DNA of 64,000 nucleotides from Chryseobacterium aahli (GTDB lineage Bacteria > Bacteroidota > Bacteroidia > Flavobacteriales > Weeksellaceae), in NCBI RefSeq assembly GCF_022699665.1, contig NZ_JALDNB010000004.1:186001-250000 (forward strand), read 5' to 3'. This document shows positions 1 through 64,000 of the stretch, piece after piece. Below the pieces are notes generated by a model. It ran no database searches. It was not told where the DNA came from and saw nothing but the letters and a program-made list of their open reading frames with translations. A program made the translations under genes and the position numbers. The first letter of the stretch is position 1. Each line of letters opens with the position of its first letter.

Positions 1-112
1 ACGAAGAATATTTTTTCTGATCCGAAATTACGTCTGGCTGTATAATAAGGTCTGCAACCTCATTATATCTTTGTTTTATCGCTTCTAATTTTGGAATTAA
101 TGACTTAGACAT
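1..112 (-). CDS. prfA: Peptide chain release factor 1, N-terminal fragment
   Basis: Only the first 37 codons are in the window; the gene runs off the left edge. The start is the ATG whose first base is 112. The visible residues begin [19 protein letters not shown] and continue through a PDVISD stretch. This matches the usual RF1 start, in which a short helix is followed by a DPEVISDP-like motif. RF1 recognises UAA and UAG in the ribosomal A site and triggers release of the finished protein. The GGQ and PxT motifs lie outside the window, so RF2 is not strictly excluded, but the N-terminal pattern is RF1-like. Confidence 0.72.
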
Positions 113-209
113 ATTAAAAATTTAGTTTGCAAAGATACGGAATTGAGAACTAAGAAAAAAGCCGATTTGCTTGAGTCTTATGATGTTCTATATTTTTAAA
201 TTAAAAACA

Positions 210-240
210 AAAGCCTATGCAAAATACATAGGCTTTCTCT
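210..240 (-). terminator. Rho-independent terminator after the T9SS protein gene
   Basis: A perfect 10-bp stem (arms 210-219 and 227-236) with a 7-base loop. On the minus strand it is followed by a T-rich tract. It sits between the stop of the secreted protein gene and the start of prfA and should end the former's transcript. Confidence 0.8.
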
Positions 241-292
241 GTAAAATAAAATTAAAAATTTAAAGATTTTGGATTTGGTGTATGTTGATTTT

Positions 293-2362
293 TTAGTTTT
301 TAATAATTTTTTTTGAAATCTTCTGTCCGTTTTTCAAAGCTAATTCTACAATATAAAATCCGCTTGGCAAACCGTTCATATTGATTTGGTAATTGTTAAA
401 CGGTACATTCATTCTTTGGCCAACGACATTTGTTACATTTACATTTTGAATTTCTGAATCAACTTTTACATTAAGAATTCCGTTGGTTGGATTAGGATAA
501 ACGCCTACAGTAACTTTTCTTATATCTGAAGTACTTAGTCCTGACGTATCTTTTATACATCTTACCGACGCTCCCTGACCTCTGGAAGCTCCGGACGACG
601 GATTTGCCGACGAAGTTCCTACATAAAGAAACCTCCCTCCGGAATTAGAAGTATCAGAGCTCCAGAAATATCCTCTTTGACCTACAAAATCGAACGTTCC
701 GTTTGTAAAAGATCGGTTACCTCCTGCCGGTAATTTTAATTTGCTGCTATACGCCATTGCAGGATTAGATATCCCTTCTGCATTGACCGCTGTCGTCCAT
801 TCTGCCTGAGACGGCATTTTCCATCCCTGGCCAATTGCTTTACACGGGTCAGCACCGTTCGAAGATGATACCGCTGAAGCATTTACTGCTGTCCATTGAT
901 CACTTAATGCATTGGTACTCCACCATCTTTCAGAAGCGGATGAGCCTATGATAAAAGATCCTGATCCATTCAGTCCATCCGGAGAATTGATTGACGGAAT
1001 TGCAGATGTTTGAGAGTTTCTCAACTGATGACCATCGTCCCATCTTCCCCACTGGAAAAGATCTCCGTAAGAATCTGCATCTGACTGAGATGTTGCCACC
1101 TGAGCGCTTCCTAAATTCTGCTGTAGCCAAATTTTACCATCTGCTCCACGTACCGTCGTGTAAACTACTGACTGCCCTCTGTAATTAAAAGTTACACATC
1201 CTGTGTCTCCCGGATTATTGCCGGGATCAGTATTGTTGCATGTAATAGAAGTTGACGGCAATGCAATTCTCTTCACCTTCACACCATTTTGTGAATAGGT
1301 AAGAACTAATGAATTATTTGCTGCATCATATTGCAAATCGTTATATACAGCAGTACCATCAGAGACAAAATCACCACCAAAAGTTTCCCAAGTATCAGAT
1401 GTTGAATTATATTCATAAACCGTATTTTTTCCATTGTTCACAGCCCATCCGCTTGCAACAGCGTAAAGTTTTCCGGCAGGAGTTACGGCGATTGATACAT
1501 TATAAAGATTATCAGAAATTCCAAAATCGGCATTTCCCACTTGTAACCAGTTGGTTCCGTCAAACTTTTTAACATTAAGACGTCTGTTATTGGATGGTGC
1601 TGAAGCGTAAATAACATAGATTGTATTGTCTGCTCCCAGCGCAAAGTCTGCTGTAGAATTGACCCCCTCTGTAAATGTGCTTCCCACACTTGTTCCACCA
1701 ACTAATGACCATTGATCTGATGAATTTGCCGTTGCAGAGTTTTCAAAAACTTTTACACCCGAAGAAATTCCACAAACATATATTTTACCATTAGTCCCTA
1801 CGAGCATTTCTGAGAACGATGGTGTTCCAAAACCGTTGGCACCAACCTGTTCCCATGTATTATTTACGTAACGTTTTACAGATCCTGATTCTGCATTGGA
1901 GTACACAAAAATAGTATTGTTTGGAGATACAGCAGAAGCCTGATGATTAATAGTAGCTGCAAATGGTTTTGCATAAGAAGTCCATGCATTTCCATCAAAT
2001 TTTCTGACTTCCATTCCTGCATTGGGATATCCGTCCTGGTTGGTATAAAATACATTTCCTAAGTTATCTAATGATAAAGAGTTAAATGTTGCCGATCCTG
2101 TTGTGATACCTGCTGTGCCTCCAAGATAAGACCACGAAGTTCCGTTAAATTTCTGCACCGATCCTTTGGTAACAGAAATATCATAATAGGAAACATAATA
2201 ATTTCCCTGTGCATCAATTGCCAGATTATTATAACTGCTTGCCCCTGCAGAAATTGTGGCAGAACCTACATCTTCCCACTGTTGTGCATACGCCAGACCT
2301 CCTGTAATAAAAAGCAATCCTAAACCCACTTTTGCTATTTTACAATATAAATTTTTAAACAT
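293..2362 (-). CDS. Secreted T9SS cargo protein with FISUMP-like domain
   Basis: A 689-aa secreted protein. The start is the ATG at 2362; the frame extends only to a TTG six bases upstream. Residues 1-26 are a signal peptide ending in AYAQQ. Roughly residues 30-370 contain repeated short strands of the WxxVG / YNxLAxD type, which suggests a beta-propeller. About residues 390-600 resemble the Fibrobacter succinogenes major paralogous (FISUMP) domain: GKIWLQQNLGS, GDLFQWGR, WKMPSQAEW, GYFWSSD and SVRCIKD. The last 75 residues are a type A type IX sorting domain (VYPNPTNG, GLPSGFYIVEL, KIIKN). It is probably exported across the outer membrane by T9SS and surface-anchored or released. Its substrate is unknown. 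It is monocistronic, with its own terminator. Confidence 0.85.
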   Translation of the reverse strand: MFKNLYCKIAKVGLGLLFITGGLAYAQQWEDVGSATISAGASSYNNLAIDAQGNYYVSYYDISVTKGSVQKFNGTSWSYLGGTAGITTGSATFNSLSLDNLGNVFYTNQDGYPNAGMEVRKFDGNAWTSYAKPFAATINHQASAVSPNNTIFVYSNAESGSVKRYVNNTWEQVGANGFGTPSFSEMLVGTNGKIYVCGISSGVKVFENSATANSSDQWSLVGGTSVGSTFTEGVNSTADFALGADNTIYVIYASAPSNNRRLNVKKFDGTNWLQVGNADFGISDNLYNVSIAVTPAGKLYAVASGWAVNNGKNTVYEYNSTSDTWETFGGDFVSDGTAVYNDLQYDAANNSLVLTYSQNGVKVKRIALPSTSITCNNTDPGNNPGDTGCVTFNYRGQSVVYTTVRGADGKIWLQQNLGSAQVATSQSDADSYGDLFQWGRWDDGHQLRNSQTSAIPSINSPDGLNGSGSFIIGSSASERWWSTNALSDQWTAVNASAVSSSNGADPCKAIGQGWKMPSQAEWTTAVNAEGISNPAMAYSSKLKLPAGGNRSFTNGTFDFVGQRGYFWSSDTSNSGGRFLYVGTSSANPSSGASRGQGASVRCIKDTSGLSTSDIRKVTVGVYPNPTNGILNVKVDSEIQNVNVTNVVGQRMNVPFNNYQINMNGLPSGFYIVELALKNGQKISKKIIKN

Positions 2363-2538
2363 GATCAATCTTATTTTTATTTATTCTAAATTTAATTTAA
2401 TTTTGCACAAAATTACATTTCATACTTGGGGCAGACTTATCATTTTCAATTTATTTGTTATCTAGTCTTAAACCAATGAATATATCATTTAAAAGAAAAA
2501 ATCTCATGCAGAAGCAAACTAAAAAAGGATTGATATTT

Positions 2539-3378
2539 ATGTCTGATGACATCAAAATAGTATTTCATGATGATTCGGAGGTGAATAATTTTATAAAAAC
2601 TAATTATGTTGAAGGAAAATCAAGCTTCAATCTATTGTTTCTTTTAAGTCCGGATATCAATCTGAATGCAAGCGATTGCAAAACCCAATTTACTTTTAAA
2701 AAAAATCAATACATTCTACATTACACCTCAGAAGAAAGCCAGGCTGAACTCTGGACGAATAAGGAATCTTTGAAATACCTTCAGATTCAGATTAGGTATC
2801 AATATATTTTTAATTTAATCGACCCAAAATCTAACCGTGAAAGCGCTGAAATTCTTGAGCAGATGATTCATAATAATTTCATTTTCCTGCATAAAGAAAC
2901 TCCACCCAACATGACGGTAGAAATGCATATGATTATTAAAGAAATTCTGAGTTACTATCGAAAAGGTGTGATGCAGAAACTTTTTGTGGAAGCTAAAATT
3001 ATTAAGCTGTTAATCTTAATTTTAGAACAGTTTAATGAAAAAGATACGGCGCAAGATTTGCCTGAAACACCTTTACTTATAAAGAAATTTGTTGACGACA
3101 ACTTTCATAGAAATATAAAAATAGAAGAGATCAGTAAAATTTTAGGAATCAATGAAAGCAAGATCAGAAAAGAGTTTAAAATTCATTATCACATAACCAT
3201 TGTCGACTATATATCTGAGCTCAGAATGCTGAAAGCCAAGAAATTGATAGTCAATAAAGAACTAATGATCAAAGAAATTGCAATAGACTGTGGCTATGAA
3301 TATGTTCAAAATTTCACCCGTGCTTTCAAGAAAAAATTTGGCATTTCTCCGGAAAAATTGCGAACAGACACTATCTGA
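2539..3378 (+). CDS. AraC-family transcriptional regulator
   Basis: A 279-aa protein starting at MSDDIKIVF. The open frame reaches back to 2455, but an AAAGGA sequence lies about nine bases before 2539, which favours this ATG; the ATGs at 2476 and 2506 are alternatives. The C-terminal ~95 residues are a double helix-turn-helix of the AraC/XylS type (VDDNFHRNIKIEEISKILG, then IKEIAIDCGYE and FTRAFKKKFGISPEKLR). The N-terminal half matches no ligand domain I can name. It is divergent from the T9SS cargo gene, so local regulation of that gene is possible but unproven. A hairpin terminator follows. Confidence 0.88.
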   Translation: MSDDIKIVFHDDSEVNNFIKTNYVEGKSSFNLLFLLSPDINLNASDCKTQFTFKKNQYILHYTSEESQAELWTNKESLKYLQIQIRYQYIFNLIDPKSNRESAEILEQMIHNNFIFLHKETPPNMTVEMHMIIKEILSYYRKGVMQKLFVEAKIIKLLILILEQFNEKDTAQDLPETPLLIKKFVDDNFHRNIKIEEISKILGINESKIRKEFKIHYHITIVDYISELRMLKAKKLIVNKELMIKEIAIDCGYEYVQNFTRAFKKKFGISPEKLRTDTI

Positions 3379-3385
3379 AAACAGA

Positions 3386-3415
3386 AAAACCACCGATAAA
3401 TCAGTGGTTTTATAT
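3386..3415 (+). terminator. Terminator of the AraC regulator gene
   Basis: The stem AAACCAC/GTGGTTT with an inner GAT/ATC pairing, starting eight bases after the stop codon, is followed by a T/A-rich tract. Confidence 0.65.
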
Positions 3416-3475
3416 ATGTTGTTTTGCTATGATATTACTTTTCCAGAATTAAGGTGGAAAAGCAATGACATTCAA

Positions 3476-3766
3476 TTAATGATGTCCTTTGTCGTGCCCG
3501 TGGCTATCGTGTATGAAAGGTCCGTGACCTTTTGGCTGGTTGAAGATTACTTCAACACCTTCTTGCTCTGTAATCAATTTTCTTCTGATGTCTTCAGGAT
3601 CGAAAGGTTTTACCTTACCGAAATATTCTTTCAAACCTTCTGTTAACCACAAAGGGATAACGAAACCGAAAAACATAAAAATACACCAGAATCCTACTAG
3701 GAACATTGTAACAAAATAGATTGTCCAAAGGAACTGATAAAACGGCCAAAATGCTGATAACATCAT
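3476..3766 (-). CDS. Small two-helix membrane protein with His-rich tail
   Basis: A 96-aa protein of unknown function. Residues 2-45 are very hydrophobic and rich in aromatic residues (FWPFYQFLWTIYFVTMF, then FWCIFMFFGFVIPLWL), consistent with two membrane helices. The rest is soluble and ends in a histidine-rich tail (HGPFIHDSHGHDKGHH) that could bind metal, though this is inference. The start is a double ATG (3766 or 3763). It lies about 180 bases downstream of the class I fumarase gene on the same strand. I do not recognise the family. Confidence 0.7.
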   Translation of the reverse strand: MMLSAFWPFYQFLWTIYFVTMFLVGFWCIFMFFGFVIPLWLTEGLKEYFGKVKPFDPEDIRRKLITEQEGVEVIFNQPKGHGPFIHDSHGHDKGHH

Positions 3767-3873
3767 CTTTCTTATAGATTTTAGGCAAAAATAGGACTTT
3801 TTTCTTTTTCATCAAAAGATATAGAACCTAAATTTTGCAATTTGTTTTTATTTTAAACTAATTGATCTGGATA

Positions 3874-3901
3874 TTAGAAGTTAGATGTTAGACATTAGAC
3901 T
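3874..3901. repeat. Degenerate tandem heptamer TTAGANN, four units
   Basis: Four consecutive 7-bp units (TTAGAAG, TTAGATG, TTAGACA, TTAGACT) lie in the gap between the membrane protein gene and the class I fumarase gene. Confidence 0.7.
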
Positions 3902-3949
3902 ACAATTGTAACTCTAAAATTGTTGCATATAACTCTCAAACCTAAAATT

Positions 3950-5557
3950 TTAATGCGCAAGATTGGCGAAAAAGTCATTTCCTTTATCATCAGTAATGAT
4001 GAATGCAGGGAAATCTTTTACCTCAATCTTTCTTACTGCTTCCATTCCTAATTCCGGGAAATCTACCACTTCTACCGATAAGATATTTTCTTTTGCCAAA
4101 ATCGCTGCAGGACCACCAATTGAACCGATGTAGAAACCTCCGTATTTGTGACAAGCGTTGGTGACATCAGCAGTTCTGTTTCCTTTTGCCAGCATCACCA
4201 TACTTCCGCCATGACTTTGGAATTCATCCACATAAACGTCCATCCTTCCTGCGGTTGTCGGTCCGAAACTTCCTGAAGCCATTCCTTCTGGAGTTTTTGC
4301 AGGTCCTGCATAATAAATCGGGTGATTTTTGAAATACTCAGGCATTGGTTGTCCTGCATCCAACAATTCTTTGATTTTTGCGTGAGCAATATCTCTTGCA
4401 ACAATCAAGGTTCCGTTCAATTTTAATCTTGTTTTGATTGGATACTTCGACAATTCAGCCAAAATCTCAGGCATTGGCTTATTCAAATCAATATCAACCG
4501 CCGCTTCTAAATGTGGCGGAGTTGCTGGTAAAAATCTTTTCGGATCCTGTTCTAATTGTTCTAAGAAAATTCCTTCTTTGGTTATTTTTCCTTTAATATT
4601 TCTGTCAGCCGAACAAGAAACTCCCATTCCGACAGGGCAAGAAGCCGCATGACGAGGAAGTCTGATTACACGAACATCATGTGTTAAATATTTTCCACCA
4701 AACTGAGCACCAATCGCACTTTCCTGACAGATTTTCTGAACTTTTGCTTCCCATTCCAAATCTCTGAACGCCTGTCCGGCTTCATTTCCTTCTGTCGGAA
4801 GATGATCATAATATTTTGCAGATGCTTTCTTTACTGCAGCTAAATTTGCTTCAGCAGAAGTTCCACCAATCACTAAAGCCAAGTGGTAAGGCGGGCAAGC
4901 TGCAGTTCCCAAGTCTGAAATTCTCTCTTTTACAAATGCTTCAAGCGACTTTTCGTTTAATAAAGATTTTGTTTTTTGATACAGGAAAGTTTTGTTGGCA
5001 GAACCACCACCTTTAGTCAAGAACAAAAACTCGTAATAATCTCCTTTTTTAGCATAAATATCAATCTGCGCAGGAAGATTTGAACCAGAATTTTTTTCAT
5101 CAAACATTGTCAAAGGCACGACTTGAGAATATCGCAAGTTTCTTTTTTGATAGGTATTGAAAATTCCTTTGCTTAAATATTCGCCATCTTCAACCCCGGT
5201 GTAAACATTTTCACCTTTTTTACCCATTACGATTGCTGTTCCGGTATCCTGGCAAGAAGGCAAAGCTCCTTCTACTGCTACAGCAGCATTTTGTAACAAG
5301 TTATACGCAACGAATCTATCGTTATCTGTCGCTTCAGGATCATCAATAATTCTTCTTAAACTTTCTAAATGCGAAGAACGAAGCATAAAAGAAACATCAG
5401 CCATCGCTTCTTCAGCCAATAGCTCAAGACCTTTTGGATCGATGGTTAAAATTTCTCTCTCACCATGTTGTCCAACTTTCACATAATCTGAAGTCAATTT
5501 TTTATAAACCGTATCATCTTTCAAAATTGGATACGGATCCTGATATTTAAAATCCAT
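3950..5557 (-). CDS. Class I (iron-sulfur) fumarate hydratase
   Basis: A 535-aa homodimeric-type class I fumarase, which interconverts fumarate and L-malate in the cytosolic TCA cycle. The length matches the FumA/FumB type (about 540-550 aa). Cysteines that fit the three 4Fe-4S ligands are visible: C102 in [10 protein letters not shown]221 in GTAACPPYH and C315 in GVSCSADRN. The C-terminal beta domain carries [11 protein letters not shown] and [20 protein letters not shown] promoter box lies at 5577-5584 on the minus strand, about 20 bases before the ATG. It is divergent from the class II enzyme next door. The cluster is oxygen-sensitive, so the two isozymes probably serve different redox states. 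Confidence 0.93.
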
Positions 5558-5693
5558 TTACTTTCTATTTTCGGTGCAAAAATACGGCTTACACAAAAAA
5601 ACATGATCAAAATCAACAACTTTACATTGTATTTATAATGATTATAAATTGCGAGGTTTTTGATTTCTCATTAACTTTATGCAAAACATATTT

Positions 5694-5868
5694 TTAACCA
5701 CAAAAGACACAAAAGTTTTAAACACATTAGTTATTTAAGTTTAAATTAATACTTTTTTTTTAAGAACACCTAAGTTTCCGAAACCTCTTCGAGATTTCAT
5801 TTTGTGAACTTTAAAGAATTTTTTATTAATCTTAATTTAAACTAAATCTTTGTGCCTTTTGTGGCTTA
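5694..5868. repeat. MITE-like imperfect inverted repeat between the two fumarase genes
   Basis: The left arm (5698-5715, CCACAAAAGACACAAAAG) is the near-perfect reverse complement of the right arm (5848-5864, CTTTGTGCCTTTTGTGG). Inside them, TTTAAATTAA near 5740 pairs with TTAATTTAAA near 5833. The element fills most of the 341-base gap between the divergent fumarase genes and has no coding capacity. This is the layout of a small palindromic non-autonomous element. Similar sequences are, from memory, common between flavobacterial genes. Confidence 0.65.
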
Positions 5869-5898
5869 ATATAAATCTAAATAAAAATTTTAATCACA

Positions 5899-7293
5899 AT
5901 GAATTACAGAATAGAAAAAGACACCATGGGTGAAGTGCAGGTTCCTGCAGACAAGTTTTGGGGCGCACAGACAGAACGCTCAAGAAACAATTTTAAAATC
6001 GGTCCGGAAGGTTCTATGCCTCACGAAATCATCGAAGCTTTTGCTTATTTGAAAAAAGCCGCAGCCTTTACAAACACAGATTTAGGAGTTCTTCCTGCTG
6101 AAAAAAGAGATATGATCGCAAAAGTTTGTGAAGAAATTCTTGAAGGAAAACTTAACGATCAGTTTCCATTGGTTATTTGGCAAACCGGTTCCGGAACGCA
6201 GTCGAATATGAATGTGAATGAGGTGATTGCCAATCGTTCGCACGTAAATGCAGGAGGAAATCTAGGAGACAAAACAGAAGTTCATCCGAATGATGATGTC
6301 AACAAATCTCAGTCTTCAAACGACACATACCCAACCGCAATGCACATCGCAGCTTATAAAAAAGTGGTTGAAACTACAATTCCTGCGGTTGAAAAACTGA
6401 GAGATACTTTAGCTGAAAAGAGAGAAGCTTTTAAAAATATTGTAAAAATCGGAAGAACACATTTGATGGATGCCACTCCTTTGACTTTAGGTCAGGAATT
6501 TTCAGGATATGTTGCTCAATTAAATTACGGTATTAAAGCTTTAAAAAACACTTTACCCCATCTTTCCGAACTTGCTTTGGGAGGAACGGCTGTCGGAACA
6601 GGTTTGAATACACCTCAAGGTTACGATGTAAAAGTTGCAGAATATATTGCAAAATTCACCAACCTTCCTTTTGTGACAGCAGAAAATAAATTTGAAGCTT
6701 TGGCTGCTCATGATGCCATTGTAGAATCTCACGGAGCATTAAAACAATTGGCGGTTTCTTTATATAAAATTGCTCAGGATGTACGATTATTGGCTTCAGG
6801 ACCACGTTCTGGAATTGGTGAAATTCACATTCCGGAAAATGAGCCAGGTTCATCAATCATGCCCGGAAAAGTAAATCCTACACAGAATGAAGCGTTAACG
6901 ATGGTTTGCGCTCAAGTTTTAGGGAATGATACAACGATTTCATTCGCGGGAACTCAGGGAAATTATGAATTGAATGTTTTCAAACCAGTGATGGCTTACA
7001 ATTTCTTACAGTCGTCTCAGTTGATTGCGGATGCATGTATCTCGTTTAATGATCATTGTGCAGTTGGAATTGAACCCAACCATGACAGAATCAAAGAATT
7101 GGTCGATAAATCTTTGATGCTAGTAACTGCTTTGAATACGCATATCGGTTACGAAAATGCCGCAAAAATTGCAAAAACCGCTCATAAAAACGGAACTACG
7201 TTAAAAGAAGAAGCCATTAATCTTGGCTTTGTAACTTCTGAACAGTTTGACGAGTGGGTGAAGCCTGAAGATATGGTGGGAAGTTTAAAATAA
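5899..7293 (+). CDS. fumC: Class II fumarate hydratase
   Basis: A 464-aa protein of the fumarase/aspartase superfamily with full FumC length. It shows [17 protein letters not shown] (about 97-113), [14 protein letters not shown] (136-149), [10 protein letters not shown] with the probable catalytic H188, and the superfamily signature [11 protein letters not shown] near residue 320. It performs the same fumarate/malate reaction as the divergent class I enzyme but needs no metal and tolerates oxygen. The start is the only sensible ATG, preceded by A-rich sequence. A strong hairpin terminator follows 20 bases after the stop. Confidence 0.96.
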
Positions 7294-7312
7294 TATACCA
7301 CTTCATAAAAAC

Positions 7313-7350
7313 AAAACACTCCGTAGAAAAATCTGCGGAGTGTTTTGTTT
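7313..7350. terminator. Bidirectional terminator between fumC and the barrel protein gene
   Basis: The stem AAAACACTCCG (7313-7323) / CGGAGTGTTTT (7336-7346) extends inward through a G-T pair. T-rich tracts follow on both strands, so it can serve fumC and the convergent gene ending at 7372. Confidence 0.85.
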
Positions 7351-7371
7351 GTTAATATGAATGTGTTAAAA

Positions 7372-8409
7372 CTACAGTCCAAATCCTATGCCAAAAATAA
7401 TGGCTTTGTCATTTTCGAAGTGATTTCCTTTGAAAAAGTTGCTGAAATCTTTTTTCACGAAAAGACTGATGTTGTCGTAAGAAACCGTAAACTGCGCACC
7501 ATACACAAAAGGATTTACCTGATAATTGCCTCTGTCTCTGAAATCCGGACCGTCACCTCTTACAATGTTGTTAGTTGACATTTTTACGCCTCCATACATA
7601 TTCGCAGCAACTCTAAATCCATCAGAGTAAGGTCTGTACTGAACATCCATTCCAGCATTTTTCAGCTTTGAGAAATTATACTGAATACCCAGCGGAACCA
7701 TAATGTAGCCTGTTCTTAATTTAGTTTTATCAACATCGCCGCCATAGTTTGCTAAATAAACTCCTGCATTGGCATCTTTAGCAAAAATCATATTATTATC
7801 TGGACGAAGCGTTCTCCATGAAAATCCGATTCCTGAAGTTAATCCCCAAGGACTCGTTCTGCTAAACTGATAATTAAATTTCAAACCAAATTCAAGATTG
7901 CTCGCATATCCCATGTTTTTATCTAAGTCATTATCCGGAAGGTCATTGGTAAGATTCATAATACCGTAAGTGAAATATCCTGAAAAATCTTTCGTTGGCC
8001 GGAACTTCTTCATCAGTTTCGCTTTCAATTCTTCATTAGAAGTCACATCAGAATTCAGCAATGAAAATCTTACCTGCTTTTGGATTACATTATCCAGATC
8101 AAAACCCAAAGATTCAATTCTCTGATCAATTTTCTCAGAATAATTATCTGCAATCTGAGATTTTTGCTTATCAAATTCCGCTTTATCTAAACTTTTAGTT
8201 TGAAGAGCAAGTAATTCTGCTTCCATCAGATTTTTCTCCTCCTGAATAATCTCATTGATCTTCATAGAATACTCTTCAATCTTCTCTTTTACAATAGGAC
8301 TTACTTTTGTTTCGCTTTTAGAAGAAAGGTCTATTTTAAGCGATTTTTGTGCATTCATTGATGTAGCAACAAGGCACAATATTCCTGTAATGATAAATTT
8401 CTTAATCAT
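7372..8409 (-). CDS. Outer membrane beta-barrel protein with coiled-coil N-terminus
   Basis: A 345-aa protein with a signal peptide (MIKKFIITGILCLVATSMNAQ). Residues ~30-120 are charged and helical (IKEKIEEYSMKINEIIQEEKN and so on) and look like a periplasmic coiled coil. Residues ~145-345 alternate polar and aromatic strands (FSGYFTYGIMNL, FGLKFNYQFSR, YIMVPLGIQYNF) and end in FGIGFGL, as outer-membrane barrels do. It is the last gene of a sigma factor / membrane protein / barrel operon, 30 bases after the anti-sigma-like gene. The barrel may be the surface end of an envelope-sensing pathway, which is inference from gene order. The family is not recognised by name. Confidence 0.72.
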   Translation of the reverse strand: MIKKFIITGILCLVATSMNAQKSLKIDLSSKSETKVSPIVKEKIEEYSMKINEIIQEEKNLMEAELLALQTKSLDKAEFDKQKSQIADNYSEKIDQRIESLGFDLDNVIQKQVRFSLLNSDVTSNEELKAKLMKKFRPTKDFSGYFTYGIMNLTNDLPDNDLDKNMGYASNLEFGLKFNYQFSRTSPWGLTSGIGFSWRTLRPDNNMIFAKDANAGVYLANYGGDVDKTKLRTGYIMVPLGIQYNFSKLKNAGMDVQYRPYSDGFRVAANMYGGVKMSTNNIVRGDGPDFRDRGNYQVNPFVYGAQFTVSYDNISLFVKKDFSNFFKGNHFENDKAIIFGIGFGL

Positions 8410-8439
8410 AGTATTATTATTTTTTAAGTTTAAATTGAT

Positions 8440-9051
8440 TTAATTTGAATTGAGATCAACCTTTGCAACGTTGCTTCCATCTTTCGATTTTTCGATAACG
8501 CTTTTATGTTCTACGGAGAAAAGTAAAGTTGAAGGATCAACATATCTTTTCTTTTTGACTTGAACTTTTGCCGAATCTGCTTTTGCAATAATTTTCTCTG
8601 CCGGAATCTGAGAAATCTGTACAGCAATCTCTTTAGAATTTTCTTTAATGATAGGAAGCATCTGTTTTTCTTCATTAATTTCAGGACTCATCACTTCAGA
8701 TTTTGTAGAAGCTAAATTCTCAACTTTATTTTGCTTTTCCTGATTTTGCTGAATAATTTCAGGAGTATTTTTAATTTCAGATTTTACAATCGGGTCTTTT
8801 ACAAGAGTTTCTTTCTGTGCAACCTGAATTTCTGATGATTTGTTTTCATTAAAAATCAAAACGGCTCCCAAACTGATCATTAAAACTAAACAAGCCGCCA
8901 CCAAAAACCAATTGATTTTTTTTGTCTGAGCGTCGCCAACTATTTGAGTCTGCGTTTCAATTTCAGACCACAAATCTCTTGAAGGAGAAATCTCTCTCTC
9001 GTCGACTTGCTTTTTGATCTGATATTCCAAATTATTTTTAGACGTGTTCAT
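8440..9051 (-). CDS. Single-pass membrane protein, putative anti-sigma factor
   Basis: A 203-aa protein. Residues 1-45 are cytoplasmic and polar (SPSRDLWSEIETQ), residues ~46-67 are one membrane helix (WFLVAACLVLMISLGAVLIF), and the rest is a Lys/Glu-rich extracytoplasmic region. It overlaps the ECF sigma gene by 14 bases, implying translational coupling. An N-terminal cytosolic segment, one helix and a position after an ECF sigma gene are the arrangement of anti-sigma factors, but I see no canonical ZAS motif (HxxxCxxC). It is a non-canonical or family-specific anti-sigma candidate, called mainly from context. Confidence 0.68.
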   Translation of the reverse strand: MNTSKNNLEYQIKKQVDEREISPSRDLWSEIETQTQIVGDAQTKKINWFLVAACLVLMISLGAVLIFNENKSSEIQVAQKETLVKDPIVKSEIKNTPEIIQQNQEKQNKVENLASTKSEVMSPEINEEKQMLPIIKENSKEIAVQISQIPAEKIIAKADSAKVQVKKKRYVDPSTLLFSVEHKSVIEKSKDGSNVAKVDLNSN

Positions 9052-9598
9052 TTTTCAGTTTTTTTTGTTGTTGAAAGTAAATCTTTCTCAATTTTTCTTT
9101 GGCTCTGAAGAGTTGCGTTTTGCTTACAGCGGTAGAAATATTCAAAGTATCTGCGATTTCCTGATGCGAATATTCTTCAATCACATAAAGGTTAAAAACC
9201 ATTCTGTAAGCATCCGGAAGCTGATCTAAAAGTTCCTGTGCATTAAAATCAAAGACGATTTGCTCTTCATGAATTTCTTCCAAAACAGAAGCGTTGACGT
9301 CGTCGAGATAAAAAACCGTTTTGTGGCTTTTAATAAAATTGAGACACTCGTTAACCACAATTTTTCTCGCCCAACCTTCAAAATTTCCTTCACCTCGAAA
9401 GCTTTCAATATGTTTAAAAATTTTACAGAATGCTTTGATTACGCAATCCTCCGCCTGATAAATATCGCTGATGTAGCTTTTTGCCACACTCAGAAATTTC
9501 TTTACACTCTGATCATAAAAGATTTTCTGCGCGGCCGGATCCTGTTTTTTCAAACGGCTCAGCAAATCTTCTTTTTTATTTTTAAACAAAAGCTTCAT
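9038..9598 (-). CDS. ECF (sigma-70 family) RNA polymerase sigma factor
   Basis: A 186-aa protein starting at MKLLFKNKKEDLL (ATG at 9598). The longer open frame to 9715 encodes aromatic-rich sequence unlike any sigma factor and would cover the promoter, so it is rejected. Region 2 is visible as VAKSYISDIYQAEDCVIKAFCKIFKHIESFRGEG followed by FEGWARKIVVNECLNF. Region 4 is LPDAYRMVFNLYVIEEYSHQEIADTLNISTAVSKTQLFRAKEKLRK. There is no C-terminal extension. It leads the operon with the putative anti-sigma and barrel genes and is preceded by an ECF-type promoter, suggesting autoregulation. Confidence 0.9.
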   Translation of the reverse strand: MKLLFKNKKEDLLSRLKKQDPAAQKIFYDQSVKKFLSVAKSYISDIYQAEDCVIKAFCKIFKHIESFRGEGNFEGWARKIVVNECLNFIKSHKTVFYLDDVNASVLEEIHEEQIVFDFNAQELLDQLPDAYRMVFNLYVIEEYSHQEIADTLNISTAVSKTQLFRAKEKLRKIYFQQQKKLKNEHV

Positions 9599-9620
9599 GG
9601 TTGTTATTCTGTTTCTACTA

Positions 9621-9650
9621 TAAAGACCGTAAAAAGTTGAAAAGGTTACA
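9621..9650 (-). promoter_or_regulatory. Candidate ECF-type promoter of the sigma operon
   Basis: On the minus strand TGTAACC (9650-9644) is followed after 14 bases by CGGTCTT (9629-9623), about 25 bases before the sigma ATG. An AAC-containing -35 and a CGTC-like -10 are hallmarks of ECF promoters. There is no TAnnTTTG housekeeping box here. Confidence 0.5.
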
Positions 9651-9700
9651 CAAAAAAAATATTTTTTGTTCTCAAAATGATAACTAACTGAAAATGAACA

Positions 9701-9738
9701 ATAAAAAAAATCCAATTTCTGATAAAGAAACTGGATTC
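9701..9738 (-). terminator. Terminator of the ABC exporter operon
   Basis: An 11-bp stem with one G-T pair (9709-9719 / 9727-9737) is followed on the minus strand by a run of T. It lies just past the stop of the ATPase gene. Confidence 0.8.
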
Positions 9739-9748
9739 TGACTTTAAT

Positions 9749-10462
9749 TTAAACTGGGATATTCACCTGATCGGCAAAATATTGCTCTAAATCTTTCAAT
9801 GTTTCCGGATTGGTTTGGATATCTTTTACCTGAAGACCTTTATTGACAACAACAATTCGGTTGCAGACCTCGGTGGTATGCGCCAAATCATGACTTGAAA
9901 TTAAGAATGTAACACCACTTTGCTTGGATAATTCTTTAATTAAATTCTTCAATTTGATCTGTGTAGAAGGATCAAGATTGGCAAACGGCTCATCCAAAAT
10001 GACTATTTCCGGATTTCCGATAATCGCTCCTACAATTCCTACTTTCTTTTGATTTCCTTTGGATAAATCTCTCACGTATTTTCCGGAGTTGACAATTTCA
10101 CCATTAAAAAGATCATGGAACTGCTTCAGAAACTCGTCTACCGAAGCTTTATTTTGCCCTCTCAGTTCGCCGATGAAATAAAAATATTCCTCCGGCGTCA
10201 AATATCCAATTAAAAAAGTATCATCAACGAAGGCGGCAACTTTAGATTTCCAGGCTTCAGATTCGTTGACTTTTATTCCGTCGATGCTTACAAAACCGGT
10301 TGTCGGCTGAATTAAATCCAACATTAAACTGAAAAGCGTAGTTTTCCCTGCTCCGTTGTTTCCTACCAGACCGAATGTTTCACCTTTAGGAATTTCAAGA
10401 TTTTCAATATTGAGAACGGTTGCTTTTCCGTACGTTTTAGATAAATTATTTATAGTAATCAT
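9749..10462 (-). CDS. ABC transporter ATP-binding protein
   Basis: A 237-aa nucleotide-binding domain. Walker A is GNNGAGKTT (34-42), the signature is DLSKGNQKKVG, Walker B is PEIVILDEPFANLD and the switch histidine is in ISSHDLAHTTEVCN. This composition is typical of drug- or lipid-type ABC-2 exporters. It starts four bases after the DUF5687 permease gene on the same strand, so the two probably form one transporter in the inner membrane. The substrate cannot be read from the sequence. Confidence 0.93.
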   Translation of the reverse strand: MITINNLSKTYGKATVLNIENLEIPKGETFGLVGNNGAGKTTLFSLMLDLIQPTTGFVSIDGIKVNESEAWKSKVAAFVDDTFLIGYLTPEEYFYFIGELRGQNKASVDEFLKQFHDLFNGEIVNSGKYVRDLSKGNQKKVGIVGAIIGNPEIVILDEPFANLDPSTQIKLKNLIKELSKQSGVTFLISSHDLAHTTEVCNRIVVVNKGLQVKDIQTNPETLKDLEQYFADQVNIPV

Positions 10463-10466
10463 TGTA

Positions 10467-11933
10467 TTAATTTTTAGATTTAAATGCTTCTAATGTGCTG
10501 TATTTCTCACTTTTGTATTGTTTTACAATCGTATCAAATATTTTTTCTCTGAATAAAAATCCTATCAGTCCAAGAATTGCAATAGAAATCATTCCGCCGG
10601 TCATTCCGAAGAAATATTTAGATATACCAAAAACCGCCATCGGCAAAAGCATTTTTGGTATCAATAGTAATAAACTTTTCAGGTTAAAACTATTCTTCTG
10701 TCCCATTACTTTTTCTTTGGAATTAAGGTCAATCTGCGTTTTATTAAATGCTCCTGACCACAAAGTGAACTGAGAATTGACCCCAATATTATACAAACCT
10801 GCAGCGAAAAAAGTAAAATACGTTTCCCAACTGATAATCGCATAGAACAAGGCAACAACGATGGAAACTGCCGTCACAATATTCATCAGCCACCATTTCG
10901 CCTTTAGATATTCTTTGTATGGAACATTCAAAGTCATCATTAACGGATAATACGAACTGTCGAAAGATGGAACTCTCTGCCCAAACAAAAACTGAAAACC
11001 GCCGGTCACAAACAATCCCATAAACATCATCATGTAAGGCGTTTTGTAGATGTCTGACGAAAACATCAGCAAACCATAAAATATAAACATGAAACTTCCG
11101 ATGATGATTCCTTTGGTGACTTTATTGCGTCTCATCATTTTGATATCGTTGTTGATGAAACTTCCGATTGCTCCGTACTTATTGAGGAAAGCAATGTTTT
11201 CTGTCTTACCTATTGTTTTTTTATCTTCCAGGCCTTGATCAAGATAGAATTCTTTTTTTACGTGGTTGAAACATATCCACCATAATCCGGCAAATAAGGC
11301 AATTGAAAGTACCGCAAAATAAGGCTGATCATAAAATGCATAAAAAAGTTTTTCAGAATAATCTAAAACCGGAACAATTTTGTAATACGCCAAACCGCCA
11401 ATAATTGCAAACAAAACTCCTACTGCAATAGCAATATTTTCTCTGTTATTAAAAAGAATATTGATGAAATTATTAAGATAAAACAGCAATGAAAGTGCAA
11501 TCAGCCAGCTTAAGCTTCCCAGAACTCCAAAACCGTTGAACATACAGATCACCGCAAATGTCACAAAGAAAAAAGAATTCATCCAGCTGAACGGCGAGAG
11601 AAAAGTCTTAATCAGCATATAATTGACGAGCGTTTTCTTGGAAATATTGAGGGTGAGAAACGGTTTGATGTTTTGTGTAGACATCTGCTGCATCATATAT
11701 TTAAAAATCAGATCAGCCACCCACACGATAATCATGAATTTTGAAACCACCTTTAAAGGGTCTTGTTCCATTTCTTTCTCTACATAGAAAAAAGCAAGAA
11801 AACCCACCCCGATGCAATAAGCAATCATCGATAAAATTCCTAAAAACCGGAATATCTTCATTGCCAGATTAATTCCGACGGAAGTGCCACGAAAAAAACT
11901 TTTGATTTCTAACTTCAGGAACTTTACAAACAT
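10467..11933 (-). CDS. DUF5687 family ABC-2-like membrane permease
   Basis: A 488-aa integral membrane protein with about a dozen hydrophobic segments, including FLGILSMIAYCIGVGFLAFF, LLFYLNNFINILF and IAVGVLFAIIGGLAYY. The N-terminus (MFVKFLKLEIKSFFRG) is polar and resembles the coupling region of ABC-2 permeases. The sequence fits the Bacteroidota DUF5687 family. It is the first gene of a two-gene unit with the ATPase. Its probable role is the membrane half of an ABC exporter; the cargo is unknown. Confidence 0.85.
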   Translation of the reverse strand: MFVKFLKLEIKSFFRGTSVGINLAMKIFRFLGILSMIAYCIGVGFLAFFYVEKEMEQDPLKVVSKFMIIVWVADLIFKYMMQQMSTQNIKPFLTLNISKKTLVNYMLIKTFLSPFSWMNSFFFVTFAVICMFNGFGVLGSLSWLIALSLLFYLNNFINILFNNRENIAIAVGVLFAIIGGLAYYKIVPVLDYSEKLFYAFYDQPYFAVLSIALFAGLWWICFNHVKKEFYLDQGLEDKKTIGKTENIAFLNKYGAIGSFINNDIKMMRRNKVTKGIIIGSFMFIFYGLLMFSSDIYKTPYMMMFMGLFVTGGFQFLFGQRVPSFDSSYYPLMMTLNVPYKEYLKAKWWLMNIVTAVSIVVALFYAIISWETYFTFFAAGLYNIGVNSQFTLWSGAFNKTQIDLNSKEKVMGQKNSFNLKSLLLLIPKMLLPMAVFGISKYFFGMTGGMISIAILGLIGFLFREKIFDTIVKQYKSEKYSTLEAFKSKN

Positions 11934-12066
11934 AGTTTACTTTTTTACATTAGTAAATATAATGTAGAATTTGTTACAGAATTTATGCAAAAACTGAGTT
12001 TTAATGGTATTTTACTGTAAAAAATCTTTCAATTATTTGGATACAACTATTTTAAATTTGAAAAGC

Positions 12067-12166
12067 TAAGCAAGCAAAAATAAAATGCTGGCGTGCAATT
12101 TTAAAAAGCACGCCTGCATTTTTTTAAAAGCTCTCGACGATTTGTATAAAACGTCGAGAGCTTTTG
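12067..12166. other. Two adjacent hairpins in a 304-base gap (possible small RNA or tandem terminators)
   Basis: The gap 11934-12237 has no gene. It holds hairpin A (AATGC-T-GGCGTGC, 12084-12096, pairing with 12108-12120, followed by T-run 12121-12125) and hairpin B (perfect 14-bp stem, 12126-12139 / 12152-12165, 12-base loop). A TAAATTTG box lies at 12053-12060 on the plus strand. Hairpin A would terminate a plus-strand RNA starting near 12067. A transcript has not been shown, so the RNA reading is speculative. Confidence 0.4.
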
Positions 12167-12206
12167 GTATAATCCTTTAGAGTTTAGGGTAAGCACATTA
12201 GATCAA

Positions 12207-12240
12207 TAATAAAACCGCAGAAATTTCTGCGGTTTTATTA
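12207..12240 (-). terminator. Perfect 34-bp palindrome, terminator of the accessory operon
   Basis: The 17-bp arms 12207-12223 and 12224-12240 are exact reverse complements centred on the stem core AAAACCGCAGAAA. The palindrome includes the TAA stop of the 12238-12876 gene, so the last codon is inside the terminator. Confidence 0.75.
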
Positions 12241-12876
12241 TTTTGGTGTAATAATTTTAAGATTAATCTTTTCTATACCATCTATATAGCTTTCAGTTTT
12301 ATAACCATTTCTATAATTTGTTGAAAAACTTTCGATCAGATAATTATAATTCCCTTCTAATTTTTCTTTCAAGCTATCAATAAGTTTTTGGCGAATACTA
12401 TCACCCAAATCTAAATAATAAAATCTTAGTAAGTCTTTATCTATTGGCTTAAGATTAACAATTATTTCTAAATTAGTATGTTTACTTTTTTTTGTGGGAT
12501 AGCATTTTATAAAATATTTATTCTCTCCTATTTTCTCTACATCTATATGATCTATTAATTTATTATCGGAATAACTAATTTCCCTACTCGGATAAAAGTT
12601 AAAAAAATTTTTATTGGATATTTTAGAGTGTAGAAAATCATACATAATGTACTTTTCACTATCAATTTTATCAATCAACACACCTGTTTTATCTTGCCTT
12701 ATATGCATCTTATAATTAGGATTATCAGAATTTAAAATATATTGTCCTGTAGAAATTTTTGGTTTTCCTTTTGGATTAACACATCGAATTTTTAAATCAT
12801 AATCAAAAGTGTAAGATTGAGCATGAATGCTCAATGCTATGAGTAATATAAATGTTATTATTATTCTATTTTTCAT
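12238..12876 (-). CDS. Secreted protein of unknown function
   Basis: A 212-aa protein with a signal peptide (MKNRIIITFILLIALSIHAQ). The mature part begins YTFDYDLKIRC and is rich in strands and lysine. This resembles the general build of small GLPGLI-like periplasmic proteins of flavobacteria, but no GLPGLI motif is present. It overlaps the preceding membrane gene by 11 bases. The DNA is visibly more AT-rich than the surrounding housekeeping genes, as is the next gene upstream. One possibility, from position behind a large variable-looking lipoprotein, is an immunity or accessory protein. This is weak inference. Confidence 0.6.
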   Translation of the reverse strand: MKNRIIITFILLIALSIHAQSYTFDYDLKIRCVNPKGKPKISTGQYILNSDNPNYKMHIRQDKTGVLIDKIDSEKYIMYDFLHSKISNKNFFNFYPSREISYSDNKLIDHIDVEKIGENKYFIKCYPTKKSKHTNLEIIVNLKPIDKDLLRFYYLDLGDSIRQKLIDSLKEKLEGNYNYLIESFSTNYRNGYKTESYIDGIEKINLKIITPK

Positions 12877-13294
12877 AATTAATGTTTTTCCATAATTGTT
12901 TCAATAATTTATATCCACAAATTAATGTAATTGCATATGATATAAAATATATGTAAAAAAAATTATCTAATGGTAGACTTTTATAAATAAAGATTGCTCT
13001 TAAATCATACTGATATAATATAATACCTAGTACCGACCCTAATAAAACAACAAAAAATATATTTCTAGAATTATTTAAATAATATGATATCAGCACGTAA
13101 ATAATGAAAAAGCAGCTAATCCAAAACAAGTTATATGCTTCAAAAACATGACTTATCATGCGAAATAAATATAAAATCAAATACTGGAAGTTATATTGTA
13201 CTATGCAAATTAAAACACTTGCTAATATCGAAAATATTAATAGTATCAATAAAAAAAACAAAAAGTTAAAAATGGTATAAAACTTTAGTGACAT
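12866..13294 (-). CDS. Small integral membrane protein
   Basis: A 142-aa protein with four predicted membrane helices: FYTIFNFLFFLLILLIFSILASVLICIV (part), YNLFWISCFFIIYVLISYYL, IFFVVLLGSVLGIILY and FFYIYFISYAITLICGY. There is no recognisable domain. It overlaps the lipoprotein gene by 10 bases upstream and the secreted protein gene by 11 bases downstream, so the three are translationally coupled. Very low GC. The function is unknown. Confidence 0.6.
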   Translation of the reverse strand: MSLKFYTIFNFLFFLLILLIFSILASVLICIVQYNFQYLILYLFRMISHVFEAYNLFWISCFFIIYVLISYYLNNSRNIFFVVLLGSVLGIILYQYDLRAIFIYKSLPLDNFFYIYFISYAITLICGYKLLKQLWKNINYEK

Positions 13295-15366
13295 CCTAAT
13301 GCTGTTAATGGTTTATTTCCTTTTAGATAATCTTTTATAAATATATAACTTGGTGTATAATCAACACCAGGAATAATTGAAGAGTTTCCATTTTTATTAT
13401 TCACAAATGTAGAAACTTTTTGCTGCATATTTTGCCACATTGTTTTAGCTTCTGAATACCCAAAACTCTCAACAGTATATTGTAACGCATTATTAGAGAC
13501 TTTTGTGGTAAATCTATCTACACCTCTAGTATATATAACCATATTTCCTGCAGCATCAACGAAATAACCAAATAATCTATTCCCACTTACAGGATGCTCT
13601 CCATCCCAAGGCGATTTAACCGTTGTGAAAATCCACGCTTGAGAATTAAAACCACTACAAACAACAGTGCCATTATCAGCTGGAATTTTTATTGTAATTA
13701 AAGAACCAATTGGATTATTAGAATACCAAAGTTGAGTGTCATCAATTCCATATTGGGGTTCAACAACTGGATAAAAGTTGCCGTGATTAATATCTGTAAA
13801 ATTATTTATGTTTTTTCGAAAGTAATCGAAAAATTCTGCATGAGTATATTTCACTCCTGGTGATTTTTCAGGCATGTTAGTAATTTTAACTGGGTACACA
13901 TCCATATTTACCGTAAAAGATTTAGAGTAGTCTAAATTTTGAATAACGGTGCTGCTAAACCAACTAGTATTACCATTAAGTTGAAATATTTTATTTATAA
14001 CAGATTGCGGTATAGGATGGTTAGCTAACTCTTGCCAATCTGGTAGTTGTGAACAAGGAATATTTATCAAAAAATTTGGATTTTGGGTCAACGCGTTATC
14101 TAAATCTTTTAGTCTTTGAAATATTTGTTCAGGATTTATTGTGTTAGGATTTTCTTGTAAAAAGTTGTGTGCAAATGTTAACATTGGCTGAAACTCCGCC
14201 AAAGTAGTATTTGGATTCTGCATATAAAATTGCGTAGCTCCAAAAATTAAATCTGCATTTTGCTGCGTAGGGTTATCAAAAAGATTTTGCATCAGCTTTA
14301 CGATTCTTTGGTCGTAGTAGTTGGCTGTTCCCGGAAAATAGTAATTTGTGGTATTCCAAACATTCTGCAGCAAATCAAAATTATCAAAAAGCTGAGGATT
14401 GTTCATAAAAACATCAAGCTTCTGGTTGATGGCAATAACCTGAGAATCTTCTAAAGTAATCCCAGTTAACATACCAATCGGTTGTATATAAGCCATCGCA
14501 AGGTTTAGTAAGTCTCTTTTGTTCGGGTCTAAAAGAAGACTTGCATGCTGAAATAATGAATGGTTGAGCAGCTGATGTGCAATCGTTGCACCACCACCAC
14601 CGCCACCGCCAATCGTTCCTTCACTCGGAGCAATAGTGTTGTCCTCTGGTCCCCAATTTCCACATATCAATTGAGTGGTAAGCTCATAGTAACCATCACT
14701 TACTTCTCCATTATCACACGTAGCCCCCGGCGGATGATTATCTCCTCTGGTACAACCATGCACAATAACGTACAAAACATTTGTACAGTCAAATTTAGAA
14801 GATACAGAAGATGAGCCCGTCTGCGCTGTTTGAGAAACACCATTACTATACGTACTTTGACTGAAAACTTTCATGTTTTCATCAAGAATCTGCACAGTAC
14901 CCGAAAAGCTGTCTAAAACCTCTGTATTTGTCGCCGGTACCATAAGGGGAATTATTTTCATGAAACCACTTTTCTCAACTCCGTTTTCTACAGTGATGAT
15001 GTGCTTCAGAAAATAAGGGTTCTTTGCAGAGTATTCGACTAAAGGAAGCGTGTAGGTACTGATATTTTCTACAGCGTCATAAATACATTCATACACGGAA
15101 GCGTCCCCAAACTGTGATTTTGACACATTTGCTTTCGGCATCCTGCTTAAAGCATCTGCAACAGAATTTTTTACTTTAACATTTTTGAGGTCTTGCTGTA
15201 ATGTTCTTGAGGAAATGTAAGAAGAGGTATATCGCTTGTGTACATCTTCTGTTGTAGAAAGTTGGGTGCTGGTACTTTTCTGAACGTAAAGGTCTTCTTC
15301 TCTACAGCCCATTAAAGTAAAAAATAATGCCAATGCCAAAAGCATCAGGGAACTGAGTTTTTTCAT
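13285..15366 (-). CDS. Large lipoprotein with Gly-rich linker and distinct C-terminal region
   Basis: A 693-aa protein starting at MKKLSSLMLLALALFFTLMGC (ATG at 15366); the frame extends to 15408 without signal-peptide character. The Cys in LMGC is a lipobox cysteine. The N-terminal ~240 residues include a Cys-containing segment (VHGCTRG, GATCDNGE, QLICGNWGPED) and then a seven-glycine linker. A middle helical region follows (LDVFMNNPQLFDNFDLLQNVW). The C-terminal ~200 residues (YGIDDTQLWYSNNPIGSL, WDGEHPVSGNRLFGYFVDAAG) look like a separate domain. The C-terminal half is more AT-rich than the N-terminal half. Conserved-head, linker and divergent-tail architecture with coupled small genes recalls polymorphic secreted proteins. 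The function is unproven. Confidence 0.65.
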   Translation of the reverse strand: MKKLSSLMLLALALFFTLMGCREEDLYVQKSTSTQLSTTEDVHKRYTSSYISSRTLQQDLKNVKVKNSVADALSRMPKANVSKSQFGDASVYECIYDAVENISTYTLPLVEYSAKNPYFLKHIITVENGVEKSGFMKIIPLMVPATNTEVLDSFSGTVQILDENMKVFSQSTYSNGVSQTAQTGSSSVSSKFDCTNVLYVIVHGCTRGDNHPPGATCDNGEVSDGYYELTTQLICGNWGPEDNTIAPSEGTIGGGGGGGATIAHQLLNHSLFQHASLLLDPNKRDLLNLAMAYIQPIGMLTGITLEDSQVIAINQKLDVFMNNPQLFDNFDLLQNVWNTTNYYFPGTANYYDQRIVKLMQNLFDNPTQQNADLIFGATQFYMQNPNTTLAEFQPMLTFAHNFLQENPNTINPEQIFQRLKDLDNALTQNPNFLINIPCSQLPDWQELANHPIPQSVINKIFQLNGNTSWFSSTVIQNLDYSKSFTVNMDVYPVKITNMPEKSPGVKYTHAEFFDYFRKNINNFTDINHGNFYPVVEPQYGIDDTQLWYSNNPIGSLITIKIPADNGTVVCSGFNSQAWIFTTVKSPWDGEHPVSGNRLFGYFVDAAGNMVIYTRGVDRFTTKVSNNALQYTVESFGYSEAKTMWQNMQQKVSTFVNNKNGNSSIIPGVDYTPSYIFIKDYLKGNKPLTALGCH

Positions 15367-15435
15367 CTTTGTTGTTTTTGTAATTTTAATGATGCAATAA
15401 TAAAACAATTTTCAAATAATTCACTCATATTTTTT

Positions 15436-15477
15436 ATTCGACTATATTCGGTTATATTCGAATAATTTCTACATTTG
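15436..15477 (+). promoter_or_regulatory. Operator-like 10-bp-period repeats and promoter of the XRE gene
   Basis: ATTCG occurs at 15436, 15446 and 15456, exactly one helical turn apart, and the third copy forms the palindrome TATTCGAATA (15455-15464). TACATTTG (15470-15477) matches the Bacteroidota -7 box. The second repeat supplies TTCG at the -33 position with a 19-base spacer. Binding here would block the XRE promoter and could affect the divergent lipoprotein gene. Confidence 0.6.
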
Positions 15478-15490
15478 TAAAAAATGCTTT

Positions 15491-15895
15491 ATGGTAAAGG
15501 AAAAATTAATCAAAAGAAGAAACGAAAAAGATTTTACACAGAAAGATCTTGCAGAATATCTGAATATCAGCCAAACCCAATACAGCCGCAAAGAGAAAGG
15601 TGAGGTTGAAATTTCTGAGGAAGAATGGGAAAGAATTTCAAAATTATTGGAAACGAATGTTGATGAAATAAAAGAATCTGAAGAAGTAACAAATATTAAT
15701 AATTATTTCGAAAACACTGTAACCAGCAGTTCTTTTGGAAGTATTGCAGGAAATTTTTATTGTAATATTCCTGAGTTTCTTTTGGAAAGCCAAAAAGAAT
15801 TGATGGAAATGCTGAAAAAAGAAATTCAACAAAAAGACACTGAGATTGCTTTGCTAAAGAAGAGAATTGAAGAACTAGAAAAAAAAATAAGATAA
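15491..15895 (+). CDS. XRE-family DNA-binding protein with C-terminal coiled coil
   Basis: A 134-aa protein. Residues 1-60 are a Cro/CI-type helix-turn-helix (LIKRRNEKDFTQKDLAEYL, ISQTQYSRKEKG, ISEEEWERISKLL). The middle is a Ser/Asn-rich linker. Residues ~95-134 are a heptad-rich helix (QKELMEMLKKEIQQKDTEI) likely to dimerise. It is divergent from the lipoprotein operon across the ATTCG repeats and is the obvious candidate to bind them. A TACATTTG box ends 13 bases before the ATG. Confidence 0.85.
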   Translation: MVKEKLIKRRNEKDFTQKDLAEYLNISQTQYSRKEKGEVEISEEEWERISKLLETNVDEIKESEEVTNINNYFENTVTSSSFGSIAGNFYCNIPEFLLESQKELMEMLKKEIQQKDTEIALLKKRIEELEKKIR

Positions 15896-15899
15896 GATG

Positions 15900-15925
15900 A
15901 GATCCTTCGACAGGCTCAGCATGAG
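15900..15925. repeat. Short intergenic repeat remnant (TCCTTCGACAGGCTCAGCAT)
   Basis: A GC-richer block just after the XRE stop matches, from memory, a short repeat often seen between bacterial genes (CCTTCGACAGGCTCAG). There is only one copy in the window, so it cannot be confirmed internally. Confidence 0.4.
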
Positions 15926-15955
15926 ATACTCATAATAATCGTTTTCGAAAATAAA

Positions 15956-17605
15956 TTAACCAATCAACTCTTTTGCCTGCGCCAAAGCCGCCTCCGTAAT
16001 CTTACTTCCGGAAAGCAACTGTGCAATCTCATTTAATTTTTCTTCTTCGTTTAAAGTGATAATTGTCGACTGCGTTTTGCCGTTGATATCTTCTTTTACC
16101 ACTTTATAATTGTCATTTCCTTTTGCCGTAACCTGCGCTAAGTGGGAGATGACAATCAATTGCATATCCTGAGACATTTCACGCATCAGATTTCCGATTT
16201 CTTCGGCTACTTTTCCGGAAACTCCGGTGTCGATTTCATCTAAAATAAGCGTGGGAAGCATATCGCTTTCCGCAATGATTTTCTTTACAGCCAACATCAC
16301 ACGTGATCTTTCACCTCCGGAAATAGCAGTCTGAATCGGTTTTAGTGGAAATCCTGAATTTGCCTGAAACAAAAGTTGAATAGTCTCTTTCCCGAATTGA
16401 TTGAATTCAGGAACGTCTCTCAATTCGATGTCTACTTTGGCTTTTTCAAGACCTAATTTTTTTAATAAATCTTCTGCTTTTTTAATGAAAACAGGAACAC
16501 TTTTCTTTCTGTTTTTTGAAAGTTTTTCAGCTGAAGACTGAAGGGATTTTTCTTTTTTAGCAATATTCATTTCAATTTCTGAAATATATGCTTCAATTTC
16601 TGCAGTTCCTTTTTGTTCGCCGGATAATTGATCTCTGATTTCTTTTAATTCGTCAAGATCAGAAACATTATGTTTCAGAAATAAAGCGTTGATTTTATTA
16701 TTCAGTTCAGAAAGGATGACCAAATTTTCAGGATTGATCTCGATTTTTTCCGCTTCGTCTTCCAATTCTTGAAGAATATCTTTTAATTCAACAAAAGAAC
16801 CTTCCAACCTTCCATCTAATTCAGAAAAAGAGTGAGAAACATCTGCAATTTTCGACAGTTTATTTTTAGCTTCATTAAAGAAAGAAAGAATCCCGATTTC
16901 TTCCTGGTGGAATCTTGAGAGAATCTGAGCAATATTTTCAGAAATCATTCCTGCATTTTCCTGCACAGAAAGCTGATTCTGCAAATCGTTATAATCTACA
17001 TCATCCAATTTCAGATCTTCCAGTTCATTCAGCAAAAACTGTTTGTAGTCGCTTTCTTTCGTATTTTCTGAAAGCTGTGTTTGAAATTTTTTAAGCTGTG
17101 TTTTTAGGCTTTGAAATTCTAAAAAATCCTGCTGATACTCTTCAATAATCTTTTTATTATCTGAAAGCCCGTCGATAATTTTAAACTGATAATCTGCCGT
17201 AAAAAGATTAGACGTTTCAAATTGCGAGTGAATATCGATCAATTGGGAAGTCAGTTCTTTTAGCACATCCAAAGTCACTGGAACATCATTGATGAACGCT
17301 CTTGATTTTCCTGAAGGCAAAATTTCACGTCTGATAATGGTTTGATGTTCGTAATCAAGATCGTTTTCTATAAAGAACTTTTTAAACTGATTATTCAGGT
17401 CAAATTCAGTTTCGACAATACTTTTTTCGTCAGTTTTTGATATTGATTTTACATCAGCTCTTTCACCTAAGATCAGTCGAAGTGCACCCAAAATAATAGA
17501 TTTTCCGGCTCCGGTTTCACCGGTAATCACCTGTAAACCATTTTTTAAGGACACATCTAATGCATCAATAAGGGCAAAATTTTTAATGTATATTCTCGAA
17601 AGCAT
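15956..17605 (-). CDS. recN: DNA repair protein RecN
   Basis: A 549-aa SMC-like ATPase that acts early in double-strand-break repair. Walker A is GETGAGKS (29-36) in an N-terminal domain starting LSRIYIKNFALIDALDVSLKNG. Long central coiled-coil segments are followed by the ABC signature SGGERSRVMLA, Walker B LPTLILDEIDTGVSG and the D-loop/His segment VISHLAQVTAKG. The length matches the family (about 550 aa). It ends the bamD-omega-coaBC-DUF4835-recN block. Confidence 0.96.
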   Translation of the reverse strand: MLSRIYIKNFALIDALDVSLKNGLQVITGETGAGKSIILGALRLILGERADVKSISKTDEKSIVETEFDLNNQFKKFFIENDLDYEHQTIIRREILPSGKSRAFINDVPVTLDVLKELTSQLIDIHSQFETSNLFTADYQFKIIDGLSDNKKIIEEYQQDFLEFQSLKTQLKKFQTQLSENTKESDYKQFLLNELEDLKLDDVDYNDLQNQLSVQENAGMISENIAQILSRFHQEEIGILSFFNEAKNKLSKIADVSHSFSELDGRLEGSFVELKDILQELEDEAEKIEINPENLVILSELNNKINALFLKHNVSDLDELKEIRDQLSGEQKGTAEIEAYISEIEMNIAKKEKSLQSSAEKLSKNRKKSVPVFIKKAEDLLKKLGLEKAKVDIELRDVPEFNQFGKETIQLLFQANSGFPLKPIQTAISGGERSRVMLAVKKIIAESDMLPTLILDEIDTGVSGKVAEEIGNLMREMSQDMQLIVISHLAQVTAKGNDNYKVVKEDINGKTQSTIITLNEEEKLNEIAQLLSGSKITEAALAQAKELIG

Positions 17606-17674
17606 GATGAGTGGCAGATTTCTTTATACTGCAAATATAAAATTTTAGAATTCAGAATTCAAGAATAAGATGCT

Positions 17675-18577
17675 TTACCTCCACTTATTCCATTTGGTGT
17701 CGGCAAATTTTGGTGCAAAGATGATCATCAACTGTTTTAAGTCATTCAATACAATTCCACCGTTGTTTCCTGAGTTGAAAATATTGAAAATCTCATCATT
17801 TTTGGTATTGATAAATGTATTGAAGAAATAATTCTGCTGGAATGAGTTTTCGTACGTTTTCAACTGCATTAATGCATCAAAAATAATCTTTTTAGACTGT
17901 GTCTGATCCTGATTAAACATCCCGTCTAAACCAGCTCTGTGATACGTGTACATCGACTGACGAAGTTGACTCATGTTCGGATTTAAAATCTCTCCGATCA
18001 AAATAGAGCGGCTTCTCGGATCATTGATTTGTCCCCAACCGTCATATCCACGGTTTTGAGAATTTTGGGCAATCTGCTGTGCTTTTGTAAACCACTGCGT
18101 TCCACCCGAAGCCTGAAAGCTGTCGGCATCATAACCTAAAATCAAGTAAACGTAAAAACTGATAACATCAATTAAGTTTTTTCCTGAAAACTGTCTTTCG
18201 TTAAAGACTAAATTTTCGTTTTCAACATAATCAAAAGCAAATTTTGTATCCTGAAGATTCAACAGTGGAGATTCGTAAGACGAACTGAAAACCGGGCGAA
18301 CTGCCTGAATAACAATACTCCCTTTATATTTGTTACCGTCTCTTTCACTAAGAACAATAGCAAAATTAGATTTGATTTTTTCGAAATTCTGAAGCTTTTT
18401 CCCTGTCCAGCTTGTATTGTTGACAAAATCTCTAAGACTTTTTTCCAAAGCTTTAAAAGCCTGCTGGTTACTACCTCCCAATTGCTGAGCATTCACCTGA
18501 ACCGTTGCCAAAAGCTCCTGAGAGAAACTAAAATTGAAAAAAAGAAGTAAAAATAAAAGTGTTATATATTTTTTCAT
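17675..18577 (-). CDS. DUF4835 family secreted protein
   Basis: A 300-aa protein with a signal peptide (MKKYITLLFLLLFFNFSFSQ). Motifs fitting the Bacteroidota DUF4835 family are the N-terminal ELLATVQVNAQQL, VFSSSYESPLLN, SFYVYLILGYDADSF and YHRAGLDGMF. It is probably a periplasmic or outer-membrane-associated protein of unknown biochemical role. Its place between coaBC and recN is a conserved order in flavobacteria as I recall it. There is no promoter signal I would insist on. Confidence 0.87.
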   Translation of the reverse strand: MKKYITLLFLLLFFNFSFSQELLATVQVNAQQLGGSNQQAFKALEKSLRDFVNNTSWTGKKLQNFEKIKSNFAIVLSERDGNKYKGSIVIQAVRPVFSSSYESPLLNLQDTKFAFDYVENENLVFNERQFSGKNLIDVISFYVYLILGYDADSFQASGGTQWFTKAQQIAQNSQNRGYDGWGQINDPRSRSILIGEILNPNMSQLRQSMYTYHRAGLDGMFNQDQTQSKKIIFDALMQLKTYENSFQQNYFFNTFINTKNDEIFNIFNSGNNGGIVLNDLKQLMIIFAPKFADTKWNKWR

Positions 18578-18698
18578 ATGTAGCTTTAATTGTTTTTAAA
18601 GATCATATGTTATCGCCTATTATTCGGTGTTTGATAATCAAAACCCATCATGGCGATTTCATTATGATCTAAATGTTGAGAACGGAAATTTATAAAAA

Positions 18699-19901
18699 TT
18701 ATTTTAGAATCTGAGCTTCAATGGTATCGAGAATATCTTTTGCCACATTTTCTTTTGATTTTAGGTCAAATTCTATTTTATCTGTTTTGGTGAATATCTT
18801 TATTTTATTGGTGTCATTTTTAAAACCTGCACCTTCATCACGAAGCGAATTGAGAACGATCATATCCAGATTTTTCTTCGCCAATTTTCCTTTTGCGTTT
18901 TCTTCTTCGTTTTGAGTTTCAAGGGCAAATCCAACTAAAAACTGATGAGACTTTTTCTCGCCCATAGTTTTTAGAATATCAGGATTTTTAATTAATTCAA
19001 TGGTAAAAGTGTCTTCGTTTTTTTTAATTTTTTCTGAAGCAACTTCCTTCGGAGCGTAATCTGCAACGGCTGCGCTGGCAATTCCGATATCAATTCCATC
19101 ATAAAATTCAAATACTTTATCAAGCATTTGCCTTGCAGAAGTCACTCTGTGAAGCTGAATATTTTCATGTTTTGAATTGAGAGAACTTGGGCCCGAGATC
19201 AAGATCACTTTCGCACCGCGTTTTGCAGCCTCTTCAGCTAAAGAAAATCCCATTTTTCCTGAAGAATGATTTCCTATGAATCTTACAGGATCAATGGCTT
19301 CATACGTAGGTCCTGCTGTAATTAAAACTGTTTTATTTTGTAAAGATTTCTTTTCATTTAAACTAAAAAAATCTTCTACCGCTTTTGAAACGGTTTCCGG
19401 CTCTGCCATTCTTCCCTGACCGATTAAACCGCTTGCCAATTCTCCACTTTCTGCAGGAATTACAATGTGGCCGTAATCTTCTGCCAATTCTAAATTTTGT
19501 TTAGTAGACGGATGTTGATACATATCCAAATCCATTGCAGGAGCGATGAAAACCGGACATTTGGCCGACATATAAGTTGCAATCATTAAATTATCGCAAA
19601 TGCCATGAGCCATTTTGGCTAAAGTATTAGCCGTGCAAGGTGCCATGATAATTACGTCTGCCCAAAGTGCCATCTCTACATGACTGTTCCACGTTCCGTT
19701 GTCGCCGTAAAAATCTGTATAAACAGGATTTTTAGATAAAGTAGAAAGACTCAACTTCGTTACAAAATGCTCTGCGTCAGGAGACATAATGACCTGAACT
19801 TCTGCCCCTTTTTTCACAAAATCTCTGATGAGAAAATGAATTTTGTAGGCAGCAATTCCACCAGAAACGGCAATGAGAATCTTTTTCCTGGAAATATTCA
19901 T
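18699..19901 (-). CDS. coaBC: Bifunctional phosphopantothenoylcysteine decarboxylase / phosphopantothenate-cysteine ligase
   Basis: A 400-aa coenzyme A biosynthesis enzyme. The start is ATG 19901 (MNISRKKILIAVSGGIAAYK); the longer frame to 19967 is rejected. The N-terminal CoaC flavoprotein part shows the SGGIAAYK nucleotide loop, the catalytic His in WNSHVEMALWAD, the APCTANTLAKMAHGICDNL motif and the active-site loop PVFIAPAMDLDMY. The C-terminal CoaB part begins at LITAGPTYEAIDPVRFIGNHSSGKMG and includes SAAVADYAPKEV with KIKK. Both activities look intact. Confidence 0.96.
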   Translation of the reverse strand: MNISRKKILIAVSGGIAAYKIHFLIRDFVKKGAEVQVIMSPDAEHFVTKLSLSTLSKNPVYTDFYGDNGTWNSHVEMALWADVIIMAPCTANTLAKMAHGICDNLMIATYMSAKCPVFIAPAMDLDMYQHPSTKQNLELAEDYGHIVIPAESGELASGLIGQGRMAEPETVSKAVEDFFSLNEKKSLQNKTVLITAGPTYEAIDPVRFIGNHSSGKMGFSLAEEAAKRGAKVILISGPSSLNSKHENIQLHRVTSARQMLDKVFEFYDGIDIGIASAAVADYAPKEVASEKIKKNEDTFTIELIKNPDILKTMGEKKSHQFLVGFALETQNEEENAKGKLAKKNLDMIVLNSLRDEGAGFKNDTNKIKIFTKTDKIEFDLKSKENVAKDILDTIEAQILK

Positions 19902-19966
19902 GTAGATTATTTTTAAAGCACTAAAATACTTCTTTTTTCTAAGAATGGAAACTTGTAGCAACAGCA

Positions 19967-20000
19967 AAGGTCATAAAGAAAATAATTTCTTTATGACCTT
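19967..20000 (-). terminator. Hairpin between the omega subunit gene and coaBC
   Basis: A perfect 15-bp stem (19967-19981 / 19986-20000) with a 4-base loop. The T-tract is weak on the minus strand, so it may only partly separate the omega subunit transcript from coaBC. Confidence 0.6.
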
Positions 20001-20025
20001 CATTTATAAAAAATCACCGGAGTGA

Positions 20026-20349
20026 TTAGTTTCTCTCTTCAGTCTTTCTAAAGTATACTTCACCGTCTAACCATTCCTGGATAGCGATAGAAGTTGGTTT
20101 TGGAAGTTTTTCGTAATGTTTAGAGATTTCAATCTGCTCTCTGTTTTCGAAAACTTCTTCCAATGTAGAATTGTGAACTGCAAACTCGTCTAATTTATTG
20201 TGTAATTCAGTACGGATTTCTGCATTGATCTGCTCAGCTCTCTTCCCCATGATAACAATAGCTTCATAGATTGAACCTACTTTTTCTTCAATCTTATCTT
20301 TATCGTAAGTAATAGTATTTACTTCTGCTTTTGTATCTTTTACGCTCAT
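20026..20349 (-). CDS. rpoZ: RNA polymerase omega/Rpb6-family subunit
   Basis: A 107-aa protein. YEAIVIMGKRAEQINAEIR is the conserved omega helix (usually a YxAVxxxAKRAxQI pattern), followed by HNKLDEFA and a C-terminal Bacteroidota-type tail (SIAIQEWLDGEVYFRK). It helps assemble and stabilise the RNA polymerase beta' subunit. It lies 41 bases after bamD on the same strand. Confidence 0.82.
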   Translation of the reverse strand: MSVKDTKAEVNTITYDKDKIEEKVGSIYEAIVIMGKRAEQINAEIRTELHNKLDEFAVHNSTLEEVFENREQIEISKHYEKLPKPTSIAIQEWLDGEVYFRKTEERN

Positions 20350-20390
20350 TTTCAGAAAATTATTTAATTATAAGATGGCAAATTTACGAA

Positions 20391-21386
20391 TTATCTTTGG
20401 ATTCTGAAAGTAGCTGCCGGCGGAGGTGTTTGTAACGCTGCGCTGTCTCTCTGAATTTGCATTGCTTTTTTCTCGTTTGACACTTGATCCTTGATTTGTT
20501 GTTCAGTTTTTGTGTCTTGAGCCAATTTATCAGCGATCTTTTTTTGTTTTGCTGTGAATACTGCGATTCTCTCGTCATTCAGTTTCTTTACAACTACAAA
20601 ATCTTTTTTCTCTTTTTCCAGTTTTTGTCTAAAATCCACTGCTGTTTTAGAATATTCTGTATCCGGAAGCTCTTTTTCTACTTGTTTTGTGAATGCCAAA
20701 GCACTTTCTATACGCTCGTCTTTCAAATCATAAGCTGACCCAATCGCTAAGAAATAACGAGATTTCATCATGTAATCATAGATTTTCGGACGAAGTTTTG
20801 TACTTGGGAAATCTTCTAAAACATTTTCGAAAGCAGCACTTGTAGCTTTATAATCAGCCATTTTGAAATACTGTTTAGCATTTTCGTAGGCTTTAAACTC
20901 TAATTTGTAAGATAACTCATCAATCAAAGTATTGATGTTTTTTGATCTTTCTGAGTTTGGATAATTGGTCAGGAAATCCTGAAGCTCATTGATTGCCAAT
21001 TCTGTACTAGTCTGGTCCAAGTTATAATCCATAGAGCCGTTATAGTAACATAAAGCAGACATATAAGATGCTTCTTCTTTTCTGTTATCCTGAGGAAAAC
21101 TTACTGCAAAGTTTTTAAATTGGTGACCTGCCAATTTGTAGTTTTTATCGTAATAATTTGCATACGCAGAATTGAAAACCACATTCGGAGCATCATCTGT
21201 ACCTGCAACAAGATTAGGAAGTCTGTCGTAAAGTGCTAAAGCATTTTTCCACTTTTTTTTAGCGAAATTTTCATTAGCAGCTTTTAGGATAAAAGTTTTA
21301 TCCGCACTTTTCATCGCTTTATCTTGCTGACTTGTGCACGCCGAAATGACAGCTATGGCAAAAATACCTAAAATATATTTCTTCAT
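20391..21386 (-). CDS. bamD: Outer membrane protein assembly factor BamD
   Basis: A 331-aa lipoprotein starting at ATG 21386 (MKKYILGIFAIAVISAC); upstream codons to 21518 lack signal-peptide character. The lipobox Cys follows ISA. The body is a series of TPR-like helical pairs (NFAKKKWKNALALYDRLPN, YKLAGHQFKNFAVSFP, AINELQDFLTNYPNSE, KATSAAFENVLEDFPS). A Lys/Gln-rich C-terminal tail is typical of the Bacteroidota protein. It is part of the BAM complex that folds beta-barrel proteins into the outer membrane. Confidence 0.92.
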   Translation of the reverse strand: MKKYILGIFAIAVISACTSQQDKAMKSADKTFILKAANENFAKKKWKNALALYDRLPNLVAGTDDAPNVVFNSAYANYYDKNYKLAGHQFKNFAVSFPQDNRKEEASYMSALCYYNGSMDYNLDQTSTELAINELQDFLTNYPNSERSKNINTLIDELSYKLEFKAYENAKQYFKMADYKATSAAFENVLEDFPSTKLRPKIYDYMMKSRYFLAIGSAYDLKDERIESALAFTKQVEKELPDTEYSKTAVDFRQKLEKEKKDFVVVKKLNDERIAVFTAKQKKIADKLAQDTKTEQQIKDQVSNEKKAMQIQRDSAALQTPPPAATFRIQR

Positions 21387-21483
21387 ATAAAATTCAACAG
21401 TTTTCGGTTTTACCGACCTATTAATTTGCAAAAATATAACTTTTTTGCTAAAAGATTTTTTTTTATGATTATTTAACGCAAAA

Positions 21484-22113
21484 TTAGTCGGCTGCGTATC
21501 CCAAAACGGCAAAAACATTCATCAAAAGATTCATTCTTACTTTTTTTTCAGCTTCTTTGGTGTAAGTTTCATCATCTTTATGAGGAACATAAAGTTCATA
21601 GAAGTTTTTATTTCGAATCACAAAAAGTGTAGACCCAATAATGGTTGTCAAGATATCTTCAGGTTTTGGAGTAAACGTAAAAACTCCCGAAGTCACTCCT
21701 TTTTTGATAACATCATCTAATTTTTTGACAAATAACTGATAAAAATCGAGAAGTTCGTCTTTCAGGTTTTCAGTATGGCGCAATTCCTGAGTCACAAAAC
21801 CGTGGAAATAATTGTATTTAAAAAGCTGTGCAACGATGTACTTGATCATTTCTTTCAGCTGCATTTCCGGTTTTCCATCTTTGATGGTGTCGGCAAATTC
21901 AGAAAAATTCTCTCTCGTTTTCAACACACGGTATTGATAAAGATAAGACATCATCTTTTCTTTTGAACCAAAATAATATGAAATCATCGCCACATTGATA
22001 TTAGCTTTCGAAGAAATATCTCGTACCGAAGTTCCTTCATAACCCTTTCTTGCAATCAACTCTTCGGCAATATCTAAGATATGAATCTGCTTGTCTGTGA
22101 ATTTTTTCCCCAT
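21484..22113 (-). CDS. TetR-family transcriptional regulator
   Basis: A 209-aa protein. Residues 8-55 are a TetR helix-turn-helix (IHILDIAEELIARKGYEGTS, then VRDISSKANINVAMISYYFGSKEKM). The rest is the helical ligand/dimer domain. It is divergent from the TatD gene. The intergenic palindrome at 22151-22172 is a good candidate for its own operator. The ligand is unknown. It lies just upstream of bamD on the same strand, so read-through could link the two. Confidence 0.9.
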   Translation of the reverse strand: MGKKFTDKQIHILDIAEELIARKGYEGTSVRDISSKANINVAMISYYFGSKEKMMSYLYQYRVLKTRENFSEFADTIKDGKPEMQLKEMIKYIVAQLFKYNYFHGFVTQELRHTENLKDELLDFYQLFVKKLDDVIKKGVTSGVFTFTPKPEDILTTIIGSTLFVIRNKNFYELYVPHKDDETYTKEAEKKVRMNLLMNVFAVLGYAAD

Positions 22114-22150
22114 GTGTTGTTTTTAGTAAAGTTAAGAAATTTTTAACATA

Positions 22151-22172
22151 TTAATAAACGAACGTTTAATAA
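22151..22172. promoter_or_regulatory. TetR-type palindromic operator
   Basis: A 22-bp near-palindrome centred on AAACGAACGTTT lies 38 bases before the TetR gene start and upstream of the TatD gene promoter. Its position and symmetry fit autoregulation by the neighbouring TetR protein. Confidence 0.6.
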
Positions 22173-22174
22173 TT

Positions 22175-22204
22175 TTTGCTCACCTTTTATTTATTGTATT
22201 TTTG
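22175..22204 (+). promoter_or_regulatory. Promoter of the TatD-tcdA-rnpA operon
   Basis: TTTG (22175-22178), an 18-base spacer and TATTTTTG (22197-22204) match the Bacteroidota consensus. The box ends only three bases before the ATG at 22208, implying a leaderless or nearly leaderless mRNA. Confidence 0.6.
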
Positions 22205-22207
22205 AAT

Positions 22208-22834
22208 ATGGATTTTTTTGATTTTCATCATCACAAGAAAAATTTAAGCTCCGGAATTTACAATTTGGATATTGAAAAAACTCCGCCAAATTTTTATTTT
22301 TCCGCAGGAATTCACCCACAAGACATCCAACCAGAAAACACTGATAATCAATTCAAATGGTTAAAATCTATCATTAATGAAAATTGTTTTGCAATTGGAG
22401 AATGCGGTTTGGATGGCATCGTTTCTGTGGATATGAAAATTCAGGAAGAAGTTTTTTTAAGACAGATTCAATTGGCCAATGAGATTAAAAAACCTTTAAT
22501 CATTCATTGTGTACGGAAATTTTACGAAGTTATTTCGTTCAGAAAAAAATCTGAACAAGCGATGATCATTCATGGTTTTAATAAAAAACAGAGCGTTGCA
22601 GATGATCTTCTGAAGAATAATTTTTATCTGAGTTTTGGGAAAGCTGTTTTGTATCATCTATCTTTGCAGAATACTTTGAAAACTGTTCCTTTAGATAAAC
22701 TCTTTTTAGAAACTGATAATGATAATTTTGACATCAAAGAATTATATCAAAAAGTTTCAGAAATAAAGAAAATTTCGATAGAACAACTTCAACAACAGAT
22801 TGTAGAAAATTTAGATACGATAAAAAATGGATAA
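22208..22834 (+). CDS. TatD-family metal-dependent hydrolase
   Basis: A 208-aa protein starting at ATG 22208, with a TTG codon six bases upstream in frame. Metal-site motifs of the TatD family are present: DFHHH (HxH), IGECGLDG with the bridging Glu, LIIHCVR, MIIHGF and LETDND. It is shorter than the usual ~255 aa, with compact loops. TatD proteins are Mg-dependent DNases or phosphoesterases; the physiological substrate here is open. Its last 8 bases overlap tcdA. Confidence 0.9.
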   Translation: MDFFDFHHHKKNLSSGIYNLDIEKTPPNFYFSAGIHPQDIQPENTDNQFKWLKSIINENCFAIGECGLDGIVSVDMKIQEEVFLRQIQLANEIKKPLIIHCVRKFYEVISFRKKSEQAMIIHGFNKKQSVADDLLKNNFYLSFGKAVLYHLSLQNTLKTVPLDKLFLETDNDNFDIKELYQKVSEIKKISIEQLQQQIVENLDTIKNG

Positions 22835-23564
22835 GTTTTGGCTGGAAAGAACAGAGCTTCTGATCAAAGAAGAAGGCATTAATATATTGAATAATGCGAC
22901 TGTTCTCGTAGTAGGTTTAGGTGGCGTAGGATCTTTTGCTGCCGAGTTTCTGGCAAGAGCCGGGATTGGAAAAATGACTATCGTAGACGGCGACACTGTA
23001 GATATTACCAACATTAACAGACAACTTCCTGCACTTCATTCAACTGTAGGAAAACATAAAGTGGAAGTCGTTGCAGAAAGATTGATGGACATTAACCCAC
23101 AACTTGAATTGACAAAGATCAACGAGTTTCTGAATCCGGAAAGGATGGCTGAAGTTTTAGATGGAGGAAAATTCGATTATATTTTAGACTGTATCGACAG
23201 CATCACTCCAAAAGTGAGCTTAATCATTGCAGCTAAGCGAAGAAAAATCAAAATTGTAAGCTCTATGGGGGCCGGTGGAAAATCTGATCCTTCTAAAGTA
23301 TTGGTGAGAGACATCCACAAAACTGCAGAATGCCATCTTGCAAAACAGGTAAGAAAAAGGCTGAAGAAGGAAAAAATAGATAAAGGTATCCGATGTGTCT
23401 TCTCAAGCGAAATTCAGGATGAAGACAGCCTGAAAATGACCGACGGAAGCAATTATAAAAGATCTTTCTATGGAACCATCAGTTTTATTCCTGCAATCTT
23501 CGGATTGTATGCGGCTGCGGAAGTCATCAATCATTTAGTGAAAAAGACGGATGCAGAACTTTAA
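22827..23564 (+). CDS. tcdA: tRNA threonylcarbamoyladenosine dehydratase (TcdA/ThiF-like E1 fold)
   Basis: A 245-aa protein of the E1-like superfamily. The ATP loop is VLVVGLGGVGSFAAEFLARAG (part, 26-46), followed by VDGDTVDITNINRQ with the conserved Asn-x-x-Arg and DCIDSITPKVSLI. The length and the C-terminal IPAIFGLYAAAEVINHL fit TcdA, which cyclises t6A to ct6A at position 37 of ANN-decoding tRNAs. It overlaps the TatD gene by 8 bases and rnpA by 14 bases. A generic ThiF/MoeB adenylyltransferase is the alternative. Confidence 0.88.
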   Translation: MDKFWLERTELLIKEEGINILNNATVLVVGLGGVGSFAAEFLARAGIGKMTIVDGDTVDITNINRQLPALHSTVGKHKVEVVAERLMDINPQLELTKINEFLNPERMAEVLDGGKFDYILDCIDSITPKVSLIIAAKRRKIKIVSSMGAGGKSDPSKVLVRDIHKTAECHLAKQVRKRLKKEKIDKGIRCVFSSEIQDEDSLKMTDGSNYKRSFYGTISFIPAIFGLYAAAEVINHLVKKTDAEL

Positions 23565-23925
23565 ATATCCGAAAGCGGAAAAACTCAAAAAAAAGGATGA
23601 AATCACTTTGCTTTTCGAAAAAGGCAAATGGAAAAACAGTGGAAATCTGAGAATCATTATTCTGAAAAATCATCCGGATTTGGTGACAGATAACGTAAAA
23701 TTGGGAGTTTCCGTTTCTAAGAGATATTTTAAAAAAGCAGTTCATAGAAACCGTATCAAAAGGCTTTTGAGAGAATGCTATCGACTGAATAAAGATTTGT
23801 TTAAAGAATATTTCGGCGAAAAAACTACGGCGATGCTGTTTTGGGTTTCTGCTGAAATGCCTGAAAAGTTTCAGGAGGTTGAGGCGCAGTTTATCAAATT
23901 GTGTCAGTCGCAGAAGAAGACTTGA
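23551..23925 (+). CDS. rnpA: Ribonuclease P protein component
   Basis: A 124-aa basic protein with the RNase P signature (KAVHRNRIKRLLRECYRLN) and the upstream substrate-binding pattern LGVSVSKRYFKK. It pairs with the RNase P RNA to trim 5' leaders from tRNA precursors. It overlaps tcdA by 14 bases and is the last gene of a three-gene tRNA/nucleic-acid-processing operon. It is not next to rpmH or dnaA here, which is common in Bacteroidota. Confidence 0.93.
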   Translation: MQNFKYPKAEKLKKKDEITLLFEKGKWKNSGNLRIIILKNHPDLVTDNVKLGVSVSKRYFKKAVHRNRIKRLLRECYRLNKDLFKEYFGEKTTAMLFWVSAEMPEKFQEVEAQFIKLCQSQKKT

Positions 23926-23989
23926 GTTTAATTTCCCATGAATTTTACAGATTTTTTGTTTTAAAACTGAAACATTTTATTTTCATCTC

Positions 23990-24016
23990 GCAGATTGAGC
24001 TGATCAAGCAGATTTT
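23990..24016. repeat. Degenerate 9-bp tandem (GCAGATTGA type), three units
   Basis: GCAGATTGA, GCTGATCAA and GCAGATTTT follow one another without gaps in the space between rnpA and the DUF4126 gene. Confidence 0.55.
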
Positions 24017-24056
24017 TATTTCTGTTACACTGAATTCTTTACAAAAATAAATTCCG

Positions 24057-24086
24057 ATTGACATTTTATATTTTTTTGTAGCTTTA
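24057..24086 (+). promoter_or_regulatory. Probable promoter of the DUF4126 gene
   Basis: TTG (24058-24060), an 18-base spacer, then TAGCTTTA, a one-mismatch -7 box about 21 bases before the ATG at 24108. Confidence 0.4.
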
Positions 24087-24107
24087 AGCAAACAATTGAC
24101 GAATAAA

Positions 24108-24722
24108 ATGTTAGATCAAGTTCCCTATTTACCTTATGTCCTGAGTGCTTTTATCGGTATCGGTTTGGCGGCAGCTTCAGGTTTCAGAGTTTTCTTACCG
24201 ATGTTTGCGGTAAGTTTAGCTTCCTATTTCCATTGGATTCCTATGAGCGAAAGCTTTGAATGGATCTCCTCTTTACCCGCATTAATCACCACAGGAATTG
24301 CAATGATTGCTGAAATTTTAGCGTATTATATTCCTTTTATAGATCATTTACTCGATACTATTTCGATACCGATGGCAACGGTGGCAGGTTCCATATTATT
24401 TGCAAGCCAGTTTACCGAGCTGGGGACGTTTCCGCAGTGGGCTTTGGCATTGATTGCTGGTGGCGGAACGGCTGCAACAATAAGTACAGGTTTTGCAGGA
24501 ATTCGGGCAGCATCTACCGCAACGACGGGCGGACTAGGAAATTCAGTTGTGGGAACTACTGAAACTGCCGGTGCAGGAATTATGGCTATTTTAGCAATGG
24601 CAGCACCTTTTATAGCAGCGATTTTCACTGTCATTACTTTGATTCTCGTTATATTTTTTGGCCGAAAAGCCTGGCGAAAATTGAAAAGTAAGAAAGATTT
24701 AAGTTTTACTACAAATACATAA
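24108..24722 (+). CDS. DUF4126 family membrane protein
   Basis: A 204-aa protein starting at ATG 24108 (MLDQVPYLPYVLSAFIGIGL); a TTG four codons upstream is less likely. It has five or six hydrophobic, Ala/Gly-rich helices, including AASGFRVFLPMFAVSLAS, ALALIAGGGTAATISTGFAG and IFTVITLILVIFFG. The SGFRVFLPM and RAASTATTGGLGN motifs fit DUF4126. It is an inner membrane protein of unknown function. A bidirectional terminator follows. Confidence 0.85.
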   Translation: MLDQVPYLPYVLSAFIGIGLAAASGFRVFLPMFAVSLASYFHWIPMSESFEWISSLPALITTGIAMIAEILAYYIPFIDHLLDTISIPMATVAGSILFASQFTELGTFPQWALALIAGGGTAATISTGFAGIRAASTATTGGLGNSVVGTTETAGAGIMAILAMAAPFIAAIFTVITLILVIFFGRKAWRKLKSKKDLSFTTNT

Positions 24723-24727
24723 AAAGC

Positions 24728-24764
24728 AAAAGCGGCAGAAATTCACTTCTGCCGTTTTTTATTT
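24728..24764. terminator. Bidirectional terminator between convergent genes
   Basis: The stem CGGCAGAA (24733-24740) / TTCTGCCG (24747-24754) is flanked by A-rich sequence on the left and T-rich sequence on the right. It sits between the DUF4126 gene and the convergent acidic protein gene. Confidence 0.85.
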
Positions 24765-24767
24765 AAT

Positions 24768-26918
24768 TTAATTTTTACTTCTGCTATCTTTTATTTCCTG
24801 AATTTTTTCTTCAAAATATTCTTTTCTGTCCGGAAATTTATTCGACAAAATTAAGAAGGCATTGACCGCTTTTGAGTACAGTTTTTGTTCGATATACAAA
24901 TTCGCTAAAGTCTCGGTCATCAGGTGGGAAATATCGTCTGTTTTTTCTTTTACAACGAAATTAACCTCATCTTTTAACTGGCTGATTTTCGGATTATTTT
25001 CGATGAATGACTCAATGACTTTATTTTTGATCTCCGTTTTGTCTACTGGCGTTTCTTCAGCACGGTCGATTTTCAACCAGCTTTGCCATGTATTGATAAA
25101 TCCGGGAACATTGCTGTCGTCAATTTTCTGCTGAGCTATTTTATCTTCCAATTCTTTAGCGTCTGCCTTTTCTTTTTGATCAGATTTATAAGACTGCCCT
25201 AAACTTGCAATTCCAGATCCAAAGAACGAAACGTTCATTACCGGAGCGTCATTATTTTGCTCTTCCTGAGTTTCTTCGTTTTCAATTTCTTTCGAAACAT
25301 TTGAGGCTTCAGTAGATTCAACAACTATAGATTGAACTTCAACCGGAATTTCTTTTTGAATTTCTACTATAGGTTCGAGTTTTGGAGCTTCTTCAGCTTT
25401 TTGAACTTCTTCTTTTGGTTGGGAAGCCTCAGTAGACTTATCCGATACAGAATCCAGGCGGCCGGTTTCAAAAGTCATAGGTTTCCATACGGAAATGGCT
25501 TCTTTTTCTGTTTCTAAAACCTCTTCTGTAGTTTCAATATGATCCTGAGATGTTTCTTCTTCTAATTTCTCTTCAACGATTGACTCAGCAGCTTTCACCA
25601 CCACTTCTTCAGCAACTTTTTGCTCTTCGCCTACATGAAATGCCTGAGTTTCTGCAAAACTGATATCGTGGCTGATTTCCTCTTCTTCAACTTGCGCTTT
25701 TTCCGGAGCATTTTCTTTATTTGTTTTCATCCTTTTCTCCACTTCTTCTATCAAACGGCGCATTTCGTCTTCATGCTTGTTGATATTTGATTTTGGAGTT
25801 ACAGACTGTAAATTCTCAGCAGTTTTATTAGATTCGATTTTAACTTCCGGAAGGAAAGAATCTGTTGCGTGGAAGCTTAATTCAGCCGCATCATTTATTT
25901 TTTCTGCAACTTGTTCAGATTCTATTTTTTCTTCTTCAATAATTAATTCCGGATTTAAAACTTCTGTAATTTCTTCAGATTTATTTAAATCAGATTCAAC
26001 ATTTTCTTGAGTTAAAAGTTCCTTTTCCGTTGGGAAAGATTCAACTTTCTGGAAACTTACTTCGCTTTCATCATTGACTTTTTCAGTAACTTTTTCTGAA
26101 TCGATTTTATCTTGGTTAATAATAACTTCTGACTTTGGAGCTTCTACAACTTCTTCGTTTTTATTTAAATCAGATTTAGATACAATTTCTTCTAAATTTA
26201 ATTCAGCATTGTCGGTGATTTCTTCGATCTGAGTTTCCGGAATGGGAGTTTCATCAATCACAGTTTCAGAAAAAGTTCCTGCTAATTCTTCTGCAACAAT
26301 TGCATCTTCTTTGGCAGATTCATCTAAATTATTTTGATTTGAAACTGTTTTATGAGTTACAATCACACCTGATTCTAGAGTAGATTCAAGGTCAATTGTT
26401 TCATTATTATCTTCATCCAGAAAGTTTTCTTCACCATCAAACAAAATTCTATTGCGTTCACCGTTTACAACCAAATGTTTTATTTCTGGTTGATCTGCAA
26501 GTAATCCTTCAGAAGCAGCTTCGTAATCATGATCAGCAAAACTTTTAGGAGCTTTTCTCACCGAAACTTCTTCTTCCGGAATTGCATTTTCTACTACAAT
26601 TTCGGTTTCTATAACTGGAGTTTCAATTGTTTTTTCCGGAATTACTTCCTGCTTTTCTGCAATAATTTCTGGCTTAATCTTTTGGATTTTACCATTAATC
26701 AGCTGATACAGTATTTTTTTATCCGTCGTGTACGCAGCGGTTGCAGAAAGTGCTTTCTGATAATTTTCTTTGTCATACAAATGAACACCGTACAAATGCA
26801 GCGCTCTGATGTTTTGAATATAGGGGAAAGAATTAATTTCCTCTTTCAAAAGATGGAGATCTTCTGACTGAATATTTTTCGGATTTTTTAATAATTCTAA
26901 AACTCTAGTATTTATCAT
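24768..26918 (-). CDS. Long acidic low-complexity protein with TPR-like ends
   Basis: A 716-aa protein. Residues 1-75 are helical and TPR-like (LLKEEINSFPYIQNIRALHL, NYQKALSATAAYTTDKKI). Residues ~85-560 are highly charged, Glu/Val/Lys-rich and probably disordered, with partial internal repeats such as KSDLNKNEEVVEAPKSEVII and NESEVSFQKVESF-like units. Residues ~625-716 return to a folded region ending in a TPR-like pair (IEQKLYSKAVNAFLILSNKFPDRKEYFEEKI). There is no signal peptide, so it is cytoplasmic. It starts one base after the lptE stop codon, implying co-translation. Its function is unknown; it may be a scaffold. Confidence 0.75.
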   Translation of the reverse strand: MINTRVLELLKNPKNIQSEDLHLLKEEINSFPYIQNIRALHLYGVHLYDKENYQKALSATAAYTTDKKILYQLINGKIQKIKPEIIAEKQEVIPEKTIETPVIETEIVVENAIPEEEVSVRKAPKSFADHDYEAASEGLLADQPEIKHLVVNGERNRILFDGEENFLDEDNNETIDLESTLESGVIVTHKTVSNQNNLDESAKEDAIVAEELAGTFSETVIDETPIPETQIEEITDNAELNLEEIVSKSDLNKNEEVVEAPKSEVIINQDKIDSEKVTEKVNDESEVSFQKVESFPTEKELLTQENVESDLNKSEEITEVLNPELIIEEEKIESEQVAEKINDAAELSFHATDSFLPEVKIESNKTAENLQSVTPKSNINKHEDEMRRLIEEVEKRMKTNKENAPEKAQVEEEEISHDISFAETQAFHVGEEQKVAEEVVVKAAESIVEEKLEEETSQDHIETTEEVLETEKEAISVWKPMTFETGRLDSVSDKSTEASQPKEEVQKAEEAPKLEPIVEIQKEIPVEVQSIVVESTEASNVSKEIENEETQEEQNNDAPVMNVSFFGSGIASLGQSYKSDQKEKADAKELEDKIAQQKIDDSNVPGFINTWQSWLKIDRAEETPVDKTEIKNKVIESFIENNPKISQLKDEVNFVVKEKTDDISHLMTETLANLYIEQKLYSKAVNAFLILSNKFPDRKEYFEEKIQEIKDSRSKN

Positions 26919-26919
26919 C

Positions 26920-27441
26920 TTACCAATTCGCTACGATGTCGTTAAATATTTTATTGATAATTCTGTCTGTCGCAATTTTCACCTGAGATGTTTCTATGGC
27001 ATTCAGAGACAAGCTGCTGTTGAAAACAGCTTCATCAGAATAGGTTCTGTCAAAACTTGCCTCGGGACGCACTTTATTTTCATAATGCACTTTTACAGTA
27101 ATGGTCAATTTATTTTGTGAATCCTGAATAACTCCTGCTGCCGTATTTTGCGTGGTAGAACTGATTGTGGTGGGTGTAATCGTGTAATCTGTGATTTCAC
27201 CTTCAATTAAAATATCCGGATTTTGCTTTGTTCCTTTAAGAGTCGTTCTCTGTAAAAACCTGTTCTGAATATCTGTTGAAAACTGCTGAGACAAAGTAGG
27301 ATTTACCAAAGGTGAGTTGTTTGGAAATTCATTGATCTGCACTGTTTTTTCATCTTTCAATGACGAACCGCTGAATGTGTAGCATGAATTTAAAAATCCG
27401 ACACAAATTATTAAAAGAAAGAGGTTTTTAAACTGACTCAT
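26920..27441 (-). CDS. lptE: LPS-assembly lipoprotein LptE
   Basis: A 173-aa lipoprotein with signal and lipobox (FLLIICVGFLNSCYTFSG). The pattern of YTFSGSSL, TVQINEFPNNSPLVNPTLSQQFSTDIQ (part) and RTTLKGTKQNPDILIEGEI is typical of Bacteroidota LptE, which helps LptD insert lipopolysaccharide into the outer leaflet. It lies between the membrane protein and the acidic protein in the sigma-54-activator operon. Confidence 0.88.
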   Translation of the reverse strand: MSQFKNLFLLIICVGFLNSCYTFSGSSLKDEKTVQINEFPNNSPLVNPTLSQQFSTDIQNRFLQRTTLKGTKQNPDILIEGEITDYTITPTTISSTTQNTAAGVIQDSQNKLTITVKVHYENKVRPEASFDRTYSDEAVFNSSLSLNAIETSQVKIATDRIINKIFNDIVANW

Positions 27442-27458
27442 TGTAACTTTTTTAAATC

Positions 27459-28160
27459 TTAATATTTTTCCTGGATTCCAATTTCTGAAATCTCATCACG
27501 CTCAATCTGGCTCATTGCATCTTCATAAGCAAAATAGTTTGCAACATACATAAAAGGTAATGTAGCAAGCACACCAATACCACAGGCAATAATGCCTATC
27601 TGAGAAAGTATTCCTACCACTAGTGAGAACAAGAATATTGACAGTAAATTATCTTTGGTCATAATTTTTGAAGTATTCCAAGCAGATTTGATATCTGTCA
27701 CATCTTTGAAAGAAATCAATGCCGGAATATAAAATCCTTTCAATACAAAATATAAAATTGCTGCATAAATAATCAGCATATAAGGAATCATAATAAGTGA
27801 AAGCACCGGAGACGGATCATCGCCCTGAGTGTAAGCTATAGCCGGCATTAGGAAAATAAACGGAATATATAACAATAAAATCCCTCCGATCAATATTAGC
27901 TGTACAATAAAGTAAGGCATAAATTTATCGAAATTAAAAATATCACTCGGACTTGCCTGCTGACCTCTGTTTACTTTTCTCAGATACTGATAGAAATTTC
28001 CGGCTCCCAACATTCCGCAGAAAGGAATAATCCCCATTACAAGGCAGCATAAAAATGCTACAAAAATATTTCCGAAATCTTTTTTCAAAAGTTCAAAACC
28101 TTTGCTCAGGTATTCTCCTAATTTAAAATTGATTGGTTTTGCGGTAAAGTTTACGTTCAT
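27459..28160 (-). CDS. Multi-pass inner membrane protein
   Basis: A 233-aa protein with about five helices: FVAFLCCLVMGIIPFCGML, YFIVQLILIGGILLLYIPFIF (part), LIMIPYMLIIYAAILYFVL, LLSIFLFSLVVGILSQIGII and ACGIGVLATLPFMYVANYF. The N-terminal polar stretch (FKLGEYLSKGFELLKKDFG) resembles DUF4013/DUF975-type membrane proteins. It lies 17 bases upstream of lptE and 26 bases after the sigma-54 activator gene. Homologues are sometimes called beta-carotene monooxygenase in databases; I see no support for that. The function is unknown. Confidence 0.75.
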   Translation of the reverse strand: MNVNFTAKPINFKLGEYLSKGFELLKKDFGNIFVAFLCCLVMGIIPFCGMLGAGNFYQYLRKVNRGQQASPSDIFNFDKFMPYFIVQLILIGGILLLYIPFIFLMPAIAYTQGDDPSPVLSLIMIPYMLIIYAAILYFVLKGFYIPALISFKDVTDIKSAWNTSKIMTKDNLLSIFLFSLVVGILSQIGIIACGIGVLATLPFMYVANYFAYEDAMSQIERDEISEIGIQEKY

Positions 28161-28186
28161 AATTTTTTGATTTAATGTTTATTGAT

Positions 28187-29470
28187 TTAGTCTTCTAAGT
28201 TGTATTGTTTTATTTTTCTGTATAAAGTCCTCTGCGAAATACCAAGCTCATCTGCGGCTCTGTTTCTCCTTCCGTTATGTTTTTCTAACGCTTTGATAAT
28301 CAAATCTTTTTCATTGTTCTGAAGTGATAAAGATTCGGGTCTGTTTTCTTCCACCTCAATGTCTTCAAAATCTTCGTAATGATCTTCAGAATTTGAAATA
28401 ATCGTCGGAGTTTGAACATTTTGGTTATTATTATTTTCAAAAAACAACAAAGAGTTCGGGCTTGCATTTTGCTGTGGCTCAGGCGTATAAATTCTATTGA
28501 TCAAATTCTTTTCCTGATTGCTTAAGTCTGATGTACCTCTGTTTTTTATCAATTCCGAAGTTAAGGATTTTAAATCATTAATATCATTTCTCATATCAAA
28601 GAGAATCTTATACATGATTTCTCTTTCGTTTCCAAAATCGGACTGTTTTTGCGTATTGGGATGATTTACCACCATTGGCAAATGAGAATCCATAGGAATA
28701 TATTCTGTCAATTTTGCTACAGTTACACTCCTATCGGTTTCTACAACCGTCATTTGCTCTACCAAATTTCTCAGTTGTCGCACATTTCCCGGAAAAGTAT
28801 AATTTTCGATATAATGAACGGCGCTAGCTTCGAGCTGCAATTCCGGCATTCTGTATTTTTCCGCAAAATCAATCGCAAATTTTCTGAAAAGCAAGTGAAT
28901 ATCACCTTTTCTTTCTCTCAAAGCGGGCATATCAATTTGAACGGTATTCAAACGATAAAACAAATCTTCACGGAATCTGTTATCCTGAATCGCCTTCATC
29001 ATATTGACATTGGTTGCCGCAACTATTCTCACATTGGTTTTCTGAACCTGCGAAGAACCTACTTTCATAAATTCACCACTTTCTAAAACTCTCAACAAAC
29101 GAACCTGCGTCTGTAAAGGCAGTTCACCAACCTCATCCAGGAAAATTGTTCCACCATCTGCCACTTCAAAATATCCTTTTCGGGTTGCTGTAGCGCCTGT
29201 AAACGCACCTTTTTCATGTCCGAAAAGCTCTGAATCGATCGTTCCTTCAGGAATTGCGCCACAGTTGACAACGATGTAAGGCTGATGTTTTCTTTTCGAT
29301 TCTGAATGAATGATTTTTGGGATAAATTCTTTCCCCACACCACTTTCCCCAATAACCAAAACGGAAATATCGGTAGGTGCAACTTGTATAGATTTTTCGA
29401 GGGCACGATTTAGAGCCGGAAAATTTCCGATAATTCCAAAGCGTGCTTTTATAGATTGTAAGTCTGCCAT
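28187..29470 (-). CDS. Sigma-54-dependent transcriptional activator (Fis-type HTH)
   Basis: A 427-aa AAA+ enhancer-binding protein. Walker A is GESGVGKE (41-48), the sigma-54 contact loop GAFTGA is at 88-93, Walker B is GGTIFLDEVGELP, and an arginine-finger region REDLFYRLN is present. The C-terminus is a Fis-type helix-turn-helix (LIIKALEKHNGRRNRAADEL, GISQRTLYRKIKQ). There is no receiver or GAF domain at the N-terminus, so control is by another route. It leads the operon containing lptE, suggesting a link to envelope control. Confidence 0.94.
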   Translation of the reverse strand: MADLQSIKARFGIIGNFPALNRALEKSIQVAPTDISVLVIGESGVGKEFIPKIIHSESKRKHQPYIVVNCGAIPEGTIDSELFGHEKGAFTGATATRKGYFEVADGGTIFLDEVGELPLQTQVRLLRVLESGEFMKVGSSQVQKTNVRIVAATNVNMMKAIQDNRFREDLFYRLNTVQIDMPALRERKGDIHLLFRKFAIDFAEKYRMPELQLEASAVHYIENYTFPGNVRQLRNLVEQMTVVETDRSVTVAKLTEYIPMDSHLPMVVNHPNTQKQSDFGNEREIMYKILFDMRNDINDLKSLTSELIKNRGTSDLSNQEKNLINRIYTPEPQQNASPNSLLFFENNNNQNVQTPTIISNSEDHYEDFEDIEVEENRPESLSLQNNEKDLIIKALEKHNGRRNRAADELGISQRTLYRKIKQYNLED

Positions 29471-29513
29471 TTTCTTGATTTAAAGATTAAAAAAAATTAA
29501 AGATTTTTAAAAT

Positions 29514-30314
29514 TTACAGTTCTTCTATTTCTGCTCTGTAAACTTTGTTGAAATGATGTGTGTAACCATCTTTCATGGTTTTACCTTCATCGTAGCTTTT
29601 TAAAGCCATCTTTTTTAAATCTAAATAATCTTTGTTTCTTATCTTAGCAACTTTACTTTTAAAATAAATATTTTCGGCAAAATCGTACTGTTTGCTTTGT
29701 TTTTCGAAGTTTTCTAAAGCTTTGTCGTATTTGCTGAGTTCAAAATAAGTTACACCCAATTGGTAATAATCGAACAAACCAACATTATGTTCCTTTTTTG
29801 CCAACTGATTTTCTATGATAGAAATCGCCTTATCTTTTTGTCCTAAAGCCGAATAACAAATCGCTTTAGCGATATGCAATTCGTAATCGCCATTGGCAGA
29901 ATACCCTAAATATCCTGTAGGATAAATTTTCTCTAAAGCCTCAATATCTGCAATTGCGCCTTTGTAATCTCTTAGAAATTGGTACCTGCACCAACCACGA
30001 TATCCTAAATATTTTGCCGGATCAAGGTTCACTGCCTTGTCAATTAGGGCTTTCCAGCTGATAAAATCTCCCCTTTTCAAATATGGAACTGATTTTTCCA
30101 TGTAAGAATTAGCAAAATTCGGGCATAATTCAATTGCTTTATCAAAACCTTCCTGGGATTCTATTAATCCTTGATATTCACCCCAATAGTTAAATAACTC
30201 ACATGCCTTTTTGCAATCGTCATTTTGCATGACATTACAATTTACCTGTGATTGTAAATTAGAATAAACTACGAGAATTAAAAGACTAAGGTAATATTTC
30301 TGAAACTTTTCCAT
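29514..30314 (-). CDS. Secreted TPR-repeat protein
   Basis: A 266-aa protein starting at ATG 30314 (MEKFQKYYLSLLILVVYSNLQSQ), a signal peptide. Several TPR units are visible: GFDKAIELCPNFANSYMEKS, ALIDKAVNLDPAKYLGYRGW, AIADIEALEKIYPTGYLG, AICYSALGQKDKAISIIENQ and GVTYFELSKYDKALENFEKQ. It is periplasmic and probably binds protein partners. It overlaps the end of the upstream lipoprotein gene by 29 bases and so forms a unit with it. The function is unknown. Confidence 0.78.
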   Translation of the reverse strand: MEKFQKYYLSLLILVVYSNLQSQVNCNVMQNDDCKKACELFNYWGEYQGLIESQEGFDKAIELCPNFANSYMEKSVPYLKRGDFISWKALIDKAVNLDPAKYLGYRGWCRYQFLRDYKGAIADIEALEKIYPTGYLGYSANGDYELHIAKAICYSALGQKDKAISIIENQLAKKEHNVGLFDYYQLGVTYFELSKYDKALENFEKQSKQYDFAENIYFKSKVAKIRNKDYLDLKKMALKSYDEGKTMKDGYTHHFNKVYRAEIEEL

Positions 30315-30792
30315 TCTCAATTTTATAGGTTAGATACTGGTAATAGTCTACTTTTTTTTCCTCAATTTCTTTAGGGATCCAGCCATTTAATTTTTTTGTA
30401 AAATTAAGTAACTGATCTGATAATTTTTTGTCGAAAGTATATTCTTTGTATTCATTATCTATCTGCTGCATTCTGAACATTCCAGATTTCCCTTCACAAT
30501 TGACTACAAAACGAATCGTAATATAGCCATTTGCTTCTTTATTTTCTGGAAGATTTAGTGTCAGAATTTCTTTTTCGATTCCTCTTTTTTCACTTTTATA
30601 TTGAAACCCTTTTGAATCATTATAGTATTGAAAAACATATTTCTCATCAAGACACCTTTTAAAATTAGGATCATCTAGCTTTTCATCAAATTCTATATTC
30701 CCTACATGACTTGGATATTTTGAAACTGCTTTTTCTGTCTGACAATTAATCAGCAGAGGTATTAACAATATGATGAGAAATATATTTTTCAT
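30286..30792 (-). CDS. Lipoprotein with TonB-C-like fold
   Basis: A 168-aa protein. The signal peptide ends in a lipobox (IPLLINC, Cys 17). The later part (ANGYITIRFVVNCEGKSGMF, then LLNFTKKLNGWIPKEIE) follows the strand pattern of the TonB C-terminal domain found in many small flavobacterial envelope proteins. There is no membrane anchor or Pro-rich spacer, so it is unlikely to be an energy transducer. It is followed by the overlapping TPR gene. Confidence 0.65.
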   Translation of the reverse strand: MKNIFLIILLIPLLINCQTEKAVSKYPSHVGNIEFDEKLDDPNFKRCLDEKYVFQYYNDSKGFQYKSEKRGIEKEILTLNLPENKEANGYITIRFVVNCEGKSGMFRMQQIDNEYKEYTFDKKLSDQLLNFTKKLNGWIPKEIEEKKVDYYQYLTYKIENGKVSEILP

Positions 30793-30952
30793 TTGTGCTT
30801 ATAATAATGTAAAATTCTAATAACGTTTTCTTCTAAAATTTAATATAATCTTGTTTATATCTTTATTTGTATCAATTTTAGAGACAATCATGATAAACAT
30901 ATTTTTTGTAAATCTTTACTTTTAGCTTCAAATCTTGTATTGAAAACACAAT

Positions 30953-31036
30953 TTGCAGCCCGACCTGAGTGGAGCTCTTTTTGCGAGGAGGAACGACGAG
31001 CAAAAAAGCGGGAACGGAGGGCGGATAAAGCTGCCA
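30953..31036. ncRNA. GC-rich structured intergenic element (Flavo-1-like?)
   Basis: This ~84-base block is far more GC-rich than its surroundings. Complementary ends GCAGC (30955-30959) / GCTGC (31030-31034) close it. Inside, CTTTTTGC pairs with GCAAAAAAG around a purine-rich loop, and GCCC near 30959 can pair with GGGC near 31019. It recalls, from memory only, the Flavo-1 motif or a repeated flavobacterial element. It lies between the miaB stop codon and the start of the lipoprotein gene. Strand and identity are uncertain. Confidence 0.45.
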
Positions 31037-31047
31037 TAAAAAATTAT

Positions 31048-32484
31048 TTACTTAACCGTTTCCCCTAAAAGCGTGCCCTGCGTATTACCGTGAACAAAAA
31101 CATCCACAATGTCACCCAATTTCTGACCTTCCAGCATATCAAAAACACAAACTGCATTTTGAGAGTTTCTGCCTTTCCATTGGTTTTTGTTTTTCTTTGA
31201 GATTCCTTCAATCAAAACGCTGTGAACTCTACCAACATAACCTTCCATTCTTTTTCTAGACAATTCACCTTGCAAAGCAATTACTTCTGCCAAACGTCTT
31301 TGTTTAACATCAGCCGGAATATTGTCCTCCATTTTTTTGTGAGCCGGCGTTCCCGGTCTTTCAGAGTAAGAGAACATATAACCATAGTCAAATTCTACCT
31401 CTCTCATCAGACTTAAGGTATCTTGGTGATCTTCTTCAGTTTCGCCACAGAAACCGATGATCATGTCTTGTGAAAAAGAAATATCAGGAACGATTTCTTT
31501 CGCTTTTCTTATTAATTCTAAATATTCTTCACGGGTATGTTGTCTGTTCATGGCTTCCAACATCCTGTTGCTTCCGCTCTGAACCGGCAAGTGGCAGTAA
31601 TTACAGATATTGTCATGTTTTGCCATCGTTCTGAATACATCAAGACTCATATCCTGAGGATTCGATGTAGAGAATCTGATTCTCATCTGAGGAACAGCTT
31701 TAGCAACAGAATCGAGAAGTTTTGAGAAATCAACTGCAGTAGCTTTTTGCATTTCTGATGCTTTGGCAAAATCTTTTTTGGGACCGCCTCCGTACCAAAG
31801 GTAAGAATCAACGTTTTGCCCGAGAAGGGTAATTTCCTTGTAACCACTTTCCCAAAGACCTTTACATTCTTCTAAAATTGAATGCGGATCACGGCTTCTT
31901 TCTCTTCCTCTCGTAAAAGGAACTACACAAAATGTACACATGTTGTCGCACCCACGGGTAATCGTCACAAAAGCGGTCACGCCATTTCCGCCTAAACGAA
32001 CAGGATTAATATCTGCATACGTTTCTTCTTTGGATAAAATTACGTTGATGGCATCTCTTCCGTCTTCGGTTTCTTTTAAAAGATTGGGTAAATCTCTATA
32101 AGCATCAGGACCAACAACTAAGTCGACCAATTGTTCTTCTTCTAAAAACTTAGTTTTGAGCCTCTCAGCCATACAACCTAAAACACCAACGGTCATATTG
32201 GGTCTTTCTTTTTTAAGATTCTTGAACTGTGCAAGACGCATTCTCACGGTCTGCTCAGCTTTTTCACGAATGGAACATGTATTTAATAAAATCAAATCTG
32301 CTTCCTCAACTTTTAGTGTGGTGTTGTAACCCTGATCATTCAAAATAGAGGCAACAATTTCAGAATCAGAGAAATTCATTTGGCAGCCGTAGCTTTCTAA
32401 AAAAAGTTTTTTAGAATTACCTGTTTTCTCTGCAATTGCAAATGCCTCTCCCTGCTTTGTTTCGTCTATATATTTTTCTTGCAC
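31048..32484 (-). CDS. miaB: tRNA-2-methylthio-N6-dimethylallyladenosine synthase
   Basis: A 478-aa radical SAM methylthiotransferase that converts i6A37 to ms2i6A37 in tRNAs reading UNN codons. The N-terminal UPF0004 domain has the cluster cysteines in [17 protein letters not shown] and GVLGCMAE. The radical SAM motif is [10 protein letters not shown] and a TRAM domain is at the end ([14 protein letters not shown]). The start codon appears to be GTG at 32484; no upstream ATG is in frame. A TATCTTTG box lies at 32575-32582 on the minus strand. The miaE gene at 58.5 kb acts on the same modified base. Confidence 0.96.
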
Positions 32485-32648
32485 TATAGTCTGTTTAAGG
32501 CTTAAAATTTAAAGCTAACTGCTCAATAAAAATTTGAACTAAAAAAACATTAAATTTTAAACTTGTTGAATTTGCAAAGATACAAAATATTGTGACAGAA
32601 TGTCAGAAAAGCAATTATAGTTTAAATAGTCGATTTAGAAAAATTCAA

Positions 32649-32918
32649 TTAATTTGCATTAAATCTAATTGGCATTCTAAAAACTTGTTTTACCGGCACT
32701 CCCTTGTAGTAACCTGGTTTCCAATATGATTTTTTTGTATTAGATGCACATTTTACGACCATCTCGTTGAACTTTTCTAAATTTGATTGATTCTCTATGT
32801 AAAAGAATCCAGCATCTCCACTAGTATCAACATCAAAATTTAATACGAAAGAATAATCTGCATTTGAACGATAACCGTTTGCGTCAAAACATTTCGCAAA
32901 ATTTTCTCTGAATTTCAT
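32649..32918 (-). pseudogene. TonB-C-like domain fragment, probably frameshifted from the preceding gene
   Basis: The reading frame 32649-32975 encodes a second TonB-C-like domain (FAKCFDANGYRSNADYSFVL, then NTKKSYWKPGYYKGVP). The first usable Met is at 32918 (MKFRENF). It has no signal peptide, although every neighbouring homologue is exported. It overlaps the end of the upstream gene in another frame, and upstream residues EIQRKF and its own KFRENF arise from the same bases. A one-base slip in 32884-32920 would yield a two-domain secreted protein. Alternatively it is a separate overlapping gene. Confidence 0.5.
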
Positions 32919-33375
32919 AAATATCGCTTTCTTTATCTTTGTAGATGTAAACCGGTTTTGAGAAATCTTCTTCATCCGGCTTATTATTCAATAACAAATC
33001 ATCCGAAAAAAGGACACAAAACATTGCCGGTGTTTTTTTTCCATCTATTTCGGCAGGCTTCCAATTATTAGTCTGTTTTATTACTTCCAGCACTTTACTT
33101 TTCAAACACTTATTATTTTCAACAGCACTTGTATCATCATCAGCAACATATTTTACTTTACTGTCCGGATACACAATAAATCTCATAAATAATGCTTCTG
33201 TTTTTTCGCACGGTTTTATATTATTTTTTACAACAACCTGCTGAACATCTTCGAAAAGACCTTTTCGCCCACCTTCATAAAAGTCCTGACCCTTCGGATA
33301 ATTGTATAAAACTTGTGCATTTATCTGAAGAACAGAAGTTACAGTACTTAATAAAAATAATATTTTTTTAATCAT
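32884..33375 (-). CDS. Secreted protein with TonB-C-like domain (possibly truncated by frameshift)
   Basis: A 163-aa protein starting at ATG 33375 (MIKKILFLLSTVTSVLQINA, a signal peptide). Residues ~50-140 follow the TonB-C-like strand pattern (ALFMRFIVYPDSKVKYV, then LEVIKQTNNWKPAEIDGKK). The open frame ends abruptly after SDIYEIQRKFCEMF, where the next reading frame continues with a second similar domain. It overlaps the upstream gene's stop by eight bases. It is one of several small paralogous envelope proteins here. Confidence 0.6.
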   Translation of the reverse strand: MIKKILFLLSTVTSVLQINAQVLYNYPKGQDFYEGGRKGLFEDVQQVVVKNNIKPCEKTEALFMRFIVYPDSKVKYVADDDTSAVENNKCLKSKVLEVIKQTNNWKPAEIDGKKTPAMFCVLFSDDLLLNNKPDEEDFSKPVYIYKDKESDIYEIQRKFCEMF

Positions 33376-33769
33376 GATCAAAATGGTCTGAAGTAAAATT
33401 GATTTTAATAACTTTTTTTGAAACAACAGGAATTCCTTCTTTCATTGCGGGTTTCCATTTTTGCTTTACTCTTTTGATTGCAAACTGCATATCTTCAATG
33501 AACATTTCGCTGTTTTTCACTTTTGGCAAAACATCTAGATTACTTATTTTCCCGTTGGAATTTATATCAAAAATAAAAACAAACTGCCCATTTACAGCAT
33601 ATTTTCCCAAGTCGATGTAGGCATGAATCATTTTCAGGTATTCTTGGGAAAAAGCAGAATCTCCACCTGGAAATTCTGCATTGGCCGATATTCTGTTTTC
33701 GTTTTGCGTTTCCTGAGCGAACGTCATAAAACCAACAAACAGGAAAAAAAGTAAAATATATTTTTTCAT
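33368..33769 (-). CDS. Secreted TonB-C-like protein
   Basis: A 133-aa protein. The signal peptide is MKKYILLFFLFVGFMTFAQ. The single domain shows the pattern GQFVFIFDINSNGKISNLDV, then AIKRVKQKWKPAMKEGIPV, as in TonB C-terminal domains. It has no anchor, spacer or Pro-rich region. It is very similar in layout to the gene before it, and three bases separate them, suggesting a tandem duplication. Function unknown. Confidence 0.68.
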   Translation of the reverse strand: MKKYILLFFLFVGFMTFAQETQNENRISANAEFPGGDSAFSQEYLKMIHAYIDLGKYAVNGQFVFIFDINSNGKISNLDVLPKVKNSEMFIEDMQFAIKRVKQKWKPAMKEGIPVVSKKVIKINFTSDHFDHD

Positions 33770-33772
33770 AAA

Positions 33773-34267
33773 TTAAAAATCCGCTGATACCGAAGAAAAG
33801 TTCATTTTAAGTTTCATTTCAGATTTTACAGGTTGATTGTTGCAGGTTGCGGGAATCCAGCTTTTCTTGATTCTTCTTACAACATACTGCATATCATCAA
33901 AGAAAACTTCGCTATTTACAACTTTTGGTGAGCCTTCCACATCAATGACTTTCCCGGTAGCATCAATGGTTAGTGTAAATGTGAACTCTCCTGTTAAAGT
34001 ATAATAATCTGAATTCAAATAAGTAAACATATATTTTTTCAAAAGTTCTTTATAAGAAGTAACACCACGTTCAAAACCTGCAGCTTTAAAATCTTTACAG
34101 TCTTTTAATGATACCTGTAGAAATGGTTCCTTGATATCAATTTTTAAAAGGTTTTTATTATTTTCTATAATGAAAGAATCATCTCTCTGCTCAAGATCAT
34201 CCTGTGCAAAAGAAATATTAAAAGCAAAAATGGTTAATAATAAAATTAAATTTTTCATGGCTTTCAT
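33773..34267 (-). CDS. Secreted TonB-C-like protein, first of the tandem set
   Basis: A 164-aa protein. Start ATG 34267 (MKAMKNLILLLTIFAFNISF) is chosen because TAAAA precedes it and a TATCTTTG -7 box lies at 34284-34291; ATG 34258 is an alternative. The signal peptide ends SFAQ. The domain is visible as GEFTFTLTIDATGKVIDVEG and VVRRIKKSWIPATCNNQPV, paralogous to the next gene (shared pattern F-DDMQ-R-K-W-PA). It lies between the MFS transporter gene terminator and the paralogues. Confidence 0.68.
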   Translation of the reverse strand: MKAMKNLILLLTIFAFNISFAQDDLEQRDDSFIIENNKNLLKIDIKEPFLQVSLKDCKDFKAAGFERGVTSYKELLKKYMFTYLNSDYYTLTGEFTFTLTIDATGKVIDVEGSPKVVNSEVFFDDMQYVVRRIKKSWIPATCNNQPVKSEMKLKMNFSSVSADF

Positions 34268-34310
34268 TTTTAAATTCTTAAAACAAAGATAAAACTTAGA
34301 TAATTTATAA

Positions 34311-34343
34311 AAAAGAAAAACTTCACACATGAGTGCGAAGTTT
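34311..34343 (-). terminator. Terminator of the pyruvate-oxidase/MFS operon
   Basis: The stem AAACTTC-CAC / GTG-GAAGTTT (34318-34343) with an ATGA loop and one mismatch is followed on the minus strand by a long T-rich run. It lies 27 bases past the MFS stop codon. Confidence 0.8.
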
Positions 34344-34369
34344 AATTAATATTGTCGTATTTAAATTAT

Positions 34370-35614
34370 TTAAACAGCTATCGTTTGATTTTTGACTTTG
34401 CTTCCGGTTTCTTTCAGTAAAAATGAAATTAAAATCGCCAAAACAATTCCTGCAACCCAGAATAAAACGGATTGCTCAAAATGTAAATTTCCCGCAGAAA
34501 TATCTAAACTTTTCCCAAACCATCTGCTGAAAACCGGACTCAGTAAAGTGGTAACGCCAAAAGTAATAAAGTTGATTGCTCCCGTAGCACTTCCTTTTAC
34601 ATAATCAGGATTGGTTTCTTTAATCACAGAATACGGAATCATCGCTGCACCCGAACCTACTCCAAAAATAAACATACTGATTTTTGCAGCATACATATCC
34701 GGAAGGTAAATCATTTGAAGAAAACTTAAAATCATCAATAATGCTCCACCAACCAAAACAGGTTTTCTGCGACCTATTTTATCGGTAATAAAGCCTAGTA
34801 ACGGGCAACCAAAAGCCCAACCAAAAGCAACCATCGCACTGGTAATCGTTGCATCACGGAAAAGAAACTGCTTATCTTTTTCGAAAAAAGCAACTGCCCA
34901 GGTCATTGCAAATATCGTTGTTGGCGCAAAAAGAAGTCCTGAAATAATTCCGCAAAGCCAGGATTGTGGGTTTTTAAAAACAACTTTATAGGTTTCTAAG
35001 TAACCAACAGATTGATGCGGCTTTTCCTCGGGCTCATCAGACTGATCATCTTTAGGAGTAAAAAAGTAGAGCAAAACAGCTGTAATAATGGTGATAATTC
35101 CAGACCAAAGCCAAAAACTGTTGATATTAATTCCTTCTTCCACCCAAGGTCCTACTAAAAATTGTCCCGCAGTTCCACCCAACATTCCGATGCATTGTGT
35201 TGCTCCGATGGCTGTTGCCAAAGATTTTGATGAAAAACCTTTACTGGCAAGATATACACAGCCGGGAAACGCAAAAGCACAACCTGCTCCTTGTAATAAT
35301 CTTCCTGTAATTCCGGCGGTCTGGCTTGAAATTAAAAAAAATAAACATCCTAATCCTAAAATCAGACAACCTGCAAAAAGAGAGCGTTTACCTCCAAATT
35401 TATCTAAAGCAATTCCCGCAATTAAACTACAGGTAGAATAGGTGTAATAATAAGTTCCTACCATGCTGATCAGTTTCAGTTCGGTAGTTTTAAAATTATT
35501 GACCAATTCCGGAATCATTACCGCCGGAGCAGCTCTGATCACGTAATCTAAAAAGTAAAATATAAGACCAAATACCCACGCAATGACATAGAATTTTTTC
35601 AAAGTACTACTCAT
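34370..35614 (-). CDS. MFS transporter
   Basis: A 414-aa protein with 12 predicted helices. The loop 2-3 motif is GIALDKFGGKRSLFAGC and the matching half-repeat is GFITDKIGRRKPVLVGG, both hallmarks of the major facilitator superfamily. The acidic C-terminal-domain linker is DDQSDEPEEKP. Its ATG overlaps the stop of the upstream pyruvate-oxidase-like gene (TAATG), so the pair is translationally coupled. A monocarboxylate such as pyruvate is a reasonable guess for the substrate, from context only. Confidence 0.88.
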   Translation of the reverse strand: MSSTLKKFYVIAWVFGLIFYFLDYVIRAAPAVMIPELVNNFKTTELKLISMVGTYYYTYSTCSLIAGIALDKFGGKRSLFAGCLILGLGCLFFLISSQTAGITGRLLQGAGCAFAFPGCVYLASKGFSSKSLATAIGATQCIGMLGGTAGQFLVGPWVEEGININSFWLWSGIITIITAVLLYFFTPKDDQSDEPEEKPHQSVGYLETYKVVFKNPQSWLCGIISGLLFAPTTIFAMTWAVAFFEKDKQFLFRDATITSAMVAFGWAFGCPLLGFITDKIGRRKPVLVGGALLMILSFLQMIYLPDMYAAKISMFIFGVGSGAAMIPYSVIKETNPDYVKGSATGAINFITFGVTTLLSPVFSRWFGKSLDISAGNLHFEQSVLFWVAGIVLAILISFLLKETGSKVKNQTIAV

Positions 35615-37347
35615 TACAATAATTCCTTGATATGTTTATAATTACTTTTTACAGTGTCTAAAGCTTCCTCCATCTTTCCGCCAAGCATAAGCTGCGCCAT
35701 AGATTTTGTCATTCCGATCACCTGCTCAAATTTAATTTTGGGAGGCAACGCCAAAGCATTTGGATTCGTGAAAATATTGAGAAGAAAAGGTCCGTCATGA
35801 TTTAAACATTCGGTAATAGCTCCTGCAACTTCTTCCGGTTTGTGAACATTTTTCCCAGGATAACCCATCGCCTGTGCAATCATCGCAAAATCCGGATTAA
35901 TCATATCGGTTTCGTTATCCGGCATTCCGCCGACTTCCATTTCCAGTTTTACCATACCGAGACTTCGGTTGTTGAAAACAATCAGTTTGATTGGAAGCTT
36001 ATATTGAAAAATAGTTGCCATATCGCCTAAAAGCATTGACAAACCGCCGTCGCCACACATCGCAATCACCTGTCTTCCGGGATATGCCAAAGAAGCTCCG
36101 ATTGCCATCGGCATTGCGTTCGCCATCGATCCGTGATTGAAAGAACCCAACATTTTACGCTCGCCTGTTCCTGTAATAAATCTTGCTCCCCAAACACAGC
36201 ACATTCCTGTATCAACGGTGAAAATTGCATCATTTTTCGCAATCTGATCTAAAGTATGTGCAACATATTCTGGCTGAATAGCGTCTTCTTTTCCGAACTC
36301 TTTTACATAAGTCAACTGGTGTTCTTTTACTTTTTCGTAAAATTCCAATTGCTGATTGAGAAAGTTGATATCTGTTTTTTCTTTTAATAAGGGAAGTAAA
36401 GCTTTGATCGTCTCTTTAACATCACCTGTAAGACCTAACTCCAGTTTTGCTCTTCTCCCCAATCTTTCAGAACTTTCGTCAATCTGAACGATTTTATTTT
36501 TTACAGGCATAAATTTCTCGTAAGGGAAATCTGTTCCCAACAATAGTACAAGATCAGCTTCGTGCATCGCATGATAAGCTGAAGGTAATCCTAAAAGTCC
36601 CGTCAATCCTACTTCATTTGGGTTATTCGGCTGAATGGCCATTTTACCTCTAAAAGAATATCCAATAGGAGCTTTTAAAAATTTCGCTAATTCCACAACC
36701 TCAACGTTCGATTTTTCGGCACCGATGCCACAATAAATCGTTACTTTTTTGCTTTCATTAATCAAATTTGCCAAATGATTTAATTCTTCATCTGAAGGAC
36801 GAATCACAGGATTTGTTCTGAATATCTGATTGGAAGTTGTCGCTTCTTCAGCATCAAGCTCGGAAACATCACCGGGAAGTCCGATTACGGCAACACCTTT
36901 TTTAGAAATCGCATGCTGAATCGCCGTTTGCAAAGTTCTCTGAACCTGTTCCGGTCTTGTAATCATTTGATTATAATAACTGCAATCGTCAAATAATTTT
37001 ATGGTATTCGTTTCCTGAAAATAATCCATTCCCATCTCATTGCTTGGAATCGTTGATGCAATTACCAACATCGGAACATGCGATCTGTGGGCTTCGTAAA
37101 CTCCATTGATCAAATGGACGTGACCGGGACCGCAACTTCCTGCACATACAGCAAAACCATCCAGTTCCGCTTCTGCGGCGGCAGCGTAAGCTCCAACTTC
37201 TTCGTGCCTTACATGAATCCACTCGATGCTGCTTTTTTTCACAGCGATATTTAAATGATTGAGACTGTCGCCAGTTACTGCGTATATTCTTTTGACATTG
37301 GCATTTTCGAGCATTTCAACAATTTGCTCTGCAATATTTTTAGCCAT
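35614..37347 (-). CDS. Thiamine-diphosphate-dependent enzyme, pyruvate oxidase/dehydrogenase (PoxB-like)
   Basis: A 577-aa protein of the POX/acetolactate-synthase family. The N-terminal pyrimidine domain has the catalytic Glu in WIHVRHEEVGAYAAAAEAEL. The central domain has a Rossmann-like VTIYCGIGAEKSN. The C-terminal TDP motif is GDGGLSMLLGDMATIFQY with FNNRSLGMV. Together with LTGLLGLPSAYHAMHEAD, this fits pyruvate:quinone oxidoreductases, which decarboxylate pyruvate to acetate and CO2 at the membrane. Acetolactate synthase is less likely, since no ilv genes are near. It is coupled to the MFS gene. Confidence 0.85.
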   Translation of the reverse strand: MAKNIAEQIVEMLENANVKRIYAVTGDSLNHLNIAVKKSSIEWIHVRHEEVGAYAAAAEAELDGFAVCAGSCGPGHVHLINGVYEAHRSHVPMLVIASTIPSNEMGMDYFQETNTIKLFDDCSYYNQMITRPEQVQRTLQTAIQHAISKKGVAVIGLPGDVSELDAEEATTSNQIFRTNPVIRPSDEELNHLANLINESKKVTIYCGIGAEKSNVEVVELAKFLKAPIGYSFRGKMAIQPNNPNEVGLTGLLGLPSAYHAMHEADLVLLLGTDFPYEKFMPVKNKIVQIDESSERLGRRAKLELGLTGDVKETIKALLPLLKEKTDINFLNQQLEFYEKVKEHQLTYVKEFGKEDAIQPEYVAHTLDQIAKNDAIFTVDTGMCCVWGARFITGTGERKMLGSFNHGSMANAMPMAIGASLAYPGRQVIAMCGDGGLSMLLGDMATIFQYKLPIKLIVFNNRSLGMVKLEMEVGGMPDNETDMINPDFAMIAQAMGYPGKNVHKPEEVAGAITECLNHDGPFLLNIFTNPNALALPPKIKFEQVIGMTKSMAQLMLGGKMEEALDTVKSNYKHIKELL

Positions 37348-37510
37348 AATTACTATTTTTTTTAGATTAATTTCTACTTAGAAAATAGAATCTGAAATCA
37401 ATTGATTATTCATGATTTCGAATGATAAACGAACAATCAAATTTAGTTAATAAAAGATTCTTAAAGAAGCATTGATCAAAATTTATTCAACATCTTATTT
37501 TCCGTATAGA

Positions 37511-37545
37511 GCAAAAAATACTCCGCAATTTCTTGCGGAGTATGA
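37511..37545 (-). terminator. Terminator of the small secreted protein gene
   Basis: A perfect 11-bp stem (37518-37528 / 37533-37543) is followed by a T-run on the minus strand, 20 bases after the stop at 37563. Confidence 0.85.
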
Positions 37546-37562
37546 TTTTTATTTAATTTAAA

Positions 37563-38009
37563 TTATTTTGTTGAGCAAAAGCTTTGTTGAGACGTTGCGT
37601 AATTGTCATTCGTCAATAGAGCACCATTATTTCCGGAATCTATGTAGTCTCTGGAAAAATTCAGAGCAACAGAAATTTTCTGATTGGTATTATTGGCAAA
37701 ATGTTTTTTCATTCGCAATACATCTCTTTTCACTTCTCTTTCAAATGCCTGATCAAAGAGTTGCGGGAAAAGTTTGATATCAGAAATTTTTCCGTCTTTA
37801 TCAATACTGAAATTTAATTTAAAATCTCCAAGCGCCTGAAAAGCATTTGCAGTATGTCCTAAATTATTTTGCAAATCTTTATTGAATTTTGCCTGACCTC
37901 CGTTATACACTTTTTCCAATTGTTGTTTATCAGACTTTACGCTAACATTGGTCTGAGAAAAAGAAAATGTAAAAACAGCAATAGCCAAAACTGAAAGTAA
38001 TTTTTTCAT
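37563..38009 (-). CDS. Small secreted protein with TonB-C-like pattern
   Basis: A 148-aa protein. The signal peptide is MKKLLSVLAIAVFTFSFSQ. The pattern LGDFKLNFSIDKDGKISDIK and VLRMKKHFANNTNQKI recalls the small TonB-C-like proteins at 32.9-34.3 kb, but it is more divergent. It lies 44 bases downstream of lysA and has its own terminator. Function unknown. Confidence 0.65.
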   Translation of the reverse strand: MKKLLSVLAIAVFTFSFSQTNVSVKSDKQQLEKVYNGGQAKFNKDLQNNLGHTANAFQALGDFKLNFSIDKDGKISDIKLFPQLFDQAFEREVKRDVLRMKKHFANNTNQKISVALNFSRDYIDSGNNGALLTNDNYATSQQSFCSTK

Positions 38010-38053
38010 GATGTAATTTTTCGGTATTTTAAAGATACACCTTTTAGTGAAAT

Positions 38054-39253
38054 TTACAAAACTTCAATCTGATTCCTCAAAAGATCTTCAAATTCATCTC
38101 TTTTTCTGATCAGATGTGCCTTTCCGTCTAAGAAAAGAACTTCAGCAGGTTTTAATCTTGAATTGAAATTTGTACTCATCTCAAAACCGTAAGCTCCGGC
38201 TGTATGGAAAGCCAAAACATCACCTTCTCTTACTTCATTTAATTTTCTGTCCCAAGCAAAAGTATCAGTTTCACAGATGTTTCCAACTACGGTATAAATT
38301 CTTTCAGCACCTTTTGGGTTTGACAAATTCTCAATGGTATGGTAAGAATCATAAAACATCGGACGGATCAAATGATTAAATCCTGAATTAACCCCAACAA
38401 AAACGGTTGCCGTAGTTTGCTTGATAACATTCGCTTTCACCAATAAATATCCACATTTTCCAACCAAAAATTTCCCAGGTTCGAACCAAAGTTCAAATTT
38501 CTTACCTGTTTCTTTAGAAAAATCTGAAATCGCTTTCTCAACTTTTTTACCTAAGGCTTTCACATCTGTTTCCATATCGCTTTCCTGATAAGGAATTTTG
38601 AAACCGCTTCCCATATCCAAATATTTCAAGTTCGGGAAATGTTCAGATAATTCAAGCATAATTTCAAGAGCCTGCAAAAATACTTCAGGATCTTTAATTT
38701 CGCTTCCTGTATGCATGTGAAGACCTTCTACATTCAAGTTGGTGCTTTTCATCACACGTTCGATGTGACGCATCTGATGAATAGAAATTCCAAATTTTGA
38801 ATCGATATGTCCTGTGGAAATTTTATGGTTTCCGCCAGCATAAATATGTGGATTGATTCTTACAAAAATAGGATATGTATTTGCGTATTTGTTCCCGAAT
38901 TGCTCAAGAATTGAGATATTATCGATATTAATATGAACACCGTGCATCATTGCTTCTTCTATTTCAGCTAAGTCAACACAATTGGGAGTAAACAGTATTT
39001 TTTCTTTAGGAAAACCGGCTTTTAAACCTAATTTCACTTCACTAATCGAAACGCAATCCAAAGAAGCGCCGAGGTTCTTTATGTATTTTAAAATATTGAT
39101 GTTCGTTAAAGCCTTTGCAGCATAAAAGAACTTGGTGTGTTTTAAAAAAGAAGATGTAAGTTTTTCGTATTGAGTTTTGATCGATTCAGCATCGTAAACA
39201 TACACTGGTGTGCCAAATTCTTGGGCAATCTTTAATAATTCTTTTGGATTCAT
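38054..39253 (-). CDS. lysA: Diaminopimelate decarboxylase
   Basis: A 399-aa PLP enzyme of fold type III that converts meso-diaminopimelate to L-lysine, the last step of lysine synthesis. The Schiff-base lysine is in FFYAAKALTN. The HTGSE motif (GLHMHTGSEI) and glycine loop (LDMGSGFKIPY) bind the cofactor. EPGKFLVG and the CETDTFAWDR cysteine motif complete the dimer active site. The length is typical. The ATG at 39253 is preceded within 24 bases by a terminator hairpin and a Lys-rich leader frame, suggesting attenuation by lysine availability. Confidence 0.96.
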   Translation of the reverse strand: MNPKELLKIAQEFGTPVYVYDAESIKTQYEKLTSSFLKHTKFFYAAKALTNINILKYIKNLGASLDCVSISEVKLGLKAGFPKEKILFTPNCVDLAEIEEAMMHGVHINIDNISILEQFGNKYANTYPIFVRINPHIYAGGNHKISTGHIDSKFGISIHQMRHIERVMKSTNLNVEGLHMHTGSEIKDPEVFLQALEIMLELSEHFPNLKYLDMGSGFKIPYQESDMETDVKALGKKVEKAISDFSKETGKKFELWFEPGKFLVGKCGYLLVKANVIKQTTATVFVGVNSGFNHLIRPMFYDSYHTIENLSNPKGAERIYTVVGNICETDTFAWDRKLNEVREGDVLAFHTAGAYGFEMSTNFNSRLKPAEVLFLDGKAHLIRKRDEFEDLLRNQIEVL

Positions 39254-39269
39254 ATTTTAAATTTTACAT

Positions 39270-39302
39270 AAAAAAAGGCAGATTCTTCGAAAAGAGTCTG
39301 CC
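39270..39302 (-). terminator. lysA leader terminator/attenuator hairpin
   Basis: On the minus strand, GGCAGA-C-TCTT, a TTCG tetraloop and AAGA-A-TCTGCC form an 11-position stem with one C-A mismatch, directly followed by seven T. It ends 17 bases before the lysA ATG, so transcription must pass it to express lysA. Bases 39290-39297 can alternatively pair with 39329-39336, which would disrupt it. Confidence 0.8.
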
Positions 39303-39334
39303 ACAATAATTATTTTTTATGCAACACAACTCTT

Positions 39335-39406
39335 TTAGGTATTCCAAACCTTTGAAAACTTTACAGCTCCCTTTTTTCCGGTTTGTTTTTGTTTAAAATT
39401 TTGCAT
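39335..39406 (-). CDS. Putative lysine-rich leader peptide of lysA
   Basis: A 23-codon open frame (ATG 39406, TAA ending at 39335) with six Lys codons, including an adjacent pair: it begins MQNFKQKQTGKKGAV. A TATTTTTG promoter box lies at 39434-39427 on the minus strand, so the ATG would be close to the 5' end of the mRNA. The stop codon overlaps the first bases of an antiterminator strand. The position and codon content fit a ribosome-stalling leader peptide. In an AT-rich genome Lys codons are common, so coding is not certain. Confidence 0.5.
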   Translation of the reverse strand: MQNFKQKQTGKKGAVKFSKVWNT

Positions 39407-39426
39407 TGCTTATTTTTATTCTTTTG

Positions 39427-39434
39427 CAAAAATA
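39427..39434 (-). promoter_or_regulatory. -7 promoter box of the lysA leader transcript
   Basis: An exact TAnnTTTG match (TATTTTTG) lies 20 bases before the leader ATG. No good TTTG is seen at the -33 position. Confidence 0.45.
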
Positions 39435-39509
39435 CTATTTATTTTGAGAAATTGAATTTGAAATGGATTTTCTTCTTAATAAAAATACATTTGATTGTAA
39501 ATTGTTCTC

Positions 39510-40733
39510 TTATTTCGGTAACGGCAACGTCTCAAAATCACCTTTAATCAAAGCCAATTGCAAGTCATTGGTAAGATCTGATGCAGACATAGGCAAATCG
39601 ATTTTTAATTTTGAGATTTTACTTAAAGTCTGAATTTGGGTAAACAATTCATAGAAACCATAAGAAACTGCTTTTCCGTTTTCTATGATTAAAAACAATT
39701 TTTCTCCTAATTTTCTACCACTTCCCAACCATAGTTCGTTTCTTTTTCTGAAATCAATCTTCTTCTTAAAAACTTCAACATCTTTATATTCATCAATTTT
39801 ACTGATAAACTGAACTGCCTTAGACCCTTGAGTAAAAGCTTTAAATTTCAGAATTGGCTTTTCAGTTTTATTCAATGTATTTTTTTCAGCAACATATTTA
39901 TTGTTTCTAAAATACAAACCAAAAGGCAAAGACTCTCTCTTTTTGATGTTTTTTGAATTTAAAATCAGCTTGGCAATGATATCAGTTCCCGTTAATTCAA
40001 AATTGATCTGCTCAACATCACGCTGAATTTCTTCAAATTTTTTCGATTTAGAATTGAAAAGCTTTTTTGAAAACTTATTGATATCCTGAACATACTCGGA
40101 AAGAATAATCTTCCCAGATTCATTCTGGAAATAAACAAAACCTTTTTCGCTCGGCAAATCTTGAGTTAACAATTTGATTTTGTTGATATAAGTCTTAGCA
40201 TTCGTCTCTTCGTGCTGCTCCTGAATAATCTCGTTTTCGGTATCTTTTGAAACCAACAATTTAAACAATTCTAAAGTTGCTCTTGCGTCACCTTCTGCAC
40301 GATGCGCGTTGACTAAAGGAATGCCGAGCGATCTTACCAATTTTCCCAATGAATAACTTACCTCATCAGGAATCAGTTTTTTTGCTAAAGGAATTGTATC
40401 TAAAGTGTTGATTTTGAAATCATAACCAAGGCGTTGAAACGATTGACGAAGCATTCTGTAATCGAAATCGATGTTGTGCCCTACTAACGTTGTGCCTTCT
40501 GTAATTTCAACGACTCTTTTTGCCAATTCATGAAATTTCGGAGCGGTTTTAACCATTTTCGGGCTAATATTGGTCAATTTCTGAACAAAAGGCGTGATGT
40601 CACTTTCAGGATTGACAAGGGAAATAAATTGGTCGACAATTTTATGACCATCATATCTAAAAATGGCGATATCGATAATGCATTCTTTCCTGAACCCTGC
40701 ACCATTGCTTTCTATATCTATAATCGAATACAT
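39510..40733 (-). CDS. DEDDh exonuclease-domain protein
   Basis: A 407-aa protein. Residues 1-170 are a DnaQ-like 3'-5' exonuclease: Exo I YSIIDIESNGAG (D and E), Exo II LVGHNIDFDYRMLR, Exo III HRAEGDARATLELF with the DEDDh His. The remaining ~230 residues have no domain I can name; they include lysine-rich stretches (KKLFNSKSKKFEEIQRD) and may bind nucleic acid or a UvrC-like partner. It is a DNA polymerase III epsilon-like or stand-alone exonuclease. It lies upstream of the lysA leader on the same strand. Confidence 0.86.
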   Translation of the reverse strand: MYSIIDIESNGAGFRKECIIDIAIFRYDGHKIVDQFISLVNPESDITPFVQKLTNISPKMVKTAPKFHELAKRVVEITEGTTLVGHNIDFDYRMLRQSFQRLGYDFKINTLDTIPLAKKLIPDEVSYSLGKLVRSLGIPLVNAHRAEGDARATLELFKLLVSKDTENEIIQEQHEETNAKTYINKIKLLTQDLPSEKGFVYFQNESGKIILSEYVQDINKFSKKLFNSKSKKFEEIQRDVEQINFELTGTDIIAKLILNSKNIKKRESLPFGLYFRNNKYVAEKNTLNKTEKPILKFKAFTQGSKAVQFISKIDEYKDVEVFKKKIDFRKRNELWLGSGRKLGEKLFLIIENGKAVSYGFYELFTQIQTLSKISKLKIDLPMSASDLTNDLQLALIKGDFETLPLPK

Positions 40734-40835
40734 TTATTTCTTATCTAACTTAGAATTTCTATCAAAAACTGAACCTTAAAAATCTCAGCACCTATGGAAT
40801 TCTGCTAAAATAATCAAAATACGTTAAAAACTGCA

Positions 40836-40858
40836 AAAGATAGACGCCTATCTTTTTC
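40836..40858 (-). terminator. Weak hairpin overlapping the HerA-like gene stop codon
   Basis: AAAGATAG (40836-40843) pairs with CTATCTTT (40848-40855); on the minus strand TTTT then GCAG follows. The stem includes the stop codon. Confidence 0.35.
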
Positions 40859-42374
40859 TTCCGCCTAAACCGAACATGCCCAAAATCGCTTTTGCTCCTT
40901 CACGCATCAGAGTATTGGCAAAAGTTCTACCGGCTCTGCTTTTTAGAACCTGTTCAAACATTCCCGGTTCTTCTTTTACAGGTTTAGTTTTTTGTGTAGG
41001 AGCTGAATTTTCAACTGCCTGCTCCATTCTATTAACTAAAATCTCATACGCTGACTCGCTGTCAACTGGCTTTTCGTATTTTGAAACCAATGCAGACTTT
41101 GAAATTAATTCTGAAACTTCTGCATCATTCAAAACATCCATTCTGGATTCCGGAGAAATCAGATATGTATGAACCAATGGTGTTGGAATTCCTTTTTCGT
41201 CCAAAGCGGTGATAAAGGCTTCACCAATTCCTAAATTCTGAATTAACTCAGAGGCGTTATAAAACTCTGTTGTGGGATAATTTTCTACGGCTTTAGAAAT
41301 TTCTTTTTTATCTTTTGCGGTAAAACCTCTTAGCGCATGCTGAATTTTTAAACCTAATTGAGAAAGCACATTTTCCGGAACATCGCCAGGAATTTGAGTA
41401 ATAAAATAAATTCCCACACCTTTTGAACGGATCAATTTTACCATTGTTTCGATCTGAGAAGCCAAAGCTTTTGAAGCCTCGTCAAAGATTAAGTGTGCTT
41501 CATCGATGAAAAGAACCAATTTTGGTTTTCCGCTGTCGCCTTCTTCCGGAAACGTCATGTAAATTTCAGCAAAAAGCGAAAGCATAAATGTTGAAAATAA
41601 CTGCGGTTTATTCTGAATATCAGCAACTCTCAAAATATTGACAACACCTTTTCCATCTCTTGTTTCAAGCAAATCGTGAACATCAAAACTTAACTCTCCA
41701 AAGAAATCTGCGGCTCCTTGCTGCTCTAAAGCAACAATAGATCTTAAAATAGTACCCAAAGAAGCGGATGCGATCGATCCGTAATTGGCTGATAATTCAG
41801 CTTTACCTTGAGGGTTATCCGTCACATATTGCAGGACTTTCTTTAAATCATTTAAATCAATTAAAGGCAAACCTTTGTCGTCGCAATATTTGAAAACGAT
41901 TGACATAATGCTTTGCTGCGTATCATTGAGTTCTAAAATTTTACTTAATAAAACAGGTCCGAATTCTGTAACAGTAGCTCTTAACTTCACCCCTTTTCCA
42001 CCGGAAATACTCATCAATTCAACCGGAAAGGCCTGCGGATTGTAAGGAAGCTGTGTTTTTGCATAGCGTTCTTCAATGATGGAATTCATTTGTCCGGACT
42101 CGGCAATTCCTGAAAAATCACCTTTGATGTCTAAAACCAAAGACGGAATTCCCGCATGAGAAAGCTGCTCAGCGAAAACCTGAAGTGTTTTTGTTTTTCC
42201 GGTTCCGGTGGCTCCGGCAATCAGACCGTGACGGTTAATAGTTTTTAAAGGAATCGTGACATTGACCTCTGTGACAACATCGCCGTCTAGCATTCCTTTT
42301 CCCAGAATTATATGTTCTCCTTTTGGAGTATATCTTGTCGAAAGTTCGTCAATAAATTTTGTTTTGTCTGCCAT
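40848..42374 (-). CDS. HerA-like helicase/ATPase (DUF853 family)
   Basis: A 508-aa FtsK/HerA superfamily ATPase. Walker A is GATGTGKTKT (about 54-63) and Walker B is PKLVLFIDEAHLIFDEA. A sensor-like FITQIPGDVPENVLSQLG and the C-terminal RAGRTFANTLMREGAKAILG segment fit the DUF853 (YjgR) family. There is no NurA nuclease gene next to it, unlike archaeal HerA systems, so a defence or repair role cannot be inferred from context. It is divergent from the secreted protein gene at 42.5 kb. Confidence 0.9.
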   Translation of the reverse strand: MADKTKFIDELSTRYTPKGEHIILGKGMLDGDVVTEVNVTIPLKTINRHGLIAGATGTGKTKTLQVFAEQLSHAGIPSLVLDIKGDFSGIAESGQMNSIIEERYAKTQLPYNPQAFPVELMSISGGKGVKLRATVTEFGPVLLSKILELNDTQQSIMSIVFKYCDDKGLPLIDLNDLKKVLQYVTDNPQGKAELSANYGSIASASLGTILRSIVALEQQGAADFFGELSFDVHDLLETRDGKGVVNILRVADIQNKPQLFSTFMLSLFAEIYMTFPEEGDSGKPKLVLFIDEAHLIFDEASKALASQIETMVKLIRSKGVGIYFITQIPGDVPENVLSQLGLKIQHALRGFTAKDKKEISKAVENYPTTEFYNASELIQNLGIGEAFITALDEKGIPTPLVHTYLISPESRMDVLNDAEVSELISKSALVSKYEKPVDSESAYEILVNRMEQAVENSAPTQKTKPVKEEPGMFEQVLKSRAGRTFANTLMREGAKAILGMFGLGGRKR

Positions 42375-42539
42375 TTGATATTTTTAACATCTAAAGATAA
42401 AGTTTTTTAGAAAAGTTTTAATAATCTCTTTTATTTAATCACATTAATTTTTGCATTTTTTCATTAAAATAAATTTAATTTCGCAAACACATTACCAACT
42501 CAAGAATAAAACGCAATTTATCAAACTAAATAAATTCAC

Positions 42540-43595
42540 ATGTTTAGAAAATTTTCTCTTTTTCTCTTTTATCTTATATCATTTACTGCTTTTTGTCAGC
42601 AGAATCAAAAACCTGTTGATTTGAAAATAAAAGAAGACTTTACCCATCAGGCGACAAAAACTGTTTTTCCAAAAATTTGGGCAGGTTTTCAGAGAGAGGT
42701 CGTACGCACCTTTGATTCTAAGAATCAAAACATGGCAATCAGCTACGTACAACAACAATCTAAAAGGAGCAGAACAGTATTAACGGTTTATATTTATCCG
42801 AAAAAGAAAATAAGCAATCAGATTTTAAGAGATGAATTTTTCAGCTATTTGGTTGCCATTAACAAAAACTCAGAATCACGTGTTGATATGGAACCTTTAT
42901 TCGGAAGTCTCTCTAATGATCAACTCAATGTACATTACATTTATTCATTATTCAAAAACTCAGTTGTCGAGTCAGATTTTTTTAAAGGTATAAGACCTGT
43001 CGAAAAAAATTCTTTGCTTGCCATTTACGAAAGTGGAGGATGGACATTTAAGATAAGAATTTCAAGTGATGACATGACCAACGAACAACTGGTTGATTTG
43101 AGACAGAAAACAGAAAATTACTTTGATGTTTTGAATATTGCATCAGTAAAGACATTACCTGTAAACGATGCGCCAGACATTCAACTTTCTCCTATTGTCA
43201 AAAGAGATTCTATGATAAATAAGGCAACAATTGCTGCTGCAGAAGCAAAAATAGAGTGGCTAAAAAAGAATTCAGATATAAAAGATGTTCTCACCGGATT
43301 TAATGATATGCAAATTGAATCTGAAGTGTACGCAACTGAAAAGATGTTAGAATTTTACAGAATGCATAAAAATGACTGGAAAATAACTCCCGAAACACAA
43401 AAGTATTTTGAGGATATGACAATAATCTCTGATAATAAACAAATCAAAAATTATATTTATGACAAGTATCTAGGAGTAATTAATTACCCTGAAGGCAACG
43501 CAAATAAAAAAGCCTACTTTCAATTTAAAAATGATAATAAAATTTCTAAAGAGCTTGATGAAATTCACTATCAATTATTTTACAATTTAGACTAA
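42540..43595 (+). CDS. Secreted protein of unknown function
   Basis: A 351-aa protein with a signal peptide (MFRKFSLFLFYLISFTAFCQ). The mature part begins KPVDLKIKEDFTHQATKTVF and contains long polar helices (AEAKIEWLKKNSDIKDVLTG). It has no lipobox and no sorting domain. It is probably periplasmic. I do not recognise the family. It stands alone between the HerA-like gene (divergent) and the MBL operon. Confidence 0.7.
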   Translation: MFRKFSLFLFYLISFTAFCQQNQKPVDLKIKEDFTHQATKTVFPKIWAGFQREVVRTFDSKNQNMAISYVQQQSKRSRTVLTVYIYPKKKISNQILRDEFFSYLVAINKNSESRVDMEPLFGSLSNDQLNVHYIYSLFKNSVVESDFFKGIRPVEKNSLLAIYESGGWTFKIRISSDDMTNEQLVDLRQKTENYFDVLNIASVKTLPVNDAPDIQLSPIVKRDSMINKATIAAAEAKIEWLKKNSDIKDVLTGFNDMQIESEVYATEKMLEFYRMHKNDWKITPETQKYFEDMTIISDNKQIKNYIYDKYLGVINYPEGNANKKAYFQFKNDNKISKELDEIHYQLFYNLD

Positions 43596-43707
43596 ATAAA
43601 ACTTTATAGATTTATTCTATCATAACAGATATTTTATTTTAGCAGGTTTTAAAAAATAAAATACGATTTTTGTAGATTAAAGAACAAAAAAAATTCTCAA
43701 TCCCAAG

Positions 43708-45117
43708 ATGAAAGTCGAGCAAATATATACAGGCTGTTTAGCACAAGGCGCATACTATATCGTATCAGAAAATGAAGCCGCAATTATAGACCCGCTGAGA
43801 GAAGTAAAACCTTATCTTGACCGCCTTGAAAAAGACAACGTTACCTTAAAATATATATTTGAAACTCATTTTCACGCAGATTTTGTTTCAGGACATTTAG
43901 ATTTAAGTAAAAAAACAGATGCACCGATTGTTTACGGACCGACTGCAGAACCAGATTTTGACGCAATCATTGCTGAAGACAATCAGATTTTCGAAATCGG
44001 AAATATCAAAATAAAAGCACTTCACACTCCCGGTCATACCATGGAAAGTACAACTTACCTTCTGATTGACGAAAACGGTGTTGAAACTGCAATTTTCACA
44101 GGTGACACTTTATTTTTAGGTGATGTAGGACGTCCAGATCTTGCCCAAAAAGCAGGAAGCATGACGCAGGAAGATCTTGCCGGAATTTTGTACGAAAGCC
44201 TTCACAGTAAAATCTTGCCTTTGGATGACAGCATTACCGTTTATCCGGCACATGGCGCTGGCTCAGCTTGCGGAAAAAACATGCAGAAAGAAACTGTAGA
44301 TATTTTAGGAAATCAAAGAAAAACTAATTACGCTCTGAATCAGCCAGATAAAGAGTCATTCATCAAAGAAGTTCTAGACGGACTGACGGCTCCACCTAAA
44401 TATTTCGGGATGAATGTTGCGATGAACAAAGGTGGTTACGACAGCCTTGACGATGTAATGACAAAAGGCTTAAGCCCAATTGCTGTAGAAGATTTTGAAA
44501 GTTTTGCCGAAGAAACCGGAGCTTTAATTTTAGATACGAGAGGTGCCGGGGAATTCCACAAAGGATTTATCCCAAACTCTATTAATATTGGTTTGAAAGG
44601 AGATTTCGCACCATGGGTTGGAAGTTTAATTGTTGACGTAAAACATCCTTTGCTTTTGGTTGCAGACGAAGGAACCGAAGAGGAAGTGATTACGAGATTA
44701 AGCAGGGTCGGTTTTGACAATGTTTTAGGATATTTAAAAGGTGGTTTCAATTCATGGAAAAATTCTACAAAAGAAATTGATGAAGTGAAAAGGATTTCTC
44801 CTATTGAATTTGCAGAAAAATTTAATGAAAATTCAAAAATCATTGACGTAAGAAAAATCGGAGAATATTCTGCTGAACATATTGACAATGCGTACAGCAA
44901 GCCATTAGACAACATCAGCGATTGGGTTTCTACAATCGATGATTCTGAACATTTCTTCTTGCATTGCGCTGGAGGTTATAGAAGCATGATTGCAGCAAGC
45001 ATCCTTAACTCTCACGGAATCAGAAATTTCACCGAAATCGAAGGTGGTTTCAACGGAATTAAAAAAACAGAAAAATTGCCGACTTCGGATTTTGTTTGTC
45101 AGTCTAAAACTCTTTAA
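43708..45117 (+). CDS. MBL-fold persulfide dioxygenase-like / tandem rhodanese fusion
   Basis: A 469-aa protein. Residues 1-~245 are a metallo-beta-lactamase fold of the ETHE1/glyoxalase II type: THFHADFVSGH (53-63), HTPGHTMEST, FTGDTLFLGDVGRPDL and YPAHGAGSACGK. Two rhodanese domains follow. The first (ALILDTRGAGEFHKG) has VADEGTEEEV where the active-site loop should be, so it lacks the Cys and is probably inactive. The second keeps HCAGGYRS with the catalytic Cys. It likely oxidises glutathione or other low-molecular-weight persulfides and handles sulfane sulfur. Its stop is directly followed by the next ATG. Confidence 0.9.
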   Translation: MKVEQIYTGCLAQGAYYIVSENEAAIIDPLREVKPYLDRLEKDNVTLKYIFETHFHADFVSGHLDLSKKTDAPIVYGPTAEPDFDAIIAEDNQIFEIGNIKIKALHTPGHTMESTTYLLIDENGVETAIFTGDTLFLGDVGRPDLAQKAGSMTQEDLAGILYESLHSKILPLDDSITVYPAHGAGSACGKNMQKETVDILGNQRKTNYALNQPDKESFIKEVLDGLTAPPKYFGMNVAMNKGGYDSLDDVMTKGLSPIAVEDFESFAEETGALILDTRGAGEFHKGFIPNSINIGLKGDFAPWVGSLIVDVKHPLLLVADEGTEEEVITRLSRVGFDNVLGYLKGGFNSWKNSTKEIDEVKRISPIEFAEKFNENSKIIDVRKIGEYSAEHIDNAYSKPLDNISDWVSTIDDSEHFFLHCAGGYRSMIAASILNSHGIRNFTEIEGGFNGIKKTEKLPTSDFVCQSKTL

Positions 45118-45486
45118 ATGAAAATATTTCTATTTGGAATTATTCTTGCTGCATTTTTTTCACTGAATGCCTGCAAAACGGCATCTATACAACAAAATGT
45201 ACATAAAACTGATATTAAAGAATTGGTGAAAAATTCTGAAACCATTTTGGTTGACGTAAGAATTCCGGAGCAGTACGCAGAAGAAACTGCAAAAGACGCC
45301 ATTAATATTCCTTTAGCCGAAATTCAGAACAAAGCAGAGTCATTGAAAGGCAAAAAGGTTGTCGTTTTTTGCAACAAAGGAATTCAGGCAGACGAAGCCG
45401 TAGAAATGTTAAAAAAGAACGGCGTTGAAGTGTATGATGGCAAGACTTTAGATAATATTAAAGCCATTCAGAATTTAAAGCAATAG
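45118..45486 (+). CDS. Rhodanese-like lipoprotein
   Basis: A 122-aa protein. The signal peptide has a lipobox (FFSLNAC, Cys 19). One rhodanese domain follows: ILVDVRIPEQYAEETAKDAINI (part), then the active-site loop VVFCNKGIQADEA with Cys. It would present a sulfurtransferase at the periplasmic face of a membrane. It starts immediately after the stop of the MBL-rhodanese gene and is followed 16 bases later by thioredoxin, forming a sulfur-handling operon. Confidence 0.87.
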   Translation: MKIFLFGIILAAFFSLNACKTASIQQNVHKTDIKELVKNSETILVDVRIPEQYAEETAKDAINIPLAEIQNKAESLKGKKVVVFCNKGIQADEAVEMLKKNGVEVYDGKTLDNIKAIQNLKQ

Positions 45487-45502
45487 ATTAAATTAAATCA
45501 TT

Positions 45503-45802
45503 ATGTCACAAAAATTTCAGGAACTTATAGAATCAGAAAGACCCGTATTGATCGACTTTTTCGCAACTTGGTGTCAGCCTTGCAAAGTACAGTCATCGGT
45601 TTTAACAACTGTGAAAGAAAAGGTAGGTGAAGGCGCAAGAATTGTAAAAATTGATGTTGATCAATATCCTGCAATTGCTTCTCAGTATGGAGTGCGTGGC
45701 GTTCCTACTTTGGCAGTTTTCAAAAAAGGAGAATTGCTGTATAAAGAAAGCGGTGTGCATGATGTGAATCGTTTGACACAGCTTTTAGAGCAGTATATTT
45801 AG
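45503..45802 (+). CDS. Thioredoxin
   Basis: A 99-aa thioredoxin with the active site FFATWCQPCKVQ (C24, C27), the cis-Pro loop VRGVPTLAVFKKGE and normal length. The dipeptide between the cysteines is QP rather than the usual GP, which may change its redox potential. It is the third gene of the MBL/rhodanese operon. Reducing persulfide intermediates on the rhodaneses is a plausible role. No signal peptide, so cytosolic. Confidence 0.93.
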   Translation: MSQKFQELIESERPVLIDFFATWCQPCKVQSSVLTTVKEKVGEGARIVKIDVDQYPAIASQYGVRGVPTLAVFKKGELLYKESGVHDVNRLTQLLEQYI

Positions 45803-45843
45803 GTTGACTGAAAATTCCTCGGATTTCACAGATGAATGCGGTT

Positions 45844-45977
45844 AAAATCTTTGGAAAGAATTAGCCACCAATGCACGAATTTGATATTTACTATTTCAGT
45901 AAAATAAATTTTACAAGAATCTTAGATCAAAAAGATTCTTGCATTCGTAGCAAAAAAATCAGCGAAAATCTTTGGAA
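45844..45977. repeat. Degenerate MITE-like element downstream of thioredoxin
   Basis: The inverted repeat GCCACCAATGCACGAAT (45864-45880) pairs with 45935-45951 at 14 of 17 positions. A 13-bp direct repeat AAAATCTTTGGAA flanks it (45844-45856 and 45965-45977). A perfect 10-bp hairpin (45914-45923 / 45932-45941) lies inside. No coding capacity. Confidence 0.6.
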
Positions 45978-46005
45978 GTTTTTTCACTCTTTAACTATTC
46001 GTTTT

Positions 46006-46827
46006 TTAAGGACAGTTTTTCTCATATTCTTTGATCAGTCCCATATAAATTTCGGCTTGTCGGCTTTGCACCTTATCTGCCACAATATGGAATAACTTTC
46101 TAAGTTGCTCCCTGTCATTTTTCACTTCCTTCAGGGTTGTTTTATAAATTTCCTGATATTCTTTTTGTAAAGTTTTGTCCAGCTGTTTGTCCTTCATCAT
46201 ATTTTTATCGAAGTCATCAAGATACTGACTAAATGAACTGCAATTTCCTCCAATCGCTCTGAATGCAGGAACAATTTTTTCAATAGATGACCCCATTTTA
46301 GTATTAAACTGGCTTTTAGTCTTTACTGCCAACACCGTAAAAGCATCATCCGGTTTTTTAATATAGAAATTTGAGTGGGTGTAATAACAATTGGTAAGAT
46401 CCAGACACTCGAAAACATTAGAACTGTAGAGTTTAATTTTACCATCATACAACAGATATTCAAACGTTTCAGCTGTTTCATTTGAAAGACTTGCGTCTTT
46501 ATCAACCGTTTTTACTTTGATTTTTTCCTGAATCTGTGAAACTTCACCACCATTATAATAAATCACTTTTTTCACATCTTTCGCGCTTATTTCCTTTTTC
46601 TTTTGATCATCTAAAGTCGCGTATTTAAATCCAGAAATTCTGTTATGAATAATAATCTGACCAACATTAAGTGTGTTCGTAACAGTGCCAATAATATAAG
46701 CTTTAAACGATGACCCATCTTCCAATTGGAATTCAGCAATATCATTTTCATCATAACGACTATCTTTTTGTGCATTTAAAACAAAGCTGAAGAAACAAAA
46801 GATAAGCAAGAATAATTTTTTAGTCAT
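46006..46827 (-). CDS. Secreted protein of unknown function
   Basis: A 273-aa protein with a signal peptide (MTKKLFLLIFCFFSFVLNAQ). Residues ~30-110 are strand-rich (AEFQLEDGSSFKAYIIGTV); the C-terminal ~90 residues are helical (KQLDKTLQKEYQEIYKTTLK). It has no lipobox or sorting domain. The stop lies about 30 bases past the MITE-like element. The family is not recognised. The ~210-base gap upstream (46828-47038) is AT-rich and shows nothing I can name. Confidence 0.68.
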   Translation of the reverse strand: MTKKLFLLIFCFFSFVLNAQKDSRYDENDIAEFQLEDGSSFKAYIIGTVTNTLNVGQIIIHNRISGFKYATLDDQKKKEISAKDVKKVIYYNGGEVSQIQEKIKVKTVDKDASLSNETAETFEYLLYDGKIKLYSSNVFECLDLTNCYYTHSNFYIKKPDDAFTVLAVKTKSQFNTKMGSSIEKIVPAFRAIGGNCSSFSQYLDDFDKNMMKDKQLDKTLQKEYQEIYKTTLKEVKNDREQLRKLFHIVADKVQSRQAEIYMGLIKEYEKNCP

Positions 46828-47038
46828 AGAGTTTATGTTATTAGAATTTAAAAATATAAAAAATTATAACATTTCAACTAAAAAGAAATATATTATTTAA
46901 AAAAATCAATAATACCTACAAAATGCAACGAATTAACTCCCTTACTATAATTAATCATACGATATTCTTAAAACCTAAATCAACCTTAGAATAGCTAGAT
47001 GAGAGTTCTATATTTACATTTTCTACATATAGATAATG

Positions 47039-47791
47039 CTAATCAGTAATCTCAAAATCATCCCTATCATTCAAAAACTGAAAATGATTTCTGAAATCCT
47101 TTAACTCTTCCAAATTTAATTCTGCTAAAACCAAATTTCCTTTTTTCTCAGCAATTTCTTTTCCGTCGGCAAAAAAGCAGTGCGAACTTTCCTGATAGAA
47201 AAGATCATTACCATCAGTTCCAATTCTATTCAAACCAAAAACGTAGGATAAATTTTCAATCGCTCTCGCTTTTAATAAATGTTCCCAAGCATCAACTCTT
47301 TTCTCCGGCCAGTTGGCAACGTATAAAATCGCATCGTAATCATCATTATTTCTTGCAAAAACAGGAAACCTCAAATCATAGCAAACCTGCAACAGAAAAC
47401 GAATTCCAAGATATTCTAAAATTACTCTTTCCTTTCCGGGAGTATATACCTTATCTTCTCCCGAAAAAGAGAACAAGTGTCTTTTATCGTAAAAAACAAC
47501 TTCAGAATCTGGTTTTACAAAATACATTCTGTTATAAAATTTCCCTTCAACTTCAACGGAAGCACTTCCACAGAAAGCAGTATTTTTTGCTTTCGAAATT
47601 TTCTTTAAAAACTCCAGAGATTCTTCATTTTTATCTGAAACTTCAGCAGCATCCATACAAAAACCCGTAGAAAACATTTCAGGCAGGAGAAATAAATCTG
47701 CATCCTGATTTTGAAGCTGATTTTCAATTAATTTAAAGTTTTCAGATTTGTTTTTCCAGACAATATCTTGATTCAATCCTATAATTTCCAT
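47039..47791 (-). CDS. Carbon-nitrogen hydrolase, omega-amidase-like (YafV/Nit2 type)
   Basis: A 250-aa nitrilase-superfamily enzyme. The Glu-Lys-Cys triad is visible as E38 in LFLLPEMFSTGF, K103 in FYDKRHLFSF and C137 in LLQVCYDLRFPVF. The FSTGF and HLFSF sequences are typical of omega-amidases that hydrolyse alpha-ketoglutaramate or alpha-ketosuccinamate, which fits metabolite repair. A generic amidohydrolase is the alternative. It is monocistronic. Confidence 0.88.
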   Translation of the reverse strand: MEIIGLNQDIVWKNKSENFKLIENQLQNQDADLFLLPEMFSTGFCMDAAEVSDKNEESLEFLKKISKAKNTAFCGSASVEVEGKFYNRMYFVKPDSEVVFYDKRHLFSFSGEDKVYTPGKERVILEYLGIRFLLQVCYDLRFPVFARNNDDYDAILYVANWPEKRVDAWEHLLKARAIENLSYVFGLNRIGTDGNDLFYQESSHCFFADGKEIAEKKGNLVLAELNLEELKDFRNHFQFLNDRDDFEITD

Positions 47792-47889
47792 ATTTCTATT
47801 TCAAAACTTGTATAAAATTACAGTTTTTAATTCGTTTCGGTTTTATATTTGCTACAAATTGTCATTAGTAATAATTTAAAAATAAATCT

Positions 47890-48330
47890 ATGAAGAAATT
47901 GGTTTTTATGCTGATGCTGGTTCTTACGGGAGCAACAGTGAGCGCACAAGCCTACACGGGGAAAGGAGATCAGAAAGTAAATTTAGGCTTAAATGCTTGG
48001 GGGTACGGAACAGGGATTGCCGCTACTTATGATTATGGTTTGAATCAACTTATATCCGTTGGAGCTGGAGCCAATGCTTATTTTGACGGTTATAAAGACA
48101 ATAATGAAGACAACAGAGTTTTTATTTTCGGGAGAGTAAATTTCCACTTGAAAGAAGCTTTGGATTTACCGGAGCAATTGGATATTTATCCCGGCGTTGA
48201 CTTGGGAGTTCTTGGCAGAGACTTCGGAATCGGAGCGCACATTGGAGCAAGATATTTCTTCACAGATAAATTCGGAGTTTTCGCAGAAGTGGGAAACAAC
48301 GGAAGCCTTGGTGTTTCTTTCAATTTCTAA
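47890..48330 (+). CDS. Small outer membrane beta-barrel protein (DUF6646-like)
   Basis: A 146-aa protein. The signal peptide is MKKLVFMLMLVLTGATVSAQ. The mature part is made of alternating strands with Gly and aromatic residues (VNLGLNAWGYGTGIAATYDY, LISVGAGANAYF, GIGAHIGARYFFTDKFGVF) and ends in GVSFNF, a typical barrel terminus. The predicted size suggests an 8-stranded barrel. A terminator follows 22 bases after the stop. Confidence 0.78.
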   Translation: MKKLVFMLMLVLTGATVSAQAYTGKGDQKVNLGLNAWGYGTGIAATYDYGLNQLISVGAGANAYFDGYKDNNEDNRVFIFGRVNFHLKEALDLPEQLDIYPGVDLGVLGRDFGIGAHIGARYFFTDKFGVFAEVGNNGSLGVSFNF

Positions 48331-48352
48331 AAACAGTGACAAAATATATGAC

Positions 48353-48385
48353 AAAGCTTCTCATTTCGAGGAGCTTTTTTGTTTG
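48353..48385 (+). terminator. Terminator of the small barrel gene
   Basis: The stem AAAGCTTCTC (48353-48362) / GAGGAGCTTT (48368-48377) with one T-G pair is followed by a T-run. The T-run abuts the rseP -33 box. Confidence 0.8.
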
Positions 48386-48412
48386 GCATCCTTTTGATAA
48401 TTGTTACCTTTG
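48382..48412 (+). promoter_or_regulatory. Consensus Bacteroidota promoter of rseP
   Basis: TTTG (48382-48385), exactly 19 bases, then TACCTTTG (48405-48412), 24 bases before the ATG. It is the best housekeeping promoter match in the window. Confidence 0.8.
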
Positions 48413-48436
48413 CAAATTAAAATCTAAAAACAATTA

Positions 48437-49783
48437 ATGGAATTAGCAATTAAGATCTTTCAATTTATATTAAGCATATCTATCTTAGTAATTCTTCACG
48501 AACTTGGGCATTTCTTACCCGCCAAATATTTCAAAACCAAAGTAGAAAAATTTTATCTATTCTTCGATCCGTGGTTTTCTTTAGCAAAAAAGAAAATTGG
48601 TGAAACCGAATATGGTATCGGATGGCTTCCTTTCGGAGGTTATGTGAAAATCGCCGGAATGGTTGACGAAAGTATGGATACCGAACAATTGAAGCAACCT
48701 GCTCAGCCTTGGGAATTCAGAGCTAAACCGGCTTGGCAGAGATTGATTATTATGCTTGGAGGAGTTACGGTAAACTTCTTCTTGGCTTGGATCATCTACG
48801 GATGTCTTTCTTTCTTTAATGGTGAAACATCTTTTGATACTGCGAAAGTAGACGCTCCGATGAACTATACAAGCGTTGCAAAAGGAATGGGTTTTCAGGA
48901 TGGAGATAAAATCTTAAAAGTAGACGGAAAAACTCAAAATAACCTTGATAAATTGGCTTTAGACGTTCTATTGAGCGACGAAATCACTGTTTTAAGAAAC
49001 GGAAAAGAAGTTACCTTCCCAACCAACGACGACGGTAAAGCAATGGCTTTCAGAGACGAAAATCCTAAATCATTTCTTACTCCAAGATTCCCTGCAATTA
49101 TCGATTCTATTTACAATCCTAAGACTTTACAAGCAGGGTTGAAAGTTGGTGACCAAGTAGTTTCTGTAGATGGAAAGAAGATTTCTTATTATGATGAATT
49201 TAAAGAAACTGTCCAAAATAGTGCAGGAAAAAATTTAAAAGTAGATGTATTAAGAGGCGGAGCAATTCAACCGCTTGTTTTATCAGTATCAAAAGAAGGA
49301 ACACTAGGATTGGCTTCTTACAAGCAGCTGCAAAAATTCTATGAGACAAAACATTTTACTTTCGGACAGTCAATCGGAAGAGGCTTTACAAGAAGTATTG
49401 AAAGTTTAACGTATCAGGTAAAACAATTTAAATTAATCTTCAACAAAAAGGTTCAGGGTTACAAAAAAGTTGGAGGACCGTTGGCAATCATCAAAAACAT
49501 GCCTGTTGACAAAGCTCAAGACGGAAGTGTTTCTATCGACTGGACGGCTTTCTGGAGTTTTACAGCAATGTTTTCTGTTTGGTTGGCGTTCTTAAACTTA
49601 ATTCCTATCCCTGGATTGGATGGTGGACACGTTATTTTCACATTATATGAGATGATTGTCGGAAAACCTGTTCCACAAAAGATATTGGAAAACGCACAGA
49701 TGGTTGGAGTTATCTTCCTGTTAGGCTTAATGTTACTGATTTTCGGAGCAGACATCTTTAAAATCATTACCAATAAATTTTAA
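48437..49783 (+). CDS. rseP: RIP zinc metalloprotease (site-2 protease) RseP
   Basis: A 448-aa inner membrane protease. The zinc motif HELGH (21-25) lies in the first membrane helix and the second metal motif LDGGH in PIPGLDGGHVIF. Two PDZ-like segments fall between (about 150-210 and 235-290: YNPKTLQAGLKVGDQVVSVD is in the second). The family cleaves membrane-embedded anti-sigma factors and remnant signal peptides. A functional link with the ECF/anti-sigma pair at 8.4-9.6 kb is possible but not shown. Strong promoter upstream. Confidence 0.95.
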   Translation: MELAIKIFQFILSISILVILHELGHFLPAKYFKTKVEKFYLFFDPWFSLAKKKIGETEYGIGWLPFGGYVKIAGMVDESMDTEQLKQPAQPWEFRAKPAWQRLIIMLGGVTVNFFLAWIIYGCLSFFNGETSFDTAKVDAPMNYTSVAKGMGFQDGDKILKVDGKTQNNLDKLALDVLLSDEITVLRNGKEVTFPTNDDGKAMAFRDENPKSFLTPRFPAIIDSIYNPKTLQAGLKVGDQVVSVDGKKISYYDEFKETVQNSAGKNLKVDVLRGGAIQPLVLSVSKEGTLGLASYKQLQKFYETKHFTFGQSIGRGFTRSIESLTYQVKQFKLIFNKKVQGYKKVGGPLAIIKNMPVDKAQDGSVSIDWTAFWSFTAMFSVWLAFLNLIPIPGLDGGHVIFTLYEMIVGKPVPQKILENAQMVGVIFLLGLMLLIFGADIFKIITNKF

Positions 49784-49810
49784 TTTTATTTAAAAAATTA
49801 ATTAAAAAAC

Positions 49811-49841
49811 TTGCGTGGTTTAAATATCAGTCCTATATTTG
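49811..49841 (+). promoter_or_regulatory. Promoter of first tRNA-Asn
   Basis: TTG (49811-49813), a 20-base spacer, then TATATTTG (49834-49841), 22 bases before the tRNA. Confidence 0.65.
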
Positions 49842-49863
49842 CACCACCTAAAAATAGGGACAT

Positions 49864-49937
49864 TCCTCCTTAGCTCAGTTGGTTAGAGCATCTGACTGTT
49901 AATCAGAGGGTCCTTGGTTCGAGCCCAAGAGGAGGAG
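49864..49937 (+). tRNA. tRNA-Asn(GTT), copy 1
   Basis: 74 nt. Acceptor TCCTCCT / AGGAGGA with discriminator G, D-arm AGCTCAGTTGGTTAGAGCA, anticodon arm with loop CTGTTAA (anticodon GTT, 49898-49900), T-arm CTTGG-TTCGAGC-CCAAG. CCA is not encoded. It is followed by its own terminator and is identical to the copy at 50276. Confidence 0.97.
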
Positions 49938-49938
49938 C

Positions 49939-49973
49939 AAAAAAGACTTACATTATTGTAGGTCTTTTTTGAT
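49939..49973 (+). terminator. Terminator of tRNA-Asn copy 1
   Basis: AAAAAAGACTTACA (49939-49952), loop TTAT, then the complementary arm ending in TTTTTT (49957-49970), with one T-G pair. Confidence 0.85.
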
Positions 49974-50000
49974 TTTAATATCTTAACATTTCCATAAAAT

Positions 50001-50140
50001 TATATTTTCTGGAAATTTATCACAGTTGGTCAGAGTCCCGAAACTTCAGGATTAATCAGAAGATCTTTCGCACTTGCGAGCGCAAGAGAAGGATCAAAAG
50101 AGAAGTACAGCAATGTAAGTCTTTTTTGATTTTAATACTT
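50001..50140 (+). pseudogene. Decayed tRNA-Asn unit between the two intact copies
   Basis: This stretch aligns with the flanking tRNA units: a TATATTTT promoter relic, AGTTGGTCAGAG (D-arm), TTAATCAGAAGATC (anticodon 3' half), AAGAGAAGGATCAAAA (acceptor 3' side) and a mutated terminator ending GTCTTTTTTGATTTTAATA. The D-stem, anticodon loop and acceptor 5' strand are lost, so it cannot fold as a tRNA. Confidence 0.7.
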
Positions 50141-50221
50141 TAGTGTTTCCATTTATTTTAAAATTTAAATTCCTGAAAAATAATCTGATAGCACTTTTCG
50201 GGTAATTTTAACCAAAAAATA

Positions 50222-50253
50222 TTTGCTTGATATTATTTTTCATATTATATTTG
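50222..50253 (+). promoter_or_regulatory. Promoter of second tRNA-Asn
   Basis: TTTG (50222-50225), a 20-base spacer, then TATATTTG (50246-50253), at the same distance from the tRNA as in copy 1. Confidence 0.7.
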
Positions 50254-50275
50254 CACCACTCTAAAAGAGGAACAT

Positions 50276-50349
50276 TCCTCCTTAGCTCAGTTGGTTAGAG
50301 CATCTGACTGTTAATCAGAGGGTCCTTGGTTCGAGCCCAAGAGGAGGAG
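50276..50349 (+). tRNA. tRNA-Asn(GTT), copy 2
   Basis: 74 nt, identical to copy 1 in every arm; anticodon GTT at 50310-50312. Its 3' flank and terminator are also copied, showing that the duplication unit was larger than the tRNA. Confidence 0.97.
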
Positions 50350-50350
50350 C

Positions 50351-50385
50351 AAAAAAGACTTACATTATTGTAGGTCTTTTTTGAT
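50351..50385 (+). terminator. Terminator of tRNA-Asn copy 2
   Basis: The same stem-loop as after copy 1, with arms 50351-50364 and 50369-50382 and a T-run. Confidence 0.85.
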
Positions 50386-50463
50386 TTTATACTTTTCCAT
50401 AATCGTACTTTACATTATTTATTAAATATCAACCTCCAGGGTTGTGTAGACGCAATATTCATA

Positions 50464-50502
50464 GGTTTATTTTCGTTACATTTGCATTTTGGTAAATAAA
50501 CC
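50464..50502. promoter_or_regulatory. Inverted repeat flanking the DUF5686 gene promoter box
   Basis: GGTTTATTT (50464-50472) and its exact reverse complement AAATAAACC (50494-50502) flank a 21-base centre containing TACATTTG (50477-50484), a perfect -7 box. It may be an operator or a leader hairpin. Confidence 0.45.
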
Positions 50503-50580
50503 CAAAAGTCTTTAAAAAAACTTTTAAATTTTAATCATAAACAGCACAATTTTTGTTTAGCTAAATGCTTGAAGATACGA

Positions 50581-53109
50581 ATGATGTCAACCAATCAATT
50601 TAAATACGGTTTCCTTTATATTTCCCTTTTTATAACCAGTCTTTTTCATGCCCAAAACACAGCAAACGGAAAGATTGTAGATAACAAAAACAACAAAGAG
50701 ATTAGCGCAGTTGAAATCTTTATCAACGACAACAATACTCCCATTCTTACTACTACTTCAGGAAGCTTCAGCGTACAGTCTGACAGCATTATTTACAAAC
50801 TTAAATTTCAGAAAAAAAACTATGCTTTAGAAAGTGTAGATATTACTGCAGACAAAAACAGCAATCTGATCATTAAATTATCCTCTGAAAAAGTAAGCAG
50901 CATCGAAGAAGTTGTTATCCACAACGAGAAAACAAAATTTAAGAGTAAGAAAGAAAATCCCGCATACCGAATCATGCAGGAAGTCTGGAAACGCAAGAGA
51001 AACAACGGTCTTGATAAATTTGATACGTACACTTACAAAGAATACGAAAAGATTCAGTTTGACGCCAACAATCTTGACAGTGCTTTCATGCATAGAAAAA
51101 TCTTTAACAAATTAGATTTCATCTTTGATTACGCCGATTCTACAGCAAGAGGAAAAATGGCGTTACCTATTTTCTTAAATGAATCTATCTACAACCATTT
51201 CGGAGAAAACAAACCGAACAAGAAAACAAAAAAACTTCTAGTTGCTCAAAAAACCTCCGGATTTCAGGACAATCAGGTGATTGCGATTACCGCTAAAAAT
51301 CTTTACCGGGATATCAATATTTACGATAATACTTTAAATTATTTTGACATTGGATTTCCGAGTCCGGTGGGAACGGATGGTTTTAGCACGTATGATTACA
51401 ACTTGACTGACACAGTTTCCATTCGTGGAGAACAGGCCTATAAAATCCGTTATCAGCCGAGGAGAACTGAGGTTTTAGCCTTTCAGGGATATCTTTACAT
51501 TGATACAGATTCTTATGCAGTTTTAGAAGCCAGCTTAAAGTCGACCAATAAAATCAATGTAAATTTCATCAATTCCATTTCAACAGAATTGGAATACGAC
51601 AATCCTGATGATGAAACATTTTTACCTAAAAAATACGTCACCGAAATTGAAATGACGCCTTTCTCAAAAAAGAAAAGTGCCAAAAGCATTATTGCCAAGC
51701 GCTCTGTAGACTATTCTGAATATGATTTTAATAAACCTTTAGCGGACACTATTTTCACAAGAAGAAAAGAAGAGTATGATGACCGTTTTGTTGATAAAGA
51801 TGACGCATTTTGGGCAAAAGCAAGACCAGATTCACTTTCAAAACAAGAAAAAGGAGTTTATGAAATGCTGGACAAGCTACAACAAACGCCAAAATTCAAC
51901 AGAATTTTAAAATTAACAGAAACATTAGCTTCAAGATATTACAACGTTACAAAAGGCATCGATTTAGGCCCAATCACCTCTGTTTACGGGAAAAATGATG
52001 TGGAAGGTGACAGAATAAGATTAGGAGCAAGAACTTACTTCGGACAGAACGATCCTTGGAGAGTTGAATTTTACAACGCTTACGGCTTTAAAGATCAGCA
52101 ATTCAAATACGGTGTGGAAGGACGATATATGTTCAACAGAGTGAATCGTTTTATGATTGGAGGTGGAACAAAAAGAGACATCACCCAACTTGGAGTACAG
52201 CTGACCACAGAAGACGGAATTTTATCGCGTTCTTTCGCTTCTTCAACTGTTTTTGCGAGAGGAGAAAACGCTTCTTTAAGTTCGGTTAACCAAACGAGTT
52301 TTTTCACGTCTATTGAGCCTTGGAAAAACTTTCAAATAAGAGTTGACGGAACGATGCAAAGCATTAAATCTGCCAATCCATCAGGTTTTAGTTTGATGTA
52401 TTACAGAAATGGTGTATTGAGGAAAACAACGATTGATTCGCACGTTACCGTTAGTTTAATTGCAAGACCAGGCGCTACGTTTTCTCAAACCGGAGTCGAC
52501 CGTTACGAACATGGAACTTTGGCACCGACGATTGTTTTAAAATATACGAGAGGTATTGATGGATTATTTAATGCCGATTTCAATTATAATAAATTGCAGT
52601 TTATGTTTTACAAACCCATCCTTCTTGGAAGTTGGGGAAAAACGTTGCTAAATTTTGAAGCCGGTAAAAACTTTGACACCGTTCCTTTGGCATTGCAAAA
52701 CATTATTCCCGGAAACCAGTCGTATGGAATTGTACCAAATACATTTGCTCAATTAAATTATTATGAATTTGTAGCAGATACTTACTCTACTCTTCACATA
52801 GAGCATCATTTTAACGGTAAAATTCTTTCATTTATCCCTTTAATCAAGAAACTGAAGCTGAGAGAAGTTGCATTCATCAGAGGCGCTTACGGATCTTTGA
52901 GCGACGCGTCAAAAAACATCAATGTTGAGAATTTAAAATATTCCGCACCGGATCAGCAGGTTTACTATGAATATGGATTTGGTATTGAAAACATCGGTTT
53001 TGGCAACATCAGAATCTTCCGTGTAGATTTCAACTGGAGAGGAAATTACCTTGACCGTCCGGATGCTTCTAAGTTTGGAATTAAGGCTGGTTTCCAGTTT
53101 GGGTTTTAA
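50581..53109 (+). CDS. DUF5686 outer membrane protein with carboxypeptidase-like regulatory domain
   Basis: An 842-aa protein starting at ATG 50581 (a second ATG follows directly; TTG 50569 is in frame but less likely). The signal peptide (FKYGFLYISLFITSLFHAQ) precedes a CarboxypepD_reg-like domain (GKIVDNKNNKEISAVEIFI, about 30-110). The rest fits DUF5686: ENPAYRIMQEVWKRKRNN, YKEYEKIQFD, GEQAYKIRYQPRRTEVLAFQ (part). The last ~350 residues are beta-barrel strands ending FGIKAGFQFGF. It is probably a surface or transport barrel of unknown substrate. Confidence 0.88.
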   Translation: MMSTNQFKYGFLYISLFITSLFHAQNTANGKIVDNKNNKEISAVEIFINDNNTPILTTTSGSFSVQSDSIIYKLKFQKKNYALESVDITADKNSNLIIKLSSEKVSSIEEVVIHNEKTKFKSKKENPAYRIMQEVWKRKRNNGLDKFDTYTYKEYEKIQFDANNLDSAFMHRKIFNKLDFIFDYADSTARGKMALPIFLNESIYNHFGENKPNKKTKKLLVAQKTSGFQDNQVIAITAKNLYRDINIYDNTLNYFDIGFPSPVGTDGFSTYDYNLTDTVSIRGEQAYKIRYQPRRTEVLAFQGYLYIDTDSYAVLEASLKSTNKINVNFINSISTELEYDNPDDETFLPKKYVTEIEMTPFSKKKSAKSIIAKRSVDYSEYDFNKPLADTIFTRRKEEYDDRFVDKDDAFWAKARPDSLSKQEKGVYEMLDKLQQTPKFNRILKLTETLASRYYNVTKGIDLGPITSVYGKNDVEGDRIRLGARTYFGQNDPWRVEFYNAYGFKDQQFKYGVEGRYMFNRVNRFMIGGGTKRDITQLGVQLTTEDGILSRSFASSTVFARGENASLSSVNQTSFFTSIEPWKNFQIRVDGTMQSIKSANPSGFSLMYYRNGVLRKTTIDSHVTVSLIARPGATFSQTGVDRYEHGTLAPTIVLKYTRGIDGLFNADFNYNKLQFMFYKPILLGSWGKTLLNFEAGKNFDTVPLALQNIIPGNQSYGIVPNTFAQLNYYEFVADTYSTLHIEHHFNGKILSFIPLIKKLKLREVAFIRGAYGSLSDASKNINVENLKYSAPDQQVYYEYGFGIENIGFGNIRIFRVDFNWRGNYLDRPDASKFGIKAGFQFGF

Positions 53110-53154
53110 AAAATATGACTGGTTCTGAAAGTCTAGTATAAAAGGATATAAATA

Positions 53155-53195
53155 ATAAAAACTCTGGGCAAAACTTTTGCTCAGAGTTTTTTACA
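53155..53195 (+). terminator. Terminator of the DUF5686 gene
   Basis: The stem AAAACTCTGGGC (53158-53169) / GCTCAGAGTTTT (53179-53190) with one G-T pair is followed by T residues. Confidence 0.85.
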
Positions 53196-53289
53196 GGTTT
53201 TCGTTTGATTTCCAGAATCTTAACTTTGTTAATAATTGATGTTTTTCGTTTTAATTATGTATATTCGATAAAACTTTAAATTAATTATC

Positions 53290-54090
53290 ATGAAAAAACT
53301 ATTTATTCCCTTTGTTTTATTAGGAGTATCTCTTAATGCTCAAATCACAACATTTCCTTGGACAGAAACTTTTGAAACCAGCTCTACAACAGCAGCGGAA
53401 TGGACAAAAATTTATGAATCAGGAACACAGGAATGGAGTAATGTTACCACTGCATATTATGGTTATACAACGGGTGCGTATCAAGGAGATCTAATGGCAG
53501 AGTTTGACATAGACTCATTTGACGGAGATGCAACAAAGTATGTAAGCCCTATTTTAAATTTATCTTCTGTAAACAGTCCTACATTAGAATTCTATTACCG
53601 AAACAAAGATTGGGGTGGCGATCAAAATGAACTTAAAGTTTATTACAGAACCTCAACTACCGGAACTTGGACATTAATTACAACTTTCAACAGTAGCATC
53701 AGCGATTGGACTAATTCCGGCACATTAACATTACCTTCGCCCTCAGCAACTTATCAAATTGCATTGGAAGGCGTTGCTTGGTATGGATGCTCAATTAATG
53801 TTGATGATGTTTTAGTAAAAAGTGGAATACTATCAACTTCAGAGTTTGACAAGAAGAAGAACACATTCAAAGTATATCCGAATCCAACATCTGATTTTAT
53901 TAATATCAAATCAGAAAAAAGAATTTCAGAAGTTTTAATATTTGATTTAGCAGGAAAACGAATTAATCAAATTAAAGAAGACAATAATGAAATAAAAATT
54001 CCTGTTCATCAATTACCTACAGGAACTTATATTATTCAAATAAAGAATACAGAAGGAATGCTCAACTTTCAAAAATTTATAAAAAAATAA
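53290..54090 (+). CDS. Secreted T9SS cargo protein with MAM/jelly-roll-like domain
   Basis: A 266-aa protein. The signal peptide is MKKLFIPFVLLGVSLNAQ. Residues ~20-175 resemble choice-of-anchor J / MAM-like domains: FPWTETFET, YVSPILNLSSVNSPTLEFYY (part), and a closing INVDDVLV. The last ~75 residues are a type A T9SS sorting domain (FKVYPNPTSDFINI, LPTGTYIIQI, FQKFIKK). There is no catalytic domain, so it may be an adhesin or a small binding protein. Monocistronic, with a terminator after it. Confidence 0.85.
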   Translation: MKKLFIPFVLLGVSLNAQITTFPWTETFETSSTTAAEWTKIYESGTQEWSNVTTAYYGYTTGAYQGDLMAEFDIDSFDGDATKYVSPILNLSSVNSPTLEFYYRNKDWGGDQNELKVYYRTSTTGTWTLITTFNSSISDWTNSGTLTLPSPSATYQIALEGVAWYGCSINVDDVLVKSGILSTSEFDKKKNTFKVYPNPTSDFINIKSEKRISEVLIFDLAGKRINQIKEDNNEIKIPVHQLPTGTYIIQIKNTEGMLNFQKFIKK

Positions 54091-54100
54091 AATAATAGCA

Positions 54101-54140
54101 CAAAAAAATCCTCAACAAAAATGCTGAGGATTTTATTTTT
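54101..54140. terminator. Bidirectional terminator between the T9SS protein gene and rpmA
   Basis: A 10-bp stem AAAATCCTCA (54105-54114) / TGAGGATTTT (54125-54134) has A-rich sequence on the left and T-rich sequence on the right, serving two convergent genes. Confidence 0.8.
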
Positions 54141-54156
54141 ATAAAACGCTTTTTAA

Positions 54157-54414
54157 TTATGCGTTTGGCTCAATAGATACGTAAGATCTGTTGTTTGCTT
54201 TCTTTCTGAAAACTACTTTACCGTCAACAAGTGCGTGCAAAGTGTGATCTTTACCCATACCCACATTGTTACCTGGGTGGTGCTGAGTACCTCTTTGTCT
54301 GATAATAATGTTACCAGCAATAGCGTCTTGTCCACCGAAAATCTTCACACCTAATCTTTTAGAATGAGATTCTCTACCGTTTTTGGAACTACCAACTCCT
54401 TTCTTGTGTGCCAT
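54157..54414 (-). CDS. rpmA: 50S ribosomal protein L27
   Basis: An 85-aa protein with the invariant N-terminus [21 protein letters not shown] and the [20 protein letters not shown] core. It starts directly at MAHKK, without the cleavable N-terminal extension of Firmicutes. It sits near the peptidyl-transferase centre of the large subunit. It lies 28 bases after rplU, in the usual order. Confidence 0.98.
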
Positions 54415-54442
54415 TTTATTTTAAGGTTTTTTGGTTTTACAA

Positions 54443-54820
54443 TTATTCTGCGCTTTCAGCGTCAGCTTTTTTAGTTGTTTTTTTAGCAGGCTTCTCTGCT
54501 TTTTTACTGTCAAATCCTGTAATACCAGTGATTTTGATCTGAGTTAAAGATTGTCTGTGACCATTTTTAACTTCATAACCTTTTCTTCTTTTCTTTTTGA
54601 AGATGATTACTTTATCAGCTTTTACGTGGTCAAGGATCTCTGCCTCTACAGTGATACCGCTTACAGCTGGGGCGCCTACAGTGATTGCTCCGTTTACAGT
54701 AAGAAGAATTTTATCGAAAGATACTTTTCCTCCTTTGTCTCCTTTCAAACGGTTCACAAACAACTTCTGGTCTTGCTCAACTTTATATTGAAGCCCTGCT
54801 ATTTCTACAATTGCAAACAT
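54443..54820 (-). CDS. rplU: 50S ribosomal protein L21
   Basis: A 125-aa protein. The L21 core is MFAIVEIAGLQYKVEQDQKL through VIIFKKKRRKGYEVKNGHRQ and TQIKITGI. A Lys/Ala-rich C-terminal tail of ~20 residues extends beyond the ~103-aa family core, as in other Bacteroidota. It is the first gene of the rplU-rpmA operon and is preceded by a consensus promoter. Confidence 0.98.
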   Translation of the reverse strand: MFAIVEIAGLQYKVEQDQKLFVNRLKGDKGGKVSFDKILLTVNGAITVGAPAVSGITVEAEILDHVKADKVIIFKKKRRKGYEVKNGHRQSLTQIKITGITGFDSKKAEKPAKKTTKKADAESAE

Positions 54821-54850
54821 TGTCTATAAATTTTTAGTTAATTCGAGGTG

Positions 54851-54880
54851 CAAATGTACTGATTATTTCTTTAGTAACAA
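54851..54880 (-). promoter_or_regulatory. Promoter of rplU-rpmA
   Basis: On the minus strand TTG (54880-54878), 19 bases, then TACATTTG (54858-54851), 30 bases before the rplU ATG. Confidence 0.75.
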
Positions 54881-54899
54881 CATGATTTTGAGAAATTTT

Positions 54900-55790
54900 C
54901 TACTTTCTGTGTAAATTTAATTCCAGCTGATTATTAACCGATTTATATTTTTTAGCCATTGATTCTTCAAAGAACTTAATAATTTCTGCATTACTAGTTA
55001 GTTTCTTGCCACCTTCGGTCGTCACCGTCATAGAATTATTGGGATTGGCTAAATCAAGTTTAATGTCTTTTGCAGGATCATTTTTATAAGTCATATATAA
55101 CTTTTTATATTGAGCCGGGCTCACTTTTACGCCCTCAAATTCATGTTTGGCCTCTTTTTCTAATGCCAAAATATAGTCCCACGAATGATCTTCAGTTTTC
55201 AGTTTCTTGCTTCCTTTTAATAAAAACTGATGTGACTTACTTTTATCTTCCAATTTGACAATCAAACCAGGTAAACCATGAAATTTATACGGTCCATCAG
55301 GAAAAGGCAAATCTTTAGAAAACCATGCTTCCCAAATTCTTCCTCCAAAATTCGCAGTCGCTTTCTGACAGTTATAGTTTTCAATTTTTTGTGTTTCCGG
55401 AAGAATCTGCCATTTTATAATGGGAGTTTCTTCCACAATCATATTGGTCTGCTCGATATTGGTAAACCATGTCGTTTTAAAACTCGGATATGACTTTTCT
55501 ATCAAATAAGAAATATTCCACTCTTCTGTCGTGGAAGAATAGCTTAAACTATTCGGTGTAGACTTTCTTTGCTCAATGATGGAATTATTTGTGATAGAAT
55601 CACTTGCAAATTTAGCCTGACCATAAAAATAAGATTTCGTCGGGAAAATATCGAGATTCATAAACTCTTTTTTTAAACTGTCGGTTTTTGTGGAATCAAT
55701 TCTGAATTGATAATCGTAAGTAAAACGATTTCCTTGCGCTGAGAGGTTAAGGAATACGAGGAGAGTTAAAAGGCTAAAAATGTGCTTCAT
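54900..55790 (-). CDS. GLPGLI family protein
   Basis: A 296-aa protein with a signal peptide (MKHIFSLLTLLVFLNLSAQ) and the family motif in PYKFHGLPGLIVKLEDKS. The preceding ENYNCQKATANFGGRIWEAW segment is also typical, with paired Cys and the Trp-rich turn. GLPGLI proteins are Bacteroidota envelope proteins of unknown biochemical role, often expanded in number. It is monocistronic, 79 bases beyond the rplU start on the same strand. Confidence 0.92.
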   Translation of the reverse strand: MKHIFSLLTLLVFLNLSAQGNRFTYDYQFRIDSTKTDSLKKEFMNLDIFPTKSYFYGQAKFASDSITNNSIIEQRKSTPNSLSYSSTTEEWNISYLIEKSYPSFKTTWFTNIEQTNMIVEETPIIKWQILPETQKIENYNCQKATANFGGRIWEAWFSKDLPFPDGPYKFHGLPGLIVKLEDKSKSHQFLLKGSKKLKTEDHSWDYILALEKEAKHEFEGVKVSPAQYKKLYMTYKNDPAKDIKLDLANPNNSMTVTTEGGKKLTSNAEIIKFFEESMAKKYKSVNNQLELNLHRK

Positions 55791-55979
55791 ATTTTTGTGA
55801 TTAATTCTCCAAATATAGAAATTAAATTGCTTCTGTTTTATTTGAAATTATTTTAAATCATATCAAAATTAAATAATGAACAATAATTTTTTACCTGCAT
55901 AGCATAGTTTTTTTTCAGTATGAATTAGTGAATTATTTCACATTATTGCATATCTTCGCTTTCACCAAAATATTTCAAT

Positions 55980-56864
55980 ATGAAAAGAAACTTTAATTTC
56001 TGCTTACTAGCAGGAGCATTTGCTGTATTCTCATTATCAGCATGTAACGACGATACAATGGAGACTCCTGTATCTGAATCTCAAACAGAAAATTTAAAAC
56101 CTGAGCAACCAGGCGAACTCGAAAAGATTTGTTATTATGTAGACCAGTACTGGAGCTCAAATGCAGTACTTACCACATCATTGCCCAATTCTACAGACAC
56201 GAGTTTTATGAACGCTCAGATGACTAAAATTGCAAGTCTGTGGGGAAGGAGCAACCCAACGTTGAGATTTGTAAATGATCCGTCGAACCCAAATTCCACT
56301 TATAATGCAATTTCTTATTCCACAGGAAAAATTTATTATGGATACGCCATTTATGCAGATGCAAAAAATAAAGGCGGAAATATTGTAAATGCGATGATTT
56401 TAGCTCACGAGTATGGTCATCAATTACAGTATATCTTCGGTTTACCCTCCGTTAGTGAATCCACTGCAAGACCCAACGAACTGGAAGCAGACGGTTTCGC
56501 AGGATATTATCTAAGAAGACCAACCGGATATAATCAAACATCATTTGCGCAGATTGCTGCAGCTTATGAATTTGCCCAAAGCATCGGTGATTACCAAACA
56601 ACAAGCGCTGGACATCATGGAACACCTCCGCAGAGAAGATCTGCTGTTCGTTTAGGATTTTTATTGGGTCAATATGACCTTACAGCTTCTTCATTCGATT
56701 ACAACTTTTTCTATTATTATCAGGGAGTGTTAAACGGAACATATAAAATGGGTAAAAATTCCCAAAATCCTGAAATTGATGCCTACATGAGCCAATATAT
56801 GGACGAACTGAGAAAAATTCAAAGTGGAGAAATTTCTGCAGAAGAATTTAAAAACCTTCAATAA
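55980..56864 (+). CDS. Putative neutral zinc metallopeptidase, lipoprotein
   Basis: A 294-aa protein. The signal peptide has a lipobox (FAVFSLSAC, Cys 22). The zinc motif is HEYGH in MILAHEYGHQLQYIFG. A downstream Glu in ARPNELEADGFAGYYLRR is the likely third ligand, and HHGTPPQRRSAVRLGF follows. This pattern fits the YpfJ-type neutral zinc metallopeptidase family in shorter form. It is probably anchored in the outer membrane. The target proteins are unknown. A terminator follows. Confidence 0.82.
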   Translation: MKRNFNFCLLAGAFAVFSLSACNDDTMETPVSESQTENLKPEQPGELEKICYYVDQYWSSNAVLTTSLPNSTDTSFMNAQMTKIASLWGRSNPTLRFVNDPSNPNSTYNAISYSTGKIYYGYAIYADAKNKGGNIVNAMILAHEYGHQLQYIFGLPSVSESTARPNELEADGFAGYYLRRPTGYNQTSFAQIAAAYEFAQSIGDYQTTSAGHHGTPPQRRSAVRLGFLLGQYDLTASSFDYNFFYYYQGVLNGTYKMGKNSQNPEIDAYMSQYMDELRKIQSGEISAEEFKNLQ

Positions 56865-56888
56865 ACTCACTTTTAAAATATATTCACC

Positions 56889-56922
56889 AAAGAGGTAAGA
56901 CATCATTCTTGCCTCTTTTTCT
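56889..56922 (+). terminator. Terminator of the zinc metallopeptidase gene
   Basis: A 12-bp stem AAAGAGGTAAGA (56889-56900) / TCTTGCCTCTTT (56907-56918) with one T-G pair is followed by T residues. Confidence 0.8.
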
Positions 56923-56975
56923 TTGTATAAAATATTCACAAAGTTTAATTACTTTTGAATATTGTATACAAAAAC

Positions 56976-58064
56976 ATGAACAGAGATCTCTATATCGATT
57001 TTGCGAAAGGTTTAGCCACACTTTCCATTATATTTATTCATACCGCATTTTGGTCGGGACAGTTTTACATTATTCCTGAGATCAGAGTTTTTTCTTTGGT
57101 TTTTGATGTTGCTTTGTTTTATGCTTTAAGTGGAATCACTTCAGGTTCGAATATTGAAAAAACGCTTTACAGATTACTGAAGCTTCAGATTACCTACATG
57201 ATTTTTGTAACACTTCTGTTCTTTCTAGATTATTTCTTCAAAATTTTCGGGCTCACTTTTTTCTCGCTCGAATGGCTTCAGAGCTTCTACTCTACTTTTG
57301 GTTCAAAGTATTCGGCAACGAGTATTTCAACAGCACCGCAATGGCAGAATTTAGGAAACTGGTTTCTCCATGAATATTCAAATGCTGACACTTTTCCGGT
57401 GGTGATGGGAAGTTTTTGGTACTTAAAAGTTTATTTCATATTGACCGTTTTCGGAGTTTTAATTTTAAGATTTTTCCCGAAACACATCAATTGGTTTATC
57501 GGAATCTGCATTGCTTTAACTTTACTGTTTAATATTTCCCCTGAAATATATCCAACCGGACAAGTCGGTTATGTCACTTTTTATATGACGGTTTTCCTTA
57601 TCGGAAACAGAATGCGAGGCAAAACCATCCCTACCAAAATGATTCCTGTACTTTACGGATTGGTGGCAGCAGCTTTGGTCTGGATGTTTTGGTATTTCGG
57701 AGACGAAGTGTTTTTTAAAATCAACAAAAAGAAATTCCCGCCGCAAACTGCATATATCATTTGGACTTTCTTCTCACTTACAACTTTATTTGTGCTATAT
57801 AATCGATTAAAAATCACCAAAGAAAATTTCGTCACTCATATCGGTAAAAATGCTATTTTCTTTTATTTCGGTCAGGGAATCAGTTCGTCTTTGGTTTACT
57901 TTCTGGTCGTTCCGATGAAAGAATCGATGCCTTGGTGGATGTTGATGGTCATAATTTATATCATTAATGTGATTTTAGCTTTCATTATTGCAACAGGTTT
58001 AAAGAAATTTGATGGTTTGGGATGGAATGTTTTAGAAATTTTACGTAAAAAAACCGCTCAGTAA
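56976..58064 (+). CDS. Acyltransferase-3 family membrane protein
   Basis: A 362-aa protein starting at ATG 56976 (MNRDLYIDFAKGLATLSIIF); a TTG seven codons upstream is in frame but unlikely. The opening R-x-x-x-x-D-F-A-K-G followed by FIHTAFW is the usual acyltransferase-3 start, with the His as the putative catalytic residue. About ten membrane helices are visible. The family O-acylates surface glycans or lipids. No glycan cluster is nearby, so the target is open. Confidence 0.85.
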   Translation: MNRDLYIDFAKGLATLSIIFIHTAFWSGQFYIIPEIRVFSLVFDVALFYALSGITSGSNIEKTLYRLLKLQITYMIFVTLLFFLDYFFKIFGLTFFSLEWLQSFYSTFGSKYSATSISTAPQWQNLGNWFLHEYSNADTFPVVMGSFWYLKVYFILTVFGVLILRFFPKHINWFIGICIALTLLFNISPEIYPTGQVGYVTFYMTVFLIGNRMRGKTIPTKMIPVLYGLVAAALVWMFWYFGDEVFFKINKKKFPPQTAYIIWTFFSLTTLFVLYNRLKITKENFVTHIGKNAIFFYFGQGISSSLVYFLVVPMKESMPWWMLMVIIYIINVILAFIIATGLKKFDGLGWNVLEILRKKTAQ

Positions 58065-58080
58065 ATTATTGAGCGGCAAT
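58048..58080. terminator. Bidirectional hairpin between convergent genes
   Basis: The stem CCGCTCA (58055-58061) / TGAGCGG (58071-58077) spans the acyltransferase stop codon. A run of seven T follows on the minus strand, so it mainly ends the gene at 58103. Confidence 0.75.
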
Positions 58081-58102
58081 ATTTTAATTTATTTTCTAAA
58101 AC

Positions 58103-58345
58103 TTAATCTCTTCTTGTTCGTCCTCCTCCTCTCACAAGCAATGCGATAATGACGATAAGAACAACTCCTCCGATGATAAGATAAGTAGGATCCATGTACC
58201 ATTCTTCAGTTGTAGTGGTCGTTGTAGATGTACTGACTTTGTTATCAGGAACCGAATCCTGAGCAAATGAGATGACACTGAAAAATAATGCCATCATAGT
58301 AAATGCAAACTTTTGTAAATTTTTTCTAATTGATAAAGTATTCAT
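58103..58345 (-). CDS. Small membrane protein
   Basis: An 80-aa protein. It has an N-terminal signal peptide (LQKFAFTMMALFFSVISFAQ), a Ser/Thr-rich stretch with six consecutive Thr, one membrane helix (YLIIGGVVLIVIIALLV) and a basic tail (RGGGRTRRD). After cleavage it would be a single-pass inner membrane protein with its C-terminus in the cytoplasm. Function unknown; it stands alone. Confidence 0.72.
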   Translation of the reverse strand: MNTLSIRKNLQKFAFTMMALFFSVISFAQDSVPDNKVSTSTTTTTTEEWYMDPTYLIIGGVVLIVIIALLVRGGGRTRRD

Positions 58346-58483
58346 GATTTAAGGTTTTAATGTTAAACCTTTTAAATCCAACTCTATGCCACGGATGATT
58401 ACAGCTATAAAAAATTCACAAATAGAAATTTAGCATGATTAAATGTTAATTTTATTAATTAAATTTACCAAAATTTTTAAATC

Positions 58484-59065
58484 ATGTTTAAGTTGAAACT
58501 TCCTACCGATCCAAGGTGGGCAAACATTGCAGAGGATAACATTCAGGAAATTTTAACCGATCATGCTTGGTGTGAGCAAAAAGCTGCTACCAATGCGATC
58601 GGATTGATCACTATGCTTCCGGAACGTCCGGACATCGTGACGGAACTTTTGGCGATTGCTCAGGAAGAACTGGAACATTTCGGTCAGGTTTTAGAGATTA
58701 TCAAAAAACGTGGTTATACTTTTGGGCGTACCAGAAAAGACGATTACGTAAACGAACTGGTGAATTTCATCCAAAAAGGAGGACACAGAGACACGATGAT
58801 TGTTGATAAAATGCTTTTTGCTGCGATGATTGAAGCGAGAAGCTGTGAGAGATTTAAAGTTTTAACAGAAAATATAAAGGACGAAGAACTCAAAACATTT
58901 TATAAAGAACTGATGATTTCTGAAGCTAATCATTATACTACATTTATAGGCTTTGCAAGAGAACTAGGTGATCCTGATCAGGTAAACAAACGATGGGAAG
59001 AATGGCTGGAATACGAAGCCAAAATCATTAAATCTTACGGTAACAAAGAAACTATACACGGCTAA
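58484..59065 (+). CDS. miaE: tRNA-(ms2io6A)-hydroxylase MiaE
   Basis: A 193-aa diiron protein of the ferritin-like fold. Ligand-bearing helices are visible: HAWCEQKAATNAIGL, AQEELEHFGQVLEII with ExxH, EARSCERFKVL and SEANHYTTFIGF with ExxH. It hydroxylates the isopentenyl side chain of ms2i6A37 in tRNA using O2. MiaB, which makes its substrate, is encoded at 31.0-32.5 kb in the same window. It is followed nine bases later by the DUF502 gene. Confidence 0.92.
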   Translation: MFKLKLPTDPRWANIAEDNIQEILTDHAWCEQKAATNAIGLITMLPERPDIVTELLAIAQEELEHFGQVLEIIKKRGYTFGRTRKDDYVNELVNFIQKGGHRDTMIVDKMLFAAMIEARSCERFKVLTENIKDEELKTFYKELMISEANHYTTFIGFARELGDPDQVNKRWEEWLEYEAKIIKSYGNKETIHG

Positions 59066-59074
59066 AAAACCCAA

Positions 59075-59692
59075 TTGAAAAAACTTACTTTTGAAAATAT
59101 CACCAATTTTTTCCTGAAAAATTTCTTTCAGGGATTATTAATCATTGGCCCTATCGGGTTGACGATTTTTGTGATCTGGTATGTGATTTCATCTGTTGAT
59201 AATATTATTCCATCTGTTGCAAAACAAATTCCGGGATTGGTTTTTGTGTCTACTATTCTCGTGACCGCATTATTAGGATATTTGGGAAACAAATTTGTGG
59301 TCGGGCGGTTTTTTGTTGATGCCATTGACCGAATTTTAGAACGAACTCCCGGTATTAAACATATTTATTCGCCTACAAAAGATGTAATGTCTTCATTTGT
59401 AGGCGATAAGAAAAAATTCAGTGATCCAGTCTGGGTTAAAACCAATGAAAACCCAAAGATTTGGAGAATTGGTTTTTTGACGCAGAAAGACATGTCAGAT
59501 GTTCACAAGCATGATTTCGTTGCGGTATATCTTCCGCATTCTTATGCAATTTCCGGTTGGGTAATTATAACCGCAGAGAAAAACATCAAACCCGTAGTGG
59601 GAATGACTGCAGCCACAGCAATGAAATTTGCGGTAAGCGGCGGTGTGGCAGGTTTTCATTCAGACGACAACGTATTTAAAGCTCCAGAGTAG
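59075..59692 (+). CDS. DUF502 family membrane protein (TTG start)
   Basis: A 205-aa protein. Two N-terminal helices (FFQGLLIIGPIGLTIFVIWYV and LVFVSTILVTALLGYLG) are followed by a soluble domain with IYSPTKDVMSSFVG and PHSYAISGWVIIT, fitting DUF502. No in-frame ATG lies before the first helix; the next Met is at about residue 104, so TTG at 59075 is the only sensible start. It is probably co-transcribed with miaE. Function unknown. Confidence 0.85.
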   Translation: MKKLTFENITNFFLKNFFQGLLIIGPIGLTIFVIWYVISSVDNIIPSVAKQIPGLVFVSTILVTALLGYLGNKFVVGRFFVDAIDRILERTPGIKHIYSPTKDVMSSFVGDKKKFSDPVWVKTNENPKIWRIGFLTQKDMSDVHKHDFVAVYLPHSYAISGWVIITAEKNIKPVVGMTAATAMKFAVSGGVAGFHSDDNVFKAPE

Positions 59693-59837
59693 AATTAACT
59701 TAATATCAGTAGATTTGATGTTCTATCATTTCTTTCTTTAATATTATGTTAAATCAAAATACTTTACAATGGATACAGCTCTCATGACAGTTCTGTCTAT
59801 ACTTCTTAATTTTTTTAATGCTAATCATTTTAATACT

Positions 59838-60767
59838 ATGAATAATAATCCTCTTCTTAATTGTGACTACGAAAAAGGTGTGTGCGAAATTCTTGAAACA
59901 CCCGCTGACGAATCTTCTTCTGCTGAATTTACAACAGAAAAAACAGATAAAATCAAAATCATTTACTATACAGACCCTATTTGCTCATCATGTTGGGGAA
60001 TTGAAGCTCAGCTTAGAAAATTTAAATTAGAATATGGCGATGCCGTAGAGATCGATTACAGAATGGGCGGACTTTTGCCTTCTTGGGACATCTACAATTC
60101 CGGTGGAATCAGCAAGCCAAGCGATGTTGCGGGACATTGGGAAGAAGTAAGCCCACATTATAAAATGCCAATCGATGGCGGCGTTTGGCTTGAAGATCCT
60201 TTAAACTCATCTTATCCTCCATCCATCGCTTTCAAAGCGGCACAGATGCAGGATGAAAAGAAAGCCATTGTGTTTTTAAGAATTCTTCGTGAAATGGTTT
60301 TCTTGGATAAATTAAACATCACAAAAGATGAACATTTAGAAAAAGCAGCAGCTTTAGCCAAATTAGATGTTACACAATGGAAAGAAGATTATGAATCTAA
60401 AGCTCAAATCGAGTTCAAAAAAGATTTGGATTTAGGGAAACAATTGGGCGTAAGAGGATTTCCTACTTTGATCTTCGTGAAAGATGACGAAATGCTGGAT
60501 GTTCTTTATGGCTTTAAACCTTATGCAGAATTTGAAAAAAGAGTTAAAAAAATCGATCCTGAAACTAAGAAAAAAGAATATTCTGCAGACTGGCAAAATT
60601 TATTTGCGGTTTATCCTACACTTACCACTCAGGAATTTGCAGTACTTTCTAATACTTCGTTTGAAAAATCTCAGGAATTTTTATTGAATCTAAGCACTGA
60701 AAATAAATTGGAGCGTAAGAAAATCAAAAATGGTGATCTTTGGATTTTAAATTCAAATTCTAACTAG
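59838..60767 (+). CDS. DsbA-family thioredoxin-fold protein (SpxH/YjbH-like)
   Basis: A 309-aa protein starting at ATG 59838 (MNNNPLLNCDYEKGVCEI); an upstream ATG at 59769 is possible. Residues ~40-250 are a DsbA-type fold: YYTDPICSSCWGIEAQLRKF with CxxC, then a long helical insert and VRGFPTLIFVKDD with the cis-Pro. The C-terminal ~60 residues look like a winged or helical add-on. There is no signal peptide, so it is cytosolic like YjbH/FrnE proteins. The stop is one base before the FAD monooxygenase start. Confidence 0.85.
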   Translation: MNNNPLLNCDYEKGVCEILETPADESSSAEFTTEKTDKIKIIYYTDPICSSCWGIEAQLRKFKLEYGDAVEIDYRMGGLLPSWDIYNSGGISKPSDVAGHWEEVSPHYKMPIDGGVWLEDPLNSSYPPSIAFKAAQMQDEKKAIVFLRILREMVFLDKLNITKDEHLEKAAALAKLDVTQWKEDYESKAQIEFKKDLDLGKQLGVRGFPTLIFVKDDEMLDVLYGFKPYAEFEKRVKKIDPETKKKEYSADWQNLFAVYPTLTTQEFAVLSNTSFEKSQEFLLNLSTENKLERKKIKNGDLWILNSNSN

Positions 60768-60768
60768 A

Positions 60769-61854
60769 ATGAGTAAAGTTGCGATTATCGGAGCCGGAGT
60801 TTCAGGATTGAGCATGGCCAATTATTTAGAAAAAAATAATATCGACTATCATCTTTACGAGAGACGTACAAAAGACGATTTGAAAGGTCACGGTTTTATT
60901 CTTCCAAAAGAAGGAATTGAATATCTTTCGGAAATTATTGACATCAATGATCTTTACACCAAAGGAAGTTTTCTGAAAAAATACATTCATTACTGTCACA
61001 ACGGAAACGTTCTCTCAGAAAAAGATCTGGATAACGTTTTTGTGATTTCAAGAAGTACTTTAATTGAAGTTTTAAGCCAAAATATTCCTGCAGACAAAAT
61101 TTCTTACCAAAACACACTGAATCTTACAGGTTTCTCTGAAGGAAAAGCCGAACTGGAATTTGAAGATCACGCAAAACTACAGGCCGATGTTGTGATTGCA
61201 TCCGACGGTTCAAGAAGCAGAATCAGAAGAGCAATCTTTCAGGACGAAGTGATGAAGGCGGTGAGAGAAAATGAAGTCGTCAACATTATTGAAAATGAAG
61301 AAATTGCCAGCCAGATCGAAGGCAACTTTCATAAATTTCACCACGAAGACGGCGGATTGACTTTCGGAGTTTTAAAGCTGTCTCCAACCAAGATTTTATG
61401 GTATTGTCAGTTTGACATCACCCGTTATTTTATTAACGAAGATTATACCTCAGACTGCATCAAGCAATTTATGCTTGATAATTTCGGAGACTGGAATCCT
61501 TTAGTTTCTTCGATTGTTAAAGAATCAAGCTACGAAAATGCACACATCTGGAGAGTTTACGAATTGGAAAAACTCAATCCTTTTCATTATAAAAATATTG
61601 CATTTTTAGGTGACGCAGCACATCCTCTGATTCCTTTTACAAGTCAGGGTGTAACCTCAGCTCTAAAAGATTCTTACATTCTGACACAGCTTTTATTGGA
61701 AAATAAAGACCTGGAGGAAACCTTTGAAAAATACGAGCAGGAAAGAAAACCTGAAATAGAAATACACATTAAAAACGGCAGAATATTGCTTGAGCAGTTT
61801 TTATTACCTGTCAGTGAACAACCAAAAGACTCTTTACCAATCTCTTACAAATAA
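60769..61854 (+). CDS. FAD-dependent monooxygenase
   Basis: A 361-aa group A flavoprotein hydroxylase. The FAD/Rossmann motif is GAGVSG (8-13) in KVAIIGAGVSGLSMANYLEK. DVVIASDGSRSRIRR is the DG motif and AFLGDAAHPLIPFTSQGVTS is the GD motif with bound FAD. The substrate is unknown. It is tightly packed between a DsbA-like gene and a PLP-dependent gene, with one-base gaps on both sides, so the three form an operon. It may be a small redox or secondary-metabolite pathway. Confidence 0.9.
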   Translation: MSKVAIIGAGVSGLSMANYLEKNNIDYHLYERRTKDDLKGHGFILPKEGIEYLSEIIDINDLYTKGSFLKKYIHYCHNGNVLSEKDLDNVFVISRSTLIEVLSQNIPADKISYQNTLNLTGFSEGKAELEFEDHAKLQADVVIASDGSRSRIRRAIFQDEVMKAVRENEVVNIIENEEIASQIEGNFHKFHHEDGGLTFGVLKLSPTKILWYCQFDITRYFINEDYTSDCIKQFMLDNFGDWNPLVSSIVKESSYENAHIWRVYELEKLNPFHYKNIAFLGDAAHPLIPFTSQGVTSALKDSYILTQLLLENKDLEETFEKYEQERKPEIEIHIKNGRILLEQFLLPVSEQPKDSLPISYK

Positions 61855-61855
61855 T

Positions 61856-63013
61856 ATGTTTAACAATACTGATATAAATTTTGAGGCTCTCAAAAAAAAG
61901 GCCTACAACGGAAGATGGGCAACTTTAGAAGACGGAATTATTCCTCTCACTGCTGCTGATCCGGATTTCAGAATGTCTACGGAGATCGAACAGGGCATTA
62001 TTGAATATATTAAAGACGGATATTTAAGCTACGGACCATTTTCCGGTCTGCCTGAGTTTAAAAAAAGCGTTTCAGAACATTTCAATACAGGGAAAAACGG
62101 AAACTTTACTCCTGAAAATGTATTGGCAGTCAATAGTGCTGCGATGGGAATGTTTATGGTTGCCAAATACGTTCTAAATCCTGGCGACGAAGCGATCATC
62201 TTTGATCCGGTTGATTTTTTATTTAAAAAGACCGTTGACGCAGTTGGTGGAGTTCTGAAATTATGTCCTGTGGATTCTAAAACCGGAGATATTGATTTTG
62301 AGATGTTAGTTTCATTAATTGGTCCTAAAACTAAATTGATCAGCATCTGCAACCCTCACAATCCAGTTGGAAGAGTTTACTCAAAAGAAATTTTAAAGAA
62401 AATCTCTGAAATTGCAGCAGCTCATGATCTTTGGGTGATGAGTGATGAAATATGGAGCGATATTGTTTACGATAAAAGAGAATTCAATACGTATTCATCA
62501 GTTTCTGAAGAAGCTAAAAAGAAGAGTTTTACCGTATTCGGGTTTTCAAAGTCTTTTGGAATTGCGGGTTTAAGAATCGGTGCCGTTTTATGCAATGATC
62601 AGGAACTTCTTGACGATTTCACAGAAAAATCTCAATTCAATTCTACCATTGAAGGTGTTTCTACTTTGTCACAAATTGCAGGAAGCGTGGCAATCGACCG
62701 AGCAAAACCTTGGTTTAATGATTTCCTAACGCATTTGCAACACAACAGAGATTTGGCGCACAGCATCTTGAGTAATTCAGGAATTTTAACGCCTAATCTT
62801 CCTGAAGCCACGTTTGTGATTTTTCCAAAAATTGAAAACGGAATGTCGAGCGACCAGTTTGCTCAACATGTTTTAAAGCAAGGAAAAGTGGCAGTTGTTC
62901 CCGGTTCTGAACGCTGGTTTGGAAAAGGAGCAGAAGGCCACATCAGAATATGCTTCTCTACTTCTAGAGAAATTTTGGAAGAAGGATTGAACAGGATTAT
63001 TAAAAGTTTTTAG
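61856..63013 (+). CDS. PLP-dependent aminotransferase/C-S lyase (MalY/PatB type)
   Basis: A 385-aa class I/II enzyme starting at ATG 61856 (MFNNTDINFEALKKKAYNG); the frame upstream to 61790 lies inside the monooxygenase gene. The early IPLTAADPDFRM segment and SYGPFSGLPEFKKS fit MalY/PatB-like cystathionine beta-lyases. The PLP lysine is in VFGFSKSFGIAGLRIG; SDEIWSDIVYD holds the Asp that binds the pyridine nitrogen. The C-terminus has GAEGHIRICFST with the carboxylate-binding Arg. It starts one base after the monooxygenase stop and ends in a very strong terminator. Confidence 0.88.
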   Translation: MFNNTDINFEALKKKAYNGRWATLEDGIIPLTAADPDFRMSTEIEQGIIEYIKDGYLSYGPFSGLPEFKKSVSEHFNTGKNGNFTPENVLAVNSAAMGMFMVAKYVLNPGDEAIIFDPVDFLFKKTVDAVGGVLKLCPVDSKTGDIDFEMLVSLIGPKTKLISICNPHNPVGRVYSKEILKKISEIAAAHDLWVMSDEIWSDIVYDKREFNTYSSVSEEAKKKSFTVFGFSKSFGIAGLRIGAVLCNDQELLDDFTEKSQFNSTIEGVSTLSQIAGSVAIDRAKPWFNDFLTHLQHNRDLAHSILSNSGILTPNLPEATFVIFPKIENGMSSDQFAQHVLKQGKVAVVPGSERWFGKGAEGHIRICFSTSREILEEGLNRIIKSF

Positions 63014-63021
63014 AATTAAAT

Positions 63022-63065
63022 TTAAAGAGGCTGCAAAATCTTAGATTTTGCAGCCTCTTTTTTAT
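63022..63065 (+). terminator. Strong terminator of the redox operon
   Basis: A perfect 17-bp stem (63024-63040 / 63044-63060) with a 3-base loop runs into a T-rich tract. It is the strongest hairpin in the window. Confidence 0.92.
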
Positions 63066-63081
63066 TATGATATCATTTGAC

Positions 63082-63122
63082 AGGATCGCATCCTATTTTC
63101 TGTTAGGTCGTCCCTTTGGGAC
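63082..63122. repeat. Two-hairpin GC-rich intergenic element
   Basis: AGGATCGCATCCT (63082-63094) and GTCCCTTTGGGAC (63110-63122) are two short perfect hairpins 15 bases apart, between the operon terminator and the sugar dehydrogenase stop. The layout resembles short repeated elements of Bacteroidota, from memory only. Confidence 0.4.
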
Positions 63123-63137
63123 TTTCTCACTTCGAAT

Positions 63138-64000
63138 TTATTTCTTCGAAATCTTATACAATTTTCCGCTGTCGGTAATTCCGTAGAGATTTCCGTCAGA
63201 ACCATTCAACACATCTCTGAATCTTTCCTTTTGGTCTAAAAGCAATCGCTCTTCGCCCACAACTTTATTATCTTTCAAAACAATTCTGTTGATGTGTTGT
63301 CCGCTCAAACACGCAATGAAAAGATTATTTTTCCATTCTTCAATATTTCCTGTGTAGAAAGTCACTCCACTTGGCGAAACTACCGGATCCCAATAGTAAA
63401 TAGGTTGTTCGGTTCCTTCTTTTTGAGTCGTTCCGTTGTTGATTTTTTCACCCGAATATTCAATTCCGTAGGTTACATCTCCCCAACCGTAGTTTTTTCC
63501 GGGTTGGATTAAATTGATCTCATCTCCACCTCTTGGCCCCATTTCGATATCCCAAAGCTGGCCTTTTTCGTCTAAAGCTAAACCTTGAGGACTGCGAATT
63601 CCGAAAGCATAAATTTCAGGTTTATAACCATCTTTTCCAATAAACGGATTTCCCGGAGCAGGTTTTCCGTCTTTGGTAATTTTTAAAATTTTACCTAAAT
63701 AATTATCCGTTTTCTGTGCATACACTCTTGTTTCCTTATCTGATCTTTCACCGGTGCTCACAAACAAACTACCATCTTTATCAAACTGTAAACGACTTCC
63801 GTAATGTTTATCGCCATCGTAAGAAGGCGTTGCCCGAAAAATGACTTTAACGTCAGAGATATTTTTCAAATCTGTCGAAAGTTTTCCTTCTGCAACTGAA
63901 ATTAAGTTCCCATCGCCAAAAGGTTCAGAAAAAACAAAATAAATCATTTGATTTGTTTTAAAATCTGGATCCAGAGCTACGTCAAGCATTCCACCTTGTC
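63138..64000 (-). CDS. PQQ-dependent sugar dehydrogenase-like protein, C-terminal part
   Basis: At least 287 residues; the 5' end lies beyond the window and the frame is open to 64000. The visible region starts QGGMLDVALDPDF, as in soluble aldose/glucose-sorbosone dehydrogenases (YliI/Asd type). Further motifs are SRLQFDKDGSLFVSTGERS, PGNPFIGKDG, YAFGIRSPQGLALDEKG (part), EMGPRGGDEINLIQPGKNYGW (part) and WDPVVSPSGVTFY. These build a six-bladed propeller with PQQ and Ca sites. It oxidises aldoses in the periplasm; the signal peptide is not visible here. Confidence 0.93.
   Translation of the reverse strand, partial: QGGMLDVALDPDFKTNQMIYFVFSEPFGDGNLISVAEGKLSTDLKNISDVKVIFRATPSYDGDKHYGSRLQFDKDGSLFVSTGERSDKETRVYAQKTDNYLGKILKITKDGKPAPGNPFIGKDGYKPEIYAFGIRSPQGLALDEKGQLWDIEMGPRGGDEINLIQPGKNYGWGDVTYGIEYSGEKINNGTTQKEGTEQPIYYWDPVVSPSGVTFYTGNIEEWKNNLFIACLSGQHINRIVLKDNKVVGEERLLLDQKERFRDVLNGSDGNLYGITDSGKLYKISKK

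Follow-up and report, generated by a model that had tools for sequence, protein, structure and literature searches.

A probable lysine leader-peptide attenuator upstream of lysA in Chryseobacterium and related genera

Amino-acid operons of E. coli, among them trp, his, thr, ilv, leu and phe, are controlled by leader-peptide attenuators. To our knowledge, lysine is not usually counted among the amino acids that control their own synthesis through a leader-peptide attenuator. RNA control of lysine is normally ascribed to the L-box riboswitch, a lysine-responsive control found before lysine genes, in which the antiterminator strand is shared with helix P1. The Bacteroid-trp RNA is a Trp leader attenuator. 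It is listed for Bacteroidetes as a candidate cis-regulatory RNA (RF01692; Weinberg 2010, PMC2864571). In Flavobacterium psychrophilum, the regions upstream of amino-acid operons are reported to show strong signs of leader-peptide attenuation (PMC9723704). The SEP5 sORF of Sinorhizobium meliloti lies in the 5' UTR of an aspartate dehydrogenase gene and is presented as possibly a leader peptide (PMC10117765). The lysQ gene of Lactococcus is mentioned in a sentence about histidyl-tRNA (PMC4833913), and the codons of Salmonella orf34 are Arg codons, the Lys codons discussed there being those of a mutant (PMC6386406). No lysine leader attenuator for a lysine-synthesis gene was seen among the open papers listed.

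The element presented here lies upstream of lysA in a genome of Chryseobacterium (the genus is given by named relatives), within a stretch of 64,000 nucleotides that was analysed as a whole and is called the window. A preliminary description of this DNA had listed, in order on the minus strand, a TATTTTTG promoter box; a 23-codon frame with six Lys codons (5, 7, 11, 12, 16 and 19); a strand AAAAGAGT (39336-39329) that begins inside the leader stop codon; a terminator that includes ACTCTTTT (39297-39290) and has a TTCG loop and seven T; and then lysA. All these parts are present and had been located correctly to the base (Table 1); the frame starts at the ATG 39406-39404, its stop codon is at 39337-39335, and the terminator hairpin reads GGCAGACTCTTTTCGAAGAATCTGCC. 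They had been read as an attenuator, an interpretation supported by the coding test and by the conservation of both alternative stems reported below. With a probability of about 0.85, the element controls lysA as a ribosome-mediated (leader-peptide) transcription attenuator, with charged lysyl-tRNA as the sensed signal.

Table 1. Parts of the leader and neighbouring gene, in window coordinates.
Feature	Position	Strand	Evidence or remark
Promoter box TATTTTTG	39427..39434	-	fits TAnnTTTG box
Leader frame MQNFKQKQTGKKGAVKFSKVWNT + TAA	39335..39406	-	23 codons, 6 Lys; coding test
Region 1, GCAAUGCAA..UUUUA, P1 5' strand, holds leader start codon	39394..39409	-	RNAalifold, 43 sequences
P2 5' strand CAAACC	39380..39385	-	partner GGUUUG 39350-39345
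P2 3' strand GGUUUG, codons 19-21	39345..39350	-	RNAalifold consensus
P3 5' strand GGGAGCU	39365..39371	-	partner AGUUUUC 39360-39354; within codons 12-18
P3 3' strand AGUUUUC	39354..39360	-	RNAalifold consensus
Region 2, UAAAAGAGUUGUGUUGC, from leader stop codon; P1 3' strand and antiterminator 5' strand	39321..39337	-	
Region 3, GCAGACUCUUUU, partner of region 2 (antiterminator) or 3' arm (terminator)	39290..39301	-	
Intrinsic terminator: hairpin 39302-39277 and seven T 39276-39270	39270..39302	-	-12.6 kcal/mol
lysA, diaminopimelate decarboxylase	38054..39253	-	TIGR01048, 385 bits, cut-off 298, E 2.9e-115

The TAnnTTTG consensus, which we take to be the Bacteroidota promoter box, is matched by TATTTTTG. 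The leader frame stands between this box and the terminator, 81 nt 5' of lysA, the ATG of which is at 39253. As the frame of the upstream gene, a DnaQ-like exonuclease, ends at 39510, the leader occupies genuine intergenic space. The UUCG loop of the terminator is closed by a U-A pair and is thus not the extra-stable C(UUCG)G tetraloop.

Chance is a poor explanation of the arrangement within the window. Six Lys in 22 residues have a binomial probability of 0.007 at the Lys content of the window's long frames (8.2%). A terminator-like hairpin is found at most 80 nt upstream of 3 of the 59 window frames of at least 120 aa, and lysA is the only one of the three to have also a short frame in which one amino acid reaches at least 20%. 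The other two frames (48437-49783 and 56976-58064, + strand) have no such short frame in between, and their hairpins are probably the ends of preceding genes. The folding energy of the leader is -34.2 kcal/mol, compared with a mean of -23.2 for shuffled sequences (z -3.5), and none of 200 shuffles was as good.

The coding character of the short frame was examined on 99 unique 23-codon leaders. Parsimony gives 157 changes, of which 31 fall at first, 28 at second and 98 at third codon positions. In frame 0, 85 changes are synonymous versus 39.3 expected if the same base changes are placed randomly on the same bases, a value reached by none of 2000 simulations; the other two frames have 28 versus 43.7 and 18 versus 40.7. 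The count of zero nonsense changes is partly built in, since open frames were chosen. Fifteen 25-codon leaders of other genera (group B) yield 46 synonymous changes versus 34.0 expected (p ~0.011). Judged by this substitution pattern, selection acts on the encoded peptide, in this one reading frame only, and the leader is apparently translated. Lys occupies codons 5, 11, 12 and 19 in all 110 of the 23-codon leaders; at codon 16, 87 of them have Lys and the other 23 Arg. Over 130 leaders, Lys makes up 25.3% of the residues versus 8.2% in the window's long frames, at least four Lys having been part of the rule by which leaders were selected. Other leaders, such as MIRFTSIKQVASKGKKFFSKENIGV, MTAKKSIKKFATKGKKLSTKANIVH and MKKGSKKFSKKPV, are worded differently and contain 4 to 9 Lys. 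NCBIfam has no family for the 23-aa peptide.

Two alignments were used for the RNA. That of group A contains 43 of the 44 non-redundant leaders chosen among 100 unique ones, the omitted one being L081, which has two additional codons. That of group B contains 15 of 19 (L097, L105, L111 and L119 differ too much in length); the row ends of L090 and L095 were set by hand. The short frame, its Lys codons and both alternative stems are conserved over the relatives that carry the leader. In particular, the complementarity that had been claimed between the strand at the stop codon and the 5' arm of the terminator is kept in nearly all rows. Regions 2 and 3 are paired in 94.9% of 450 cells in group A (43 sequences), compared with 46-68% for slid partners; the corresponding figures for group B are 85.7% of 105 cells and 31-64%. 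The gain over letter shuffles is small, as expected of columns that hardly vary: the paired fraction was reached by 30 of 500 shuffles in group A and 72 of 500 in group B, and the covariation score by 20 and 23 of 500, respectively. Slid partners in group A show as many both-sided changes as the antiterminator, or more. Taken singly (119 unique leaders), the antiterminators have a median energy of -11.8 kcal/mol with a range of -16.9 to -7.3, the weak one of L155 being at -7.3, and the complementarity has p <=0.05 in only 85 of the 119 (200 letter shuffles each).

Some of the variation that does occur follows the antiterminator. In L162, U-A replaces G-C at columns 92-129, the second of which has no partner in the terminator. 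In a comparison of 126 of 130 rows (without L097, L105, L111 and L119), region 3 carries CAGG in each of the 20 rows with AAGAC (AAGGAC in one case); these rows are related and do not represent 20 events. Rows with AAGAG carry either CAGA or CAGG. The AAGAC rows were considered as a broken pair (6 of 43 unpaired at columns 92-129), a reading that was rejected, as the bulge moves and full pairing is kept with 11-12 pairs. GGUCUG goes with CAGGCC in L110 and with CAGACU in L106. Together, L162, the AAGAC/CAGG rows and the pair L110 and L106 tie the conservation to the antiterminator stem.

By its anatomy, the leader would work like trp-type attenuation. Transcription would start just after TATTTTTG, and a ribosome would load on the 23-codon frame. 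When lysine is plentiful, the ribosome would reach the stop codon and cover region 2 (AAAAGAGUUG), region 3 would join the terminator, and transcription would stop before lysA. When lysine is short, the ribosome would stall at a Lys codon, which would leave region 2 free and disrupt the fold P1-P3 described below; region 2 would then pair with region 3, no terminator would form, and lysA would be transcribed. In this scheme, lysine would be the signal and lysA the gene that responds. An altered AAAAGAGU would lock the switch off. If no ribosome is present, P1, which joins the start-codon region to region 2, may hold region 2, with formation of the terminator.

The scheme was examined by folding with the bases under the ribosome masked. 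The leading edge of the ribosome was taken as ~10 nt beyond the A-site codon, which is the toeprint distance; a value of ~12 nt appears in PMC4833913. In the window, region 2 stays free whichever Lys codon the ribosome stalls at, Lys 19 being the last at which all of it is free; a ribosome at the stop codon covers 12 of 14 pairs. The terminator reaches 0.96 without ribosome and 0.96 with a ribosome at the stop codon. With a stall at Lys 11 or 12, the antiterminator is at 0.88 and the terminator at 0.02; the antiterminator is at 0.68 with a stall at Lys 19, and the terminator at 0.78 with a stall at Lys 16. Twenty-one leaders were folded in this way. All eight group A representatives favour the antiterminator at Lys 11 and 12, L040 narrowly. 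Several rows of this group favour the terminator with a stall at Lys 16 or 19, among them L021 (0.93), L040 (0.98) and L068 at Lys 19. At equilibrium, the terminator wins at every Lys stall tested in 9 of the 21 (L057, L060, L069, L086, L102, L106, L110, L115 and L119), where the switch would therefore have to be kinetic. In the nascent RNA of these nine, before the 3' arm, the antiterminator reaches 0.69-1.00, except in L106, where it is at 0.24-0.36 at the earlier Lys codons and at 0.96 at the last. The nascent RNA of the window prefers the 2:3 pairing (0.89) without ribosome or 3' arm, and the terminator of L111 is only at 0.07 without ribosome, so that termination of the untranslated leader is uncertain.

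Two leaders of genus g11, L097 and L105, have 31 codons, with region 2 inside the last codons and the stop codon later. A ribosome at the stop codon of L105 would still cover region 2; the last Lys codon of this leader is inside region 2, and a stall there would cover it.

A further fold, unnoticed in the preliminary description, encloses the whole frame and supplies region 1. On the 43 group A leaders, RNAalifold finds P1, formed by the start-codon region with the strand that follows the stop codon, P2, P3 and the terminator. This fold has 99.0% of 1373 cells paired, compared with 31-60% for slid partners. The proportions are 99.2% and 96.6% for the P1 helices, 100% for the five-pair consensus helix of P2, 99.3% for the P3 hairpin, and 99.8% for the terminator (99.3% in group B). 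Departures are mostly to G-U pairs. Two pairs are changed on both sides, with up to four for slid partners, so that covariation proper is weak in this very conserved group. On the 15 group B leaders, RNAalifold finds P3 and the terminator, and P1 is present in some single folds only. In this group, P3 and the terminator pair in 98.3% of 240 cells, and 15 cells carry changes on both sides; neither value was reached by any of 500 shuffles, and the number of pairs changed was reached by 31 of 500. The equivalent of P3 is 96.7% paired, with both-sided change. The complementarity of UUGCAU to the leader AUGCAA belongs to P1, and its reading as chance was dropped. A protector pairing of CUCU (codons 17-18) to AGAG was also dropped: the clade of the window has UUUUCA there, and P3 explains CUCU.

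The presence of this fold raises two alternatives. The element may be a two-input device, riboswitch and attenuator in one RNA, in which stalling at Lys codons is combined with P1-P3 as a sensor of its own; P1-P3, whose P1 contains the start codon, would either bind lysine or keep that codon locked. We regard this as decidedly unlikely. The other alternative is a riboswitch, with P1-P3 as the aptamer, lysine or another ligand stabilizing P1 to cause termination, and the frame incidental or secondary. The 3' strand of P1 is indeed the antiterminator strand, which is the topology of a terminator riboswitch, P1-P3 is conserved in group A, and the bases of its internal loop are nearly invariant (GGAAAAAAG opposite AAGG). 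This explanation is nevertheless very improbable, as the frame is selected as a protein in its own frame only, its Lys codons are kept even in group B, whose fold is different (the RNAalifold consensus has neither P1 nor P2), the leader stops at region 2, and no Rfam family matches here at threshold.

Searched with Rfam 15 at gathering thresholds, the whole window has nothing at this place and two matches, both tRNAs. The lysine riboswitch model has no match in the whole window at gathering, nor between 38900 and 39700 at E up to 5, and nine weak Rfam matches in the latter interval were rejected as all are below the cut-off of their own family. Seven representative leaders have no Rfam 15 match at threshold, and Bacteroid-trp (RF01692) has none at threshold in the window or in these seven. 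The two tRNA genes (49864-49937 and 50276-50349, + strand) have equal Rfam scores of 69 bits and are ~340 bases apart.

The text of the leader is conserved beyond its Lys codons. G10, G13, F17, V20, W21 and N22 are present in 110 of 110 leaders of 23 codons, and S18 in 109. AAG is used at codon 12 in 109 of these 110 leaders and at codon 19 in all of them; at codon 11, which is unpaired, 96 have AAA and 14 AAG. The final G of codon 12 opens P3 (column 51), and that of codon 19 opens the P2 3' strand (column 72). G13, F17, S18, V20 and W21 overlap P2 or P3 strands, unlike G10 and N22. The leader looks written for both peptide and fold, and this dual constraint makes it less likely that the leader is an arrest peptide. 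In such a peptide, the nascent K-G-x-x-x-F-S-K would stall in the exit tunnel on lysine or another small molecule, and not on uncharged tRNA. The conserved residues other than Lys would suit an arrest peptide, and K-G-x-x-x-F-S-K recurs in many group B leaders. Pairing of the RNA explains most of these residues, G10 and N22 excepted; the C-terminal part differs between the groups, and L111 keeps little but Lys-rich text. We give this explanation very little credence.

The distribution of the element was examined across the genus, the family and the order. In a DNA search, it was matched over nearly the whole 187 nt with 85-100% identity in 118 of 148 genomes of the same genus, which were an even draw; the remaining 30 had short chance-like matches or none. 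The Lys-rich frame with the terminator is present in 131 of 179 lysA upstream regions of the family, a proportion that is not a prevalence, as region fetching favoured genomes with a match. The 179 regions come from 177 genomes (L007/L034 and L012/L035 are duplicate fetches) and exclude L003 and L033, which are copies of the window. The element was seen in 93 of the 102 genomes fetched from the genus and in 36 of the 75 from other genera, and altogether in seven genera of the family (g1, g7, g9, g11, g24, g26 and g27). A GKK leader occurs in 65 of 80 named loci, nearly all of them Chryseobacterium. Within the 50 nt 5' of the leader ATG, 127 of 130 regions with a leader contain a TAnnTTTG box, the end of which is 16-29 nt from the ATG; the T run is ~18-45 nt before lysA. 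The position of the lysA start is only approximate in L178, L180, L182 and 37 non-family regions.

The start codon of the leader is ATG in 130 of the 131 leader-bearing regions. The sole GTG-started leader, L096 (GTGAAAGTTCTTACATCT...), has the Lys-rich frame VKVLTSIKKVTAKGKKFFSKAIDVD, the usual stop codon, region 2 and the terminator, and lies ~155 to 80 nt before lysA.

Homologues with the hairpin and without the frame or the Lys codons would speak against attenuation, according to the preliminary description; none was found among the 179 family regions. Of the 48 regions without the frame, only L100, L108 and L180 have a hairpin and T run within ~50 nt of lysA, and these hairpins are A+T-rich and weaker (-7.1 to -10.5), unlike the lysA terminator. 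L071 and L179, read on the correct strand, have no leader and no terminator near lysA. Another explanation is that the terminator is constitutive or controlled by a protein and follows a small gene for a functional peptide, with lysA expressed by read-through or from another promoter. The substitution pattern of the frame, which is that of a genuine small protein gene, would agree with this explanation. It is scarcely credible because frame and terminator before lysA are either both present or both absent, the own genome has no other convincing copy, the window has no TAnnTTTG between terminator and lysA, and the antiterminator strand is kept.

The own genome was searched with both covariance models, without any other convincing copy of the element. 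Three candidates were rejected: a 73% match (L002), which is a promoter-like stretch before another gene; the second match of the group A model (L264, E 0.83), which has no Lys frame; and a match of the group B model (L273 1501-1633, C14:4498-4630), in which Lys-rich text is followed by a terminator and another gene. The Lys-rich text of the last is the C-terminal tail KKAPAKKKAAAKKKK of a long frame, OmpA-like in our reading. A plasmid search gave no match.

The element is patchily absent within the genus, leaderless loci occurring in several places of the lysA tree, which suggests repeated loss or exchange inside the genus. Its absence from 48 of the 179 regions means that it is dispensable. 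All nine leaderless regions fetched from the genus (L036-L039, L041, L042 and L050-L052) have TAnnTTTG 38-43 nt before lysA, a promoter-like box without leader or terminator. In genus g2, a conserved short frame ending in FAPKDI(D/E)(G/T)KW(D/N)KWK is found ~35 nt before lysA without a terminator (L088, L098, L099 and L113); it is perhaps the C-terminus of the preceding gene.

Five regions from a more distant lysA group (55-60% identity) were examined and none has the element. A Lys leader with terminator is absent from 37 lysA upstream regions of other families of the order, drawn from 53 non-family lysA matches (14 genomes of family f16, of 0.3-0.6 Mb, as well as G318 and G302 were not fetched). 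Four of the 37 (L292, L297, L298 and L319) have a strong terminator before lysA, behind the end of the upstream gene and without a Lys frame. The order was searched with the group B covariance model only, the group A model having been run on the own genome only. Over 246 genomes, matches were obtained in 26, of which three are lysA leaders of the family; the other 23, read by eye, are terminators at gene ends and were rejected as copies of the leader. This negative result is weak because the group B model missed group A leaders, its matches in G000, G002, G044, G060, G221 and G236 lying elsewhere. As far as sampled, the element is specific to the family.

The Lys codons, the position of the stop codon, both alternative stems and the spacing of the promoter box are held together in seven genera. 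By means of the attenuator, the cell would read lysine shortage before making LysA, the enzyme that completes lysine synthesis. For Bacteroidota, in which apparently few cases of leader attenuation have been worked out, the element is a well-conserved model, with the species that lack it as a natural control.

Like E. coli-type attenuators, the lysA leader has a short frame that is rich in codons of the end product and stops at the antiterminator strand, stems that exclude each other, and a terminator before a biosynthetic gene. It differs from them in that lysine would be sensed, in its Bacteroidota-type box without an obvious Shine-Dalgarno sequence, and in preceding lysA alone. Moreover, region 1 of group A is the start-codon region of the leader, so that the protector stem encloses the whole frame, unlike in E. 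coli attenuators. With the L box it has in common the control before a lysine gene and an antiterminator strand shared with the P1 helix; it is set apart by its apparently translated Lys-rich frame and by the lack of an Rfam match. Closer in phylogeny, the proposed leaders of Flavobacterium psychrophilum belong to the same phylum and also have a short peptide upstream of amino-acid synthesis operons, and structured 5' elements of this species, for instance those of pheA and hisG, are likewise without Rfam match; the main text of that report, unlike the present case, contains no occurrence of 'lysine' or 'lysA' (PMC9723704). SEP5 resembles the lysA leader as a short frame with Lys codons (three) in a 5' UTR, and differs from it as it consists mainly of Thr (six codons), belongs to another gene and phylum, and comes with no terminator logic in the passage that presents it (PMC10117765). 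The lysA leader brings a new amino-acid specificity to a known kind of regulation, in the form of an RNA element that Rfam does not contain.
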